From positions 1 through 57,855 of the forward strand of contig DYJA01000037.1 in NCBI GenBank assembly GCA_020723345.1: a DNA stretch of 57,855 nt, given 5' to 3'. Positions 1-57,855 of the stretch are shown piece by piece (position 1 is the first letter of the stretch; each line of letters begins with the position of its first letter). A program made the translations under genes and the position numbers. Source of the stretch: Candidatus Aquidulcis sp. (GTDB lineage Bacteria; Chloroflexota; Anaerolineae; UBA4142). The notes under the pieces were generated by a model. The model worked only from the letters and a program-made list of their open reading frames with translations, had not been told where the DNA came from and did no database searches.

Positions 1-2
1 CG

Positions 3-1547
3 TTCATCGAGGAACTCGCGCTGCGCGATCCGCTGCGCTGCCTGGGTTACCCGCACGCCGAAACGATGCCGTTGACGCGGCTGTGGCACGGACATCCGTA
101 CGCGAACGCGCGCGCGTTTCACATCTTCTACAAAGTCTTTCCCGATTTCATTCTGCCCGAAGACGCGTACCGCTATTTTCCCGACGGCGACGTCTCGCTT
201 CGCCAACGCGCGCCGTACCCGCGCTGGATCGACGCGCCGCGCCTGGTCTCTGCGCTCCTCCGCGCGTTTTTCGCCGATCCGTTCAATGTCTCGCCGCTAA
301 ACAATTATCGCCATTGGGCGCGCTATACGCGCGAGCACGACGCGCGCCTTGCCGCGCTGCGCGCGCGCGTCGCTGCGTTCGTCAACGCCGAACCGCGCGA
401 GATTTTTGCCGCGCTGCGCGACGCGGAGGACTTGCATCGCGGCGTTTTGCGGATCCATCGTTGGAGTTTGATGGACGCCGATCTCACATTCGGCTTGCTC
501 AAGCGATTGGCTGCCGCGTGGATCGACCGCGCGCACGCGAACGACATCGCCGCGCGCCTCGTCGCGGATGTGCCGAACAAGACACTGGAGGTGGATGCGG
601 CGCTGCGGGAAATGGCGAATTCGGAATTCAAAATTCAAAATCCAAAATTCGAAGCATTCATCGCGGAACATGGTCATCGTTCGTTTTCGCTGGATATCGC
701 GGTACCGACATTTGCGGAAGAGCCAGCGCAAATTGAAAAACTGTTGGAGATAACAGACAACAGGCGACAAATGACAGACGACAGCGCACCTTCATCCTTC
801 ATCCTTCATCCTTCATCCTTTGGCGCGCGGATGGTTTTCGATTGGGTACTCTCGCTCGCCCGCCACTACCTCGCGCTGCGCGAAGACCAACGCTACTATT
901 GGCAAAAATCGCTCGCGATCGCGCGGCGATTGTACCTGATGCTCGCGGATCATCTCGTCGCGGATGGCGTGATCGCGGAACGCGATGCGGTATTTTACGC
1001 GACGCACGCGGAACTCGTCGCGCACTTCGACGGTTGGTTACCTAAGACAGAATTAGCCCAAACGATTTCGGCGCGGCAAACCGAGTGGCGCGCGTATCAA
1101 CGCGAGTTCGAGCACGCGCCGACCGCGTCGTATCCCGCGTTTCTGCGCGGTGACGCGTTCGTAGTGGCGGCTTCAGCCGCTGGCGCCGCGTCAACGACGG
1201 CTGAAGCCGCTACTACGAACGCGCGCCAATGGCGCGGACGCGCGATCAGTCCCGGCAGCGCGCGCGGCATTGCGCGCGTCGTGCAATCGGCGAGCGAATT
1301 ATCGCGCGTGCAGCGCGGCGATATTCTCGTCGCGCCGGCGACCGATCCGGCGTGGACGCCGGTGTTCGCGCAGATCGCCGGGCTCGTCGTCGAGCGCGGC
1401 GGCGTGCTGTCGCACAGCGCGGTCGTCGCGCGCGAGTATCGCGTTCCGGCAGTCGCGGGGATCGTAAACATCGTCGCGGAAATTCGAGAGGGTGAACTCA
1501 TCGAAGTGGATGGGAGTCGCGGGATCGTCAATCGCGTTGTCGCTTGA
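3..1547 (+). CDS. PEP-utilising enzyme, C-terminal part (5' end outside window)
   Basis: The reading frame is open to the left edge (first complete codon at 3), so the N-terminus is missing; the first ATG, at 66, appears internal. About 514 residues are visible. The last ~100 residues are a phosphohistidine swivelling domain of PEP synthase/PPDK type, with [19 protein letters not shown] (the His of SHSAVV is the expected phospho-carrier) followed by [13 protein letters not shown]. The preceding part is Arg/Ala-rich, helical, and not clearly assignable. Three repeat elements are read in frame: an AATTCAA array near 617-653, ACAGACA/CATCCTT arrays at 751-820, and an inverted repeat at 1157-1220 just before the swivelling domain. 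The substrate phosphorylated is unknown. The 3' end overlaps the convergent oxidoreductase gene by 20 bp. Confidence 0.75.
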
Positions 1548-2964
1548 TCGCGTCGAGTTGTTTCGCTTCGGATCGCGCTTTGTAATACTCGTCGAACGGA
1601 TAACAGCCGGAGACGAGACCATTGCGCGGCGCGGTCGTGCAATCGCTGAAGGTGCGGCAAATCCGTTTGCGCTGCAATGATCGCCCGGCGAGAACATCGG
1701 CAGCGATTTCCGGATACGTCAGCATCGTGCGCCCCAAGCCGACGAAGTCGGCGGCGCGATGGCGGACGACGGCTTGCGCGACGTTCGGCAGAAATTCTTG
1801 CAAGTACGACATTGCCGAAGCGACGATCGTCATCTCCGGACGATAGCGTTTGAGTTCGCGCGCGACGTTGATCTGCCGCGCGACGCCGACGAGTGGATCT
1901 TCCGGCGGTTGATAACCGTCCGACGGCGGAAATGTCGCCGGTCGCATCAAATGCGGATTGTAGTACGGACTGCCGCCGGTGACGCACACCATTTTCACGT
2001 CGAGCGACGCGAGCAGGTCGAGAAATTTTTTCGGCTCGGTGAGATCAATGCCGACGCCGGTACCGTCGCCGCCGAACGCGTAGCGGTACGGTTTTTTAAT
2101 CGGTTCCGGTTCGCCGACGCCATTCGCGCCCGGACGAAACGCGATGAAATCGAACGCGCTGACGCGCACGCCGATTTCCAAGCCGGGCACGTTCGCGCGA
2201 ATGCCCGCGATCTGTTCGCGCACAAAGCGCGTGCGATTTTCAAAACTGCCGCCGTATTTGCCGGGGCGATCAATCGCGCTCAGAAATTCGTGACCGAGAT
2301 AGCCGTGGCAATGTTTGAGATCTACAAACGCAAACCCGGCTTGCTGCGCGAATTTTGCGGCGGCGATGAAATCGTCAATCAGGCGCGCGATGTCGTCGTC
2401 CGACATCACCGGATCATCCGGCGCGACGCCAAACTTGCGATCCAGAACTGGATGATGATACAAAATCATCGGCGCAAGTTTCTTTTTGTCGTCCGGACGA
2501 CAGAATCGCCCCGAGTGCGTCAACTGCAAACCGATGAACAAATCATCGGCGTTTCCAAAATGCTCTTTGTGCGCGGCGACCAGCCCTTCGCGCAACGTGA
2601 TAAAATCGCGCAGAAATTCTGGGCGCGCGGTCAATTGATTCGGATTCGCGCGTCCGTCGTGCCGCACCGCGACCGCCTCGCCGCCCCAAACAAATTTTGC
2701 GCCACTCAATCCGAAATGTTGCCACCGTCGAAATGTCAAATCGCTCGGACGCCCGTCGCGTTCGCCGTCCCAGCCCTCCATCGGCAAAACGCAAAAACGA
2801 TTACCGACGACGAATCTGTTCGGCAAGCGATACGGTTGCGCGAGCGGCGCGTCGTTACCGCTGATCACATCGTCGTCGATCGGCAAATCAATTCCCAGTT
2901 TCGCAACGTGCGCGCGCAAGTCAGATACTGTTTTCAGTGAAGCAATACGTGGATATGTGGTCAT
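1528..2964 (-). CDS. NADH:flavin oxidoreductase / Old Yellow Enzyme family protein
   Basis: A 478-residue FMN-binding TIM-barrel oxidoreductase of the OYE/2,4-dienoyl-CoA reductase superfamily. Family features visible are an N-terminal barrel start ([19 protein letters not shown], about 47-64), LTHSGR at 148-153 (flavin/substrate loop), and [13 protein letters not shown] at 217-229, which corresponds to the usual HxAHGYLxxQFLSP segment. The length exceeds the barrel alone but there is no room for the full C-terminal FeS/FAD module of dienoyl-CoA reductase. The start is ATG at 2964, preceded by AGGGA. It is the last gene of the minus-strand catabolic island and probably reduces an activated double bond or serves as a flavin dehydrogenase; the substrate cannot be read from sequence. 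Confidence 0.85.
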
Positions 2965-2973
2965 TCATTTCCC

Positions 2974-3043
2974 TGACTGAAAGTGTTCAGCGTTCGGTAT
3001 TCAGACTCAACACTGAACACTGGATACTGAAAACTGAATACTG
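2974..3043. repeat. Heptamer hairpin, TTCAGTA/TACTGAA family
   Basis: The left arm has three degenerate TTCAGnn units and the right arm has four ACTGAAn units in the inverse sense. It fills the gap between the oxidoreductase and SDR genes. It is the same family as the elements at 20359, 34641 and 38768. Confidence 0.8.
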
Positions 3044-3047
3044 CATT

Positions 3048-3809
3048 TCACAAACGCCGCAAATGAAATCCGCCGTCCACATCAATCACTTGACCGGTCG
3101 AGTACGGCAGCAGATCTTCCGCAATCGCGACGACCGCGCGCGCAACATCGTCGGGCTGACCCCAGCGACGAATCGGAAAAATTCCTTCGGCGATCATCTG
3201 GTCGTACTTGGCTTGAACCACGCTCGTCAAATCAGTTGCGATGACGCCGGGTCGAATTTCGTATACGTTGATGCTGAACTCCGACAAGCGATCCGCGAAC
3301 AGCGTCGTCATCATCGCGACGCCCGCTTTGGAAATGCAATACTCGGCGCGATTCGGACTGCTGGCGTACGAACTGAGCGAGCCGATGTTGACGATTTTCG
3401 CGTGAGTGATTTTGAGTTCGATCATTTTGCGCGCGACGAGTTGCGTCAGAAAAAACGGACCCTTGAGATTCGTCGCCATCACCTCGTCGTAACTCTGCTC
3501 GCTCATTTCGAGCATATCCGTCCGCACGCGCGGCGCCATCCCGGCATTGTTCACGAGCAGATCGACGCGCCCGAAATGCTCAAGCGTCTGCGCGACGAGG
3601 CGCGCTCTGTCTTGTGTAACCGAAACGTCGGCTTGGACGATGACGCCGCGCGCGCCGGCTTGCTCGACGAGGCGCAGCGCGTCGTTTGCCGCGTCCGCGT
3701 TGCCGCGATAGTTGACGACGATGTTCCAACCGCGCGCCGCGAGCGCGAGCGCGATGCCGCGCCCAATCCCGCGCGCCGCGCCGGTGACCAATGAAACTCT
3801 TTCGCCCAT
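3048..3809 (-). CDS. SDR-family short-chain dehydrogenase/reductase
   Basis: A 253-residue classical SDR, the normal family length. TGAARGIG at 9-16 is the Rossmann glycine motif, NNAG is at 87-90, and the catalytic set is Ser in IGSLSS (144-147), Tyr157 and Lys161 (YCISK). The C-terminal [12 protein letters not shown] is typical of the 3-oxoacyl-ACP reductase/sugar dehydrogenase branch. It should catalyse NAD(P)-dependent oxidation of a hydroxyl group. Its neighbours are GH88, Gfo/Idh dehydrogenases and an enolase-superfamily enzyme, so a sugar-acid or polyol substrate is more likely than a fatty acyl one (inference). Confidence 0.9.
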
Positions 3810-3900
3810 GAGTAACTGCTTTCCTCACGCTCAACGGAAAATTGATCCGCGAATAACGCGAATCTTCGCGAATCTACAGTTGGAAAGATTTCGAGTCGGT

Positions 3901-3979
3901 GTCAACGAATCTTCAACGAATAAACGAATGACTTGCCTCGGCGGGAGAAATTCGTTTATTCGTTCCTTCATTCGTTGAC
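3901..3979. repeat. Hairpin repeat, CGAATGA/ACGAATAAACGAA family
   Basis: GTCAACGAATC and ACGAATAAACGAATGA units on the left are mirrored by TTCGTTTATTCGTT and TTCATTCGTTGAC on the right. The 3' end of the GH88 gene (stop at 3913) lies inside it, so the last ~20 residues of that protein are repeat-encoded. Confidence 0.8.
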
Positions 3980-5061
3980 GCCTTGCTCAACGCTTCCAGG
4001 AAAAAATATTCGCCCCACATCACGCTTTCGTCCACGCCGAGTCCTTTGCGCTGATGGTAGCATCCGTGCTTCAGAATCCCTTCCCAGCCCGGCGTCTCAA
4101 TCGCGAGAAATTCCGGCTCGGTCAGCGTGTCCAAGATTCTCAGCGCGTAATCGCGGTACAAGCGCGCGCGCGCCGGATCGCCGGTGAGGCGCGCGAGATT
4201 CCACATTCCGCTCGCGGCAATCGCGGCGGCGGAACTTTCGTACGACTGTTGCGGCTGCGCTTCGTCCCAATCATTCGGCGGGACGCCGGGCGCGGGCGTG
4301 CGTTCGATGTAGAAATTCGCGCACGCTTCGGCAGTTTGCAAAAAGCGCGCGTCGCGCGTGAACGAATACGCCGTGCCGAAACCGTAGAGCGCCCAGGACA
4401 AACCGCGCGCCCACGACGAATCGTCGCGCCAGCCCTGATGCGTACTTTGCCGGAGAAATTCGCCGGTCTCCGTGTTGAAGATCCCTTCGTGCGACGTGCT
4501 GCCGTCGCCGCGCACGAGGTATTTGCGCGTCGTCAAGCAATGCTGCGTCGCTTTGCGGAGCAAGTCCGCGTCGTTGGTTTGCCGCGCGGCGTAAAAAATG
4601 ATACCGACGTTCATCATAATGTCAATGAACAAACTTTCGTCGGCGACGAACGAGCGGAGGTATTGCCCTTTCTCTTTGAAACGCAAGCCCATCGTGCGCC
4701 CGGCGTCGATTACGACTTGATTGATTGCTGGATCGCCGGTCAAATCGTACCAGCGTTTGTACGTTGACCAGAAAAGAAAACCCAAGTCATGCACCGCGCG
4801 ATCCGTCTTGCGATGCTCGATCAAGCGCGAATAGTGTCCCGCTTTCTCGCGCCAGTACGCGTCGCCGGTGTGTTCGTGCAGCAACCACAACTGCCCGCCG
4901 AGAAAACCTTCGCACCAATTCGTCCACGCCTCGCCGCCGTGTTTCCATTTTCCGTTTTGCGTGTACATCGGAAAATAATCCGGGTACGTTTCGACGAGGT
5001 GGCGCAGTTGTTTCCCGGCAAAGTCGAAGGTGTGATTGATTTTTGAAGAGAGGTTTGACAT
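3913..5061 (-). CDS. Glycoside hydrolase family 88-type unsaturated uronyl hydrolase
   Basis: A 382-residue (alpha/alpha)6-barrel protein. WTNWCEGFLGGQLWLLHEHTG (about 46-66), HDLGFLFWSTY at 91-101 and DDSSWARGLSWALYGFG match GH88; the Asp of HDLGF and that of DDSSWARG are the expected catalytic acids, and YESSAAAIAASG is the conserved late helix. GH88 enzymes remove 4,5-unsaturated uronic acids from oligosaccharides produced by lyases. No signal peptide is seen, so it is probably cytoplasmic. ATG 5061 is chosen because upstream in-frame codons fall in a GTGATGC repeat and the next gene. The C-terminal tail after the barrel is repeat-encoded. No polysaccharide lyase is in the window, so oligosaccharides may be imported. 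Confidence 0.85.
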   Translation of the reverse strand: MSNLSSKINHTFDFAGKQLRHLVETYPDYFPMYTQNGKWKHGGEAWTNWCEGFLGGQLWLLHEHTGDAYWREKAGHYSRLIEHRKTDRAVHDLGFLFWSTYKRWYDLTGDPAINQVVIDAGRTMGLRFKEKGQYLRSFVADESLFIDIMMNVGIIFYAARQTNDADLLRKATQHCLTTRKYLVRGDGSTSHEGIFNTETGEFLRQSTHQGWRDDSSWARGLSWALYGFGTAYSFTRDARFLQTAEACANFYIERTPAPGVPPNDWDEAQPQQSYESSAAAIAASGMWNLARLTGDPARARLYRDYALRILDTLTEPEFLAIETPGWEGILKHGCYHQRKGLGVDESVMWGEYFFLEALSKASTNEGTNKRISPAEASHSFIR

Positions 5062-5069
5062 TTGGAAAT

Positions 5070-5099
5070 CCGTGATACGTGATGCGTGATGCGTGAAAT
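5070..5099. repeat. GTGATGC heptamer array, left flank of the DUF2726 gene
   Basis: Three consecutive GTGATnC units end in GTGAAAT. It is inverted relative to the CGCATCA array at 5735-5769, so the two arrays bracket the DUF2726 gene like terminal inverted repeats. Confidence 0.8.
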
Positions 5100-5105
5100 C
5101 GCAAA

Positions 5106-5675
5106 TTACGGCGGTGGCTTGGCGGGAGATTGAATGTGGTGACAGACACGTTCTCCAATGAAATTTTTCGGATACGCTTGTTGCACTCGATGTCGCCATA
5201 TTCTTAATCCAATGTCCGCGCATACTTGATCTTTGAATTCATCGCGCTCACGATGTTCGTACTTGTCGTGACTACTGTCGTCCAATTCGATTACCAACAA
5301 CGGTTTATATGTACCCTTCTCACAAAGTAGAAAATCGAAATGCTTACAATGGAGTTGGTTGCTGTGATACTTCCGATTCTCTGGCTCGTTCGCCAACCAG
5401 ATGACATCAGCCAACCTCACTTTGGCAAATACTGCATATTGCCCTCCAATGTCTTCCAGCAGTGCTTTGAAGAAAACGCGCTCGCGATAGGTGAACAAGG
5501 ATTTGCTCAGACGGTATTCCGGTGGGACAGCCGCACCCATTCCCAACTCCGGCTCTCTGATTGCTGTTGGTGGAGCGGGTGTCTCAGCTCCAGGTGGTGC
5601 AACTGGAACAGCACCCTCATCGCCCCAGAGGAATTTCCAAAACCGTTTAATGAGTGAAAGAATCTTCTGCAACAT
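5106..5675 (-). CDS. DUF2726 protein, PD-(D/E)XK nuclease-like fold
   Basis: A 189-residue protein. It starts with a basic/hydrophobic segment (LQKILSLIKRFWKFLWG), then a Pro/Ala linker, then a DUF2726 domain from about residue 55: FFKALLEDI, VFAKVRLADVIWL, the acidic core HFDFLLCEKG followed by LLVIELDDSSH, and GLRIWRHR. The Asp of FDFLL and the ExD-like IELDD resemble a PD-(D/E)XK nuclease core, as proposed for this family. ATG 5675 is chosen because AAAGGA lies about 9 nt upstream; a longer frame to 5732 lacks such a site. It is out of place in the sugar cluster and is flanked by inverted GTGATGC arrays, which suggests a separately acquired cassette (inference). Confidence 0.8.
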   Translation of the reverse strand: MLQKILSLIKRFWKFLWGDEGAVPVAPPGAETPAPPTAIREPELGMGAAVPPEYRLSKSLFTYRERVFFKALLEDIGGQYAVFAKVRLADVIWLANEPENRKYHSNQLHCKHFDFLLCEKGTYKPLLVIELDDSSHDKYEHRERDEFKDQVCADIGLRIWRHRVQQAYPKNFIGERVCHHIQSPAKPPP

Positions 5676-5734
5676 GTACCGCGATCCTTTCCATTGAGCA
5701 ACGAGGAGCCCACAAGGACTTCTTGTTGTCAATC

Positions 5735-5804
5735 TTCACGCATCACGCATCACGCATCACGTTTCACGTCCCCCCGTCACCCGTCACTTGCCACCCGCCA
5801 CCCG
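5735..5804. repeat. CGCATCA heptamer array plus GTCACCC/GCCACCC array
   Basis: Positions 5735-5769 are the inverse partner of the array at 5070-5099. Immediately after come CCCGTCA/GCCACCC heptamers (5770-5804), which form the stop region of the adjacent Gfo/Idh gene. Confidence 0.75.
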
Positions 5805-6875
5805 CACCGCCTGCATCTCCGCCTGAATCGCCAACTCCATCACCTTGAACGCGTGCGCTTGCGTCATCGCGTTTTCGGTGCGATTCAGACAATCGAGAAT
5901 CAGTTGACCAAAGTACGGATAGCCAATTTTGCCGTGTACCGGAATGTGATGCTCGCCTTTGTGATCGACGAGATAAACGTGATCGGGTTCCGCGTCGCGC
6001 GCGACGTCGAGATATTTGCGGAGTTCGATGTAGCCGTCGGTGCCGAGAATGAACGTGCGTCCGTCGCCCCACGAGCCGAGTCCATCCGGCGTAAACCAGT
6101 CCACGCGAAAATATTGCGTCGCGCCGTTGTCCGCGACGAGCGTCGCATCGCCGAAATCTTCCAAGCCGGGACGATCGGGGTGGTGATAATTGCCGACCTT
6201 GCTGTGCAAGACGCGCGCGTCCTTCGCTCCGGCGTAAAACAAAAATTGCTCGATCTGATGACTGCCGATGTCGCACAAAATTCCGCCGTAGCGTTCTTTG
6301 ACAAAGAACCACGGCGGGCGCGTCGGCAAACTGATCCGATGCGGTCCTAGCCCGACGACTTGAATCACGCGACCGATCGCGCCGTTCTGGATCAATTCTC
6401 CGGCGTACATCCCTGCTTCCGAATGCAGGCGTTCAGAATAGTACGCCGCGTACTTGCGTCCCGTCGCTTGCGCTTTGGCGCGCGCCGCGTCGAGTTGCTC
6501 CAGCGTCGTGAGAAGCGGCTTGTCGGAAAAATAATCTTTGCCCGCGTCCATCGCGCGCAGACCGAGCGTGCAGCGATCCGCCGGAATCGCCGCGCCGGCG
6601 ACGAGCCGAATCGTCGCGTCGTCGAAAATTTCTTGCTCCGACCGCGCGACCTTGACGCCCGGGTACTTGAGCCGGAACGCTTCGACTTGTTTTGGATCCG
6701 GATCGTACACCCACACGAGTTCCGCGCCGGCTTCGATCAAGCCGTTGCACATGCCGTAAATGTGTCCGTGATCCAAGCCGATTGCCGCAAAGCGAAACTC
6801 GCCCGTGCCGACGACGACGTTCGCTTTACCCTGCGGCGCATAGTTCATTCCATTTGCTTTTTGAAACTCGGTCAT
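5784..6875 (-). CDS. Gfo/Idh/MocA family oxidoreductase
   Basis: A 363-residue NAD(P)-binding dehydrogenase-like protein. The Rossmann strand begins near residue 27 (FRFAAIGLDHGHIYG, where GLDHGH replaces the canonical GxGxxG), ending in VYDPDP. The EKP motif position reads SDKPL, and the C-terminal alpha/beta domain carries GGILCDIGSHQIEQFLFY, the equivalent of the usual GGxLxDxGxHxxD. The altered nucleotide-binding loop and D-K-P triad mark a divergent subfamily. SD GGAGG lies ahead of ATG 6875. The gene ends inside a repeat. It probably oxidises or isomerises a sugar derivative together with the adjacent paralogue. Confidence 0.85.
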   Translation of the reverse strand: MTEFQKANGMNYAPQGKANVVVGTGEFRFAAIGLDHGHIYGMCNGLIEAGAELVWVYDPDPKQVEAFRLKYPGVKVARSEQEIFDDATIRLVAGAAIPADRCTLGLRAMDAGKDYFSDKPLLTTLEQLDAARAKAQATGRKYAAYYSERLHSEAGMYAGELIQNGAIGRVIQVVGLGPHRISLPTRPPWFFVKERYGGILCDIGSHQIEQFLFYAGAKDARVLHSKVGNYHHPDRPGLEDFGDATLVADNGATQYFRVDWFTPDGLGSWGDGRTFILGTDGYIELRKYLDVARDAEPDHVYLVDHKGEHHIPVHGKIGYPYFGQLILDCLNRTENAMTQAHAFKVMELAIQAEMQAVRVAGGK

Positions 6876-6943
6876 GTTTGCCTCCAGGTGATGCGCGATG
6901 TGCGAGGAGCAGTATTACGACTCTCCCGGAAAAACTCAATGTT

Positions 6944-7065
6944 GAACCGCGAAGACGCAAAGAACGCAAAGTTTTCTATGGTTTTCTTCGCGTTCTTCGC
7001 GTCTTTGCGGTAAGAAAGGTTCTTTTCAGCAACGTCGTATCACGCATCACGTTTCACGCATCACT
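6944..7065. repeat. Hairpin CGCAAAG/CTTTGCG family followed by GCATCAC array
   Basis: AACCGCGAAGACGCAAAG with AACGCAAAG at 6944-6970 is mirrored by CTTCGCGTTCTTCGCG and CTTTGCGGT at 6986-7011. A second array of ATCACGC/TTCACGC heptamers runs 7036-7065 to the end of the next gene. The gap holds nothing else I recognise. Confidence 0.8.
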
Positions 7066-8224
7066 CTTTTTGCTCGCTCGCCGCGCCGACGAGGATCGCG
7101 CTGTCCGCGAATCTTTCCACGCTCTTGGTTTTTTCGTGAAAGCGCGGCGCGTGCTTCAACCTTCCTTCGCGCGTGTACATCGGATGATCCGGCGCGAGCG
7201 GCAGCGTCACGCGCGCGCCGCTGAACCCCGACGCGTAAATCGCGGTCACCAGTTCGATTGTATTCCGTCCGGCGGATCCGTCAATAAACAAGGGTTCCTT
7301 GCCTTCAATCGCGCCAAGCACATTTGCGACTTGTCCGGCGTGCAGTTCGTGCGGCAACTCCGGCAACTGATCGTAGCGCGCCTGAATTTCGTTTTCGAGC
7401 GCGGGGTTCGCTTCCGGGAAACCGTTCTCGCGTTGATTCGACGCTTTGACTCGCCACGGCACGCCAACCGTCGCGCGTGCGCCTTGAATCAGAAATTGTT
7501 GCGGCTCGCCGTGATGCACCAGCGACGCGTTAATTTGCCCGATGCCGCCGTTCTCGTAGAACAACACCGTCGTCGAAAAATCTTCGACCTCCGAGTTGTC
7601 GTGCGCGACGTTCGCGATGATGGCGTGTAGCGATTTCGGCATGCCGACGATCCAGTGAAACAAATCGATCTGATGAACCGCGTGATTCAGCGTGCAGCCG
7701 CCGCCTTCTTTTTCCCACGTGCCGCGCCACCAGAGATCGTAATAATTGCGCCCGCGCCACCAAAACGAATCGATCTGCGCGTGGACGATTTTGCCGATGA
7801 GACCCGCCGCGACGATCTGCTCCAATTTCATCATCGGCGTGCGATAACGATTTTGCGCGACGACCGACAACAGCCGCTGGTTCGCGCGCGCGGCGGCGAT
7901 CATCGCGTCGCACTCGTGCAAACTCGTCGCCATCGGCTTTTCGACGAGAACATGCTTGCCGGAGTTCAGCGCGTCAATCGTGATCGGCGCGTGCGCGAAC
8001 GGCGGCGCGCAAATCGCGACCAGATCGAAATTGCCATCGTTCAGCGCGGCGCGATGATCGGCGTAAACTTTGGCGGCGAGTCCGTAGCGTCGTTTTTTCT
8101 CTTCCGCTTTCTCTGGGTGAATGTCGACGAGCGCGGCGATTTGGCAGCGCGTCGTGAAATTTAGAAATGCCTTGATGTGCGTCTCGGCGATAGAACCGGT
8201 ACCAATAATGGCGACACGAATCAT
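7061..8224 (-). CDS. Gfo/Idh/MocA family dehydrogenase
   Basis: A 387-residue, standard two-domain member. The N-terminal IRVAIIGTGSIAETHIKAF has the GxGxxA nucleotide loop at about 7-12, VLVEKPMATS is the conserved EKP motif (catalytic Lys), and GGGCTLNHAVHQIDLFHWI is the C-terminal G-x-x-x-x-H-x-x-D segment with the active-site His. It should catalyse NAD(P)-dependent oxidation of a cyclic sugar, polyol or acid. It is 9 nt from the cupin gene and in the same operon as the paralogue at 5784-6875. Confidence 0.92.
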   Translation of the reverse strand: MIRVAIIGTGSIAETHIKAFLNFTTRCQIAALVDIHPEKAEEKKRRYGLAAKVYADHRAALNDGNFDLVAICAPPFAHAPITIDALNSGKHVLVEKPMATSLHECDAMIAAARANQRLLSVVAQNRYRTPMMKLEQIVAAGLIGKIVHAQIDSFWWRGRNYYDLWWRGTWEKEGGGCTLNHAVHQIDLFHWIVGMPKSLHAIIANVAHDNSEVEDFSTTVLFYENGGIGQINASLVHHGEPQQFLIQGARATVGVPWRVKASNQRENGFPEANPALENEIQARYDQLPELPHELHAGQVANVLGAIEGKEPLFIDGSAGRNTIELVTAIYASGFSGARVTLPLAPDHPMYTREGRLKHAPRFHEKTKSVERFADSAILVGAASEQKE

Positions 8225-8233
8225 TTTTTCTTC

Positions 8234-8575
8234 TCAATCGAACCATTCGTCGGCGGGATCGAACGCGGGGATCGGAATGATCGCGATGCGGAGTTTGCCG
8301 ATCGCACGATGGCGGCAGCCGGGCTGGATCATAATCGCGGTCAGCGGCTTGACCGGCACACGCGCGCCGTCGAGTTCCATTTCCCCAACGCCTTCTAAGA
8401 TCAAATAAATTTCGGTCAGCGTTTTGTGATGGTGCGTCTGCGCGTCGGTCTGCACGTCGAGCAAATGCACCGTCGCGGTTGAGTTGTCGGGCGACACGAA
8501 CGCGCGCCGCGTAAATCCGCACGGACAGCGCTGCGTCGCGATGTCGTCGAGTTGGGCAAGAAGATAGTTTGCCAT
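8234..8575 (-). CDS. Small cupin-domain protein
   Basis: A 113-residue single cupin barrel. HLLDVQTDAQTHHHKTLTEIYLILEG contains the first cupin motif (H-H-H and E as metal ligands) and IQPGCRHRAIG is the second (G/P followed by His). Such proteins are often sugar or sugar-acid isomerases or metabolite sensors. It has SD GAGGA and lies 9 nt upstream of the Gfo/Idh gene and 37 nt after the ABC ATPase, consistent with one operon. Confidence 0.85.
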   Translation of the reverse strand: MANYLLAQLDDIATQRCPCGFTRRAFVSPDNSTATVHLLDVQTDAQTHHHKTLTEIYLILEGVGEMELDGARVPVKPLTAIMIQPGCRHRAIGKLRIAIIPIPAFDPADEWFD

Positions 8576-8586
8576 TCAAATTCCTC

Positions 8587-8613
8587 GTAGGACAAGTTGG
8601 CAACTTGTCCAAC
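8587..8613. repeat. Palindrome GTAGGACAAGTTGG/CAACTTGTCC
   Basis: An imperfect palindrome between the cupin and ATPase genes, reaching the ATPase stop codon. It is related in layout to the GTAGGACAAATTTG palindromes at 30450 and 41023. Confidence 0.7.
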
Positions 8614-9389
8614 TAATCCATCGCCAACACGCCCGCCGATTTGAACAGATCGCGAATGTGCCCGGCATAGTCGTTGAATTTGGGCGGCAGTTTGTCCAGG
8701 CGGCGCGGGCGCGGCAAATCAATGTCCATGATTTCGACGATGCGCCCGGGACGCGGACTCATCACGACGACGCGGTCGGCGAGCAGAACGGCTTCCGGAA
8801 TCGAGTGCGTGATGTGGAGCGCGGTCTTGCGCTTTTCCATCCACAAATGTTGAATGTCCATCGAAATCTGTTCGCGCGTGAGCGCGTCCAGCGCGCCGAA
8901 CGGCTCGTCCATCAACAAGAGCGGCGGATCGTGGACGAGCGCGCGGCAAATCGAAACGCGCTGGCGCATCCCGCCGGATAATTCGTACGGCTTTTTCTTT
9001 TCGAATCCTTCGAGTCCGGTTTTCTTGAGCAGTTCCAACGCGACCGGCTGAAACGCGGCGCGATCCATTTTGCGAATGTCAATTTGAATCATCACGTTCG
9101 ACAGCACGTCGCGCCAGTCGAGCATAATCGAATCTTGAAAGACGATGCCGACGTCGGTCTGCGGTTTGTCGACGCGTTGTCCGCCAATCGTGATCGCGCC
9201 GGAGGAATGTGGGATGAGACCGGCGAGCATTTTGAGAATCGTCGTCTTGCCGCAGCCGCTGGGACCGACAATCGCGACAAATTCCGATTGCTTGATGTCG
9301 AAGGTCGCGTCGAGCACCGCTTCGACCGCGCCGTTTTTCGTTTTGTAAATTTTGTTGACGTTTTGAAAACGAATGAATGGTTCGGGCAT
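8613..9389 (-). CDS. ABC transporter ATP-binding protein (NitT/TauT type)
   Basis: A 258-residue ABC ATPase. Walker A is GPSGCGKTT (about 42-50), the Q-loop is near VFQDSIMLDWRDVL, the signature is LSGGMRQRVSICRAL, Walker B is LLLMDEPFGALD, and the switch His is in HITHSIPEAVLLADRVVVM. The GMRQR signature and the DVLSNV region match the SsuB/TauB/NitD group. It should energise the permease at 10723-11544 with the lipoprotein at 9442-10605. SD AGGAAGG precedes ATG 9389. Confidence 0.93.
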   Translation of the reverse strand: MPEPFIRFQNVNKIYKTKNGAVEAVLDATFDIKQSEFVAIVGPSGCGKTTILKMLAGLIPHSSGAITIGGQRVDKPQTDVGIVFQDSIMLDWRDVLSNVMIQIDIRKMDRAAFQPVALELLKKTGLEGFEKKKPYELSGGMRQRVSICRALVHDPPLLLMDEPFGALDALTREQISMDIQHLWMEKRKTALHITHSIPEAVLLADRVVVMSPRPGRIVEIMDIDLPRPRRLDKLPPKFNDYAGHIRDLFKSAGVLAMD

Positions 9390-9403
9390 GGTTGCCTTCC
9401 TGC

Positions 9404-9432
9404 GTAGGGGCGCAATTGAATTGCGCCCCTAC
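9404..9432. repeat. Perfect REP palindrome GTAGGGGCGCAATTG + inverse
   Basis: A 29-nt perfect palindrome between the ATPase and the substrate-binding protein genes. The same sequence occurs repeatedly around the RAYT transposase at 24824-25453, about 15 kb away, which links this copy to that element family. Confidence 0.9.
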
Positions 9433-9441
9433 AACATCACA

Positions 9442-10605
9442 CTACTTCTTCGGCAGGTACGGCGCGTCGGACAGGAAATCGTTCGTGAAGAAGACTTTGA
9501 CGTCGGGCTTGGGATCCTTCATCTGCGCAAAGTTGACGAGCAAGTCCTGGGAATCTTTCCAGTCGGCTTCGTCGGAAATGCCCAGCGCTTTGCCTTTGGT
9601 GCGCGGCGATTGCATGATCGTCATTGTGCCGTCAATTTCCAACTTGGCGATTTCTTCGGTGAACGCGGTCGCATACTTGATGAAAATCTTTGCCGCTTCG
9701 GCGCGATTTTCCGAGGTGTACTGCCAGCCGCGTTGCGTCGCGCGCAAGAACTTGCGGAGGTTTTCCTGATTCTTGGCGTCCTTGATCCACTCGTTGTTGA
9801 CGACGATCGCGCTGCTGAGCGTGGTCGTGCCGTTCAAATCGAACAAGCGCGTCCAGCCCATCTTGACGCCGGTCTGCAATTGCATGCGCGGACCTTGATC
9901 CATAAAATAACCGAGCAGCGCGTCGGCTTGCTTGTTGAGGACGGCTTGCTCTTTCGCTTGCGGGTTCGCCGTCATCACGAATTGCACATCGTCCAACTTC
10001 ATACCTTCTTTACCGAGGAACGCGGTAAAGATCGCGAGACTGGCGTCGCCCTGGGTAATCGCGATGCGCGCGCCCTTGAGTTCCGAAACCTTGGTGGGAC
10101 GCGCGGCATCGGCGCGATAGATGAACGCCATCGGCGATTGCTGAAGCATCACGGCGACGGCTTTGATCGGCATACCGCCGACGACGCGTTGAATCATCGT
10201 CGCGGAATCGATGTAGGCGACCGGGCTTTGGTTGTTGGCGACGAGACCGGCGACAACACCCGAGCCGCCGCCTTCCTGAATTTCGACGTCGAGTCCTTCT
10301 TCTTTGTAGAAACCTTTTTCGTACGCGACGAAGAAACCGGCGTGTTCGCCGTACAGCGTCCAGTTCAAGCGGAACGGGAATTTGACTAACGGCGCGGCAG
10401 TCGGCGCGACCGTTGGTTTAGGCGCATCCGTCGGCTTGGGCGCGTCGGTGGGCTTGGGCGCGGCTGTCGGTTGCGCGGCTGCAGCGGTGGGCTTGGGCGC
10501 GTCGGTTGGTTTGGGTAACGGCGTTGGCGTCGGTGCGGGCGCGCACGCGGCAAGCACGGCGAGCAGCACAACGGCGAGCAAAGCGAAACGAACGAACGTC
10601 TTCAT
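9442..10605 (-). CDS. ABC transporter substrate-binding lipoprotein (NMT1/THI5-like)
   Basis: A 387-residue protein. Residues 1-21 are a lipoprotein signal ending in LAAC (lipobox Cys21). A linker of PTPTPLPKPTDAPKPT-like repeats (about 22-75) precedes a periplasmic-binding type 2 domain that begins FRLNWTLYGEHAGFFVAYEK, the NMT1/THI5 signature start; GFYKEEGLDVEIQEGGGSG follows. THI5-like proteins bind pyrimidine precursors, riboflavin-type or sulfonate/nitrate-like ligands; no TPP riboswitch was seen, so thiamine precursor uptake is not supported. SD GAGGAG precedes ATG 10605. It delivers ligand to the adjacent permease/ATPase. Confidence 0.92.
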   Translation of the reverse strand: MKTFVRFALLAVVLLAVLAACAPAPTPTPLPKPTDAPKPTAAAAQPTAAPKPTDAPKPTDAPKPTVAPTAAPLVKFPFRLNWTLYGEHAGFFVAYEKGFYKEEGLDVEIQEGGGSGVVAGLVANNQSPVAYIDSATMIQRVVGGMPIKAVAVMLQQSPMAFIYRADAARPTKVSELKGARIAITQGDASLAIFTAFLGKEGMKLDDVQFVMTANPQAKEQAVLNKQADALLGYFMDQGPRMQLQTGVKMGWTRLFDLNGTTTLSSAIVVNNEWIKDAKNQENLRKFLRATQRGWQYTSENRAEAAKIFIKYATAFTEEIAKLEIDGTMTIMQSPRTKGKALGISDEADWKDSQDLLVNFAQMKDPKPDVKVFFTNDFLSDAPYLPKK

Positions 10606-10628
10606 TTTTTCTTCTCCTCGATGAGATT

Positions 10629-10675
10629 TGGGAATTGGAAATTGGAAATTGGGGATTGGAGATTAGAGATTGAGG
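10629..10675. repeat. AAATTGG/GATTGGA heptamer array (one-armed)
   Basis: Six degenerate 7-nt units (GGAATTG, GAAATTG, GGGATTG, GAGATTA type) lie immediately upstream of the substrate-binding protein gene. No inverse arm was seen nearby. Confidence 0.75.
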
Positions 10676-10722
10676 ACACCTCCTTTCGGCACTTGTAGCA
10701 TATTTGGCATCTTTGGCTTGTT

Positions 10723-11544
10723 TTACATCGTAGGAGTTTCTTCTTTGGTGCGTTGGGTAACGTGCCAGGGAATCAAGAGCGATTCGAGAAATTCGATGAT
10801 GTAGAAAAAGATCAAGCCGATGATCGTCAGCACGACAATCGTCGCGAACATCAACGCGGTCTGCATATTCGAATTGGTGACGAGGAGCAAATAACCCAGC
10901 CCTTTGTCCGCGCCGACAAATTCGCCGACGACCGCGCCGGCAACCGCGAGCGTCGCGGCGACTTTGAGCCCGCTGAACAAGTACGGCAGACTCGTCGGCA
11001 GGCGGAACTCGCGAAAGATTTGCAGTTGCGTCGCGCCCATCGAGCGCGCGAGATCGAGCATCTCCGGCGTCATCGAGCGCAAACCGACGGCGGTATCAAT
11101 CACGATGGGAAAAAACGAAATTAAGAACGCGACGAGGATTTTGGGCGTGATGCCGACGCCGAACCAAACGATGAACAAGGGCGCGACCGCGATCTTGGGA
11201 ACGACCTGAAAAAAGAGCATCGTCGGCGTGACGAATTCGTCAAAGCGGCGCGACGACGTCATCGCAATCGCGAGCGGCACGCCGACGGCAACCGCGAGGA
11301 AATAGCCCGCGAGCATTTCGTACACGGTGATCCAGCCGTGATTCGTCAGTTTAGAAATTTCCTTGATCGCTTCTTCCAGAATCCGCGTGGGCGTCGGCAA
11401 AAAGTACGCCGGGACGTTGAACGCTATGACGCCCAGTTGCCAAATGAGCAGGAATACCATCGTGCCGGCGAGCGGAGTGATCAAACTGAGCAAGCGGCGC
11501 ATCCACACATTGCGCGTTGCGGTCGTTGTAGACAAAGTAGCCAT
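10723..11544 (-). CDS. ABC transporter permease (NitT/TauT type)
   Basis: About 273 residues with roughly six hydrophobic helices. The BPD_transp_1 EAA loop reads LARSMGATQLQIFREFRLPTSLPYLFSGL, the SsuC/TauC-type coupling helix. The start is set at ATG 11544 (MATLSTTTATRN), because AAAGGA lies 8 nt upstream; frames starting further upstream run into the palindromic element at 11579. It is the membrane component of the importer encoded at 8613-11544. Confidence 0.92.
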   Translation of the reverse strand: MATLSTTTATRNVWMRRLLSLITPLAGTMVFLLIWQLGVIAFNVPAYFLPTPTRILEEAIKEISKLTNHGWITVYEMLAGYFLAVAVGVPLAIAMTSSRRFDEFVTPTMLFFQVVPKIAVAPLFIVWFGVGITPKILVAFLISFFPIVIDTAVGLRSMTPEMLDLARSMGATQLQIFREFRLPTSLPYLFSGLKVAATLAVAGAVVGEFVGADKGLGYLLLVTNSNMQTALMFATIVVLTIIGLIFFYIIEFLESLLIPWHVTQRTKEETPTM

Positions 11545-11578
11545 ACGCATCGTCCTTTCGTGAATCATGACAATTTTA

Positions 11579-11683
11579 GTAGGGGCGAAGCATTCGCAAG
11601 ACATTCATCGTTGGCAAGTTAATTTCCAATTGGCAAGCCATCTTGCAGGTCAAGCATATTTGCGCGAATGATTCGCCCTTACC
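11579..11683. repeat. MITE-like inverted repeat GTAGGGGCGAAGCATT, left copy
   Basis: The left arm GTAGGGGCGAAGCATTCGC and right arm GCGAATGATTCGCCCTTAC enclose about 70 nt containing TTGGCAAGTTAATTTCCAA. The right arm supplies the stop codon of the gntR gene. A second element with the same arms lies beyond the other end of gntR (12480-12551). Confidence 0.8.
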
Positions 11684-12353
11684 CCGGCAAATGAGCAGTC
11701 GCCTGGTGCGCGTAGCCGCGCAGCCGTTTGCTATGCGCGGTGACGACCTTGGTCAATTCTTCGATATTGCGCTGCGTGAGCAACTCGACCATGCGGCGGT
11801 GTTCGGATTGCGCCTCCGGCAGTTGCGCGATGATCGGCGGCAGATACCACCGGCGCAAGCGCGTCCACGCGTCGAGAATGCGATTGGAAAATTCGATGAG
11901 GAGTTTCATGTTCGAGATGTTGGCGACGGTGCTGTGAAATTCGATGTTCAATTCCGCCCACCGTTCCATATCGCCTGCCGCAAGCGCTTCGCCCAGCGCG
12001 TCGACGAGTTGGCGCAACCGCGCGATATCGGACTCCGTCGCGGTTTGTGTCGCGACTTCGAACGCCAAGATTTCGAGTTTTTCCAGCAAGAGCGAGACCG
12101 GTTCGAAATCGCTAGGGGAGAGTTCGGAAACAATCGCGCCGGTGTGCGGCGTGATTTCGATCAGCCCTTCCGATTGAAGGCGTTGCATCGCGGCGCGAAT
12201 GGGGATGGGGCTGACGCCAAGTTGCGCGCTCAACGTATCGACGACGACTTTTTCGCCGGGCTTGAGTTCGCAACGCAAAATCGCCGTACGAAGAACATCG
12301 TAGGCGTACTCTTCTTTCGTGCGATGTTTGGGGAGTTCGTTAGAGGAAAGCAT
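11679..12353 (-). CDS. GntR family transcriptional regulator, FCD (FadR-type) effector domain
   Basis: A 224-residue protein. The N-terminal winged helix (about 10-75) contains YAYDVLRTAILRCELKPGEK, LSAQLGVSPIPIRAAMQRL (helix-turn-helix) and GLIEITPHTGAIV. The helical FCD domain has D/H metal-ligand candidates in WAELNIEFHSTVANIS and EHRRMVELLTQRN. FCD regulators usually sense organic or sugar acids and repress neighbouring catabolic genes. The AT-rich ATATC-containing region just upstream (12394-12422) is a plausible operator. Position suggests control of the ABC importer and downstream catabolic genes, perhaps also the methyltransferase/enolase-like pair upstream. Confidence 0.92.
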   Translation of the reverse strand: MLSSNELPKHRTKEEYAYDVLRTAILRCELKPGEKVVVDTLSAQLGVSPIPIRAAMQRLQSEGLIEITPHTGAIVSELSPSDFEPVSLLLEKLEILAFEVATQTATESDIARLRQLVDALGEALAAGDMERWAELNIEFHSTVANISNMKLLIEFSNRILDAWTRLRRWYLPPIIAQLPEAQSEHRRMVELLTQRNIEELTKVVTAHSKRLRGYAHQATAHLPG

Positions 12354-12393
12354 GTCCGTCTGTTCGCAACCTTGAGACGCAGACCAGCGACAA

Positions 12394-12422
12394 AGATATA
12401 TCTTATATCCTATATGATATTA
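12394..12422. promoter_or_regulatory. AT-rich candidate GntR operator/promoter
   Basis: In a GC-rich window this stretch is almost entirely A/T and contains imperfectly repeated, partly inverted ATATC/GATAT half-sites (AGATATATC, TTATATCC, TATATGATATTA). It lies 41 nt upstream of the gntR start. Autoregulation is an inference from position. Confidence 0.4.
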
Positions 12423-12479
12423 CATGGGGAAACGCGGAAAATCAAGGGGGATTTGGTCAAAATCTGGTACCAAAAACAT

Positions 12480-12551
12480 GTAGGGGCGAAGCATTTTTCT
12501 GATCCTTCGATTCCGATTCGAACCTCACGACGAAAAATGCTTCGCCCTTAC
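12480..12551. repeat. MITE-like inverted repeat GTAGGGGCGAAGCATT, right copy
   Basis: Arms GTAGGGGCGAAGCATTTTT and AAAAATGCTTCGCCCTTAC flank about 35 nt. The right arm ends inside the 3' end of the methyltransferase gene (stop at 12548). Confidence 0.85.
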
Positions 12552-13561
12552 GTGTACGCACGCGCCCAGTCGTGCGCGGCGCGCGTCATTGCCGCGATGT
12601 TTTCCAGCGATGTGTGCGGCGCGAGCGCGCAGCCCGGCGTCAGCATGTCCACGCCGTTTTCCAGGCACTCCCACGCGCTTTTGTAAACGTCGTCCGGCGT
12701 GCCGTCGAGCAGCACCGTCACGGTCGGCACGTAGCCGGTCACCGCGACTTTGCCCTGCAAGTTTTGGCGCGCGATTTTCACGTCCACGCCTTCGTCGAAA
12801 TTGTACGCGGTCGCGCCGGTCTGCGCGATGTACGGCGTGTGCCGCGTCGACTTGCCGCAGATGTGCATGATCGTCGGGACCGAAATTGCCGCGCACAATT
12901 CGCGATGGTACGGCATGATGAAATCGCGGTACGTGTTCGACGAGATCAAGCCGCCAGAGCACCCCGCTTCGCCGATGATGATCGCGTCCGCGCCGGCTTC
13001 CACTTGCGCGCGCGCGTAACGAATCGCGAGCGGCGTGAGCGTCTTCATCGCTTGATGGATCCAATCCGGATTGTCCAACACCCACGTCAGAAAATTGTCG
13101 AATCCGAAAAGTTTTTCCGCAAGCGAGAAGGGTCCGACGATAGAAGCGACAATCGCGATTTCGTTGTCGTACTTTTTTCGCAACTGGGAAATCGCTTTCA
13201 GCACGACCGGCACGCGCGCGCGATCAAAGAAATCGTCCGGCACGATCAACTGATCCGGCTGCGCGAAAATGGCGTGCTTTTCGGTTGGCACTGTGTCGCG
13301 CGTGCGATAATCAATTTCCGCGCCGAGCGCCTCCACTTCGATTGTCATGCAAAACGGCAGCTTGATGCACTCGATATCGGTGTAGCGATGAATCGATTCC
13401 GCTAGCCCGGCGAGTTGGTCCGCGTCCTTGTGCGCCTCGGGCCAAAAGATGCCACACTTTTCTTGCATCTGCACCGTGATGCCGGTGGCAACTGCCGCGA
13501 CCGGCACGCGATCCACCGGCAGTCGTTTCAGCGCGTTGAGAAAACGTTGTTTGGAGTTCAT
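12548..13561 (-). CDS. Uroporphyrinogen decarboxylase-family methyltransferase (MtaA/CmuA-like)
   Basis: A 337-residue URO-D fold protein. It lacks the heme-biosynthetic context but has the zinc ligands of cobamide-dependent methyltransferases: MHICGKS (H-x-C) and later PGCALAP (Cys), the MtaA/MtbA/CmuA pattern. EAGADAIIIGEAGCSGGLIS is the conserved barrel segment before the ligand-bearing strand. Such enzymes move methyl groups between a corrinoid protein and a thiol, or act on methylated substrates. No corrinoid protein is next to it. SD GAGG precedes ATG 13561. It appears co-directional with the enolase-superfamily gene, separated by a repeat. Confidence 0.85.
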   Translation of the reverse strand: MNSKQRFLNALKRLPVDRVPVAAVATGITVQMQEKCGIFWPEAHKDADQLAGLAESIHRYTDIECIKLPFCMTIEVEALGAEIDYRTRDTVPTEKHAIFAQPDQLIVPDDFFDRARVPVVLKAISQLRKKYDNEIAIVASIVGPFSLAEKLFGFDNFLTWVLDNPDWIHQAMKTLTPLAIRYARAQVEAGADAIIIGEAGCSGGLISSNTYRDFIMPYHRELCAAISVPTIMHICGKSTRHTPYIAQTGATAYNFDEGVDVKIARQNLQGKVAVTGYVPTVTVLLDGTPDDVYKSAWECLENGVDMLTPGCALAPHTSLENIAAMTRAAHDWARAYT

Positions 13562-13578
13562 AAAACCTCATATCAATT

Positions 13579-13645
13579 GGACACAGATAAACACAGACGA
13601 ACACAGATTTTTCTTATCTGTGTTCATCTGTGTCAATCAGTGTCC
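13579..13645. repeat. Hairpin repeat, ACACAGA/TCTGTGT family
   Basis: The left arm GGACACAGATAAACACAG plus ACGAACACAGAT is mirrored by ATCTGTGTTCATCTGTG and TCAATCAGTGTCC, with a short T-rich loop. It fills the gap between two genes and overlaps the 3' end of the enolase-superfamily gene. Confidence 0.85.
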
Positions 13646-15025
13646 CAGAAAGATTTGCCGATTGATTCGATCCACTTGATACCCCAACCCCGCGCCGCGT
13701 AACGACGCGGTTGCAACCACGCCATTCTGCACGCGCACGATGTCGGGATGCACGACGGCTTCCGGCAGCGACGTATCGGGATAGTACTGCCGCGAATTCG
13801 CTTCGACCCCCATCAAAGGATGCAAGCGCGCGCCGAGTCCAACGGAATGAAGCAGCGATAGACCTGGGTTCGTCAAGTCCTGAATCGTGTACGGAATCTT
13901 GAGCGCTTGCGCGCGCGCGGCGGTGAGCAGCGCCATCGTGTGGCACTTGCACGTCTTGAGCGCGGCGCCCGACCAGCCCAACTCCAGCGCCAAGTCCATT
14001 TCCGGGAATCCGATCAAACTTTCGTCGACGATCACCGGCTTGAGTTTCGCGATCGCGCGCATGTCAAAGCGATGCGCGGTCAAGTCGCGTTCGGTCGGCT
14101 GTTCGACGTATAAAAGCGCGGCGTACGCGCCCGGCTCTTGCTCGTTCAACCGCCGCAAGTATTCGACGATGTACTCCGGCGATTCGCATTGCTCGTTCGT
14201 ATCGGCGGACAGGTACAATTCGGCGCGACCTTGCCGCGCGAGAATTTCGCGCGCGCTGCGATACACGTCGATTGTTCGTTGCAAATCCCATTCCCAATCT
14301 GTGCCGCGCAATTTCACTTTGAGACAGTACACGCCGTCGCGCGCGATCCACTCTTCCAGCGCGTTCGGGCGACCATCGCGCGGCGCGCTCGCCGTCACTT
14401 CGGACGCGCGCAGTTTGTCCAAGCCGCCGACCAAGTGAAAAATCGGAACCGTTGGCGCGAATTCCGCGCGCACGAAATCGGACAAATACTTGCCGCGAAA
14501 CGCGTCGCCGAGGTACGCGCTGAGATCGCGGCTGACGAACTCGCGTCCGTACCCGGCGTACGTCGAAATGCCGTTGACCACGCCGAACGCGTCGTGCAGC
14601 GCGGCGTCAACCGGCGACGCGCAGACGAGCGCGCCCAGAAACGGCATCGGCTCCGGCAGTTGCATCTCCGCGCAAATCGCCGCGTTGATTTCCGCGAGTT
14701 CCGGTTCGAGCGTCCAGAAAATATCGAGCGGATGCGCGAATTCTTTGAAATCAGCGAAACGACGACACAACGCTTGCGTGACGCGACGCATCACTTGATC
14801 GCGCGTTTCGTGCGCGAGATGCGGCGTCGGGAACGCCCAAAAGTCGGAGAGGAAAATCGCGCCCCAGCCGTCGGCAATTTGCCCGCGCCGGTTTTCGACG
14901 CGCGCGCGGACGTGGCAGAACGTCACCGCGTCCATGATCGACGCGCCGAATTTCAACGGCTCGCGCGCGCGTTCGTCGGAAAAGTACGGTTCGATTTCGA
15001 GAATGTGGATATCGGTATCTGGCAT
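13637..15025 (-). CDS. Enolase-superfamily (mandelate racemase/muconate lactonizing-like) protein
   Basis: A 462-residue protein. The barrel has YCLKVKLRG (KxK catalytic pair), LSADTNEQCESPEYIVEYL and LYVEQPTERD (D and E metal ligands), then KPVIVDESLIG (third acidic ligand), and GAALKTCKCHTMALL (Lys on a late strand). These support metal-assisted proton abstraction from a carboxylate, as in sugar-acid dehydratases and MLE enzymes. The N-terminal capping domain is unusually long. The reaction is not identifiable. It is likely the promoter-proximal gene of the minus-strand island. Confidence 0.85.
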   Translation of the reverse strand: MPDTDIHILEIEPYFSDERAREPLKFGASIMDAVTFCHVRARVENRRGQIADGWGAIFLSDFWAFPTPHLAHETRDQVMRRVTQALCRRFADFKEFAHPLDIFWTLEPELAEINAAICAEMQLPEPMPFLGALVCASPVDAALHDAFGVVNGISTYAGYGREFVSRDLSAYLGDAFRGKYLSDFVRAEFAPTVPIFHLVGGLDKLRASEVTASAPRDGRPNALEEWIARDGVYCLKVKLRGTDWEWDLQRTIDVYRSAREILARQGRAELYLSADTNEQCESPEYIVEYLRRLNEQEPGAYAALLYVEQPTERDLTAHRFDMRAIAKLKPVIVDESLIGFPEMDLALELGWSGAALKTCKCHTMALLTAARAQALKIPYTIQDLTNPGLSLLHSVGLGARLHPLMGVEANSRQYYPDTSLPEAVVHPDIVRVQNGVVATASLRGAGLGYQVDRINRQIFLGH

Positions 15026-15106
15026 TGTTCCTCACTTGTCACTTGGGTGTAGATTCATTATATCCGAGTCCGTGACCTTCGCAAAAGTAATCGGCGCGGG
15101 GATTTG

Positions 15107-15115
15107 TGGTATAAT
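15107..15115 (+). promoter_or_regulatory. Extended -10 promoter of the MNT/HEPN pair
   Basis: TGGTATAAT is a TGn-extended -10 element with a perfect TATAAT hexamer, 28 nt before the ATG at 15144. No good -35 hexamer sits at the expected distance, which fits an extended -10 promoter. Confidence 0.55.
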
Positions 15116-15143
15116 ACAATCGCTAGCGTGAGGCAGTGGCAAA

Positions 15144-15560
15144 ATGAAAAAACAAAACACGAACCGGGATTTGAAACGGCGACGCAGCGCGCGTGAGGCG
15201 CAAACAGAATACGCCGCGCCGCGCTTTTACTGGCTGCCGATCACCGAAGAAAAGATTCGGCAAGCCGCGCAAAAGATCGTGGATGCCGTCCACCCTGAAA
15301 AAATCATCCTGTTCGGTTCACATGCCTACGGTAATCCAACTGACGACAGCGACGTAGATTTCTTCGTAGTGATGGAAAGCGATCTGCGCGTTCACAAACG
15401 GATGATCCTGTTGTCGGAGATTCTACGCCCGCGCCCATTTCCTGTGGACATCATCACGCGCACGTCTGCGGAGTTGAAAGAGAGACTAGAGATTGGAGAT
15501 TGCTTTTTCAAGGAGATTGTGACAAAAGGCAAGGTGCTGTATGAACGCCCATCTAGTTGA
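15144..15560 (+). CDS. MNT-type minimal nucleotidyltransferase (antitoxin of a MNT/HEPN pair)
   Basis: A 138-residue protein. GSHAYGNPTDDSDVDFFVV contains the complete GS-x10-DxD nucleotidyltransferase motif. The family MntA antitoxins neutralise HEPN toxins by AMPylating them. The gene ends 20 nt into the HEPN gene, so translation is probably coupled. The basic N-terminal ~25 residues (KKQNTNRDLKRRRSAREA) precede the fold and are not explained. RLEIGD near the C-terminus resembles the peptide encoded by the GATTGGA repeat elsewhere but may be native. Confidence 0.85.
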   Translation: MKKQNTNRDLKRRRSAREAQTEYAAPRFYWLPITEEKIRQAAQKIVDAVHPEKIILFGSHAYGNPTDDSDVDFFVVMESDLRVHKRMILLSEILRPRPFPVDIITRTSAELKERLEIGDCFFKEIVTKGKVLYERPSS

Positions 15561-15933
15561 AGATTGGGTCGAGAAAGCAGAAGGCAATTATGACAGTGCA
15601 TTGGCTCTGGTCAAAAACCGCAAGAAATCGGTCTCTGATGTCATTTGCAATCAGTGTCAACAATGCGCGGAAAAGTATTTGAAAGCACTACTCGTTCGAC
15701 ATAGGATCGAGTTTCCCAAGACTCACGATCTCGATGAACTTGAGGATTTGATAATCGGGACTGATCCGGATATCCGTTTGATTAACCAGTTTCTCGTTGT
15801 TCTCAACCCGTACGGCATTGACATTCGCTATCCTGGACTGCGCGCCACGATGGATGACGCAAAGGAAGCGATCAAAGCGATGAAAGCGGTGCGCAAGTTT
15901 GTGCGCGCCAAGTTGGGATTGAAATCGAGATAG
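15541..15933 (+). CDS. HEPN-domain protein (toxin of a MNT/HEPN pair)
   Basis: A 130-residue all-helical HEPN protein. The helix CNQCQQCAEKYLKALLV and the segment RIEFPKTHDL contain the R-x6-H motif of HEPN ribonucleases. Family members are RNases held in check by the MNT partner. It overlaps the upstream nucleotidyltransferase gene by 20 bp in a two-gene operon directly before the molybdenum-hydroxylase cluster. Confidence 0.87.
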   Translation: MNAHLVEDWVEKAEGNYDSALALVKNRKKSVSDVICNQCQQCAEKYLKALLVRHRIEFPKTHDLDELEDLIIGTDPDIRLINQFLVVLNPYGIDIRYPGLRATMDDAKEAIKAMKAVRKFVRAKLGLKSR

Positions 15934-15952
15934 AACGACACCGAGGTCTGCT

Positions 15953-18922
15953 ATGCAACTCCATCTGACAATCAACCACGAATCTAAAACCTGGAATATC
16001 TCTCCCAACGAAACGCTTTTGCACGCGCTCCGCGCCAACGGATACTTTGGCGTCAAGCACGGCTGCGAGAACGGCGAATGTGGCGCGTGCGCGGTATTAG
16101 TTGACGGCGTGCCGATGAATTCGTGCGTGCTGCTCGCCGCGCAAGCGGAGGGCAAGCGCGTCACGACAATTGAAGCGCTGGGACAGGTCGAAGAGCAGGG
16201 TTGGAAACATACCGCGGGTTTGCACCCAATTCAGCAAGCGTTCGTCGAAATCGGCGCGATTCAGTGCGGCTATTGCACGCCCGCGCAAATTCTCGCGGCG
16301 AAAGCGCTGCTCGATCAAACGCTCACGCCGACGGAAGAACAAGTACGCGACGCGCTCAGCGGCGTGTTGTGCCGATGCACGGGGTACGTCAAGCCGGTGC
16401 AAGCCGTGTTACGCGCCGCCGCGATGTTGCGCGGCGAACAGAGATTGGAGATTGGAGATTGGAGATTGCCGCCGCCCGAAATTCCAATCTCTAGCCGCCA
16501 ATCGCCAATCTCAACGACTATCGTCGGCAAGCCGGAGATCAAAGTGGACGCGGTGAAACTCGCGCAGGGCAAGCCCGCGTTCACCGACGACATCGAACTG
16601 CGCGGGATGCTGTACGCGCGAGTGCTGCACTCGCCGGTCGCGCACGCGCGCATCAAACACATCGACGCGGCGAAGGCGCGCGCGCTGGAAGGCGTACGCG
16701 CGGTGCTGACGTACCAAGACATTCCGCGCGTCGTCTACTCGACCGCCGGACAATCCGATCCGATCCCCGGTCCGCTCGATTCGTTCTCGCTCGATAGCAA
16801 AGTACGCTTTGTGGGCGACCGCGTCGCGTTCGTCGCGGCAGACTCGGAGGAAATTGCCGAGCGCGCGCTGGAGTTGATCCAAGTCGAGTACGAAGAATTG
16901 CCGGCGATTATCGATCTGCGCGACGCGATGAAGCCCGGCGCGCCGCGCATCCACGACGAGCCGGAGTACGTCAATTTTTTCGACGTTGCCGATCCGGCGA
17001 AGAATGTTGCCGCGCACATCAACATCGAATTGGGCAACGTCGCGGAAGGATTCAAGCAAGCCGATCATATTTTCGAAGACGAGTACGTCGTGCCGAAAGT
17101 TCAGCAGGCGCACATCGAGCCGCACGTCGTCGTCACGTATTGGGATGAGAATGATCGGCTCGTAATTCGCACGTCGACCCAGGTGCCATTCCACGCGCGG
17201 CGAATCCTCGCGCCGGTGCTCGGTCTGCCGCCGAAACGGATTCGCGTGATCAAGCCGCGCATCGGCGGCGGCTTCGGCGGCAAGCAAGAAGTACTGATCG
17301 AAGATGTCGCCGCGCACTTGACGATCGCGACCGGGCGTCCCGTGCGATTCGAGTACACGCGCGAGGAAGAATTCATCGCCGCGCGCTCGCGCCATCCGAT
17401 GCGCGTGCGCGTCAAAACCGGCGTGACAAAAGATGGCAAGATCGTCGCGAACGAAATGTACGCGCTCTCCGATACCGGCGCGTACGGCTGTCACGCGCTC
17501 ACCGTCACCGGCAACACCGGGCAAAAGACACTGAATTTGTACAACGCGCCGAACATCAAATTCGAAGCGCACGTCGTGTACACGAATACGCCGCCGTCGG
17601 GCGCGTACCGCGGGTACGGCGTGCCGCAAGGATTCTTTCCGCTCGAAGTCCACATCGAAAGAATCGCGCGTGCGCGCGGATTCGATCCAATCGAATTTCG
17701 TTTGAAGAACGCGGTGAAAGCGGGCGACGAATTGCCGATGTCGAAAGCGTGGAACGAGGGACGTCCGCCGCATCCGGAAAAGATCGAGACGTGCGGGTTG
17801 GCGGAGTGTGTGGCGCGCGGGGCGGAGGCGATTGGATGGAAACGCAACCTCCAATCTCCAATCTCTAGTCTCCGCAATGAGCGATTGGAGATTGGAGATT
17901 GGAGATTGGTTCCCGGCAAACCGCACTTGCGGCGCGGACAGGGCGTCGCGTGTGTGATGCAAGGCACCGCGATTCCGTACTTGGATATGGGCGGCGCGTC
18001 GATCAAGATCAACGACGACGGCTCGTTCAATCTGCTCGTCGGCGCGACGGATCTGGGAACCGGATCGGACACGGTACTCGCGCAACTCGCCGCAGAAATT
18101 CTCGGCTGCCCGCTTGACGATATTCTCGTGTACTCGAGCGACACCGATTTCACGCCGTTCGACAAAGGCGCGTACGCGTCGAGCACGACGTACATTTCCG
18201 GCGGTGCGGTGGTGCGCGCGGCGAGGCAAGTCGCGGAGCAAATAAAAAATGTCGCGGCGAAAATGCTAACCGACCGCCGACCGCAGACCACAGACGGCGG
18301 ACAAGCGGCGGTCGGCGGTCAGTCGTCGGCGGTCGCGCCAGAACAAATTGTACTGCGTGATAAACGCGCCCGCGCACCGGATGGGCGATTCGTCACGCTG
18401 CAAGAGGTCGCGCTCGAATCGCTGCACCACAAAGATCAGCAGCAGATTATGGCGGTCGCGTCGTACGTCTCGCCGAAATCGCCGCCGCCGTTCGCCGCGC
18501 AGTACGCGCAAGTGCTGGTGGATACGGAGACCGGACAGATCACCGTCGAGAAATTGGTGATGGCGGTGGACAGCGGCGTGATCGTCAACCCAGCCACCGC
18601 GTCCGGACAGATCGAAGGCGGCATGACGCAGGCGCTCGGTTACGCGGTGTGCGAGGAAATGTTGTACGACGCGCGCGGCGATTCGGTCGTGCGGCAATTG
18701 GGCGATTACAAAATTTTCGCGGCGGATGAAATGCCGGAACTGCAAACGATCTTCATCGAGACGTTCGAGCCGTCGCATCCCTTCGGTTTGAAAGCGGTGG
18801 CGGAAATTCCGCTCGACGGTGTCGCGCCGGCGGTCGCGAGCGCGGTGTACGATGCGGTCGGCATTTGGATGCGCGAAATCCCGATGACGCCGGAGCGCGT
18901 GTGGCGAACAATGAACCAATGA
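15953..18922 (+). CDS. Molybdenum hydroxylase: fused [2Fe-2S] and molybdopterin subunits (xanthine dehydrogenase/CoxL-like)
   Basis: A 989-residue fusion. Residues 1-160 are a [2Fe-2S] subunit (Cys38/43/46/58 in GCENGECGAC, and CGYCTP plus CRCTGY at 105-142). Residues from about 190 form the Mo-binding subunit: RIGGGFGGKQE, SGAYRGYGVPQGFF (cofactor/substrate region) and LKAVAEIPLDGVAPAVASA, whose Glu corresponds to the active-site base. Three repeat elements are translated: 164-187 exactly between the two domains, about 633-652, and about 774-795. Each is a hairpin of heptamers read in frame. Substrate is unknown (purine, aldehyde or N-heterocycle). XdhC and the FAD subunit follow downstream. 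Confidence 0.9.
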   Translation: MQLHLTINHESKTWNISPNETLLHALRANGYFGVKHGCENGECGACAVLVDGVPMNSCVLLAAQAEGKRVTTIEALGQVEEQGWKHTAGLHPIQQAFVEIGAIQCGYCTPAQILAAKALLDQTLTPTEEQVRDALSGVLCRCTGYVKPVQAVLRAAAMLRGEQRLEIGDWRLPPPEIPISSRQSPISTTIVGKPEIKVDAVKLAQGKPAFTDDIELRGMLYARVLHSPVAHARIKHIDAAKARALEGVRAVLTYQDIPRVVYSTAGQSDPIPGPLDSFSLDSKVRFVGDRVAFVAADSEEIAERALELIQVEYEELPAIIDLRDAMKPGAPRIHDEPEYVNFFDVADPAKNVAAHINIELGNVAEGFKQADHIFEDEYVVPKVQQAHIEPHVVVTYWDENDRLVIRTSTQVPFHARRILAPVLGLPPKRIRVIKPRIGGGFGGKQEVLIEDVAAHLTIATGRPVRFEYTREEEFIAARSRHPMRVRVKTGVTKDGKIVANEMYALSDTGAYGCHALTVTGNTGQKTLNLYNAPNIKFEAHVVYTNTPPSGAYRGYGVPQGFFPLEVHIERIARARGFDPIEFRLKNAVKAGDELPMSKAWNEGRPPHPEKIETCGLAECVARGAEAIGWKRNLQSPISSLRNERLEIGDWRLVPGKPHLRRGQGVACVMQGTAIPYLDMGGASIKINDDGSFNLLVGATDLGTGSDTVLAQLAAEILGCPLDDILVYSSDTDFTPFDKGAYASSTTYISGGAVVRAARQVAEQIKNVAAKMLTDRRPQTTDGGQAAVGGQSSAVAPEQIVLRDKRARAPDGRFVTLQEVALESLHHKDQQQIMAVASYVSPKSPPPFAAQYAQVLVDTETGQITVEKLVMAVDSGVIVNPATASGQIEGGMTQALGYAVCEEMLYDARGDSVVRQLGDYKIFAADEMPELQTIFIETFEPSHPFGLKAVAEIPLDGVAPAVASAVYDAVGIWMREIPMTPERVWRTMNQ
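16441..16513. repeat. In-frame GATTGGA/TCCAATC heptamer hairpin at a domain junction
   Basis: Four GAGATTG-type units, a short spacer, then inverse CCAATCTC/GCCAATC units. On the plus strand it encodes a LEIGDWR-type heptapeptide followed by Pro/Ser-rich residues, joining the [2Fe-2S] and Mo domains. Confidence 0.9.
17848..17910. repeat. In-frame GATTGGA/TCCAATC heptamer hairpin, second copy
   Basis: The arms are in the opposite order to the element at 16441: CTCCAATCTCCAATC first, GATTGGAGATTGGAGATT second. It is read in frame within the Mo subunit (peptide LQSPISSLR ... LEIGDWRL). Confidence 0.9.
18270..18335. repeat. In-frame GACCGCC/GGCGGTC heptamer hairpin
   Basis: The left arm CGACCGCCGACCGCAGAC is mirrored by GGCGGTCGGCGGTCAG. 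It is translated in frame (DRRPQTTDGGQ...) in a loop of the Mo subunit. Confidence 0.9.
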
Positions 18923-18946
18923 ACCAATTTACCAATGAGCCAAATG
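18907..18946. repeat. AACCAATGAACCAAT short array
   Basis: Four degenerate AATGAACC/AATTTACC units overlap the stop codon of the Mo-hydroxylase gene and run to the Shine-Dalgarno of the next gene. Confidence 0.65.
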
Positions 18947-18961
18947 AAACGGAGGATAACG

Positions 18962-19405
18962 ATGAATACTGATTCTGCATCTGAACCGACTTTTGAAACC
19001 AAGACACCGACTAGCGCACCAAAACCTGAACCGCTGCAACTACCGAAAGGCGCGCTGATTGCGTTTCGCAAGAGCGGCGGCGCGCTGGCGAGCACGCGCG
19101 AAATTGTGCTCTATCCCGACGGGCGCGTCAGTTTCGGCGGACCCGATCTGGGAAAGGAGATGTACGCGCATGTGCCGCGCAAAATGAATGACGCGCAGAT
19201 CGCGCGCCTGCGGAAATCACTCGATCACGCCAACTTTTTCCGAATGTCATCGGCACAAGGCGACCCGCCGCCCGACGCGTTCGCGTACGAAATCAGCGCG
19301 CGGGCGGGCAATCGCGTCAATTCGGTCACGGTGTTCGACGGCGCGATTTCGGACGCGCTGAAACCGCTAATCGATCAGTTGAGCGCGTTGATGCCGAAAG
19401 ACTAA
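18962..19405 (+). CDS. Emfourin-like small protein
   Basis: A 147-residue protein starting at ATG 18962, with GGAGG 8-12 nt upstream. After a disordered, Thr/Pro-rich N-terminus, the fold IAFRKSGGALASTREIVLYP ... LRKSLDHANFFRM ... FAYEISARAGNRVNSVTVFD ... LKPLIDQLSAL resembles emfourin, an inhibitor of protealysin-like M4 metalloproteases (R-SGG start, NFF and final helix). No protease is adjacent. The stop codon overlaps the CorA start (TAATG), so the two are translationally coupled. Function in this context is unknown. Confidence 0.5.
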   Translation: MNTDSASEPTFETKTPTSAPKPEPLQLPKGALIAFRKSGGALASTREIVLYPDGRVSFGGPDLGKEMYAHVPRKMNDAQIARLRKSLDHANFFRMSSAQGDPPPDAFAYEISARAGNRVNSVTVFDGAISDALKPLIDQLSALMPKD

Positions 19406-20355
19406 TGTCAATCACTCAAATCAATCTCGAAACTGGCTCCACTACCGAACTCGGACGCGACGCGACGCGCCCCAGCCCGAACGACAGTAGCGTCTGGCTC
19501 GACATTCCAGCGCCGAGCGAAGACGATCTGGACTGGCTCGCGCGCGTGTACAACTTTCACCCGCTCGCCATCGAGGATTGCCGCCATTTCGATCAGCGCG
19601 CCAAGGTGGACGCGTACGACGGCTATCTCTTTCTATCACTGCACGCGGTCACGCGCGCGAACGGCGATTTGCGCGCGCAAGAACTTCAAGTTTTTCTCGG
19701 CGGCGATTATCTCATCACCGTCCACCGCGAGCCGATTGCCGCGCTCGACGCGATGCGCGCGCGCTGCGTGTCCGACAACCGCACGGGCAATTATCGCGTC
19801 GATATGCTCCTGTATCAGATCGTCGACCAAATGGTGGACGCGATTTTTCCCTTGCTCGACACCATCGAAGACGACATTGACGCACTCGAAGATGAGATTC
19901 TCGACACGCCCACGCAGGCATCGTTGCACCGCGTCTTTGATCTGAAACGCCAACTCGTTTTTCTCCGCAAGATCGTCGGACCGATGCGCGATGCGATGGA
20001 CGCGCTCGCCGATTCGCGTTACGAATTCATCGATCCGCGCACCGCGCTGTACTATCGCGACACGTACGATCACCTCGTCCGCATCTATGACCTCATCGAA
20101 ACGTCGCGCGACCTGCTCGGCAACGCGCTCGACGCGTACCTCTCGACGGTTTCGAATCGTTTGAACGAAGTGATGAAGCGGCTCACGCTGATCACGACGA
20201 TCTTTATGCCGATTTCGTTTGTCGTCGGTTTCGGCGGAATGAATTTCAAGCAATTGCCATTTGACAATCCGATGGCTTTCGGTATTCTGGTCGCGCTGCT
20301 CGTCGCGATGCCGACGCTCATGGTTGTCTGGTTCTGGCGGAGTAAATGGATGTGA
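19405..20355 (+). CDS. corA: CorA-family magnesium/divalent cation transporter
   Basis: A 316-residue protein with the CorA layout: an N-terminal alpha/beta cytoplasmic domain (HPLAIEDCRHFDQRAKVDAYD), long helices (LDTIEDDIDALEDEILDTPTQ), then two C-terminal transmembrane helices with the selectivity signature GGMNF (about residue 273) in FVVGFGGMNFKQLPF. The second helix ends MVVWFWRSKWM. It pumps or conducts Mg2+ (or Co2+/Ni2+) as a pentamer. ATG overlaps the preceding stop by one base. Confidence 0.93.
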   Translation: MSITQINLETGSTTELGRDATRPSPNDSSVWLDIPAPSEDDLDWLARVYNFHPLAIEDCRHFDQRAKVDAYDGYLFLSLHAVTRANGDLRAQELQVFLGGDYLITVHREPIAALDAMRARCVSDNRTGNYRVDMLLYQIVDQMVDAIFPLLDTIEDDIDALEDEILDTPTQASLHRVFDLKRQLVFLRKIVGPMRDAMDALADSRYEFIDPRTALYYRDTYDHLVRIYDLIETSRDLLGNALDAYLSTVSNRLNEVMKRLTLITTIFMPISFVVGFGGMNFKQLPFDNPMAFGILVALLVAMPTLMVVWFWRSKWM

Positions 20356-20358
20356 AGT

Positions 20359-20410
20359 ACAGTATTCAGTATCCAGTGTTCAGTAAACCATACTGAATAC
20401 TGAATACTGG
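20359..20410. repeat. Heptamer hairpin, TTCAGTA/TACTGAA family
   Basis: AGTATTCAGTATCCAG and GTTCAGT on the left, ACTGAATACTGAATACTGG on the right. It occupies the whole corA-xdhC gap. Confidence 0.88.
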
Positions 20411-20417
20411 AGTCTGA

Positions 20418-21188
20418 ATGGATGTCGTATCGCAAGCACTACTTGACGCGTTACAAAATAACAAACCCGCCGCGCTCGCGACCGTCGTGAAAACGCGCGG
20501 CGCGACTCCGCGCGATGCCGGCGCGAAGATGCTCGTGTACCCCGACGGCGCGATTGTCGGCTCCGTTGGCGGCGGCGAAATGGAATTGCGCGTGATCGCC
20601 GAAGCGCGCGCCGCGCTCGCCGATGGCAAACCGCGCTATCTCGATCTAGCGACCCACCCCGAACAGCGCGGCGATCCTTCGACGTGCGGCGGCGCGATGG
20701 AGATTTTCGTCGAGCCGTTGCTGACGACGCCCACACTCGTGATCGTCGGCGCGGGACACATCGGCGCGGCAGTCGCGCAACTCGCGCGCACGCTCGGCTT
20801 CCGCGTCGTCGTGCTGGATGATCGCGCCGAATTCGTCACGCCTGAAAACTTTCCGCACGCCGATGAACACATTGCAGGCGATCTCGTCGCGAAAATCCGC
20901 AAAGTCGAAATCACGCCGCACACCTACATCATCTTCGTCACGCGCAATCACGCGCTCGATGTCGATTTGCTCGGCGCGGTCGTCGAAAAACCTGCCGCGT
21001 ACATCGGCATGTTGGGCAGCCAACGCCGCGCGGCAACGGTGATCGATACGCTGAAAAAGCAAGGCATCAGCGAAGCCGCACTCGCGCGCGTCCACGCGCC
21101 GATTGGCTTGCCGATTCACGCCGAAACGCCGCAAGAAATCGCGGTGAGCATTCTGGCGGAGATTATCAAAGTGAGACGTGATACGTGA
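20418..21188 (+). CDS. xdhC: XdhC/CoxI-family molybdenum cofactor maturation factor
   Basis: A 256-residue protein. The N-terminal XdhC/CoxI domain has ATVVKTRGATPRDAGAKMLV and VGSVGGGEMEL, and the C-terminal Rossmann domain has LVIVGAGHIGAAVAQLA and IGMLGSQRRAATV. XdhC proteins insert sulfurated Mo cofactor into hydroxylases of the xanthine dehydrogenase family. It lies between the Mo-subunit gene and the FAD-subunit gene. The last codons overlap a GTGATGC repeat. Confidence 0.92.
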   Translation: MDVVSQALLDALQNNKPAALATVVKTRGATPRDAGAKMLVYPDGAIVGSVGGGEMELRVIAEARAALADGKPRYLDLATHPEQRGDPSTCGGAMEIFVEPLLTTPTLVIVGAGHIGAAVAQLARTLGFRVVVLDDRAEFVTPENFPHADEHIAGDLVAKIRKVEITPHTYIIFVTRNHALDVDLLGAVVEKPAAYIGMLGSQRRAATVIDTLKKQGISEAALARVHAPIGLPIHAETPQEIAVSILAEIIKVRRDT

Positions 21189-21246
21189 TGCGTGTTGCGT
21201 GTTCCGTTCAACAAACAACCGACGCAACACGCAACACGCAACACGG
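21175..21246. repeat. Heptamer hairpin, GTGATGC/GCAACAC family
   Basis: GTGATACGTGATGCGTGTTGC on the left is mirrored by CGCAACACGCAACACGCAAC on the right. It ends just before the Shine-Dalgarno of the FAD-subunit gene. Confidence 0.85.
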
Positions 21247-21253
21247 AGAAAAT

Positions 21254-22663
21254 ATGTGGAACACTTTTTTTACCGCAACCTCCGTTGACCACGCGCTCGC
21301 CCTGCTCGCGCAGTACGGCAGCAACGCGCGCTTGATCAACGGCGGCACCGATTTGATGCTGGAAATCGAACGCAAGGTACGGGCGCCAAGGGCCGTGATC
21401 GACTTGAGCCGCGTCCCAGGTCTGGACGAAATTCGGTTCGACGATGGCACGTTCCATCTCGGCGCGAGCGTGACGCACAATCACGTTGTCGGAAATAAAT
21501 TGCTCGTCGAACGCGCGTATCCGCTCGCGCGCGCGTGCTGGGAAGTCGGCGCGCCGCAGATTCGCAATCGCGGTACCGTCGCGGGCAACCTCATCACCGC
21601 GTCGCCCGCGAACGACACGATTCCGCCGCTGTGGGCGCTGGGCGCGCACGTGACATTGCAGAGCAAAGCGCGCGGCAAGCGCGAAATCGCGCTCGAAGAG
21701 TTTGTGCGCGGCGTCCGCCAGACCGCGCTCGCACCCGACGAAATGCTCATCGAAATTTCGTTCTCCGCGCTGAAGGAAAGCGAACGCGGCACGTTCATCA
21801 AACTTGGCTTGCGCCGCGCTCAAGCAATTTCTGTCGTCAATGCCGCTGTCGTGCTCGGATTCGAGCAATCGAAAATCGAAAGCGCATGGATCACGCTCGG
21901 CTCTGTCGCGCCAACCATCGTCGCGGCGACGGACGCGCAGCAATTTCTCATCGGCAAAACACTCGACGATGAAACGATCGAGCAAGCCGCGCGGCTCGCG
22001 ATGAACGCGGCGCGTCCGATCGACGATATTCGCGGTCCCGCCGATTATCGCCGCGAGATGGCGCGCGTGCTGGTGGCGCGCGCGCTGCGGCAATTGCGCG
22101 ATGGGACGGAGCGCGATGATTTTCCATCGCGTCCTGTGATGCTGTGGGGAAAGACGGACGGGAAATTCAGAATTCAGAATTCAGTGTTCAGTATTCAGTA
22201 TTCAGATATTATCGAAACCACCGTCAACGGAAAACGCTACACCGTGCGCGGCGCGAGCGACAAGAGTTTGTTGCGTCTTCTGCGCGAAGACATCGGCTTG
22301 AACGGGACGAAGGAAGGATGCGCGGAAGGGGAATGCGGCGCGTGTACGGTGTTTCTCGACGGCATCGCGGTGATGGCGTGCCTCGTGCCCGCGCCACGCG
22401 CACATCACGCGGAAATCGTGACGATTGAGGGGTTGCCGCGCGGCGACGAGTTGCATCCCGTTCAACGCGCGTTCATCGAAACGGGCGCGGTGCAGTGCGG
22501 CTATTGCACACCTGGGTTCATTATGAGCGGCGCGGCGCTGCTCGACGAGAAACCGCATCCGACGCGCGACGACATTCAGTACGCGCTCACCGGCAACTTG
22601 TGTCGGTGCACGGGTTATTACAAAATCGTCGAGGCGATTGAAAAAGCGGCGCAAGCGAAGTGA
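21254..22663 (+). CDS. Molybdenum hydroxylase: fused FAD-binding and [2Fe-2S] subunits (CoxM-CoxS-like)
   Basis: A 469-residue fusion. Residues 1-~295 are a CoxM-type FAD subunit (LINGGTDLMLEIERK, LGASVTHNHV, IRNRGTVAGNLITASPANDT). Residues from ~318 are a second [2Fe-2S] subunit (GCAEGECGACTVFLDG, VQCGYCTPGFIMS, LCRCTGYYKIVEAI). The junction is a repeat element (22166-22209) translated as a FRIQNSVFSIQYS-type linker. ATG 21254 is preferred (GGAG 8 nt upstream), as earlier codons are repeat sequence. Together with the 989-residue protein the cluster encodes two distinct [2Fe-2S] modules, one on each fusion partner. Confidence 0.92.
   Translation: MWNTFFTATSVDHALALLAQYGSNARLINGGTDLMLEIERKVRAPRAVIDLSRVPGLDEIRFDDGTFHLGASVTHNHVVGNKLLVERAYPLARACWEVGAPQIRNRGTVAGNLITASPANDTIPPLWALGAHVTLQSKARGKREIALEEFVRGVRQTALAPDEMLIEISFSALKESERGTFIKLGLRRAQAISVVNAAVVLGFEQSKIESAWITLGSVAPTIVAATDAQQFLIGKTLDDETIEQAARLAMNAARPIDDIRGPADYRREMARVLVARALRQLRDGTERDDFPSRPVMLWGKTDGKFRIQNSVFSIQYSDIIETTVNGKRYTVRGASDKSLLRLLREDIGLNGTKEGCAEGECGACTVFLDGIAVMACLVPAPRAHHAEIVTIEGLPRGDELHPVQRAFIETGAVQCGYCTPGFIMSGAALLDEKPHPTRDDIQYALTGNLCRCTGYYKIVEAIEKAAQAK
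22166..22209. repeat. In-frame TTCAGAA/TTCAGTA heptamer array at a domain junction
   Basis: Six tandem degenerate heptamers (ATTCAGA, ATTCAGT, GTTCAGT) lie exactly between the FAD and [2Fe-2S] domains. It is one-armed. Confidence 0.88.
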
Positions 22664-22725
22664 CGAGTGGCGAGTGACGAGCGACGTTTCACGTTTTGCC
22701 TCTCTTGTCACTCGCCACCCGTCAC
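22660..22725. repeat. Hairpin repeat, GTGACGAGTGGCGA family
   Basis: GTGACGAGTGGCGAGTGACG is mirrored by GTCACTCGCCACCCGTCAC across a TTTCACGTTTTGCC loop. It starts at the stop codon of the FAD-subunit gene. Confidence 0.85.
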
Positions 22726-22744
22726 ATTTGTTCGGAGGCAGACA

Positions 22745-23257
22745 ATGCGCGCAGTCCAAATTTCTTTTGGCTTGGTGATTGTTCTCATCGGCTTGTTGTT
22801 GCTCTTGGTGACGAGCGGCTTGGTTGCGCTGACGCCGTTGGACGTCGTCGGCTGCGCGTTCATTCTGAGCGGCTTGTGCTTTTGGATTCCGGGAATCGCG
22901 TGGCGGCGTGCGCTGCCCTGGCTCACCGCGCTCTTTCTGCCAGGCGTACTCGCATTTGCGAGCGGCGCGGGATTGATGTACACTCAGCGCACCGAGTCGG
23001 GTTTCGGCGCGTGGTCTTATCTCTGGACGACGCTGCTCATCGCGCTGGGCATCGGGTTTCTCGCGATGTACTGGCTGGGACCGCGCGCGCGCTGGCTGCG
23101 CGTTGTCGGTATGATCGTCGTCGGCGTCGGCGTTTTGCTGTTCGCGATTTTCGTCATGGCGTTCGCAATCGAGCCGACCGCGCGCATCGCGGGTCCCGTG
23201 CTGCTCATCGCGCTTGGTTTGGCGTTTACGGTTGGCGCGTTGTTACCGCGGAAATAA
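22745..23257 (+). CDS. Small multi-helix membrane protein
   Basis: A 170-residue hydrophobic protein with about five predicted helices (LVIVLIGLLLLLVTSG, VVGCAFILSGLCFWIPG, LTALFLPGVLAFASGAG, LWTTLLIALGIGFLAMY, VGVLLFAIFVMAFAI). SD GGAGG lies 6 nt before ATG 22745. No enzymatic motif is visible. It is possibly a DUF-type envelope protein paired with the similar gene at 23339. Function unknown. Confidence 0.7.
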   Translation: MRAVQISFGLVIVLIGLLLLLVTSGLVALTPLDVVGCAFILSGLCFWIPGIAWRRALPWLTALFLPGVLAFASGAGLMYTQRTESGFGAWSYLWTTLLIALGIGFLAMYWLGPRARWLRVVGMIVVGVGVLLFAIFVMAFAIEPTARIAGPVLLIALGLAFTVGALLPRK

Positions 23258-23325
23258 CGACCGCCGACGACTGACCGCAGACCGCAGAGAAATAGCGGCG
23301 GTCGGCTGTCTGCGGTCGGCGGTCG
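23258..23325. repeat. Heptamer hairpin, GACCGCC/GGCGGTC family
   Basis: CGACCGCCGACGACTGACCG and GACCGCAGA are mirrored by GCGGCGGTCGGCTGTC and GCGGTCGGCGGTC. It fills the gap between two membrane-protein genes. Confidence 0.88.
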
Positions 23326-23338
23326 TGGGGAGGGTACA

Positions 23339-23722
23339 ATGGACAACACACGAGCATTGAATCGCAAGTACGAAACAATCGCGTGGGGCGCGTTTTTCAT
23401 TTGGCTGGGCGTCACGAATTTGTTCCGCGGACTGCCCGATGGCACGGGCGCGGTTGGCATCGGCGTTATTTTGCTCGGCTTGAATCTGGCGCGGTACGCG
23501 AGCAAAATTCCAACGAGCGGCGTCACGCTCTTTCTGGGCGCGCTCGCGCTCATCCTCGGCGCGTTCGATGTGGCGCGCGCGGTGTTGCGATTGGAAACTG
23601 ATTTGCCGTTCTTTCCGTTGCTGTTGATCGCGATTGGGATGGTGTGGTTGTTGCGCGGTGTCAACGAATCACGAACGAATAAACGAATGGTGTCAACAAA
23701 TCGCGAACGAATAAACGAATGA
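23339..23722 (+). CDS. Small membrane protein (LiaI/DUF5668-like layout)
   Basis: A 127-residue protein with about four hydrophobic helices (WGAFFIWLGVTNLF, VGIGVILLGLNLARY, LFLGALALILGAFDVARAVL, FPLLLIAIGMVWLLRG). This resembles the short transmembrane segments that precede cell-envelope stress sensors, but no partner is present. The final ~17 residues (ESRTNKRMVSTNRERINE type) are encoded by the CGAATAAACGAATG repeat, so the native end probably lies near residue 109. Confidence 0.65.
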   Translation: MDNTRALNRKYETIAWGAFFIWLGVTNLFRGLPDGTGAVGIGVILLGLNLARYASKIPTSGVTLFLGALALILGAFDVARAVLRLETDLPFFPLLLIAIGMVWLLRGVNESRTNKRMVSTNRERINE

Positions 23723-23781
23723 CGTGTCTGTCATTGCGGGCGTCCTGAGCGGAGTTGAAGGATGCCTCCTTGCAATGACAT
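23661..23781. repeat. CGAACGAATAAACGAATG direct copies, then a TGTCATTGC/GCAATGACA palindrome
   Basis: Two copies of GTGTCAACnAATC-GCGAACGAATAAACGAATG lie at 23661-23721. A second element then has outer arms TGTCATTGC and GCAATGACA around CCTGAGCGGAGTTGAAGGAT, about 23731-23781. It reaches to within 15 nt of the DUF4062 start. Confidence 0.75.
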
Positions 23782-24439
23782 CTTGGTGCGGATGAAAAAA
23801 GTCTTTCTCAGTTCCACAGCAAGAGATTTGCAAGAATATCGCGACGCAGTGTTCGCGGCGATTCAGGCGTGCGACGATTTGCGTTGCGTCCGCATGGAAG
23901 ATTTTGGCGCGCGCGCGGAAATGGCGGATGAGTTTTGCCGCGCGAAGGTCGCCGAGTGCGATGTGTTTGTCGGAATCGTCGGGCATTATTTTGGGAACAG
24001 TCCAAAGGGTTCGGACAAATCGTACACACAGCAAGAGTACGACGCGGCAGTCGAAACGGACAGACCGCGCTTGATGTTCATTGCGCCTGACGATTTCCCG
24101 ATTCCCGCGAATCTCGTCGAGAACGCGTCGAAACGCAAACGCCAGCGCGAGTTCCGCGCGCGCGTCAATGGCGTGCTGCGCGCGGAATTCAAATCGCCGC
24201 AGGATTTGGCGACGAAGGTTGTGACTGCAATTCGCAATTGGGAACGCGAGCAGGAACAAGTTAGCATGGAGCAACTACGCGCGCAATATCTCGCGCATGT
24301 CATCGGCGAATGGGAAAAGATTCGGCTGATTGGTTTTTCGCACGCGGGTAAGGCGGTTGACGACCCGAAACTGGAGCAGGTGTTTGTGCCGTTGCGCGTG
24401 GAGAGTGTCGCGAGCAGGGAGCGTTTCGAGGAAATCGGT

Positions 24440-24520
24440 AGGGATGCAATTCCATTGCATCCAGAGGGCGCAATCGGTATGGGCGCGGGTAAGGGCGCAA
24501 TTGAATTGCGCCCCTACGAG
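24440..24520. repeat. Two REP palindromes within the DUF4062-NACHT linker
   Basis: GTAGGGATGCAATTCCATTG followed by CATCC, then AAGGGCGCAATTGAATTGCG followed by CCCCTAC. These are the same palindromes as in the array at 25449-25722. Confidence 0.85.
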
Positions 24521-24663
24521 TACGAACCGCGCACGAAATTGGCGGAGAAAATTGACGTGAACACCGCGTTGCAAGTCGCACGGAAAGCGGTCGTGCTGGG
24601 CGCGCCTGGCGCGGGCAAATCTACGTTGTTGCAATGGCTCGCGCTGTCGTTTGCGCGCGGCGC

Positions 24664-24803
24664 GGTAGGGGCGCAGGTAAGGGCGCAATTGAATTGCGCC
24701 CCTACGCGCGCCCCTACCGAATCGCGCGTGCCGTTGCGAAGAACGCAATGGAATTGCGTCCCTACGCTTGATGCAATTGAATTGCATCCCTACCAATTGC
24801 GCC
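24664..24803. repeat. REP palindrome cluster upstream of the RAYT gene
   Basis: GTAGGGGCGC, AAGGGCGCAATTGAATTGCG and CCCCTAC units are followed by GCAATGGAATTGCGTCCC and GATGCAATTGAATTGCATCC. The cluster marks the break in the NACHT domain and precedes the transposase start. Confidence 0.85.
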
Positions 24804-24823
24804 CTGATAATCAGGAGAGAATC

Positions 24824-25453
24824 ATGCCATACAATCCAGACCAACATCATCGCCGTTCAATGCGCCTGCAAAATTGGGATTACGCCAGCGCGGGCGCGTA
24901 TTTTGTCACGATTTGCGTGGAGAATCGCGAATGTGTTTTCGGTGAAATCGTGGATGCCGAAATGCGATTGAACGCGTTGGGCAATATCGTCGCGGAATAT
25001 TGGCAAAACCTGCCGCATCTTTTTCCTGCAATCGTATTGGACGCGTTTGTGGTGATGCCGAATCATGTACATTTCGCTGTGTGGTTGAATCCGCCTGAGG
25101 ACGCGCGCGTAGGGGCGCAATTGAATTGCGCCCCAACCAATTGCGCCCCAACCAATTGCGCCCCTACAAACCGCGCCTCTACAACCACCACGACAACCGA
25201 ATCCCCCATCGGCAAACGATTCACGGTGGACAAACAACGTCCTACGTTGGGGCAGGTGGTTCGCGCGCTCAAGGCAGCAACCACGCGATTGATTCGACAA
25301 TCGGGCAGCGCTGGATTCGCATGGCAGCGCAATTATTACGAACACATCGTCCGCGACGAACGCGAATTGGAACGCATTCGCAAATACATCCTCGACAACC
25401 CTGCGAATTGGGCGGGGGACGAGGAAAATCCAAACAAGGCGCATGCATCGTAG
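24824..25453 (+). CDS. REP-associated tyrosine transposase (RAYT), Y1/HUH superfamily
   Basis: A 209-residue transposase from ATG 24824 (AGGAGA 6 nt upstream). LQNWDYASAGAYFVTICVENR is the RAYT start, VVMPNHVHFAVWL holds the HUH metal motif (H-V-H), LGQVVRALKAATTRLI is the middle helix, and AWQRNYYEHIVRDERELERI with YILDNPANW is the C-terminal tyrosine/NPxxW region. Such enzymes mobilise REP palindromes by single-strand transfer. After the HUH motif, a REP cluster (25108-25185) is inserted in frame and encodes GAQLNCAPTNCAPT-like repeats. The gene is flanked on both sides by REP palindromes. It probably is, or recently was, active. Confidence 0.93.
   Translation: MPYNPDQHHRRSMRLQNWDYASAGAYFVTICVENRECVFGEIVDAEMRLNALGNIVAEYWQNLPHLFPAIVLDAFVVMPNHVHFAVWLNPPEDARVGAQLNCAPTNCAPTNCAPTNRASTTTTTTESPIGKRFTVDKQRPTLGQVVRALKAATTRLIRQSGSAGFAWQRNYYEHIVRDERELERIRKYILDNPANWAGDEENPNKAHAS
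25108..25185. repeat. REP cluster in frame inside the RAYT gene
   Basis: One perfect GTAGGGGCGCAATTG palindrome is followed by two CAACCAATTGCGCCCC half-units. It is read as repeated NCAPT residues between the HUH motif and the central helix. Confidence 0.85.
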
Positions 25454-25722
25454 GGATGCAATTCTATTGCATCCCGCGCAGGGACGCGTATCGTAGGGAT
25501 GCAATTCTATTGCATCCCGCGTAAGGACGCAATTCTATTGCATCCAGCGCAGGGACGCGTATCGTAGGGATGCAATTCTATTGCATCCCGCGTAAGGGCG
25601 CAATTCCATTGCATCCAGCGCAGGGACGCGTATCGTAGGGATGCAATTCTATTGCATCCCGCGTAAGGGCGCAATTGAATTGCGCCCCTACACGCCCCTA
25701 CACACCCCTACGCGCCCCTACC
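25449..25722. repeat. REP palindrome array with three tandem 71-nt units
   Basis: The array starts with a GTAGGGATGCAATTC palindrome (25449-25474). Three tandem copies of a 71-nt unit then begin at 25477, 25548 and 25619, each CGCAGGGACGCGTATC plus a GTAGGGATGCAATTC palindrome plus a second variant palindrome. The last variant is the GCGCAATTGAATTGCGCC type. A run of degenerate CGCCCCTACAC units closes it at about 25722. It sits directly 3' of the RAYT gene in the pattern of a BIME. Confidence 0.92.
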
Positions 25723-25736
25723 ACAGGATATCGAAC

Positions 25737-25988
25737 ATGCCCAAACCAAAACAAAAATCATCTGAAGACCAATCCTTTGAATCCCTCTTCCGCGAACTCG
25801 ACGCCACCGTCGCCAAACTGGAAGCGGGCGACCTCTCGCTCGACGAATCGCTCGCGCTCTTCCAGCGCGGCATGGAACTCGCCAAGCAATGCGGCGTCAT
25901 GCTGGACGCGGCGGAACTCCGCATCAAAGAACTCGTCCCGCGCGGCGAGGAATTGGCGGCGGAGGATTTTGAAGAGGAGGAAGCGTAG
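25737..25988 (+). CDS. xseB: Exodeoxyribonuclease VII small subunit
   Basis: An 83-residue protein. SFESLFRELDATVAKLEAGD LSLDESLALFQRGMELAKQC is the XseB helical hairpin consensus (F-E-x-L-x-x-L-x-x-I/V-V-x-x-L-E-x-G-x-L-x-L-x-E-S). It pairs with the XseA catalytic subunit to degrade single-stranded DNA. XseA is not in the window. ATG 25737 follows AGGA; upstream codons are REP sequence. Immediate upstream sequence is the REP array, so its promoter may have been replaced. Confidence 0.93.
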   Translation: MPKPKQKSSEDQSFESLFRELDATVAKLEAGDLSLDESLALFQRGMELAKQCGVMLDAAELRIKELVPRGEELAAEDFEEEEA

Positions 25989-26046
25989 ACAAGTAGACAA
26001 GGAAACAAGTGGACAAGTCCTTGCCTACCTGTCTACGTGTCTACCT
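25988..26046. repeat. Heptamer hairpin, GACAAGT/CTGTCTAC family
   Basis: GTAGACAAGTAGACAAGG and AAACAAGTGGACAAG are mirrored by CCTACCTGTCTACGTGTC and TACC. It lies between xseB and the PAP2-like gene. Confidence 0.8.
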
Positions 26047-26069
26047 GCATACCTTCCAACGGAGCCATC

Positions 26070-26513
26070 TTGGAATCTTTTCTCAACAATCGCGTCATTC
26101 AAGCCATGCTGCTGCCGTGGATCACGGCGCAGATTCTCAAAGTCATCATCGAGTTGCTCTGGCGGCGCAGACTCAACTTGCGCTTGCTGACGAGCGCGGG
26201 CGGTATGCCGTCGTCGCACTCCGCGCTCGTCTGCGGACTCGCCACCGCGATCGCGATCCACGACGGCGCAGGGTCGAGCATGTTTGCGCTATCGGTTGTC
26301 CTTGCGATGGTCGTGATGTACGACGCGGCAGGCATTCGCCGCTGGGCAAGCATCCAAGCGCGCATTCTCAATCAAATCATCGACGAACTCTTTCAGGGAC
26401 ATCCCATCAGCGAAATCCGTCTGCGCGAAATCCTCGGACACACGCCGATTCAGGTGGTCGCGGGCGCCGCACTCGGCATCGTGATGGCGTGGTGGTGGAT
26501 GGTGCGCGCGTAA
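26070..26513 (+). CDS. Divergent PAP2 family membrane protein (DUF212)
   Basis: About 147 residues with four to five helices and the DUF212 core LRLLTSAGGMPSSHSALVCGLATAIAI (PSSH as in acid phosphatases) and MYDAAGIRRWASIQARILN, LREILGHTPIQVVAGAALG. TTG 26070 is preferred, since GGAG lies 5 nt upstream and the earlier in-frame ATG (26037) falls in the repeat. Substrate unknown; phosphatase activity is inferred only from family relation. Confidence 0.85.
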   Translation: MESFLNNRVIQAMLLPWITAQILKVIIELLWRRRLNLRLLTSAGGMPSSHSALVCGLATAIAIHDGAGSSMFALSVVLAMVVMYDAAGIRRWASIQARILNQIIDELFQGHPISEIRLREILGHTPIQVVAGAALGIVMAWWWMVRA

Positions 26514-26569
26514 CCGAATTCTGACTCGGTTTGGACGCGATTCGATACTCGTCGCGTCTATCATAATCG

Positions 26570-26633
26570 AGAGATTAGAGATTGGAGCGTAGGGATTGCC
26601 TTCAATCTCTAATCCCTATTCTCCAATTTCTAG
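26570..26633. repeat. Heptamer hairpin, GATTGGA family
   Basis: GAGATTAGAGATTGGAG is mirrored by CAATCTCTAATCCCTATTC and TCCAATTTC, just upstream of the first DUF362 gene. Confidence 0.8.
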
Positions 26634-26643
26634 AAAGGCAAAG

Positions 26644-27735
26644 ATGATGCTGTCTCGCCGAGAATTTATCCGACGATCGGTTTTGTACGCGCTGACGCTG
26701 GCTGGCGGCAGCGCGCTTGCCGCGTGCAATTCGCCCACGCCTACGCCGATACCTCCGACGCTTGCGCCAACCGTTCCACCTTCTCCGACGCGCGTTCCTC
26801 CCACCGCAACACTCGCGTCAACCGCGACCATCGCGCCGACGACCGCGCCACCCCCTTCGACTATCGCTCAGGGCGCGCCCACCGCGACGATGACTGCGAC
26901 GCCCGTGCCGCCGACTGCGTTCGATCCGTACCTCGCCGTCGCGCGCGGCGCGAATCCCGGTGCGATCACGCGCGCCGCGATTGACGCGCTCGGCGGAATG
27001 AAACGATTTGTCAAGCCCGGCAACGACGTGATTCTCAAGCCGAACATCTGCAACGCGTCGTACACTCCCGAATACGCGACGACGACGAATCCACAAGTGC
27101 TCGCCGAACTTGTCAAAATGTGTTTGGAAGCCGGCGCGAAACGCGTGCGCGTGATGGATCAACCGTTCGCCGGCACCGCCGTCGAAGCGTACAAGAAAAG
27201 CGGCATTCGCGAAGCCGTCGAAAAAGTTGGCGGGCAGATGGAAATTATGGCGGCGATGAAATACGCGGACGCCGATTTTCCAAAGACCGCGCGCGATCTC
27301 AAAAAGTGGAAAGTGTACCAAGATATTTTGAAAGCCGATGTCGTCATCAACGTTCCGATTGCGAAAACGCACGACATCGCCAAACTCACGCTCGCGATGA
27401 AAGGGCTGATGGGCGTGATTACCGATCCGCCCGCGTTTCACAACGCGCTCGATCAACGCATCGCCGATTTGAACACGCTGATCAAGCCGACGCTCAACGT
27501 CATCGACGCGGTGCGGACGCTTGCGGTGAACGGACCCACGGGCGGCTCGCTCGATTTCGTCGTCAAAACGAATCTCGTGATGGCGTCGCACGATCCCGTC
27601 GCGCTCGACGCGTACGCGACCAAAGTTCTGTTCCTCAAAAAGCCGGAAGAAATCGCGTACATCAAGTACGGCGCGGAGATGGGGATTGGGCGAATCGACG
27701 TGGACAAGGTGCGAATCAAAGAAGTGACGATGTGA
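26644..27735 (+). CDS. Tat-exported lipoprotein with DUF362 domain, first copy
   Basis: A 363-residue protein. LSRREFIRRSVLYAL is a twin-arginine signal and GSALAACN is a lipobox. A Thr/Pro-rich linker (about 30-90) follows, then a DUF362 domain: VKPGNDVILKPNICNA, LCLEAGAKRVRVMD-type segment, KADVVINVPIAKTHDIAKL and LTLAMKGLMGVI. DUF362 proteins often accompany ferredoxin-type redox proteins; the biochemical role is unsettled. No FeS cysteines are in this copy, but the polyferredoxin encoded at 28912 could supply them. ATG 26644 is chosen for the Tat signal. Confidence 0.9.
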   Translation: MMLSRREFIRRSVLYALTLAGGSALAACNSPTPTPIPPTLAPTVPPSPTRVPPTATLASTATIAPTTAPPPSTIAQGAPTATMTATPVPPTAFDPYLAVARGANPGAITRAAIDALGGMKRFVKPGNDVILKPNICNASYTPEYATTTNPQVLAELVKMCLEAGAKRVRVMDQPFAGTAVEAYKKSGIREAVEKVGGQMEIMAAMKYADADFPKTARDLKKWKVYQDILKADVVINVPIAKTHDIAKLTLAMKGLMGVITDPPAFHNALDQRIADLNTLIKPTLNVIDAVRTLAVNGPTGGSLDFVVKTNLVMASHDPVALDAYATKVLFLKKPEEIAYIKYGAEMGIGRIDVDKVRIKEVTM

Positions 27736-27791
27736 AACGTGATGCGTGATGCGTGATGCGTGAGTTCACGGATCACGTTTCACGCATCACG
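27734..27791. repeat. Heptamer hairpin, GTGATGC/GCATCAC family
   Basis: AAACGTGATGCGTGATGCG and TGATGCGTGA are mirrored by TCACGTTTCACGCATCACG. It separates the two DUF362 genes. Confidence 0.88.
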
Positions 27792-27819
27792 TTTCGCAAG
27801 TCGATATCTGGAGGAAGAA

Positions 27820-28890
27820 ATGATCTCCCGTCGTGAATTCATTCGACGTTCGATACTGTACGCGTTGGCGATTGCAAGCGGCAACGCGCTCGTGAGTTGT
27901 AGCCAACCCGCGCCAACCGCAACGCCAATTCCGCCGACTGCCGCGCCAACTGCCGCGCCACCCGCGACTGTCGCGCAGAGTACCACCACGCGCGTCGTCA
28001 GCGCGACGATTGCGCCCGCCCCTTCGACGATCGCTCAGGGGGCGATGACCGCGACGCCGAGCGCGCCAGCCGCCGGTGAACCGTACCTCGCGGTCGCGCG
28101 CGGCGCGCGTCCCGCCGCGATCACGCGCGCGGTTGTCGACGCGTTGGGCGGCATCAAGAAATTCGTCAAGCCGGGAAACGACGTCATCATCAAACCAAAT
28201 ATTTGCAACGCGCAAAACGGTCCCGAGTACGCGTCCACGACGAATCCCGAAGTTGTCGCCGAACTCGTCAAGCTGTGTTTGGAGGCGGGCGCGAAACGCG
28301 TCCGCGTGATGGATCAGCCCTTCTCAGGCACGGCGAACATCGCGTACGTCAAGAGCGGCATTCGCGACGCGGTCGAAAAAGTCGGCGGCGAAATGGAGTT
28401 GATGAATTCGGCAAAATACGTCGCAGTCAATTTCCCCGCCACCGCGCGCGATATCAAATCGTGGAAAATCTACCAAGACATTTTGAAAGCCGATGTCGTC
28501 ATCAATGTTCCGATTGCGAAACATCACGGCTCGGCGCGCCTCACGCTGGCGATGAAAGGGCTGATGGGCGTCATCACCAATCCCGGCGGAATTCACACCG
28601 CGCTCGATCAGCGCATCGCCGATCTCAGCACGGTGATCAAGCCAACGCTGAACATCGTGGACGGCGTACGCGTGTTAATGAATCACGGACCGACCGGCGG
28701 CAATCTCAAAGATGTGAAAATCGCCAACACGCTGATCGCGAGTTTCGATCCGGTCGCCGTCGACGCGTACGCCGCGCAAATTTTCTTCAGCAAGAAACCG
28801 CAAGACATCGCGTACATCAAATTCGGCGCGGAGATGGGGCTGGGGCGGTACGATTTTGGAAATCTGCGCGTGAAAGAAGTGGCGGTGTAG
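27820..28890 (+). CDS. Tat-exported lipoprotein with DUF362 domain, second copy
   Basis: A 356-residue paralogue of the preceding gene, highly similar throughout the DUF362 domain (VKPGNDVIIKPNICNA, VVINVPIAKHHGSARL). It has the same ISRREFIRRSILYAL twin-arginine signal and a VSC lipobox, and the same Thr/Pro linker style. SD GGAGG precedes ATG 27820. The pair most likely arose by tandem duplication. It is co-oriented with, and 21 nt before, the NapH-like gene. Confidence 0.9.
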   Translation: MISRREFIRRSILYALAIASGNALVSCSQPAPTATPIPPTAAPTAAPPATVAQSTTTRVVSATIAPAPSTIAQGAMTATPSAPAAGEPYLAVARGARPAAITRAVVDALGGIKKFVKPGNDVIIKPNICNAQNGPEYASTTNPEVVAELVKLCLEAGAKRVRVMDQPFSGTANIAYVKSGIRDAVEKVGGEMELMNSAKYVAVNFPATARDIKSWKIYQDILKADVVINVPIAKHHGSARLTLAMKGLMGVITNPGGIHTALDQRIADLSTVIKPTLNIVDGVRVLMNHGPTGGNLKDVKIANTLIASFDPVAVDAYAAQIFFSKKPQDIAYIKFGAEMGLGRYDFGNLRVKEVAV

Positions 28891-28916
28891 AGGGGATAAG
28901 AAGGCAGAAGGATGAA
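28890..28916. repeat. GGGATAAGAAGG half-element
   Basis: AGAGGGGATAAGAAGGCAG is a one-armed copy of the hairpin at 47011-47115. It provides the region just before the NapH-like start. Confidence 0.65.
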
Positions 28917-30453
28917 TTCTAATCGTTGGCGTCGCGCGCGCCAAATAACCCAAATCATCAGCACCGCGTTTTTCTTCCTGCTCGCGTTCCTCACCTATCG
29001 CGGTTTCGAATCGGCGCTCCCGCTCGATTTGTATTTCCGCCTCGATCCGCTCGCCGCGTTCGGCGCGATGCTCGCGGCGCGCCTAGTGATCGCGGCGATG
29101 CTCCTCGCGCTCGCGGCAATCGCGTTCGGATTCGTGTTCGGGCGCGCGTGGTGCGGCTGGCTCTGTCCGCTCGGCGCGCTGCTCGATTGGATTTCGCCGC
29201 GCGCATGGCGCGTCGCGCAAGCGCACAAAAACTGGAAGAGCGTCAAGTACGTTTTGCTCTTCGTCATTTTCTTCGCCGCGCTTTTGGGCAATCTCTCGCT
29301 GATGATTCTCGATCCGATCACGTTGTTGAATCGCACATTCAGCAGCGCGTTCTTTCCCGCACTCAACGTCGTCGTTGTCAGCACCGAGATCGCGCTCTAC
29401 CCGATTGCGCCGCCGCTGCATCCATTCTTCGATCTGATCGAGCAAAATTGGCGCGGCACGATCTTGCCCGCGCAGCAAACGTTCTACCAACTCGGCTGGG
29501 TGCTCGCGCTCGTGTTCGTCGGCGTCGTCGCGCTGAACTGGGCTGCGCCGCGATTCTGGTGCCGTTATTTGTGTCCGCTCGGCGCGGTGTACGCGCTGCA
29601 AGCAAAAATTTCGTGGCTGCGCCCGCGCGCCGTAAAAGATTGCAGCCATTGCGCCGCGTGTATGCGCGTCTGCCCGACGAGTGCGATCGCGGTGACGAAA
29701 GACGGCTTTTCCGTCGATCCCGCAGAATGTGTCGTTTGTATGGACTGTCTCCCCGCGTGTCCCGAATCGGTTATCGCGTTTCAATTCGGCGGTCGGCGGT
29801 CGGCAGTCGGCGGTCAACGCTCGGATGTTGATTTGACGCGACGGCACCTGATCGGCAGCGCGCTCGCCAGCATCGGCGCGGTCGCGCTCTTTCGCACTGC
29901 GCCGTCTGCGTCGCGCGATGATCCGTGGTTGATCCGTCCGCCGGGCGCGCGCGAAAATAATTTTCTCGCGAAATGTATTCGCTGTGCCGAGTGCGTCAAA
30001 GTTTGTCCGACCGGCGTTTTGCAGCCCAGTTTGTTTGAAGCCGGACTCGAAGGATTCTGGTCGCCGATTCTCACGACGCGGCTCGGCTATTGCGATTATT
30101 CGTGCAACGCGTGCGGGCAAGTTTGTCCGACCGGCGCGATCCCGCCGCTCACGCTCGAACAAAAACGGCAGAGTATCATCGGCACGGCGTACATTGACGA
30201 AAATCGCTGCATCCCCTGGGCGAGTTATCGTCCATGCGTCGTGTGCGAAGAAATGTGTCCGGTGCCGGACAAGGCGATCAAACTTGAGCCAGTCGATCTG
30301 ATTTCGCCCGACGGCAAAAAAGTCCATGTCCAGCGCCCGCGCGTCGTCACCGATATGTGTATCGGCTGCGGCATCTGCGAATACAAATGTCCGCTGAGCG
30401 CGACGGCAGCGATTCGCGTCTACGCGCCGATGCAATTGCCGCCGATTGGGTAG
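28912..30453 (+). CDS. NapH-type membrane polyferredoxin fused to a NapG-like ferredoxin
   Basis: A 513-residue protein. The first half has several transmembrane helices with the NapH/NosR cytoplasmic CxxxCP motifs (WCGWLCPLGAL, WCRYLCPLGAV). A 4Fe-4S ferredoxin pair follows (DCSHCAACMRVCP, CVVCMDCLPACP). A second twin-arginine-like segment DLTRRHLIGSALASIGA (about 303-320) then starts a NapG-like module with CIRCAECVKVCP, CNACGQVCP, CVVCEEMCP and CIGCGICEYKCP. A GGTCGGC repeat is read in frame between the halves. It should carry electrons from quinol towards extracytoplasmic acceptors; acceptor unknown. Confidence 0.9.
   Translation: MNSNRWRRARQITQIISTAFFFLLAFLTYRGFESALPLDLYFRLDPLAAFGAMLAARLVIAAMLLALAAIAFGFVFGRAWCGWLCPLGALLDWISPRAWRVAQAHKNWKSVKYVLLFVIFFAALLGNLSLMILDPITLLNRTFSSAFFPALNVVVVSTEIALYPIAPPLHPFFDLIEQNWRGTILPAQQTFYQLGWVLALVFVGVVALNWAAPRFWCRYLCPLGAVYALQAKISWLRPRAVKDCSHCAACMRVCPTSAIAVTKDGFSVDPAECVVCMDCLPACPESVIAFQFGGRRSAVGGQRSDVDLTRRHLIGSALASIGAVALFRTAPSASRDDPWLIRPPGARENNFLAKCIRCAECVKVCPTGVLQPSLFEAGLEGFWSPILTTRLGYCDYSCNACGQVCPTGAIPPLTLEQKRQSIIGTAYIDENRCIPWASYRPCVVCEEMCPVPDKAIKLEPVDLISPDGKKVHVQRPRVVTDMCIGCGICEYKCPLSATAAIRVYAPMQLPPIG
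29786..29817. repeat. In-frame GGCGGTC heptamer array
   Basis: Four GGCGGTC/GGCAGTC units, one-armed, are translated as GGRRSAVGGQ in the linker between the NapH-like and NapG-like halves. Confidence 0.8.
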
Positions 30454-30476
30454 GACAAATTTGAAAATTTGTCCTA
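30450..30476. repeat. Palindrome GTAGGACAAATTTG + inverse
   Basis: A near-perfect palindrome just after the polyferredoxin stop; the same family as 41023-41050 and 8587-8613. Its right arm overlaps a candidate -35 hexamer. Confidence 0.85.
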
Positions 30477-30497
30477 CCCCGACGAGTGAAGTATAAT
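30469..30497 (+). promoter_or_regulatory. Candidate promoter of the sensor kinase gene
   Basis: TTGTCC (4/6 of TTGACA) at 30469-30474, 17 nt spacer, perfect TATAAT at 30492-30497. The -35 lies in the right arm of the palindromic repeat. Confidence 0.5.
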
Positions 30498-30535
30498 GGA
30501 ATCGCCCGCTCGGATCGCGTTATGAGCAGGGCGAT

Positions 30536-32482
30536 TTGTTTGTGTTTGAGACAAGTCCCGTGAAGTTGCAAACGAAATTCGGTTTAGCCGTCATCATCGT
30601 TTTTGCGATTCTCGCGGCGAGCATCGCGGTAGTCAGTTTCATCTGGGTCGACCAGAACACGATTCTTGCCGCGCAGCAGCGCGTCCAGTTGTACATCCAG
30701 GCAAGTTGGGAAATCTACAACGGGAAACTGGACCGCATGGAATCCGCACTCGATATTCTCGCGCGCGACGAACAGATCGACGCGTTCCTCCAAGATACCC
30801 AGAACGAACAAAACGCACTCGCGATCCGCGCGTACCTCGAATCGGTGCGCGCGTCGCAAAGCATGGACATGCTGAATCTGCTCGACGCGGAGGGGCGCGT
30901 CCTCCTCCGCACGCGTCCGCCGTACACTCGCGGCGATCGCGTCAACGACGATCCGGTCGTGCGTCTCGCGATGACGACGCGCAAAACCGCGCGCGGCACC
31001 GTAATTCTGGAAAAAGATCGCCTGACGCACGGCGGTGACGGCTTGCTCGAGCAGTGTCTGCAGTACGGCGATGAACCGCGCGGGATGATGCTGACTGCCG
31101 CGGTGCCAATCATCGCGAACGAGCGGCTCATCGGCATTTTGCAGATCGGCAGCGTGATGAACGGCGCGATCGAAAAAGTGGATCGCATTCGCGATGTGGT
31201 CTTCAAAAACGAACAGTCCAATGGCAAACCGCTCGGCACCGCGACGATTTTTATGGGCGACTTGCGGATTTCGACGAATGTGCTCGACAGCCAGGGCAAA
31301 CGCGCGGTCGGCACACGCGCGTCGCCCGAAGTCACGGAACAAGTTTTACGCAACGGCAAACCGTGGACGGGGCGCGCATGGGTTGTCGATACGTGGTACC
31401 TCGCGCAGTACGATCCGATTCGCGATCCCGACGGTCAAGTCGTCGGGATGTTGTACGTCGGCGAGTTGGAACAGAAATATCTCGACTTGCGGGCGCAGGC
31501 GTTGGCATTATTTCTCTCGGTGATTCTCGCGGGGATGCTGCTCGCGTTCGTCGTCTTCTTTCTGATCGTCCGCAGCATCGTCAACCCGATTCATCAACTC
31601 GCGTACGCGACGACGCGGCTTGCCGATGGCGATCTGACGTACCGCGTCAACGGCGCGCACGCGACTGCACCACGCGACGAAATAAAAAACCTCGCGCGCT
31701 CGTTCGACGAGATGGCGGAGCAATTGCAACGCCAGCGCGAAGAAATCGAACAAGACCATCGCGCGCTCGCCAAACTGAATCAAGACCTCCAGACGACGAA
31801 TCAAAATTATATGGAGATGCTCGGTTTTGTCGCGCACGAACTCAAGAATCCGCTCTCGTCCGCGATTCTGAACGTTCACACCGTCAAAGATGGTTATGTC
31901 GGCGAGTTGAACGAGACGCAAAAATCCGCGCTCGAATCGGTCGCCCGGTCGCTCCGGTATTTCCGCGAAATGATCGCCAACTATCTCGATCTGTCGCGGC
32001 TCGAAAAAGGCGAATTGCGCGTCAACTCGACGCGCGTCGTCCTGAACGCCGACGTCGTCGCGCCGATTGTCGAAGGGCTGACGCGCGGCTTGCAAGAGAA
32101 AAAGATGCGGCTGGAAAACGCCATCGCGCCCGCGCTCGTCCTGAACGCGGATCGCGATCTGCTCCGCATCGTCTACGACAATCTGCTGTCGAACGCGATC
32201 AAGTACGGGCGCGAAGGCGGCAAAATCGTGCTAGAATCGCGCGCGGATGGCGGCAAAGTGACGCTGAGCGTTTTGAACGCGGGCATCGGCATTCCGCCCG
32301 AGCGGATGCCGCAGTTGTTCAAGAAATTCAGCCGCCTGACGGGCGCGGAATACGCGGGCAAAAAGGGCACGGGTTTAGGGTTGTACATCTGCCGAGAAAT
32401 CGTGGAAAAACACGGCGGCAAAATCTGGGCAGAATCGCAAGTGGGCGCGTGGACGAAATTTGTGTTTGAGTTGCCTTGTTGA
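30536..32482 (+). CDS. Membrane sensor histidine kinase with extracytoplasmic cache-like domain
   Basis: About 648 residues. There is a first transmembrane helix (LAVIIVFAILAASIAVVSFIW), a ~250-residue extracytoplasmic sensor with cache features (LNLLDAEGRVLLRTRP, YDPIRDPDGQVVGMLYVGE), a second helix, a HAMP domain (NPIHQLAYATTRLADGDLTYRV), a HisKA H-box (GFVAHELKNPLSSAI), and an HATPase with N-box (DNLLSNAIKYG) and GTGLGLYICREIVEKHGG. No receiver is adjacent. The start is uncertain: TTG 30536 or GTG 30560 both precede the first helix. The following roadblock gene may relate functionally. Confidence 0.9.
   Translation: MFVFETSPVKLQTKFGLAVIIVFAILAASIAVVSFIWVDQNTILAAQQRVQLYIQASWEIYNGKLDRMESALDILARDEQIDAFLQDTQNEQNALAIRAYLESVRASQSMDMLNLLDAEGRVLLRTRPPYTRGDRVNDDPVVRLAMTTRKTARGTVILEKDRLTHGGDGLLEQCLQYGDEPRGMMLTAAVPIIANERLIGILQIGSVMNGAIEKVDRIRDVVFKNEQSNGKPLGTATIFMGDLRISTNVLDSQGKRAVGTRASPEVTEQVLRNGKPWTGRAWVVDTWYLAQYDPIRDPDGQVVGMLYVGELEQKYLDLRAQALALFLSVILAGMLLAFVVFFLIVRSIVNPIHQLAYATTRLADGDLTYRVNGAHATAPRDEIKNLARSFDEMAEQLQRQREEIEQDHRALAKLNQDLQTTNQNYMEMLGFVAHELKNPLSSAILNVHTVKDGYVGELNETQKSALESVARSLRYFREMIANYLDLSRLEKGELRVNSTRVVLNADVVAPIVEGLTRGLQEKKMRLENAIAPALVLNADRDLLRIVYDNLLSNAIKYGREGGKIVLESRADGGKVTLSVLNAGIGIPPERMPQLFKKFSRLTGAEYAGKKGTGLGLYICREIVEKHGGKIWAESQVGAWTKFVFELPC
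32107..32479 (+). other. placeholder removed
   Basis: This entry is void; see the promoter entry that follows at 32479-32507. Confidence 0.
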
Positions 32483-32507
32483 CAGTCTATTAAAGTTGTG
32501 ATAGCAT
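32479..32507 (+). promoter_or_regulatory. Sigma-70-type promoter of the roadblock gene
   Basis: TTGACA at 32479-32484 (it overlaps the kinase stop codon), 17 nt spacer, TAGCAT at 32502-32507. The SD GGAG lies before ATG 32559. Confidence 0.6.
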
Positions 32508-32558
32508 AGCAAACGTAAACTGAGCGACCTTATGATTTGATCGTCAAAGGAGACTCCC

Positions 32559-32933
32559 ATGGATCAACGATCTCGTTCGGAAAGACTTGTCCAGCGCCTC
32601 CGTGATTTTCGCTCCTCGATTCCCGACGTCGAAGCCTCCGCCGTCGTCAGCGCGGATGGCTTGATTGTCGCCTCCGATCTGCCTGCGGGAGTAGAAGAAG
32701 ATCGCGTCTCCGCCATGTCCGCCGCGATGCTTTCGCTGGGCGACCGCATCGCGAACGAATTGCGGCGCGGCGTGCTCGACCAGGTGTACATTCACGGCGA
32801 GAATGGTTACGTCGTTTTGATGGCAGCCGGCGAAGAAGCCGTCCTCACGGTGCTGGCGCGCAAGGAAGCCAAACTCGGTTTGATTTTGTACGATATGAAA
32901 AAAGCCGCGACCGACATCGCGGCGATGATTTGA
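32559..32933 (+). CDS. Roadblock/LC7 domain protein
   Basis: A 124-residue protein. VEASAVVSADGLIVASDLP and VLDQVYIHGENGYVVLMAAGEEAVLTVLAR are the two core strands of the roadblock/LC7 fold, and LGLILYDMKKAATDIAAMI is the final helix. Bacterial members partner with small MglA-like GTPases in polarity and signalling; no GTPase gene is nearby. It has its own promoter (32479-32507) and a terminator-like hairpin after it. Confidence 0.88.
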   Translation: MDQRSRSERLVQRLRDFRSSIPDVEASAVVSADGLIVASDLPAGVEEDRVSAMSAAMLSLGDRIANELRRGVLDQVYIHGENGYVVLMAAGEEAVLTVLARKEAKLGLILYDMKKAATDIAAMI

Positions 32934-32964
32934 TGGAGAGACGCAGAATGGAACGTCTCCTTGA

Positions 32965-34638
<1,674 letters not shown>

Positions 34639-34640
34639 TC

Positions 34641-34703
34641 CGTATTCAGTGTTCAGTATTCAGAGCACTGAACACTGGATACTGAACACTGAATACTGCA
34701 GAC
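34641..34703. repeat. Heptamer hairpin, TTCAGTA/TACTGAA family
   Basis: GTATTCAGTGTTCAGTATTC is mirrored by CACTGAACACTGGATACTG and AACACTGAATACTG. It lies immediately 3' of pyrG. Confidence 0.9.
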
Positions 34704-34711
34704 TGCCCCTG

Positions 34712-34741
34712 TTGGCAAAAATTGGGCAATCGTGATAAAAT
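34712..34741 (+). promoter_or_regulatory. Sigma-70-type promoter of the HEAT-repeat gene
   Basis: TTGGCA (34712-34717), 18 nt spacer, TAAAAT (34736-34741). Each hexamer matches five of six consensus bases. It lies downstream of the repeat element, 38 nt before the chosen start. Confidence 0.55.
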
Positions 34742-34778
34742 AGTGGTGAAGATGCAAAACTGGCAAAGGAACTGGCGT

Positions 34779-35726
34779 ATGGCTAGATGGACTCACATGA
34801 ACAAACGCGAGAAACTCTCCTATCTCGCGGATCTGGAAGACGGCTATCGTCCGTTCGACAAGCACGCGCTCACGCTACTGCGCTCGTTGATGGACGATCA
34901 CGATCCCGAAGTGCGCGCCGAAGCGATTGCTTGCCTGTGGTACGATCCCGACTCGCGGTGGATCGACGTGTTGATGCGCAAAGCCACCGAAGACCCGCAC
35001 GCCGACGTGCGCGCGCACGCGATCTCCGCGCTCGGGCGCTACATTTACGAAGGGGAAGAAGCGAACTTGGAGGGCTGGGACGCGCCATTTCTGGAGATCT
35101 CGCCGGAAGATTATCAGCGCGTCACCGATTTTCTTTTCCGCATCGCGCAAGACCCGGAAGAATCGCTCAGCGCGCGCCGCTACGCGCTGGAGGCGCTGGC
35201 GTTTCGCTCCGACGATCCGGACGTGACCGATCTGATCGAATGGGCGTATCGTCACCGCGACCGGCGCATGAAAATCAGCGCGATCTTTGCGATGGCGCGG
35301 CACGGCGATCCGCGGTGGGGGGAGTACATCCTCGCCGAATTACACAGCGACGATTCCCAGGTGCAATACGAAGCAGTGCGCGCCGCCGGGGAACTCGGCT
35401 TGACCGAAGCGACCGACACCTTGATCGAAATGGCGACGAATAAAACAATTCGCAAACCGCTCCGCCTCCTCTCGATCTACGCGCTCGGCGAAACCGGCGA
35501 CGACCGCGCGTACCCCGTCCTCGAAAAACTCGCGCGCTCGCGCGACCGCGACGTGCGCGATGTGGCGCGCGACGCCATCGAAGAATGGATCATGGTCACC
35601 CATATGGACGATATGATGGAAGACGCGCTGGACGAGGCGGACGCCGAAGACGCGGCGGCGCAATTCGAGACCGCATCATTTCCCGACGTGTGGGACGCGG
35701 ATACGGGAACATTCTCCAAAAATTAA
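34779..35726 (+). CDS. HEAT-repeat protein
   Basis: About 315 residues of tandem HEAT units, for example LTLLRSLMDDHDPEVRAEAI, DVLMRKATEDPHADVRAHAI, ISAIFAMARHGDPRWGEYIL, VQYEAVRAAGELG and LEKLARSRDRDVRDVARDAI. It ends with an acidic tail (DDMMEDALDEADAEDAAAQ). Such solenoids are scaffolds for protein-protein contact. No catalytic motif is seen. ATG 34779 follows AAAGGA at 8 nt spacing; an ATG at 34752 is the alternative. Confidence 0.85.
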   Translation: MARWTHMNKREKLSYLADLEDGYRPFDKHALTLLRSLMDDHDPEVRAEAIACLWYDPDSRWIDVLMRKATEDPHADVRAHAISALGRYIYEGEEANLEGWDAPFLEISPEDYQRVTDFLFRIAQDPEESLSARRYALEALAFRSDDPDVTDLIEWAYRHRDRRMKISAIFAMARHGDPRWGEYILAELHSDDSQVQYEAVRAAGELGLTEATDTLIEMATNKTIRKPLRLLSIYALGETGDDRAYPVLEKLARSRDRDVRDVARDAIEEWIMVTHMDDMMEDALDEADAEDAAAQFETASFPDVWDADTGTFSKN

Positions 35727-35801
35727 AGACGACCGCAGACGACAGACCGCCGACAGCCGAGAGATGACTGCGGCGGTCTGTGGTCAGCGGTCTGCCGTCG
35801 T
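35727..35801. repeat. Heptamer hairpin, GACCGCN/GCGGTCN family
   Basis: ACGACCGCAGACGACAGACC is mirrored by GCGGCGGTCTGTGGTCAGCG and GTCTGCCGTCGTG. It contains the 3' end and the last codons of the convergent alr gene, so it may act as a bidirectional terminator. Confidence 0.88.
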
Positions 35802-36950
35802 GACGTATCTCCGCTCCACTCGCGCGCTAATCGTCGCGACGGTCTCGTAATTGTTCGTCCCTAATCGCTCCGCAAGTTCCTCCGCGCGAATTTCCTCCGC
35901 GCCTTGCTTGCCGATGAGCACCACTTCGTCGCCCGCTTGCGCGTCATTGATCTCCGTCACGTCGGCAAAGCATTGATCCATGCACACGCGCCCGACGATT
36001 GGCGCGCGCTTGCCGCGCACGAGCACCTCACCGTTGTTCGCCAATTTGCGCCGATAGCCGTCCGCGTAGCCGACCATCACAATCGCGACGCGCATTGAAC
36101 GCGCCGCGCGAAACGCGCCGCCGTAACCAACGTACGCGCCCGCCGCAACTGGCTTGACGTGCGCGATTTGCGTCTTGAACGAAAGCGCGCGTTCAAATCC
36201 CGGCGGACATGGCACTTGTGGATCCGGATCGAGTCCGTAGATCAAAATGCCGCTGCGGACGAGATTGAAACGCGCGTCGGGCAGGCGCAGCGTCGCGGGA
36301 CTGTTCGCGCAGTGACGATAGCGCGGGCGGATTTCCGCGCGGTCGAGCGCGCCCACAACATCGCGAAAAGCCGCCAGTTGTTTTTGCGTGAACGCGTCGC
36401 CTCTGCCGGTCTCGCCGAACGCGTCAGGCGTGTCTGACATTGCAAAATGCGTGCATACCCCTTCGATTTCGATGTTCGGCAGCGCGTTCACCGCGCGGGC
36501 GAACGCGACCGCGTCGTCCGACATGACGCCGAGCCGCGACATTCCGGTATCGACTTTGAGATGCATCCGCGCGCGCGCGTTCAACACGCGCGCCGCGTCA
36601 GACATCGCGCGCGCGACCTCCAGCGTGAAAACGATTAGCGTCACATCGTTTTCGACGGCGGCGCGCGTCCATTCCGGCGGCGTGTAGCCCGTGACGAGGA
36701 TCGGCGCGGCGATGTTCGCGCGGCGCAATTCCATCGCTTCGCCCACCGAGACCACGCCGAGCCAACGCGCGCCGCCGCGCAGCACCGCGCGCGATACCTC
36801 GACTGCGCCGTGTCCGTACGCGTTCGCCTTCACCATCGCCACCACTTGCGCGCCGCTCGCGATTTCGACGACGCGGCGCGTATTGTTCGCGATGGCGGAC
36901 AAATTCACTTCGACCCAGGCGGGGCGGAGGGGAATAGAGTTGATTAACAT
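35784..36950 (-). CDS. alr: Alanine racemase
   Basis: A 388-residue PLP enzyme that makes D-alanine for peptidoglycan. MVKANAYGHGAVEV carries the PLP lysine (Lys41), HLKVDTGMSRLG is the conserved barrel strand, GYGGAF is the loop of the catalytic Tyr, and VGRVCMDQ contributes the second active-site region. The start is ATG 36950; the longer upstream frame has no family similarity. The last ~10 residues (ERRYVTTADR) are repeat-derived. It is divergent from the SARP regulator with a 155-bp shared control region. Confidence 0.95.
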   Translation of the reverse strand: MLINSIPLRPAWVEVNLSAIANNTRRVVEIASGAQVVAMVKANAYGHGAVEVSRAVLRGGARWLGVVSVGEAMELRRANIAAPILVTGYTPPEWTRAAVENDVTLIVFTLEVARAMSDAARVLNARARMHLKVDTGMSRLGVMSDDAVAFARAVNALPNIEIEGVCTHFAMSDTPDAFGETGRGDAFTQKQLAAFRDVVGALDRAEIRPRYRHCANSPATLRLPDARFNLVRSGILIYGLDPDPQVPCPPGFERALSFKTQIAHVKPVAAGAYVGYGGAFRAARSMRVAIVMVGYADGYRRKLANNGEVLVRGKRAPIVGRVCMDQCFADVTEINDAQAGDEVVLIGKQGAEEIRAEELAERLGTNNYETVATISARVERRYVTTADR

Positions 36951-37105
36951 CGCCGCAAGTATAGACGCGTCGCCGCAATCCGTCAAAGTCGGCGCGAGAT
37001 CGGCTATGGAATTGACACAACCACCATGCCATTGTACAATCGGGTCAGAAACATAGAATGACGTAGCGACTTGTTGTCTTTTCGATTCTTGCTGATGGAG
37101 GCAAG

Positions 37106-40087
37106 ATGCCTCGCCGACCGAACGAAGCAACAACTTCTCCAGCGTTGTGCCGTTTGTATCTTCTCGGCGCGTTTCGGATCGAACGCGCCGCGCAGACGAT
37201 CCATCTTCCCACGCGCAAGCACGAATCGCTGTTGGCGTACCTCGCTTTGCATCCTGAAGCGCATCCCCGCGAAAAAATCGCCGCGCTCTTGTGGGGTGAC
37301 GTGTCTGACGAACAAGCGCGCTTGTCGCTTCGCGTCGCGCTCTCCACGCTCCGCAAAGAGTTGGGCGAAGATTTCCTCTTGACCGATCGCGAGACGATCC
37401 AACTGAATCCCGATTTTCCGATTTGGGTGGACGCGCGCGATTTCCAGCGAATTGCAAATTGTGAATTGCGAATTATGGATGACGCAGAAGGAATATCCGC
37501 AATTCCTAATTCGCAATTTGCAATTGACCTTTACCGCGGCAACTTGCTGCCCGATTTCTACGACGATTGGCTTCTCCCAGAACGCGAACGCCTGCGCGCG
37601 ATCTACCTTGACGCGTTATTGCGACTCGTCCAGCACGCGCGTTCCGAAGGCAAGTACACGCGCGCGGTTGAACTCGCGCAGCGCGTTCTGGCGACCGATC
37701 GCGCGAACGAAAAAGCGCATCAACACTTGATCTTCTGTTACATCGCGCTGGGCAATCGCGCCGCCGCGCTCAAGCAGTACGAAGATTGCGTGCGCGCGCT
37801 GCGCGACGAACTGGGCATCGAACCATCTACGGAAACGACCGCGCTCTGCGCGCGTATCCAGACCAAAATCGCCGCCACGCAATCGCCCGAAGCCGCGCTC
37901 ACCAATTTGCCGATTCCGCTGACGAGTTTTGTGGGGAGAGACGGGGAGATAAAGGAACTGAGGGAACTGATGGAAACTTCGCGCCTTCTGACTTTAACCG
38001 GCGCGGGCGGGTGCGGCAAGACGCGCCTCGCCATTCAAGTGGCGACAAAATTCGCGACGGAAAATCGCTTCAAAAATGGTGTGTGGTGGGTGGACCTCGG
38101 CGCGCTGGGCGATGCCGCGCTCGTGACGCAATCGGTCGCGCGCGTGTTCAATTTGGGCGAAGCGCAGGGAGCGGCGCTGCTGTCCGCGCTCACGAATTAT
38201 TTGCGCGCGAAGGAATTGCTGCTCGTCGTTGACAACTGCGAGCATTTGCTCGGCGCGTGCGCGCAGTTGATCAGCGCGCTGTTGAGCGCGTGTCCCAAAC
38301 TACAAATTCTCGCGACGAGCCGCGAGGCGTTGAACATCGGCGGTGAAACGGTTTGGCGCGTGCCCTCGCTCGCGCTGCCCGATCTCGCGCCCGTGCCGCC
38401 GCTCGCGCAACTTCGCCAGTACGATGCGATTCAACTTTTCGTCGAGCGCGCGACGGCAATCGCGGCGAACTGGCGGCTCGTCGAAAACGCCGCGCCAACC
38501 GCGCAGGTGTGCGCGCGTCTGGACGGCATCCCGCTTGCCATCGAACTGGCTGCCGCGCGGCTAAAGGTGTTGTCGGCGGAGCAGATCGCGGCGCGGCTCG
38601 ACGATCGTTTCAATCTGCTGACCGGCGGCAGTCGGACCGCGCTGCCGCGTCATCAGACGCTGCGCGCGACGATGGATTGGAGTTACGATTTGCTCTCGGA
38701 CGCGGAGCGCGCGTTGCTGCGACGGCTGTCGGTGTTTGCCGGAGGGTTCGCTTTGGAAGCAGTCGAAGCAGTATCCAGTATCCAGTATTCAGTAAACAAC
38801 CCACTGAACACTGAATACTGTTCACTGAATACTGTGGATCTGCTCACGTCATTGATAGACAAGTCGCTCGTCGTCGTCGAAACGCGCGGCGGCGCGACGC
38901 GCTATCGCTTGCTCGAAACGGTGCGGCAGTACGCGCGCGAGAAACTGCGCGAGGCGAACGAAGCGCAAGTGTACGCGCGGCGGCATCGCGATTGGTTTCT
39001 CCAAGTCGCGGAACAAGCCGACCCCAAAGTACGCAGTCGCGATCAACTGGAGTGGTGCGAGCGGCTGGAACGCGACATGGAAAATTTCCGTGCCGCGCTG
39101 GCGTGGTCGCTTGAGCAAAGCGACGACGCGAACGCCGAGCGCGCGCTGCGCCTCGCCGGCGCGCTGTGGTGGTTCTGGATGATTCGCGGCTATTGGAATG
39201 AGGCGCGCACCTGGTTCGAACGATCGCTGGAGCGTCGCGACGTCACACCGGCGCGCGCGCTGCCACTCGTGGGATTAGCCGTGATGGAGTATTATGTGGG
39301 CAACACGGCGAAATGCAAACCGCTATTTGAAGCAGCATACGCGTTGTATCAACAAGAGGGAGACAAGCGCGGCACCGCGTTCACGGCGACTCTGCTGGGC
39401 ACAGCGATGTACGACGAGGCAATCGCGACCCCGTTGTTCGACGAAGCGCGCGCGACCGCGCAGGCATTGAACGACGAATGGCTTGCCGCGCGCACGGACA
39501 TCGGGCAGGGAATGTTTTACGCGATTCAAGGCGATCCCGCGCGCGCCTGCCCGTTCTTCGAGTCTGCGCTGATTCATGCGCGCGTCGCCGGCGACCGCTG
39601 GTTCATTCGCAATTCGCTGGATTTCTTGGGGTCGGCGGCGTTCGCGTTGGGCGAGGATGATCGCGCCGCGACGTTGTTCGCCGAAAGTCTGGAGGTCAGC
39701 CGCGAACTGGGCAACAAGAATGGCATGGCGCAACATCTCAACAACCTGGGAAAGGTCGCGCTGCGCCGCCGGGATTATCGTCAGGCGCGCGCGTACTTCG
39801 AGCAGGCGCTGGCGCTTCGCCGCGAGATGGGCAATCCGCGTGGAGTTTATGATTGTCTCTGGTCATTCGGCAGAATGGCGGCAGCGGAAGCGCAATCCGA
39901 ACGCGCCGCGCGGCTCTTTGGCGCCGCCGCGCCCCTGACCGAGATGCTCAACGGAAGAGATCGCCGCCCATATCTGGACGAAGCGAGCGCGCTGCGCGAG
40001 CAGATGGGCGAAGCGGCGTTCGACAAAGCGCACGCAGAGGGACGCGCGATGACGGTGGAACAAGCCGTGGAGTACGCGTTGGCGTAG
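37106..40087 (+). CDS. SARP-type regulator: wHTH, BTAD, NB-ARC ATPase, TPR
   Basis: A 993-residue protein. It starts at ATG 37106, with GGAGG 5 nt upstream. Residues 13-110 are an OmpR-like winged helix, about 142-255 the BTAD helical domain (GKYTRAVELAQRVLATDRANE), an NB-ARC type ATPase begins at PLTSFVGRDGEIKEL with P-loop GAGGCGKTRLA (299-309) and LLLVVDNCEHLL as Walker B, and TPR-like repeats fill the C-terminal third. Two repeat elements are read in frame: 115-141 between winged helix and BTAD, and about 554-577 in the winged-helix/ATPase follow-on region. It should act as a transcription activator of STAND type; inducer unknown. Confidence 0.9.
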   Translation: MPRRPNEATTSPALCRLYLLGAFRIERAAQTIHLPTRKHESLLAYLALHPEAHPREKIAALLWGDVSDEQARLSLRVALSTLRKELGEDFLLTDRETIQLNPDFPIWVDARDFQRIANCELRIMDDAEGISAIPNSQFAIDLYRGNLLPDFYDDWLLPERERLRAIYLDALLRLVQHARSEGKYTRAVELAQRVLATDRANEKAHQHLIFCYIALGNRAAALKQYEDCVRALRDELGIEPSTETTALCARIQTKIAATQSPEAALTNLPIPLTSFVGRDGEIKELRELMETSRLLTLTGAGGCGKTRLAIQVATKFATENRFKNGVWWVDLGALGDAALVTQSVARVFNLGEAQGAALLSALTNYLRAKELLLVVDNCEHLLGACAQLISALLSACPKLQILATSREALNIGGETVWRVPSLALPDLAPVPPLAQLRQYDAIQLFVERATAIAANWRLVENAAPTAQVCARLDGIPLAIELAAARLKVLSAEQIAARLDDRFNLLTGGSRTALPRHQTLRATMDWSYDLLSDAERALLRRLSVFAGGFALEAVEAVSSIQYSVNNPLNTEYCSLNTVDLLTSLIDKSLVVVETRGGATRYRLLETVRQYAREKLREANEAQVYARRHRDWFLQVAEQADPKVRSRDQLEWCERLERDMENFRAALAWSLEQSDDANAERALRLAGALWWFWMIRGYWNEARTWFERSLERRDVTPARALPLVGLAVMEYYVGNTAKCKPLFEAAYALYQQEGDKRGTAFTATLLGTAMYDEAIATPLFDEARATAQALNDEWLAARTDIGQGMFYAIQGDPARACPFFESALIHARVAGDRWFIRNSLDFLGSAAFALGEDDRAATLFAESLEVSRELGNKNGMAQHLNNLGKVALRRRDYRQARAYFEQALALRREMGNPRGVYDCLWSFGRMAAAEAQSERAARLFGAAAPLTEMLNGRDRRPYLDEASALREQMGEAAFDKAHAEGRAMTVEQAVEYALA
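37448..37529. repeat. In-frame hairpin AATTGCGAATT/AATTCGCAATT family
   Basis: GCGAATTGCAAATTGTGAA and TTGCGAATTATGG are mirrored by GCAATTCCTAATTCGC and AATTTGCAATTG. Read in frame within the SARP regulator between its DNA-binding and BTAD domains. Confidence 0.9.
38768..38835. repeat. In-frame TTCAGTA/TACTGAA heptamer hairpin
   Basis: AGTATCCAGTATCCAGTATT and CAGT are mirrored by CACTGAACACTGAATACTG and TTCACTGAATACTG. It is translated as VSSIQYSVNNPLNTEYCSL in the regulator. Confidence 0.92.
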
Positions 40088-40108
40088 GGGTGATCCTTGT
40101 GGTCGCCC

Positions 40109-40142
40109 AGACCTGACAGGTTTTGGAAAACCTGTCAGGTCT
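40109..40142. terminator. GACCTGACAGG hairpin, terminator-like
   Basis: A 16-bp stem AGACCTGACAGGTTTT/AAAACCTGTCAGGTCT with a 2-nt loop, followed by T-run. The same element recurs at 55758-55791, so it is also a dispersed repeat. Confidence 0.75.
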
Positions 40143-40206
40143 TTTTCATTTAACGGTAATTTAACGATGACGGTGTATGCTAGGTCACGATGGGAGGAAA
40201 ACGAAA

Positions 40207-40944
40207 ATGGATACGCAGGCAATTTCCCGACGTCAATTTTTGATTGACGCCGGCACACTCGCGACCGGTTTCGTGACCGGTGCAGGCATCGTCGGCATCA
40301 CCTCTTGCGCGCCGCAAGAGATCGTCAAAGAAGTGCCGGTAGAGGTAGTCAAAGAAGTGGTCAAAGAAGTGCCGAAGGAGGTCGTCAAGGAAGTCGTCAA
40401 AGAGGTGCCCAAATGGCCCTGGCCCTACGCCAAACTCGATCCCGAACTCGTTCGGAAAAAAGGACACCTCCGGTGCGCTGAGGGTGGATGCGGTTACGGC
40501 GCATTCGCGGCGATCATCGAGGCATTGCGCGAACAAGTGGGATTCCCGTACACCCAAATCCCGACCGAGATATTGTATTACGGCAAAGGCGGCGTCGTCG
40601 CGCTGGGAAGTTTGTGCGGCGCGTTGAACGGCGCAGCAGCGGCGATCACGTTGGTCACCAGTTCATACAGCGGACTGGTTTCGCAATTGGCGAATTGGTA
40701 CACCAAATTCGCCTTCCCCAGCGATCTGAGCAACCAGTACGCCAAGGAGCGCGCCTTCCAAGTGGGCTCCGACAAGGTGCTAGTGACAAGCGTCGCCAAC
40801 TCGCTGCTCTGCCGCGATTCCATCGCGAATTGGCGCAAAGAATCCGGTTTCTCTTCCGGTTCGATTGAACGTACCGAACGGTGCTACCGCTTGACCGGCG
40901 ATGTTGCCGCGCAGGCGGTGATGTTGCTCAACGAAAAGTTGTGA
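40207..40944 (+). CDS. Tat-exported C_GCAxxG_C_C-type redox protein
   Basis: A 245-residue protein with SRRQFLIDAGTLATG twin-arginine signal. A stretch of EVVKEV/EVPKEV repeats (about 38-65) follows, like the VVKE repeats seen after Chloroflexota lipoprotein signals. Residues from ~85 resemble the C_GCAxxG_C_C family: RCAEGGCGYGAFAAIIEAL, YYGKGGVVALGSLCGALNGA, and later LLCRDSIANW and RCYRLTGDVAAQ, providing four or five conserved Cys. The family is redox-associated in anaerobes, role unsettled. SD GGAGG precedes ATG 40207. Confidence 0.75.
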   Translation: MDTQAISRRQFLIDAGTLATGFVTGAGIVGITSCAPQEIVKEVPVEVVKEVVKEVPKEVVKEVVKEVPKWPWPYAKLDPELVRKKGHLRCAEGGCGYGAFAAIIEALREQVGFPYTQIPTEILYYGKGGVVALGSLCGALNGAAAAITLVTSSYSGLVSQLANWYTKFAFPSDLSNQYAKERAFQVGSDKVLVTSVANSLLCRDSIANWRKESGFSSGSIERTERCYRLTGDVAAQAVMLLNEKL

Positions 40945-41022
40945 TGTCGCGCCCATTGTCCGACAGGCACTCGCGGCAAAGGTCGCGAGAGGACGAAAAG
41001 CGCGCGACACTTTCCAAAAGGC

Positions 41023-41050
41023 GTAGGACAAATTTGCAAATTTGTCTTAC
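41023..41050. repeat. Palindrome GTAGGACAAATTTG + inverse, second copy
   Basis: It matches the element at 30450-30476 with one changed base in the right arm (GTCTTAC). It precedes the membrane-protein gene by 18 nt. Confidence 0.85.
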
Positions 41051-41068
41051 CTTGAAAGGAGGATTGCT

Positions 41069-41713
41069 ATGACTTCAGCAGGTTTGTTGGCGTACTTTAC
41101 CAGGTACAACCCATCGATCTGGCCCATGCAAGTGGTCGTCTACGTATTGGCGCTCGCCGCGGTGTTCCTTGCCTGGAAGAAAAGCAAGTACTCTGATCGA
41201 ACCATCGCTCTCATCCTTGCCTTCTTCTGGCTCTGGAACGGGATTATGTTCTTCCTGCCCGTTGGCGCAAGTGGTTCCCAGTGGTATGTCTTTGCCGCGT
41301 TGTTCGTCATCCAGGGAATCTTGTTTCTGATCGGCGTTGCCAAACCATCGGTTTCGTACCACGTCGGCACAGACATCTTTTCGATCACTGGGATCGTGTT
41401 GATCTTGTACGCGCTGATCGGCTCTCCACTCGTTGGCGCATTGGTGGGCCACCTCTATCCCCAGATGGCGCTCGTCGGCTTGTTTCCGTGTCCGACGCTC
41501 CCCTTCACGTTCGGACTTTTGCTCTGCACAGACAGCAGGATTCCGAAATATCTCCTCATCGTCCCATTCTTGTGGGGGCTGGTCGGCGTGATGACGATCT
41601 CTATCGGCATGGTGGAGGATGTAGTCATGTTGCTGGGCGCGCTCTTGGCAACCGCGATGATCGTCTATCGTGATCGCATGGTGTTGCCGGGAACCGCGCC
41701 GCGACCGGTGTGA
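41069..41713 (+). CDS. Multi-helix membrane protein (DUF6064-like)
   Basis: A 214-residue protein with about six helices (VVVYVLALAAVFLAW, LILAFFWLWNGIMFFL, YVFAALFVIQGILFLIGVA, ITGIVLILYALIGSPLVG, LFPCPTLPFTFGLLLC, LGALLATAMIVY). The pattern FFWLWNGIMFFLPV and GLFPCPTLPFTFGLLL resembles the DUF6064 family. AAAGGAGG lies 6 nt before ATG 41069. Function unknown. Confidence 0.75.
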   Translation: MTSAGLLAYFTRYNPSIWPMQVVVYVLALAAVFLAWKKSKYSDRTIALILAFFWLWNGIMFFLPVGASGSQWYVFAALFVIQGILFLIGVAKPSVSYHVGTDIFSITGIVLILYALIGSPLVGALVGHLYPQMALVGLFPCPTLPFTFGLLLCTDSRIPKYLLIVPFLWGLVGVMTISIGMVEDVVMLLGALLATAMIVYRDRMVLPGTAPRPV

Positions 41714-41746
41714 TCAACGCGCGCAACAAACGTATGAAATAAATGA

Positions 41747-42450
41747 AGTGCGGGTAACTCTCCGGCGTGCCTGCCGTTTGAGAGCCTAGCCGATCAACAT
41801 GGCTTTATCGTCGTGTATCCGAACGGTTACCAGAGCAGTTGGAACGATTGCCGTAAAGCCATGTTATTTCCGGCGAAAATTGAAAACATTGACGATCTAG
41901 GATTCATCCGCGCGCTCATCACAAAATTCCGCGCCGATTTTGGCGTCAGCACATCGCGAATCTTTGTGATGGGATACTCGCTCGGCGGCGACATGGCGTA
42001 CCGGCTCGCGTTGGAAATCCCCGATGAAATCATAGCTGTCGCTATCGTCGCCACAAACCTTCAGACGGATGATAATTTAGATTGTCGCGTTGTGGGGAAA
42101 CCGATACCGGTGCTGATTATGAACGGGACCAGTGATTCCATTATTCCTTACAATGGAGGATTTGGGGTTGGGGGAGAAATGATTCGTTCGGCGCAAGCAT
42201 CTGCCGAGTACTTTGCCAAGTTGAATGGACATACTGCTTCTCCCAAGACCACGCGCTTGCCGCACCAAATCGCTTCCGATCCGGTTTTCGTAGATCGAAC
42301 GGTCTGGAGCGAGACAAGCCAGAGGTCGTGCTGGTCACGATCAATGGGGGTGGGCATGTCGTACCACATCCAAAGCTAACATACAGCGAGGATCTGAATG
42401 GTCCCGTCGAAATCTGGGAGTTTTTCGCGCGGCAGCCGGCGCGGAAATAA
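41747..42450 (+). pseudogene. PHB depolymerase/esterase-like alpha/beta hydrolase, degenerate
   Basis: Similarity starts without a start codon right after a stop (TGA at 41744): LPFESLADQHGFIVVYPNGY, then IFVMGYSLGGDMAYRLA (GxSxG nucleophile elbow), then PIPVLIMNGTSDSIIPYNGG. The N-terminal HGCGG-type segment is absent. Near 42290-42305 the frame shifts: family sequence continues in another frame as VLVTINGGGHVVPHP (catalytic His) and EIWEFFARQPA, ending TAA 42448-42450. So it has a truncated 5' end and one frameshift. Confidence 0.75.
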
Positions 42451-42491
42451 GCCAAGACTTCCAAAGTCCCCCAAGACTTCGGAAGTCTGTT
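42451..42491. repeat. AGACTTC hairpin
   Basis: AAGACTTCCAAAGTCCCCC is followed by AGACTTCGGAAGTCT and GTTTT. It is a terminator-like hairpin between convergent genes, built of GACTTCN units. Confidence 0.6.
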
Positions 42492-42704
42492 TTACGCCGC
42501 AAACTCGTAACCGCAATTCGGACACGTCACCAAGCCGCAGCGCTTTGCCAGCGCGCACACCGCGCACTCCGCCGCGTCGTCCGCGCTGAATTGTTTGCCG
42601 CACAAGGGACAGCGAATCGCGGACGGAGGACGGATGACCGATGACGGATGATCGTCGTCCGTCCTCCGTCTTTCGTCTTCCGTCCTAAAGAATCGCCAGC
42701 GCAT
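42492..42704 (-). CDS. Small double zinc-ribbon protein downstream of feoB
   Basis: About 70 residues with IRCPLCGKQFSADDAAECAVC followed by TCPNCGYEFAA: CPLC, CAVC and CPNC knuckles that form one or two zinc ribbons. It overlaps the 3' end of feoB by 20 bp if ATG 42704 is used; the first ~30 residues fall in a GGACGGA repeat (42618-42687), so the true start may lie later. Co-expression with feoB suggests metal or iron-transport regulation, without direct evidence. Confidence 0.55.
   Translation of the reverse strand: MRWRFFRTEDERRRTDDDHPSSVIRPPSAIRCPLCGKQFSADDAAECAVCALAKRCGLVTCPNCGYEFAA
42618..42687. repeat. Heptamer hairpin, GGACGGA/TCCGTCC family
   Basis: GCGGACGGAGGACGGATGAC and CGATGACGGATGATCG are mirrored by TCGTCCGTCCTCCGTC and TTCGTCTTCCGTCC. 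It overlaps the 3' end of feoB and the N-terminal codons of the zinc-ribbon protein. Confidence 0.85.
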
Positions 42705-44685
42705 ACCGCGCGACTCCTCCCACGACCACCGCGAGCACAATCGTAAACGTCGCAATCCCGATTGCCGCGCGCGTGCCGAGTTCTTTCCGCAGCACCGCGA
42801 ACGTCGCGAGGCACGGAATGTACAGCGTGTTGACGAGCGCGTACACGAATATTTGCTGCGGCGTCATAAACGACAGTAGATTGTCCGCGCCCGAACCGTA
42901 CTGCACGAGCGCGAGCGTCAACAGAAATTGCAGCGCGAGTTCCTTTCGCAGCGTCGCAAAGATCAGCGTCAAGCCCGCAATTGCCGGCAAACCCAGCCAG
43001 CCCTCCACAATCGGCGCGAGCGGCGCGCTGAAAATCCAGATCGCGCCGGTTTCGTACAACACGCCCATCACGAAACTGCCGATCAACACAATCGGCAGCG
43101 CAGTCAAAATGAATTCGCGGAAACGAAACCAGGTCTTGCGCGCGACGACGCTCGGCGTCGGCACGCGGAACGGAAACATTTCCATCACGAGATCGTCGGA
43201 ACGCCCAGGCATCAGCCGACTCAACGCGACGCCGGTCGCGATGATCAGCGCAAGCGAAATCAGCAAAATCGCCGCGCCGTACTGCCAGCCCGCGAACAAC
43301 GCCGCGCCGCCAGCGATGACGGCAGTACGAGCGGAACACGGCGTCAGCACGACGAGCGTCGACGCGATCACGCGCTCGCGCCGCGTCGTCAACACGCGCG
43401 TCCCCATAATCGCCGGGACATTGCAGCCCGCGCCGGCGAGGAGCATAATCACCGCGCGTCCGTGCAAGCCCAAACGTTTCATCAGCGCGTCCACCAGAAA
43501 CGCAATCGAATTCATATAGCCGCTATCTTCGAGCAGCGCGAGGAGCGCGTAAAACGTCAGCACGTACGGAATTCCGATTTCGAGCGCGGCTTCGATCCCC
43601 GCGTCGAAACCCCACAGTGCGATTTTTCCCAAGATACTTTCGCCGAAGATCAGCGCGACGACGGCTTGGATGGGCGGCGAGACGAACGCCTCCCAGAAAC
43701 CCGCAAACGCCTCCGCCATCGTTCCGCCTGCCCAGAACAGAAACGCGAACAGCGCGATCAGCACGCCGATCAGCGTCGGAATTCCGGTCAGCGGCTGAAT
43801 CGACGCGCGCCACAATTTCACCGACAGCGGTTCGCGTTCCGCGCACTGACTAGTCGCGTGGCAGGCGATCTCCCGCGCGAGTGCGTGCCGCGCGCGCGGC
43901 AAATGCAAACTGAGCGGCTCGCCGACGCGCGCTTCGATTGCCGCGCTCAACTCGCGCGACCGCGCGAGGACTGCCGCGCCGCCCGACGTTTGCGCGACCG
44001 CGCGCGTCAACTCGGCGTCGTCCTCCAACAGCAAGATCGCGAGCGCGCGCGGCGTCAAGCGGTACGGCGTTTCGGCGAGCGTCGCACAAATCGTGCGCGC
44101 AAGCGCGTCAATCGCCGTTTCGATCTCGATATCGTATTCCGGCGCGGCGTGCGTTGCGCGCGGCAAGCGCGCGGCAGCGTCGATCAATTCGGCGACCCCG
44201 TTGCCGCGCGTGGCAATCGTCGGCACGACGGGCGCCCGCCGATCGCCGGATAGACGCGCGGCGTCAATCGCGATCCCGGCGCGCGTCGCTTCGTCCATCA
44301 AATTCACCGCGACGACGAGCGGCAGACCCAGGTCGAGGTACTGCAAAACGAGATAGAGATTGCGTTCGAGATTCGTCGCGTCGGCGATCGCGACAATCGC
44401 GTCCGGCGGGTTTTCCAGCACGGCTTGGCGCGCGACCTGCTGATCCTCGCTGTGCGCGCCGAGCGCGTACGTGCCGGGCAAATCGATGACGCCGATCCGT
44501 CTGCCGTCGAACTGCATGACACCCAGGTTCAGCGCGACCGTTTTGCCCGGATAATTCGCGGTCTCGGCGTGCGCGCCCGTCAGCCGATTGAACAACGACG
44601 ATTTGCCGACGTTCGGATTGCCCGCGAGCGCGATGGTTAGATCGGCGTTCGGAAGATGTTGCGTGATTACGTGACAGGATGACAT
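42685..44685 (-). CDS. feoB: Ferrous iron transporter FeoB
   Basis: A 666-residue protein. The N-terminal G domain has AGNPNVGKSSLFN (G1), DLPGTYAL (G3) and VNLMDEA (G4). The gate region has NVPAIMGTRVL and the CSARTAV segment; many helices follow (FRFREFILTALPIVLIG, LEDSGYMNSIAFLVDALM). It imports Fe2+ across the inner membrane. ATG 44685 (MSSCHVIT) is chosen since earlier codons are repeat. The FeoA function is carried by the adjacent DtxR-FeoA fusion regulator. Confidence 0.96.
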   Translation of the reverse strand: MSSCHVITQHLPNADLTIALAGNPNVGKSSLFNRLTGAHAETANYPGKTVALNLGVMQFDGRRIGVIDLPGTYALGAHSEDQQVARQAVLENPPDAIVAIADATNLERNLYLVLQYLDLGLPLVVAVNLMDEATRAGIAIDAARLSGDRRAPVVPTIATRGNGVAELIDAAARLPRATHAAPEYDIEIETAIDALARTICATLAETPYRLTPRALAILLLEDDAELTRAVAQTSGGAAVLARSRELSAAIEARVGEPLSLHLPRARHALAREIACHATSQCAEREPLSVKLWRASIQPLTGIPTLIGVLIALFAFLFWAGGTMAEAFAGFWEAFVSPPIQAVVALIFGESILGKIALWGFDAGIEAALEIGIPYVLTFYALLALLEDSGYMNSIAFLVDALMKRLGLHGRAVIMLLAGAGCNVPAIMGTRVLTTRRERVIASTLVVLTPCSARTAVIAGGAALFAGWQYGAAILLISLALIIATGVALSRLMPGRSDDLVMEMFPFRVPTPSVVARKTWFRFREFILTALPIVLIGSFVMGVLYETGAIWIFSAPLAPIVEGWLGLPAIAGLTLIFATLRKELALQFLLTLALVQYGSGADNLLSFMTPQQIFVYALVNTLYIPCLATFAVLRKELGTRAAIGIATFTIVLAVVVGGVARYALAIL

Positions 44686-44687
44686 TT

Positions 44688-44768
44688 CGAATTCCAAATT
44701 CCAAATTCTAAATTCCAAATTCGATAGCGCGGTCTTTGAATTTTGAATTTAGAATTACGAATTTTCAA
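44688..44768. repeat. Heptamer hairpin, AATTCCA/TTTGAAT family
   Basis: AATTCCAAATTCCAAATTC and TAAATTCCAAATTCG are mirrored by TTTGAATTTTGAATTTAG and AATTACGAATTTTC. It fills the feoB-dtxR gap and reaches the dtxR stop. Confidence 0.88.
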
Positions 44769-45432
44769 TTTCCTTGATCCAAATTCGAGCGGCTAGATTC
44801 CGCCCCAGCGCGTAATGCGCGCGTCCGACGCGCACCATCACGGGACCGCCGAACGGCGCGACGTTCTCGACTTCGATTTCGACGTTCGGGAGCAAGCCAA
44901 GCGTCGCCAGGTGCTGCAACGCGGCGGGCGTTTCTGAGCCAATGCGCGTGATGCTCGCGCGTGTCTGCGCCGCGCACGCGGACAACGCTCGCGTTGGCAA
45001 AGGCGTGGCGGCGGGCGCAGACGGAATCGGGTTGCCGTGCGGACAAGTCGCCGGATTGCCGAGTTCTTCGGCGAGCGCTTGCGTCGTTTCGGCGGAGACG
45101 CGATGCTCCAGTTCGTCCGCTTGGACGTGCGCGCCGGGCAGATCGAAACCCAGCACATCGGTCAAGTGACGTTCGACGACGCGATGGCGGCGCAGTAACG
45201 CGCGCGCGCGTTCCCGACCGGCGGGAGTGAGCGCGAGCGCGCCGCCATTCAGAGCGATTAGAGATTGGGAGATTAGAGATTGAAGCAAGTCAAGCGAGGC
45301 AGCGTTCAATTCGCGAGCGAGATCATCGCGCGTGAGCGTTGCGCCGTTTTCCTCCGCGCGCGCGAGCGTCAGCAGAATCATCTCCGCCGGTTCGTCGCGG
45401 GGCGAGCCAGATTGGAGGGGAAATCTGAGCAC
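44755..45432 (-). CDS. DtxR-family metal regulator with C-terminal FeoA domain
   Basis: A 225-residue protein. The N-terminal winged helix is short (AEMILLTLARAEENGATLTR, ELNAASLDLLQSLISQ, LALTPAGRERARALLRRHRV) and the dimerisation domain has ERHLTDVLGFD and ADELEHRVSAETTQALAE with His/Glu metal ligands and a CPHGNPIP element. The C-terminal 70 residues (ITRIGSETPAALQHLATLG, VMVRVGRAHYALGRNLAARI) are a FeoA/SH3-like domain. A GATTAGA array (45251-45283) is read in frame in the wHTH. It sits upstream of feoB; likely iron- or manganese-responsive repressor acting at the palindrome 45468-45493. Confidence 0.9.
   Translation of the reverse strand: MLRFPLQSGSPRDEPAEMILLTLARAEENGATLTRDDLARELNAASLDLLQSLISQSLIALNGGALALTPAGRERARALLRRHRVVERHLTDVLGFDLPGAHVQADELEHRVSAETTQALAEELGNPATCPHGNPIPSAPAATPLPTRALSACAAQTRASITRIGSETPAALQHLATLGLLPNVEIEVENVAPFGGPVMVRVGRAHYALGRNLAARIWIKEIENS
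45251..45283. repeat. In-frame GATTAGAGATTG array
   Basis: Four units of GATTAGA/GATTGGG type lie inside the DtxR-like gene and encode SLDLLQSLISQSLIA on the minus strand. Confidence 0.7.
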
Positions 45433-45467
45433 CGATCGAACCTCCTGTCGTAAGTTGGGGTAAATTC

Positions 45468-45504
45468 TGATTGTTAGTATAATCTAACAATCAACGTTTG
45501 TCAA
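45468..45504 (-). promoter_or_regulatory. Promoter and palindromic operator of the DtxR-feoB operon
   Basis: On the minus strand TTGACA (45504-45499), 17 nt, TATACT (45481-45476) form a near-consensus sigma-70 promoter. A perfect palindrome with 10-bp arms, TGATTGTTAG-N6-CTAACAATCA (45468-45493), covers the -10. Its TTAG/CTAA inner arms fit DtxR/IdeR-type operators, so metal-dependent autorepression is likely. Confidence 0.75.
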
Positions 45505-45602
45505 CTTTACCAGGTGGAGATTCGGTCAAAAGTCGGTCAAAGTTTGAGGATTATCCTTCGACTACGCGGCAAAGACCGCCGCTCCGCTCAGGATGCTCGC
45601 AA

Positions 45603-47000
45603 TTACACGCGATACAACACGTCCATGTACAGTTTGAGCACATCGCGCACCATGCCGCGCAATTCGACGGCGGACGCCATCCCGTAAATCGGGCCGACGC
45701 CGGAGGGCGCGTCCGGATTCCCCGTGACGAACACGACCGCCTCCCGCAAATCGGCGATGAAGCGTTCTGCAACGCCGGGTTGCGTGTGGCGCAGCGTGAC
45801 GCACAGATGAACGGCGGAGGGCGAGTGCAAACCGTTCAGCCCCCACTGTTTCTGCGTCATTCGCTCCATCACTTGGAAAATGTCCAGCGTCTCCGATCCG
45901 AACGCGAGGACGAAGAGCGGATCGCCGATGAGTTGCAGTTCGGAAATTTCGCGAATGCCTTGCTTGATTTTCGTCGCGGTTTCGAGAATCGCTTTCGCGG
46001 CGCGCAGGTAGCCGTCTGCGCCCATCGTCACCAGCGCCGCCCAACACGCCGCGCTCAGCGCGCCGGGACGACTGCCCGCGATGGTCGGTGAAAAATACAA
46101 ACCGCCGGGCCAATCGGTCGAGATAAAATACTGAAAGTGGCGCAGTTCCGCATCGCGATACAGCACGACCGACGTGCCTTTCGGCGCGTAGCCGTACTTG
46201 TGCGTGTCGGCGGAAATCGAAGTGACGCCGGGCAAACGAAAATCGAATGGCGGGACCGGATAGCCAAGTTTTTCCGCCCACGGCAAAAGAAAACCGCCGA
46301 GACACCCATCGGTGTGAAAGCCGATGCCGCGCGCGCGCGCGAGTTCGGACAGTTCCTCGACCGGGTCGACGATGCCGTGCGGAAACGGCGGCGCAGAGCC
46401 GATCAGCGCGATTGTGTTCGGCGTGAGCGCGGCGCGCGTCGCGGCGAGGTCCGCGCGAAAATCGTCGCCGACCGGCACGCGCACCATTTTGATCCCAAAG
46501 TACTGCGCGGCTTTGTCGAACGCGGCGTGCGCGGTCGTGGGCGCAATGATTTCCGGCGCGGTGATGTTTTTCGTTTCGCGCGCCCAATCGCGGTACGTTT
46601 TCATCGCGAGCAAGATGCTTTCGGTGCCGCCGGAGGTCACGGTGCCGCACGCGCCTGCCGGCGCGCGCAACATCCGCGCCGTCATCGCGACGATTTCCGC
46701 TTCGAACTTGGTCGTCGAGGGCCAGACGTCCGCGTGCAGCGGGTTGCTTTGCGAGTGGAGCGCGTAGACGCGGTTGATGAAATCAATGTGCGCGGTGTCG
46801 CCATGGTAGACCGCGCCCGAAACTTTGCCATCTTTCCAGCGCGCTTCTTCGATTGATTTCAGTCGCTCCATCTCGCGCAAAATCTCGTCGCGCGCGATAC
46901 CGGCGGCAGGCAATTGCGCGAACGTGAGAAAGCCCTCGCGATACGGCTTGAGGGATTTTTCCATTTCAGGAATCAGGTCTTCAAATGGGGACGTGTCCAT
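45603..47000 (-). CDS. Sphingosine-1-phosphate lyase-like PLP decarboxylase-family enzyme
   Basis: A 465-residue group II PLP enzyme. [70 protein letters not shown] (PLP lysine) and [20 protein letters not shown] match sphingosine-1-phosphate lyase (Dpl1) more closely than glutamate decarboxylase. No N-terminal membrane helix is present, unlike the eukaryotic enzyme. Expected reaction is retro-aldol cleavage of a phosphorylated amino alcohol. No sphingolipid pathway genes are in the window. Confidence 0.88.
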
Positions 47001-47010
47001 GTGTGCTCCA

Positions 47011-47115
47011 GAGAAGGGGTAAAGAGGGGATAAGAAGGCGTAGAAGGCAGAGACGGCGAGGCGGCGCGCCTTCCTCCCTTTTGCGCCTTCTCTGCCCTCT
47101 TATCCCCTCTTTACC
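47011..47115. repeat. Hairpin repeat, GGGGATAAGAAGG/CCTTCTCTGCC family
   Basis: GAGAAGGGGTAAAGAGGGG, ATAAGAAGGCG and TAGAAGGCAGAGACGG are mirrored by CCTTCTCTGCCCTCTTATC and CCCTCTTTACCGCTC. It lies between the PLP enzyme and kinase genes and covers the kinase stop codon. Confidence 0.88.
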
Positions 47116-48698
47116 GCTCTGACGCGGTTCAACCGCTCGTAGATTTTCCGATTTTGTTTGTAGAGTTCCACGAACTCGGCGAACAACTTGTCGTACAGTT
47201 TGCGATGGGCTGGATTGGGTTGGTACTCGTTTTGGATCTGAACGTGGCGGGGCACGTCGTTAAAGCGCGTGTACCCCAACCCGACCGACGCGATCAACGC
47301 CGCGCCACGCGCGTTGGCGAGAATCGGTTCTTTGACTTGACGAATCGCGCGGTTCAACACGTCGGCGTGAATCTGGCACCAGACATTTGAATTCGCGCCG
47401 CCGCCGACCATCCGAATCGGATTCATCGGTCTGCCGCAGAATTTTTCGACGGGACCGAGAATCCAACGCGTGTTGAGCGCGACGCCTTCCAGCACCGCGC
47501 GCACGATGTCCGACCGCGTATTTTCGAGCGACAGATTGTGGATGCCCGCGCGAATCCAGCCATCGTCCACCGGGGTGCGTTCGCCGAAGAGCCAGGGGGT
47601 GTACAGCACGCCGCGACTGCCCGGCGGCGCTTGCGCGGCGACGTGATTGAGCGCGGCGAAAAAATTCTCCGGCGTTTTCGTCGAGAGCAACGCGTCGTCG
47701 TGATACAAAATGTTGTCACGCAGCCAGGTCAAATTGCCGCCGGCAGTTTCTTGCGCTGCCATCAGCAAAAAGCGATCCGGAATCGCGCAGGGCAGCGACG
47801 CCATCACAGTGGCAAGATCAGTTTTCTTAAACGGGAGATGCGTCGCAATCCAAGACGACGTGCCGAGATAGATGTGCGCGGCGTAATCGTCCACCGCGCC
47901 CGAGCCAATCGCCGCGGCGGGAACGTCGAACGCTCCGGCGACGACCTGGGTATCGCGGCGCAAGCCCAACTCATCGGCGACTTGCGGCAGCAGCGGGCCC
48001 AGCACGTCAATGCTGCGAACGATGTCGGGAAATTTGTCGCGATCGATGGTAGACCGTCGGATCAAGCCGTCGTGATAGGTGATGTGTTCGGGACGGCGAT
48101 TGTCGGTGACCCAGCGCGCGATGACGGAATCGCACGTGGTCACAAATCTGCCGGTGAAACGGAAATTGATGTAATCGAGAACGTCGAGGAATTTGTGCGT
48201 GCGGCGATAAATGTCGGGGAGTTCGTGCTTGATGTAGAGCGCGTGACCGAAATCGTCTTTGCCGGAGAGAAACGGCGCGCCGCCCGTGAGCCGAATCCAT
48301 TGCAAAACTTTGGTCAGCGCGTAGCCGTCAATGTTGATCAGTCCGCCCGCGATTTTGCGCGTGTGTTCCGCGCCGCGCGTATCGAGCCAGATCAGCGCGC
48401 GCGTCAAGCCGTTGCCCGCGCGATCGACCGGAACAGTGCCGAACCCATGCGTGCTCGCGCAGACGGCGATCACATCGGCGCGCGGCGCGCGCGTTTGATC
48501 GAGCAATCGGTTTGCGGCGATGACGATGGCGCGCCACCAAGCGGTGGCATCTTGTTCCGCGCCGCCGTTCGGCAAAATGTAGAGCGGGACGGGTTCGGAA
48601 TTCCAACCAAGCGCGTCGCCGTAAATCGTAAAGAGTCCAACTTTTGCGCCGGAGGTTCCCAGGTCAATCGCCAGGATACACTTGTCGTGGTTTGACAT
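47100..48698 (-). CDS. FGGY-family carbohydrate kinase
   Basis: A 532-residue sugar kinase of the xylulokinase/glycerol kinase superfamily. The N-terminal LAIDLGTSGAKVGLF is the phosphate-1 loop, ALIWLDTRGAEHTRKIAGG contains the catalytic-base WxDxR, and the ATPase core has HIYLGTSSWIATHLP, LDNILYHDDALLS and MVGGGANSNVWCQIHADVL. It phosphorylates a pentulose or related sugar; the substrate is not fixed by these motifs. The C-terminal ~12 residues are near the repeat. Confidence 0.92.
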   Translation of the reverse strand: MSNHDKCILAIDLGTSGAKVGLFTIYGDALGWNSEPVPLYILPNGGAEQDATAWWRAIVIAANRLLDQTRAPRADVIAVCASTHGFGTVPVDRAGNGLTRALIWLDTRGAEHTRKIAGGLINIDGYALTKVLQWIRLTGGAPFLSGKDDFGHALYIKHELPDIYRRTHKFLDVLDYINFRFTGRFVTTCDSVIARWVTDNRRPEHITYHDGLIRRSTIDRDKFPDIVRSIDVLGPLLPQVADELGLRRDTQVVAGAFDVPAAAIGSGAVDDYAAHIYLGTSSWIATHLPFKKTDLATVMASLPCAIPDRFLLMAAQETAGGNLTWLRDNILYHDDALLSTKTPENFFAALNHVAAQAPPGSRGVLYTPWLFGERTPVDDGWIRAGIHNLSLENTRSDIVRAVLEGVALNTRWILGPVEKFCGRPMNPIRMVGGGANSNVWCQIHADVLNRAIRQVKEPILANARGAALIASVGLGYTRFNDVPRHVQIQNEYQPNPAHRKLYDKLFAEFVELYKQNRKIYERLNRVRAVKRG

Positions 48699-48719
48699 TT
48701 GCCATCTGCGCGGTATTTG

Positions 48720-48782
48720 TTCAACCTTGCGAAGGTTCGGCTTGAATTCGCGTCTCGCGTGAATTCAACCTTCGCCAGGATG
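48720..48782. repeat. AACCTTCGC/GCGAAGG repeat
   Basis: TTCAACCTTGCGAAGGTTCG is followed by GAATTCGCGTCTCGCGTGAA and TTCAACCTTCGCC. These form nested inverted repeats between the kinase and GAF genes. Confidence 0.6.
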
Positions 48783-48786
48783 ACTG

Positions 48787-50358
48787 TTACGGCAGGTTCG
48801 TAGCCGCAATCAATTGCATAAATGCGCCGACCACCTTGGGATCAAAATGCGTGCCGGCAAGTGTTTGGATGCGTTTTAGGATTTTCGCGGGGCGCCAGGC
48901 GGCGTGATACGGACGCACCGACTGTAAAGCGTCCCAAACATCCACAATCGCAAAGATGCGCGCTTCGAGAGGAATGGCTTCGCCCGCGGGCTTGAGGTAC
49001 TCGATGGGCGCGAGCAATTCGTACGCGTAAAGCGGGTGCTTGCGCATCTCCGCCCATTCTTTGGCGTTCAGCCGATCCGGTTTCAGCAAGATACTTTCGG
49101 GCACATTCAATTTGCCGATGTCGTGCAGCAGCGCGCCGCGGCGGAGGTGGACGAACTGCGTTTCGGGCACATTCAACGCGCGCGCGAGGCGCAGCGTCAA
49201 ATCGGCGACGCGCGTGGAATGTCCCTGCGGTTCGCGTTCGAGCATCTCGAGCGCGCGCGCCCATCCTTCGATCATCGCATCGAAGGCGACGCCCAATTCC
49301 ACGTTCGCGCGTCCCAGCGTTTCGAATTGCGCGGCGTTGCTGATCGCGATTGCCGCGAGTTCGGCGAGCGTTTGCAGAAAATCGAGCCACTCTTGATCGG
49401 GATCGTGCGGCGCGCGATGGAAAATTTCGAGCACGCCTTTGATTTGACCGCGCGCGATGAGGGGCGTCGCCAAACATGCCGCGAACGCGTCGTCGACAGA
49501 ACACGTCATCCGCGCGCCGGACTTGAGATCGGGGACGATGACGGTCTGTCGTTCGACAGCGGCGCGTCCAGCCACGCCTTCGCCCAGATTGACCGCGCGT
49601 TTTACATCCGCGCCGCGCAAGCCGCGCCCGGCGGCGGATTCAAGTTGCTGGGTGTGCGGATTGAACAGAAGAATATCGGCGGCGTCGGCTTGCAATTGCG
49701 AGATCACTTGATCGAGCAAGATGTTGAGCGTCACGCGCAGATCGAGACTCGTGCTGATCGCCATGTTGACCGTTTGCAATGCGGTGAGCCGACGCAAGCG
49801 GCGTTCGGTCAGCGCGTTCAACTGCAGGCGATGGATCGCGATCCCGGCGATTTCGGCGACTGTCGTCAAAAGTTGCACCTGCTCCGGCGACAAGGCGCGC
49901 GGCAACAACACGGAGGCAAAGAGCACGCCGACAGTTTCGCGCGTCGTGCGAATCGGCAGCGCCGCGCCGGCAAGATTCGGCGGGACTTGCGCGCGCGCCG
50001 ATGGGTGCGTGCGGGGATCCGTCTTGAATTCGTTCGAGATGTGCGATTGACCGGACAAAAAGACCTGCCCCGCGATGCCATCGCCCGGCTTGAGGCGCAC
50101 GTTGATGTTAGGGAATCCACTCGCGGCAACCTGACACAATTCATTGCGCGCCGTATCGTGGAGCCAAATCGTGACCGCCGCCGCGTCGATCATCGCAAGC
50201 GTTTCATTCGCGAGGATCGGCAGCATCTCGTCCAACGTTTGCGCCACCCGCAGCGCGCCCGACAGTTTGTTGACCGCTTCGAGATGCGCCAACCGTCGGT
50301 ACGCGTCGGCGTCCAGGACAGGTTTTCCAGATTGCTGAGGAGTTTGATTGAGCATCAT
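48787..50358 (-). CDS. Two-GAF HD-GYP-like protein lacking the HHE/GYP core
   Basis: A 523-residue protein. Two GAF domains (about 45-190 and 205-360) precede an HD-GYP domain with HSTRVADLTLRLA, LLHDIGKLNVPESILLKP (HD motif) and EWAEMRKHPLYAYELL. The expected next segment, about 21 residues including HHExxDGxGYP, is absent: EYLKPA runs directly into GEAIPLEARIFAIVDVWDAL. So metal-ligand histidines and the GYP motif are missing, and cyclic-di-GMP phosphodiesterase activity is unlikely. ATG 50358 is chosen (GGAG 6 nt upstream). Confidence 0.85.
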   Translation of the reverse strand: MMLNQTPQQSGKPVLDADAYRRLAHLEAVNKLSGALRVAQTLDEMLPILANETLAMIDAAAVTIWLHDTARNELCQVAASGFPNINVRLKPGDGIAGQVFLSGQSHISNEFKTDPRTHPSARAQVPPNLAGAALPIRTTRETVGVLFASVLLPRALSPEQVQLLTTVAEIAGIAIHRLQLNALTERRLRRLTALQTVNMAISTSLDLRVTLNILLDQVISQLQADAADILLFNPHTQQLESAAGRGLRGADVKRAVNLGEGVAGRAAVERQTVIVPDLKSGARMTCSVDDAFAACLATPLIARGQIKGVLEIFHRAPHDPDQEWLDFLQTLAELAAIAISNAAQFETLGRANVELGVAFDAMIEGWARALEMLEREPQGHSTRVADLTLRLARALNVPETQFVHLRRGALLHDIGKLNVPESILLKPDRLNAKEWAEMRKHPLYAYELLAPIEYLKPAGEAIPLEARIFAIVDVWDALQSVRPYHAAWRPAKILKRIQTLAGTHFDPKVVGAFMQLIAATNLP

Positions 50359-50373
50359 TGCCAACTCCAGGGA

Positions 50374-50425
50374 ACGACCGCCGACGACTGACGGCAGACC
50401 GCGATCATAAAGCGGCGGTCGGGAG
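50374..50425. repeat. Heptamer hairpin, GACCGCC/GGCGGTC family
   Basis: ACGACCGCCGACGACTGACG and GCAGACCGCG are mirrored by AGCGGCGGTCGGG. It lies between ychF and the GAF/HD-GYP gene, touching the ychF 3' end. Confidence 0.85.
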
Positions 50426-50427
50426 TT

Positions 50428-51522
50428 CTACGAAACGTTGAATCGAATGGAAATCACGTCGCCGTCTTGGACGATGTACTCTTTGCCTTCGAGGCGCAGC
50501 AAACCGCGCTGACGCGCTTGCGCGAGACTGCCGCTCGCGATCAGATCGGCGTACGCGATCACTTCGGCGCGAATGAACCCGCGCGCGAGATCGGTGTGGA
50601 TCGCGCCCGCTGCGTCGACAGCCGTTGCGCCGACCGGAATCGTCCACGCGCGCACTTCGTCATCGCCGACGGTGAAGAACGCTTGCAAACCGAGCAGAGT
50701 GTACGACAATCGAATGACTTTGGCAAGTCCCGCTTCTGTAATACCGTATTCCGCGAGAAACGCGCGGGCGTCCTCCGACGACATTTGCGCGATTTCCATT
50801 TCGAGTTTGCCTTGCAAGGTCGCGAGCAGCGTCTTTTTGTGATCGTATCTGACGATGGTCGCCGGATCGGTGATCGCGCGGTCGCCGACGTTCAGCACGA
50901 CGAGTTGCGGTTTGATCGTCGTGAGCGCAAGATTTTTGACGAGGCGCGCTTCGTCGTCACTCAGTTCGAGATCGCGCAACGGCAGTCCGTTTTCAAGGTG
51001 CGGCTTGAACCGCTGGAGCAGCGTTTGCTCTTTCAGTTGCGCGTCGCGTTCGGCGGGCGCGCTGATCCGCTTGGCGCGCGCGGTTTGCAGGCGTTCGAGG
51101 CGTCGCTCAACGACCGCAAGATCGGAGAGAATTAACTCAGTGTCAAGAATTTCGAGATCGCGCTGTGGATCAACCGTCTCTTCGATATGCGGGACGGTCT
51201 CGTCTTCAAACGCGCGGACGACGTGGAGGAGCGCGTCGTTCTGCGCGATCTGATTGAGCAACGTACCGTCGAGTCCGCCTTTTTCGCCGATGCCGCGTTG
51301 GAGTCCGGCGATGTCGTTGTACTGCACTTGCGCGCGCGTCGTCTTGCGCGGGTTGAACATTTTCGAGAGGATGTCCACGCGCGGATCGGGCACGTCGACC
51401 ATCGCGGTATGGATTTCCAATTTGCCGGAGGAGTACGCCTCTGTTTCGATTTGTCCGCGTGTGAGCGCGTTGAAGATCGTAGTTTTGGTGCTGTTGGGTA
51501 GTCCGATGATGCCGATTTGCAT
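50428..51522 (-). CDS. ychF: YchF-family Obg-like ATPase/GTPase
   Basis: A 364-residue protein of normal YchF length. The G1 loop is GLPNSTKTTIFN, in which the usual Gly before Lys is Thr; VDVPDPR and NDIAGLQRGIGEKGGL are switch regions; the helical domain spans VDPQRDLEILDTELILSDLA to the RLERLQTA region; the TGS-like C-terminus ends EYIVQDGDVISIRFNVS. YchF proteins bind ribosomes and prefer ATP. Its first ~10 codons are duplicated at 52230-52321. Confidence 0.9.
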   Translation of the reverse strand: MQIGIIGLPNSTKTTIFNALTRGQIETEAYSSGKLEIHTAMVDVPDPRVDILSKMFNPRKTTRAQVQYNDIAGLQRGIGEKGGLDGTLLNQIAQNDALLHVVRAFEDETVPHIEETVDPQRDLEILDTELILSDLAVVERRLERLQTARAKRISAPAERDAQLKEQTLLQRFKPHLENGLPLRDLELSDDEARLVKNLALTTIKPQLVVLNVGDRAITDPATIVRYDHKKTLLATLQGKLEMEIAQMSSEDARAFLAEYGITEAGLAKVIRLSYTLLGLQAFFTVGDDEVRAWTIPVGATAVDAAGAIHTDLARGFIRAEVIAYADLIASGSLAQARQRGLLRLEGKEYIVQDGDVISIRFNVS

Positions 51523-51583
51523 GGCGGGGAGTATAGCACAACGCGGGGAAAATGAAAAACCGCAGATGCACGAGCGCTGCGGT
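51492..51583. repeat. 92-nt direct repeat, copy 1 (ychF start region)
   Basis: It covers the first codons of ychF and ~60 nt upstream, including a stem AAACCGCAG/CTGCGGTTT that can act as a terminator. It aligns without gaps to 52230-52321 with about 10 differences by eye. Confidence 0.85.
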
Positions 51584-51606
51584 TTTCAAAAACTCCGCTC
51601 GTTGCA

Positions 51607-51855
51607 TCAAGCGAACACTTCGACCGGAACTTGGATTGCTGTCTTTGGCTTGTTGTGTTGCTCGTAAATGGCTTTGAAGCGGCGTTCAATCTCAAGCAAG
51701 GTTGTCCCGGCGTAGTATCGTTCGCCGCAGCGCAGACACACTTCGCATGGCACATCGCGCACGACGAGATAGTTCCCATTGCGCCGATAAATGTATTCCA
51801 CTTTGCGTTCTTCAAAATCGCTGTTGCCACAAATATGACAACGAGTCTCGTTCAT
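51607..51855 (-). CDS. YgiT-type zinc finger protein (antitoxin-like)
   Basis: An 82-residue protein with CHICGNSDFEERKVEY and CEVCLRCGERYYAG (two CxxC pairs as in YgiT/MqsA N-termini) followed by ETLLEIER-like helix GTTLLEIERRFKAIYEQHN. ATG 51855 overlaps the end of the DUF4258 gene by 4 bp (ATGA type), so the pair is co-translated. In such pairs the YgiT-type protein is the antitoxin and autorepressor, though a full helix-turn-helix domain is not seen here. Confidence 0.85.
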   Translation of the reverse strand: MNETRCHICGNSDFEERKVEYIYRRNGNYLVVRDVPCEVCLRCGERYYAGTTLLEIERRFKAIYEQHNKPKTAIQVPVEVFA

Positions 51856-52160
51856 GGTTGCCTCCTGCGCGTCCACGGATCATCGAACTTGGGCGACTTG
51901 GGGATGTAAACGGTGACGATCGCAATCGATTCGCGATACCACCCACAGACGGCGTGAATCGGTTTATCATTCGCAAAGCCGAGAACCAAGCAACTCTCTC
52001 CGCGTCCTGTGTCTGGATACTGTTCAAGTATTTCACCATTCAGCAACGCGTCGCGGATTTCCGCGATGGCGATGCCTTCATCGGCGGCTTCCTGATCGGC
52101 GTGCGCGCTGAGAACGAATTTGCCGTTGCGGACGAGTTGCTTGATGGCTTGGATTTCCAC
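51852..52160 (-). CDS. DUF4258 protein (toxin-like partner of YgiT)
   Basis: A 102-residue protein. VLSAHADQEAADEGIAIAEI, EILEQYPDTGRGESCLVLGF and IHAVCGWYRESIAIVTVYIP match DUF4258, a RelE-like barrel-containing family often paired with YgiT-type or HTH antitoxins. The gene is upstream of the zinc finger gene with 4-bp overlap. The module lies between two copies of a 92-nt repeat. Confidence 0.85.
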   Translation of the reverse strand: MEIQAIKQLVRNGKFVLSAHADQEAADEGIAIAEIRDALLNGEILEQYPDTGRGESCLVLGFANDKPIHAVCGWYRESIAIVTVYIPKSPKFDDPWTRRRQP

Positions 52161-52229
52161 GTCGGTTAACTCCGAAAAGCATTCGCTGATATGGCGCTAT
52201 CTCTCACGCCAAGTATAGCACACTTTCGA

Positions 52230-52321
52230 TTGTTGGGAAAGCCAATAATGCCGATTTGCTTGGCGGGGCGTATAGCACAACGTGGAGAAAAAGAAAAACC
52301 GCAGATGCACGAGCGTTGCGG
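52230..52321. repeat. 92-nt direct repeat, copy 2 (relic of the ychF start)
   Basis: It matches 51492-51583 along its full length. On the minus strand it still reads QIGIIGFPNN, a relic of the ychF N-terminus. The two copies bracket the DUF4258/YgiT module. Confidence 0.85.
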
Positions 52322-52409
52322 TGGGTTGTGGAGATGGCTAACGCCGTGCTCACCACTTGGCGCGAGCGAAGCTTGAGTTAGCCCGTTGTGCAATGAGTTG
52401 TTCTGCCTT

Positions 52410-53320
52410 CTACTCTAGAGACATAACGAAGCGAAAGAAAGTATCACAGCCGTAGCCGCCGGTGTCGCGCAAGATTTCCCCCGAAAGTCCAAATTCTGAT
52501 AACCGAAGGACTAGTGTTCTATATTCCTGTGGGGACATGCTCAAGAAAGTCGAGAAGACCTGTCGGTCACCACGCGATGACCAGTCAACTTTCAGCCGAC
52601 GAATGTTGTCACGGTGAAAACCAAAACCTAGGAATATTACTTTGGAAGCATCGGTGATAGCATGATACGCTGCTCTAAATTCAGCATTGCAAAAGTCGTT
52701 CTGAGTTTCGCGTATCTCATGAATAATATTAATCGACTTGGAAATATCCCGAATGGAATTGACGTCATTGGTCTTGGCATACGGAATTTCGGGGAATGCT
52801 CCCAGAATGCCGTGGACATGGATAATCGGAATTCTCTGCAGTTCTACCAATGCCTCCTCTGGATTCAAATCAAAACGCGCAATCAGTGCATGATATAGAT
52901 AAGCCTCCAGAGACCTATCGTAATTGTATGTCACGATCGTCAATCTATTTTCAGCAAATGGAGATTTTGAAGATCCCAGAAGACTGTTGAATAAGTATTG
53001 GTACCATCCAGAATCGTTGGGTGGAATATAGACGATCTACGTCTTCGAACTGCTTTAAACAGTGAGTTATCAGGTACTTTCCGAGCGCGATATCTGAAGG
53101 GACCGTTTCCAAGAACGCGTCGATGGAGGAATGTCCGGAACACGAAAGCCGAGTAACGATCTGGTCTACGTTCTTTAGACCAACACTCAGGAAGCGATAT
53201 GCCCCTGCCGCCCCGATGTAATTGCACCACATTGGCGATGAGCTGCATCCCGAGCGGATATCCGCAATGAGTGCTTGAACCAGCACCAAGAACCAGAACT
53301 GTTGGCTTGAGAATCGACAT
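52410..53320 (-). pseudogene. SIR2-like domain protein, two frameshifts
   Basis: It begins MSILKPTVLVLGAGSSTHCG at 53320 (GAGxS of SIR2-like NAD-binding proteins). The frame shifts near 53205-53215 in a GGGG run (continuing YRFLSVGLKNVDQ, SSIDAFLETVPSDIALGKY) and again near 53025-53035 (continuing NDSGWYQYLFNSLLG). From 52943 the last frame reads TIVTYNYDRSLEAYLYHAL, IPIIHVHGILG and VIFLGFGFHRDN to the stop at 52410. The region is visibly more AT-rich than its surroundings. Intact relatives are NADase-type defence effectors. Confidence 0.8.
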
Positions 53321-53437
53321 GAGTCCATCCAATGTTTTCGGCAGAATTATTTTTGCAGAAATCTTTCTGCAAAAGACTCGCGCAACTAGATTAACATGAA
53401 ACAGCATACTGGTCAATTCCTGGAGACACGACTCTCG

Positions 53438-54142
53438 TTACATTCCCCTTTCCAATATCTCCTTCAACCGCTCCGCGATCTCCGGGTCAACCGGCATCAG
53501 CCCGATTTTGTTTTGCGTCGGCTTGGGATCGTAATCAATGTGCTTGATTTGCAAATGTCCGTCTTCCCACACCGCGTACGTCGCGCTCGGCAAGCCGTGG
53601 CGCGGCTGACCGAGCGACCCAGGGTTGACGATGTGCGCGCTGCCGACGCGCCGAATCGCCGGAACGTGCGTGTGTCCTAGCAAAATCACATCCGCGTCAA
53701 CGCCATCCAACTCTGCGCGCAATTTGTCTTCCGCCATCATCGAAAAATCGAGCGCGCGCGTCAGCGGTTCGCGCGGCGCGCCGTGCGCGAGGAAAAAGCG
53801 CGCGCCGCCGAGTTCGACGCGCGCGGTCGGCGGCAGCGACGCGAGGTACGCGCGATCGTTCGCGCGCAGTTGGCGGAGCGTGTGTTCGCGCGTCGCGATC
53901 GCGAGATCGCGATATTCCGGTGGCGACGCGAACTCCGCGCCGGTCGCGATCGCGTGATCGTGATCGCCGCGGACGATGTGCGTCGCGTACGCGCGCGTCC
54001 AGCCGAGACACGGCGCGGGATCGGGACCATAACCGACGAGGTCGCCGAGAAAGAAGAGCGCGTCCGGCGGCTTTTCGACCGCGTGCAGCGCGGACAGCGC
54101 TTCGAGGTTGGCGTGGAGGTCGGAGAAAATTATGATTCGCAT
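53438..54142 (-). CDS. YfcE/MJ0936-type metallophosphoesterase
   Basis: A 234-residue calcineurin-like phosphoesterase. IIFSDLHANLEAL (D-x-H), FFLGDLVGYGPDP (GD), VRGDHDHAIA (the usual GNHD is GDHD), FFLAHGAP and LLGHTHVPAIRRVG (GHTH) plus NPGSLGQPR are the metal-ligand motifs in order. Expected activity is hydrolysis of phosphomonoesters or diesters. The Asn-to-Asp change in the GNHD motif may lower catalysis. ATG 54142 (TTG 54145 is the alternative). Confidence 0.92.
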   Translation of the reverse strand: MRIIIFSDLHANLEALSALHAVEKPPDALFFLGDLVGYGPDPAPCLGWTRAYATHIVRGDHDHAIATGAEFASPPEYRDLAIATREHTLRQLRANDRAYLASLPPTARVELGGARFFLAHGAPREPLTRALDFSMMAEDKLRAELDGVDADVILLGHTHVPAIRRVGSAHIVNPGSLGQPRHGLPSATYAVWEDGHLQIKHIDYDPKPTQNKIGLMPVDPEIAERLKEILERGM

Positions 54143-54155
54143 CAATACGCGTATT

Positions 54156-54377
54156 CTACTTCATCTGGCAAATCCCCGCAACCTCTACCCGCGCTTCGTC
54201 CAGCAACTCTTCGACGCGCGCAGAATCGTTCCACTCGAAGCGCAGCGCGATGCCGCAATCGCTGGAAAACTCGCGCGGCGTGGGAATCAGTTTGACGACG
54301 AGACGCGCTTGCGCGAGAATTTTTTCTGCGCGCAGCGCGGCTGAATTCGTGTGAAACAGAACGACCCCGTGATTCAT
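54156..54377 (-). CDS. DUF3343 protein (putative Se/S carrier-like)
   Basis: A 73-residue protein. VVLFHTNSAALRAEKILAQA, LVVKLIPTPREFSSDCGIAL and ARVEELLDEARVEVAGI match DUF3343, which co-occurs with cysteine desulfurase and TusA/YedE in selenium-metabolism loci. The Cys in SSDCGIAL is the conserved one. It overlaps the desulfurase gene by 4 bp, so it is co-translated. Confidence 0.88.
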   Translation of the reverse strand: MNHGVVLFHTNSAALRAEKILAQARLVVKLIPTPREFSSDCGIALRFEWNDSARVEELLDEARVEVAGICQMK

Positions 54378-55522
54378 TCGTGAACGATTCTCCTCACCGC
54401 GTCAACGGTCGCGCGAATATCGTCCGTCATCGTGAACACACTTGGCGCGAGCCGCACCGTGCCACTTGGAAACGTGCCCAACGTGCGATGCGCGGCAGGC
54501 GCGCAGTGCAAACCGACGCGACACAGCACGCCGAATTCTTCATCCAGCCGCAAGCCAATTTCCGAAACTTGCCGCTTTTCGACAGTGAACGACACAACCG
54601 CCGTACATTTCGCCGCGTCGCGCACGCCGTGAACGACGACGCCGGGAATATTTTGCAATCCTTCGATCAACGTCCGCGTCAATGCAACTTCGTGCGCGCG
54701 AATATTCGAGATTCCACGTTCCATCACAAATCGCACGCCCGCGCCCAACCCCGCGATGCCGACGCCGTTTGGCGTGCCGCTTTCAAACTTGTCCGGCAAA
54801 TCGTCCGGCTGTTCTTCCGATTCCGAGCGACTGCCGGTGCCACCGCGCCATAACGGTTCGATGAGCGCCGCGTCCACATTTTCGCCGAGGACAAGTCCGC
54901 CGGTGCCGGGCGGTCCGCACAAACTTTTGTGCCCGGTGAACGCGAGTAAATCAATTTCCATCGCTTCGATGTCAATTGGCAAAACACCAGCCGTCTGCGC
55001 GGCGTCCACCAAAATTAGCGCGCCCGCCGCATGCGCGATGCGCGCGATTTCCGCAATCGGCAAAATCGTGCCGACGACGTTGCTCGCGTGATTGACGACG
55101 ACGAGCCGCGTGTCGAGTTCTATCGCGCGGCGCATCGCGTCAAGATCGAGTGTACCATCGCGCGCGCACGGCACGACGATGACGCGCGCACCCGCGCGTT
55201 CGAGCGCGCGCAATGGGCGCATCACCGCGTTGTGTTCCATACTCGTCGCCACAACGCGATCTCCCGCGCGCAGAATGCCGCGCAGCGCGAGATTGAGCGC
55301 GTGCGTCGCGTTCAGCGTGAAAATCACGCGCAGCGGATCGCGCGCGTGGAAAAGTTCGGCAATCGTTTCGCGCGCGTCGTACACGATGCGCCCCGCCGCG
55401 ATGGACAAGCGATGTCCAGAGCGCCCGGGGTTGCCCCCGGCGCGCTCCAGAAAATTCGACATCGCGCGGATCACCGCGTCCGGTTTGGGGAACGACGTTG
55501 CCGCGTTGTCGAGGTAAATCAT
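54374..55522 (-). CDS. Class V aminotransferase, cysteine desulfurase/selenocysteine lyase family
   Basis: A 382-residue PLP enzyme. MIYLDNAATSFPKPDAVIRAM is the start of the TIGR01977-type subfamily, which occurs with selenium-dependent molybdenum hydroxylases. FTGHKSLCGPPGTGG has the PLP lysine, TSMEHNAVMRPL the PLP His, and CRVGLHCAPAAHRTLG the catalytic Cys. It should release S or Se from cysteine or selenocysteine to the neighbouring TusA. ATG 55522 overlaps the tusA stop by 4 bp. Confidence 0.92.
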   Translation of the reverse strand: MIYLDNAATSFPKPDAVIRAMSNFLERAGGNPGRSGHRLSIAAGRIVYDARETIAELFHARDPLRVIFTLNATHALNLALRGILRAGDRVVATSMEHNAVMRPLRALERAGARVIVVPCARDGTLDLDAMRRAIELDTRLVVVNHASNVVGTILPIAEIARIAHAAGALILVDAAQTAGVLPIDIEAMEIDLLAFTGHKSLCGPPGTGGLVLGENVDAALIEPLWRGGTGSRSESEEQPDDLPDKFESGTPNGVGIAGLGAGVRFVMERGISNIRAHEVALTRTLIEGLQNIPGVVVHGVRDAAKCTAVVSFTVEKRQVSEIGLRLDEEFGVLCRVGLHCAPAAHRTLGTFPSGTVRLAPSVFTMTDDIRATVDAVRRIVHE

Positions 55523-55740
55523 TTTTTCAGCAACAAACGAAAACCCTCGCCGGGTTTCGTTTCGATTGCGACTGACCATCCGGCTTTCTTGGCGATGCGC
55601 GTGACGTTATCGCGCGATGTGCCGGAATCCAACAACACTTCGACGGTGCCGCTGGTCAGTCGCTTCAACAGTTGTTCGGTTTGCAACGCGGGCTGCGGGC
55701 AAGACAGCCCGCGCGCGTCTACCGTTTTGATTTCACTCAT
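55519..55740 (-). CDS. TusA/YedF-family sulfur/selenium carrier protein
   Basis: A 73-residue SirA/TusA fold. VDARGLSCPQPALQTEQLL has the conserved Cys-Pro (CPxP) that carries persulfide, followed by VEVLLDSGTSRDNVTRIAKKAGW. It accepts sulfur or selenium from the desulfurase encoded next. SD AAGGAG precedes ATG 55740. The length is close to the single-domain minimum. Confidence 0.92.
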   Translation of the reverse strand: MSEIKTVDARGLSCPQPALQTEQLLKRLTSGTVEVLLDSGTSRDNVTRIAKKAGWSVAIETKPGEGFRLLLKK

Positions 55741-55757
55741 TTCGATTCTCCTTTGTC

Positions 55758-55791
55758 AGACCTGACAGGTTTTTGGAAACTTGTCAGGTCT
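55758..55791. repeat. GACCTGACAGG hairpin, second copy
   Basis: AGACCTGACAGGTTTTTGG is mirrored by AACTTGTCAGGTCT. It lies in the yedE-tusA gap and matches the element at 40109-40142, with slight changes. Confidence 0.8.
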
Positions 55792-56890
55792 ATATTTCGC
55801 GAAAAGTCAATCCAATCGCCGCGCACACGATCAAGCCGACGATCACCGCCGCAGGACCAAACGCGCTCGGACCCGCCGCGGAACTCGCGAGCGAAAAGTT
55901 GTGCGCGAATCCCGCGCCGACGATCATGCCAAGCGCGAAGATCGCCGCGTCGCCGTCGCCTTCGCCGGACATGATGAGTTGCCGCCCCGGACAGCCGCCC
56001 GCAAGCGTGAACGCGAGTCCGGCGAGAACCATGCCGCCGAAATTCCAAATCGCGTCGGTGTGCGCGATCGGTTGTTTTTCAAACCCAGGATTGAATTGAC
56101 CCAACACCAGATTCGTCGCGAACGCGGCGAGAATGAACGCGACGATGCCGTTGAACAGGTGCGCGTCGCGCAACAAAATGAGATCGCGCAAACCGCCGAC
56201 CGTACAAAAGCGACTGCGCTGCGCGAGAAAACCGATCAGCAAACCAACCGCAAGTGAAATCAACAACGGCGCGTGCTGACTGCCGGGTCCAGTCGTCGAA
56301 AAGAAAATCGGACCGGTCGGATTGCCGCTCGCGTCTTTCGCGCCGAATTGCGGCGCGAACACAAGCAGCGCGAGCAAGCCGAGCATCAGCGCGGGCATCA
56401 CCCAGCCCAGCGCGACCGGCGCGGCGCGATTGCGTCCGAGCGAGAATCCCATCCGCAAGAAAACGATGCCGATCAAAACGCCGACGAACAAGCCGACGAT
56501 GCCGGCAATCGCGTTCCAATCGCCGCCCGCAAGGCGCAAGTACGCGCGCCACGGACAGCCGAGGAAGACGAGCGCGCCGATCACCGCGAGCATACCCAGC
56601 ACGAATCGCACGAGCGGCGACGAACCAGTGCGCGGTTTGAATTCGCGGAACGCGAGCGCGGCGGCAAGCGATCCCAGCACAAAGCCGATGATCTCCGGAC
56701 GAATGTACTGGACAACTGCCGCGCGGTGCAAACCGAGCGCGCCGGCAATGTCGCGGCTAAAGCACGCGACGCACACGCCCATATTGCCGGGATTGCCAAG
56801 TTTGACGAGCAGGGGCGCGAGGATACCGATGACGACGCCCGTCGCAATCGGTCCCCAGCGCGAAGAAAAGAAACGAGCAAGTGAAGACAT
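55790..56890 (-). CDS. yedE: YedE/YeeE-type selenium/sulfur transport membrane protein
   Basis: A 366-residue membrane protein with about ten helices. It has the duplicated YeeE/YedE cores: NMGVCVACFSRDIAGALGLH, VFLGCPWRAYLRLAGGDWN, SRFCTVGGLRDLILLRD and LAGGCPGRQLIMSGEGDGDA, each with the conserved Cys or Gly-Cys-Pro. The GGCPGRQ form and the co-encoded TusA, desulfurase and DUF3343 match the selenium-linked YedE branch. It likely moves thiosulfate or a Se/S species across the membrane. SD AGGAG precedes ATG 56890. Confidence 0.93.
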   Translation of the reverse strand: MSSLARFFSSRWGPIATGVVIGILAPLLVKLGNPGNMGVCVACFSRDIAGALGLHRAAVVQYIRPEIIGFVLGSLAAALAFREFKPRTGSSPLVRFVLGMLAVIGALVFLGCPWRAYLRLAGGDWNAIAGIVGLFVGVLIGIVFLRMGFSLGRNRAAPVALGWVMPALMLGLLALLVFAPQFGAKDASGNPTGPIFFSTTGPGSQHAPLLISLAVGLLIGFLAQRSRFCTVGGLRDLILLRDAHLFNGIVAFILAAFATNLVLGQFNPGFEKQPIAHTDAIWNFGGMVLAGLAFTLAGGCPGRQLIMSGEGDGDAAIFALGMIVGAGFAHNFSLASSAAGPSAFGPAAVIVGLIVCAAIGLTFREI

Positions 56891-57200
56891 TGTGGACTCC
56901 TGTTGTCGTTAGATTTTTTGCCGCTTGTGGCGCAGCGATCCGACAACGGAGCCCGAGGAAGTTGTTTGTAGTACGCGCTTTAGCGCGCTGAAGCGCACAC
57001 TACAAACGGGGCGACGCTGTGGAACGACGCGCGCACTGCGGCGCGACGAACGAGTGGATGCGTCACGCGCATCTCACCTGTCGCGATTCATAATCACGTT
57101 TGGCGGTAGAATCGGAACACAGCGTCACCCCCTTTCGTTGCGTACATCGTATTATACTCAGGTTCTCTGTTTATCCTAAATTTTTTGTCGGGTAGTTCAT
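56891..57200. other. 310-bp intergenic region
   Basis: Holds a palindromic element at 56961-57008 and, on the minus strand, a candidate -10 (TATAAT at 57156-57151) with no good -35, which could serve yedE about 260 nt downstream. I see no RNA gene, riboswitch or coding signal. Confidence 0.5.
56961..57008. repeat. GTTTGTAGTACGCGCTTTAG inverted repeat
   Basis: GTTTGTAGTACGCGCTTTAG is mirrored by CGCTGAAGCGCACACTACAAAC. It resembles the REP-like palindromes seen around the RAYT gene in size and GTAGT-start. Confidence 0.7.
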
Positions 57201-57855
57201 CTATCTTCTTCTTCGTCCGATCGTCTCAATCAAAAAAAACACGATGTTCGCGATAACGATCGCGTTGACACTCCAAAAAATCAAGGGAATTTGATACAGC
57301 CACCAAAGCGTGCTCAGAATGTCACTGCCGGTAATGCTCGGAAGCAGAATCACACCCAACGATGGCGTAGGCGTGGGTGTCGGCTTGGCAACCGCAACAT
57401 TACCCGCGCTAAACAACAAGCTGCAAACACAAATCAAGGTGAAAAGTCCGCTGATTGCAAGTAACAATTGCCTCAGTTTTTTGCCGGCGATTTGTGTACT
57501 TGGCAAAGGACTGGGTGTTGGTATGCTTGACACAGTTCTTGGCGCGGTAGGCGATGGCGCAAGTTGCCCCAGAATTTTTTCTTGCCACGCGTAAGGATCA
57601 CTCACATACCTCAGTTGAACGGCTCCCAAGCCCGCTGTCAAGACGAGAACATGTCCATAGCCGATGACACGACCAAGATACGGTTGGTATGCAGAAACGC
57701 GCTGGACATGCGAAGCATCAAGCGGAACAACAATTCGTTGGTGGCTAATAATGCCACGTTCGACAATCAATCGGTCAGATTCAAGTGAGTATAGTGAATA
57801 GGGTGCATCTCTGAAACTGTGAGCACACCTGTTCGGATTAAGTTGACAAATGGTA
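57201..57855 (-). CDS. Membrane protein with PH-like domain, 5' end outside window
   Basis: The frame is open to the right edge. Visible parts are SLESDRLIVERGIISHQRI, VVPLDASHVQRVSAYQPYLG and LRYVSDPYAWQEKILGQL, which resemble bacterial PH (bPH2/YdbS-type) domains, then a Pro/Ser/Thr linker (PTPSPLPS), a helix (LLLAISGLFTLICVCSLLFSAG), a TPTPTPSL linker, and a C-terminal helix pair. A Cys-containing segment near the left end (NPNRCAHSF) suggests a zinc ribbon start beyond the window. The function cannot be judged from this part. Confidence 0.6.
   Translation of the reverse strand, partial: TICQLNPNRCAHSFRDAPYSLYSLESDRLIVERGIISHQRIVVPLDASHVQRVSAYQPYLGRVIGYGHVLVLTAGLGAVQLRYVSDPYAWQEKILGQLAPSPTAPRTVSSIPTPSPLPSTQIAGKKLRQLLLAISGLFTLICVCSLLFSAGNVAVAKPTPTPTPSLGVILLPSITGSDILSTLWWLYQIPLIFWSVNAIVIANIVFFLIETIGRRRR

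Follow-up and report, generated by a model that had tools for sequence, protein, structure and literature searches.

Organization of the locus

Within the window, as we term the whole 57,855-nt stretch of DNA analysed here, an intact reading frame coding for a RAYT (TnpA_REP) transposase lies amidst a dense cluster of REP palindromes, preceded by the remnant of a DUF4062-NACHT gene and followed by a tandem REP array and xseB (Table 1). The first-pass annotation had described the interval 24440-25722 as a RAYT with its palindromes; the RAYT does lie inside these bounds, but its coding sequence is narrower, and 24440-24740 mostly belongs to the truncated DUF4062/NACHT gene.

Table 1. Coordinates of the genes and repeats discussed in the text
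Feature	Position	Strand	Evidence or remarks
ABC ATPase gene beside the 9404-9432 REP	8613-9389	-	named by eye from the ORF translation
Dispersed double-foot REP GTAGGGGCGCAATTGAATTGCGCCCCTAC, 29 nt	9404-9432		perfect except for the odd centre base
Substrate-binding protein gene, other side of the 9404-9432 REP	9442-10605	-	named by eye from the ORF translation
DUF4062-NACHT gene remnant	23762-24740	+	Pfam; ends early in the NACHT domain, in-frame fusion to the RAYT
REP, variant ATGCAATTCCATTGCAT	24438-24466		in frame within the DUF4062-NACHT remnant
REP	24489-24517		in frame within the DUF4062-NACHT remnant
REP inserted in the host DUF4062-NACHT gene	24677-24705		host DNA again at 24718-24740
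REP-like palindrome 5' of the RAYT	24737-24765		
REP-like palindrome directly 5' of the RAYT	24765-24793		
AGGAG, likely RAYT ribosome binding site	24813-24817	+	sequence
RAYT / TnpA_REP CDS, 209 aa	24824-25453	+	Pfam Y1_Tnp, profile, fold, invariant motifs
RAYT HUH His codons	25064-25066 and 25070-25072	+	H81-V-H83
REP within the RAYT reading frame, HUH-Tyr loop	25109-25137		encodes VGAQLNCAPT
RAYT catalytic Tyr188 codon	25385-25387	+	Y-x3-NP, Y188-ILD-N192-P193
Downstream tandem REP array	25450-25691		TRF
xseB, exonuclease VII small subunit	25737-25988	+	Pfam Exonuc_VII_S 4.4e-19; right-hand synteny anchor with G008

The window contains 14 REP-like palindromes that fit GCAATNNNATTGC: one lies at 9404-9432 and the other 13 lie at 24438-25691. 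Under an order-2 Markov model of its sequence, a mean of 0.14 and a maximum of 2 would be expected. Their consensus, GTAGGGGCGCAATTGAATTGCGCCCCTAC, is of the double-foot kind, with a GTAG foot at one end and its complement at the other (GTAG...CTAC). The downstream array (TRF period 71, 3.3 copies, 95% matches) opens with a truncated 43-nt unit at 25450, which is followed by 71-nt units at 25493, 25564 and 25635. The units at 25493 and 25564, both complete, are identical at 69 of 71 positions; the unit at 25635 matches over its first 42 nt, has the other REP variant as its second palindrome, and agrees at 52 of 71 positions overall. Growth of the array via local tandem duplication is supported by this arrangement, and its two middle units look young. 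The first GTAG of the array supplies the TAG stop codon of the RAYT gene (25451-25453), a role of the GTAG foot already known for other GTAG REPs (PMC3733652).

Several claims of the first-pass annotation can be judged against this inventory. Its RAYT flanked by palindromes is upheld, with copies both before and after the coding sequence, as is its perfect copy at 9404-9432. The REP units that it placed in the transposase's own frame come down to a single in-frame copy, at 25109-25137. The three tandem 71-nt copies prove to be two complete units plus one whose second palindrome is the other variant, besides the truncated unit, and the near-absence of divergence is limited to the two middle units, as the unit at 25635 shares only 52 of 71 positions.

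A second tandem REP array with a period of 71 and an unrelated spacer is present elsewhere in the same genome (G000; L191 1533-1703, G000:C70:24735-24899). We considered a fixed copying unit based on the period shared by the arrays at window position 25493 and G000:C70:24735, and rejected it on account of the unrelated spacers and because the periods of other REP-bearing arrays in the loci range from 27 to 147. The window also has, at 23657-23720, a tandem pair of 32-nt units, GGTGTCAACRAATCRCGAACGAATAAACGAAT, at the end of a 127-aa ORF located 5' of the DUF4062 gene.

Affinities of the transposase

The 209-aa product matches Pfam Y1_Tnp (5e-07) and the NCBIfam model NF047646 REP_Tyr_transpos (1.2e-16), the latter with 60.9 bits, under a cutoff of 80 that is a name-giving threshold rather than a biological definition, and in two stretches with an internal insert between them. 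While a single-sequence phmmer search of PDB with the RAYT returned no match, a profile of the protein and its relatives recovered the E. coli TnpArep structure 4er8 (3.8e-06), and a Foldseek search with the AlphaFold model retrieved the IS608 TnpA, the ISDra2 TnpA and 4er8, each with a probability of 1.00. Across 48 sequences, comprising the RAYT and its relatives, H81, H83, Tyr188 and the NP after Tyr188 are invariant, and the Y-x3-NP motif formed by the last of these is the class 2 signature. An IS200/IS605 insertion sequence was ruled out, as Y-x3-NP is not the class 1 Y-x3-Q and there are no near-identical gene copies; the closest other RAYT copy within the same genome is 51% identical. 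With Pfam, the profile match, the fold and the HUH/Tyr motifs in agreement on the gene originally called a RAYT, and with motif, fold and flanking dispersed GTAG REPs all fitting, we conclude that it is a TnpA_REP of the class 2 Y1 HUH type.

Placed by described features rather than by the tree or models of Quentin et al., the protein is closest to subclass 2.4 of TnpA_REP (PMC6006769), with which it has in common the Y-x3-NP motif, flanking GT[AG]G...C[TC]AC double-foot REPs (found at 9404 and at many genome sites), and an in-frame REP between HUH and Y (25109-25137). The present system differs from the described subclass in its occurrence in Chloroflexota, in its position within what is left of a DUF4062-NACHT-HEAT gene, and in its downstream tandem array. 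Its predicted HUH Y1 fold is that of the REP-hairpin recognisers typified by the TnpA_REP of E. coli (4ER8) and those of Stenotrophomonas and Marinomonas (PMC8266576). In contrast to this overall likeness, identity to the E. coli protein is ~15% in the fold alignment, and the E. coli REPs are bulged whereas those studied here are long perfect palindromes.

An empty site in a related genus

The reading frame of the DUF4062-NACHT remnant continues into the RAYT without a stop (23762-25453, 563 aa), and the remnant retains the DUF4062 domain (residues 13-96) and a Walker A motif near residues 276-305. In G008, a member of the same family but of a different genus, an intact, syntenic gene for a 1119-aa DUF4062-NACHT-HEAT protein lies directly 5' of xseB. 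At the DNA level the remnant is 82% identical to this gene over 23797-24660 and 100% identical over 24718-24740, between two REPs. About 2.4 kb of the DUF4062-NACHT-HEAT gene is gone from the window, with the block of REPs, RAYT and array in its place, and synteny with G008 holds on both sides of this block, with the gene order unchanged to xseB and beyond. Judged by these alignments, the G008 locus is the syntenic empty site for the RAYT block. The 1119-aa protein of G008 (G008:C56, L241, gene 3807-7163, minus strand) resembles STAND-type defence proteins, and PADLOC returned weak matches only for it.

Such a junction in a draft genome of 132 contigs, with palindromes and a tandem array right at it, might be thought an artefact of assembly at repeats. 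We hold this to be very unlikely, as the G008 synteny continues on both sides to xseB and beyond and the unique host stretch at 24718-24740 lies between REPs in the correct order. A rather more plausible alternative, to which we give somewhat less than an even chance, is that REP-REP recombination or deletion joined REPs already present in the DUF4062-NACHT gene with those around a RAYT elsewhere, with no transposition of the block. Consistent with this, several REPs are present in the remaining host gene (24438-24793), exchange would be possible through the REPs that flank the RAYT, and 2.4 kb of the host gene is missing; against it, neither a reciprocal product nor a donor locus was found, and REPs blur the borders. 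The junction may have originated by block insertion with loss of host DNA or by REP-REP recombination, the data being compatible with both; the latter would alter only the final step of the explanation that we favor below and leave the identity of the element unaffected.

Dispersal of the palindromes and its age

The pattern GGGNNGCAATNNNATTGCNNCC is found at 35 distinct sites in the 6.34-Mb draft genome, 10 on this contig and 25 on other contigs, and a reversed control pattern at none genome-wide. At least seven of the dispersed copies are read in frame as part of Pfam-supported genes. The products of genes with an in-frame REP include MutS, an Lhr-like helicase, an amine oxidase, a PD40 propeller, a TPR protein and another DUF4062 protein, and in a beta-galactosidase (LacZ) the palindrome sits between two domains. 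These counts bear on the possibility that the tandem array and the scattered copies are ordinary transcription terminators or hairpins of another kind, with an origin independent of the RAYT. Hairpins 3' of genes are common and the array does lie between two genes, but the recurrence of the same sequence at 35 sites, its GTAG/CTAC feet, the many copies inside reading frames and the cognate relationship of the palindrome to the RAYT render this reading extremely improbable.

The genome codes for three RAYT subfamilies (C53; C70 and C106; C4), each with its own distinct palindrome in and around it: GGGGCGAAGCATTTTTCGGTTTG... for the C70 and C106 genes, of which the C106 copy is broken, and GTAGAGACG...CGTCTCTAC for that of C4. 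The use of a different palindrome by each subfamily is in keeping with the published rule of a separate REP family for every tnpA_REP (PMC6006769). The decayed RAYT at G000:C106 ~24145-24551 (L014/L208) has an internal palindrome, is missing its middle part and adjoins a TPR-like gene, as recognized by eye; the C70 RAYT also adjoins a TPR-like gene, and that of the window lies within the DUF4062-NACHT gene.

In the sister species G001 the REP palindrome occurs at nine sites, and three REP insertions are at orthologous positions with matching flanks, which implies that dispersal began before the species split. A cognate RAYT was not found in G001, a 93% complete MAG, the best RAYT of which is 48% identical and has a different internal palindrome. 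The nearest RAYTs come from other families of the class (64% identical in G058 and 65% in G043) and have the same palindrome inside, and in G043 this internal copy is the sole match of the REP pattern in the genome. Based on the presence of the same internal palindrome in RAYTs of 64-65% identity from other families, the sequences suggest that gene and REP may have been transferred together.

With respect to the first-pass annotation, the genome-wide count confirms the proposed dispersal; the absence of further copies, which it had named as a finding that would speak against it, is contradicted by the 25 sites outside this contig. Its recent amplification may apply to the array but not to the dispersal, which is old, given the three insertions orthologous in G001. 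The other adverse finding that it had named, palindromes in genomes without any RAYT, is encountered in G001, where nine sites but no cognate RAYT were found, the best RAYT being the 48%-identical one; the G001 palindromes are best read as reflecting loss of the RAYT or an assembly gap, rather than as a refutation.

A model for the spread of the element

Based on the anatomy, homology and dispersal that we observed, together with the empty site, the shared old insertions and the in-frame insertions, we propose, with a probability of roughly 0.9, that the locus is a REPtron, i.e. a RAYT with its cognate double-foot GTAG REPs, closest to subclass 2.4, that spreads along the following lines. Characterized TnpA_REP proteins work on folded single-stranded REPs, with a variable dependence on GTAG, and cut between C and T, once also between C and A (PMC8266576). 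By analogy, the RAYT is most likely to bind single-stranded DNA at the REP hairpin, with the GTAG foot as a guide, and Tyr188 would cut between C and T at a nearby site, the CTAC 3' foot being a potential supplier of the CT. The strand transfer that we envisage would rejoin the ends into a single-stranded target, whereby REPs would be copied or moved. Insertion would probably be denser near the RAYT gene, and such a cis preference would account for the REPs around it and in its own frame. An in-frame REP would be harmless in a disordered loop, the palindrome being open in two of three frames, and insertions would survive only between genes and in tolerant loops. As for the order of events, the REP/RAYT block would have come into the DUF4062-NACHT-HEAT gene, with ~2.4 kb of that gene being lost, and the array would have been enlarged by tandem duplication.

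The palindrome family of this REPtron, GCAATTGAATTGC, may be compared with the GTAG-tagged REPs that Di Nocera et al. 2013 (PMC3733652) described in 24 families, which it resembles in the GTAG foot, in intragenic copies including those in DNA repair genes, in TAG stops and in tandem groups; what goes beyond that work is that the same MutS and Lhr loops bear different palindromes in different genera. The Rickettsia palindromic elements (RPE) are likewise found in frame within host genes, but they are CGTC-tagged and without a transposase gene (PMC3733652), whereas a cognate RAYT is present here. A RAYT/REP system of known type is well supported, to which we add comparative evidence, namely the empty-site comparison, the three insertions shared with the sister species and the MutS/Lhr loops with differing palindromes, with no new mechanism proven. 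The locus bears on how REPs spread and on whether RAYT genes move, and is a good test case for the copying of REPs into coding sequence by a RAYT and for the importance of the internal copy.

The internal palindrome across RAYT relatives

Quentin et al. 2018 (PMC6006769) reported in-frame REP insertions as predominant in, and unique to, subclass 2.4, and the internal-REP pattern is therefore already known; our additions are counts of internal palindromes, a tree test and a cognate own-flank test. In a sample of 97 intact relatives, all distinct and spread over many phyla, a strong palindrome occurs in the linker between HUH and Y of 65 RAYTs (starting at a median of 33 nt past HUH), as against 3.7% of codon-shuffled linkers, 5/97 N-terminal segments and 0/97 C-terminal segments. 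A near-identical copy was seen in the RAYT's own flanks, which contig ends shortened in some loci, for 24 of these 65, compared with 1.2% between loci. The palindrome type follows the RAYT tree, with 36 changes versus 48.5 when labels are shuffled (minimum 44). Every one of the 85 GTAGGGGC feet in the linkers falls in one of the two open frames; the TAG frame has none, as insertions that bring in a stop would not survive. In the AlphaFold model the pLDDT is below 50 over most of residues 101-135, the stretch with the REP-encoded peptide, and the REP-bearing loop is probably disordered.

It is conceivable that the internal REP is not just tolerated but kept by selection as a working part, be it a seed by which gene and REP stay together after transfer or a hairpin through which protein or RNA enzymes would regulate the RAYT's own mRNA. 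Its recurrence in the same loop in many phyla, with arms that are often perfect in proteins ~45% identical, the tracking of the RAYT tree by palindrome type, the lack of a close copy seen in the flanks of over half of the palindrome-bearing RAYTs, and the solitary copy of G043 all point in this direction. Nevertheless, 32 of the 97 are without a palindrome of such strength, and cis-biased insertion coupled with survival in a tolerant loop gives the same pattern, the low-confidence, probably disordered HUH-Tyr loop being the obvious tolerant place. In light of this, we consider selection for the internal copy rather unlikely and retain the REPtron reading with insertion biased in cis.

Palindromes in loops of MutS and the Lhr-like helicase

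In the MutS loop before the RSLFG motif, G000 has the window REP palindrome and G003 has GGGCGGGGTCATCCCGCCC; other inserts are found elsewhere (L243-L250). Similarly, four different palindromes occupy the same loop of the Lhr-like helicase in G000, G001, G008 and G007 (L257-L264). At this Lhr site, G001 and G007 have shared borders and a shared foot, with palindromes separated by four point changes, two of which form a compensatory pair; these point changes rule out a swap of the palindrome core between the two, and, with the common borders and foot, indicate that theirs is probably one old insertion. In G000 a new REP comes after a partial older foot, and the palindrome of G008 is a different one. 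A class-wide survey recovered the Lhr loop motif in 12 of 27 loci. Of these 12, four have a palindrome, one of them (L276) without REP feet, as opposed to none of 60 control segments.

Tolerant loops that collect insertions would explain the pattern in MutS and Lhr. We also raise, as a speculation that we think has the odds against it, the idea that certain protein loops are long-lived REP sites at which the palindrome is replaced by that of the active RAYT, while the RAYT's own site keeps the cognate palindrome; if true, the RAYT gene would carry its own REP along as a built-in seed. The MutS of G000 carries two other inserts as well, one tandem and of the TPTPALPRSAGEG type, the other GKGEAF...ANASPL.
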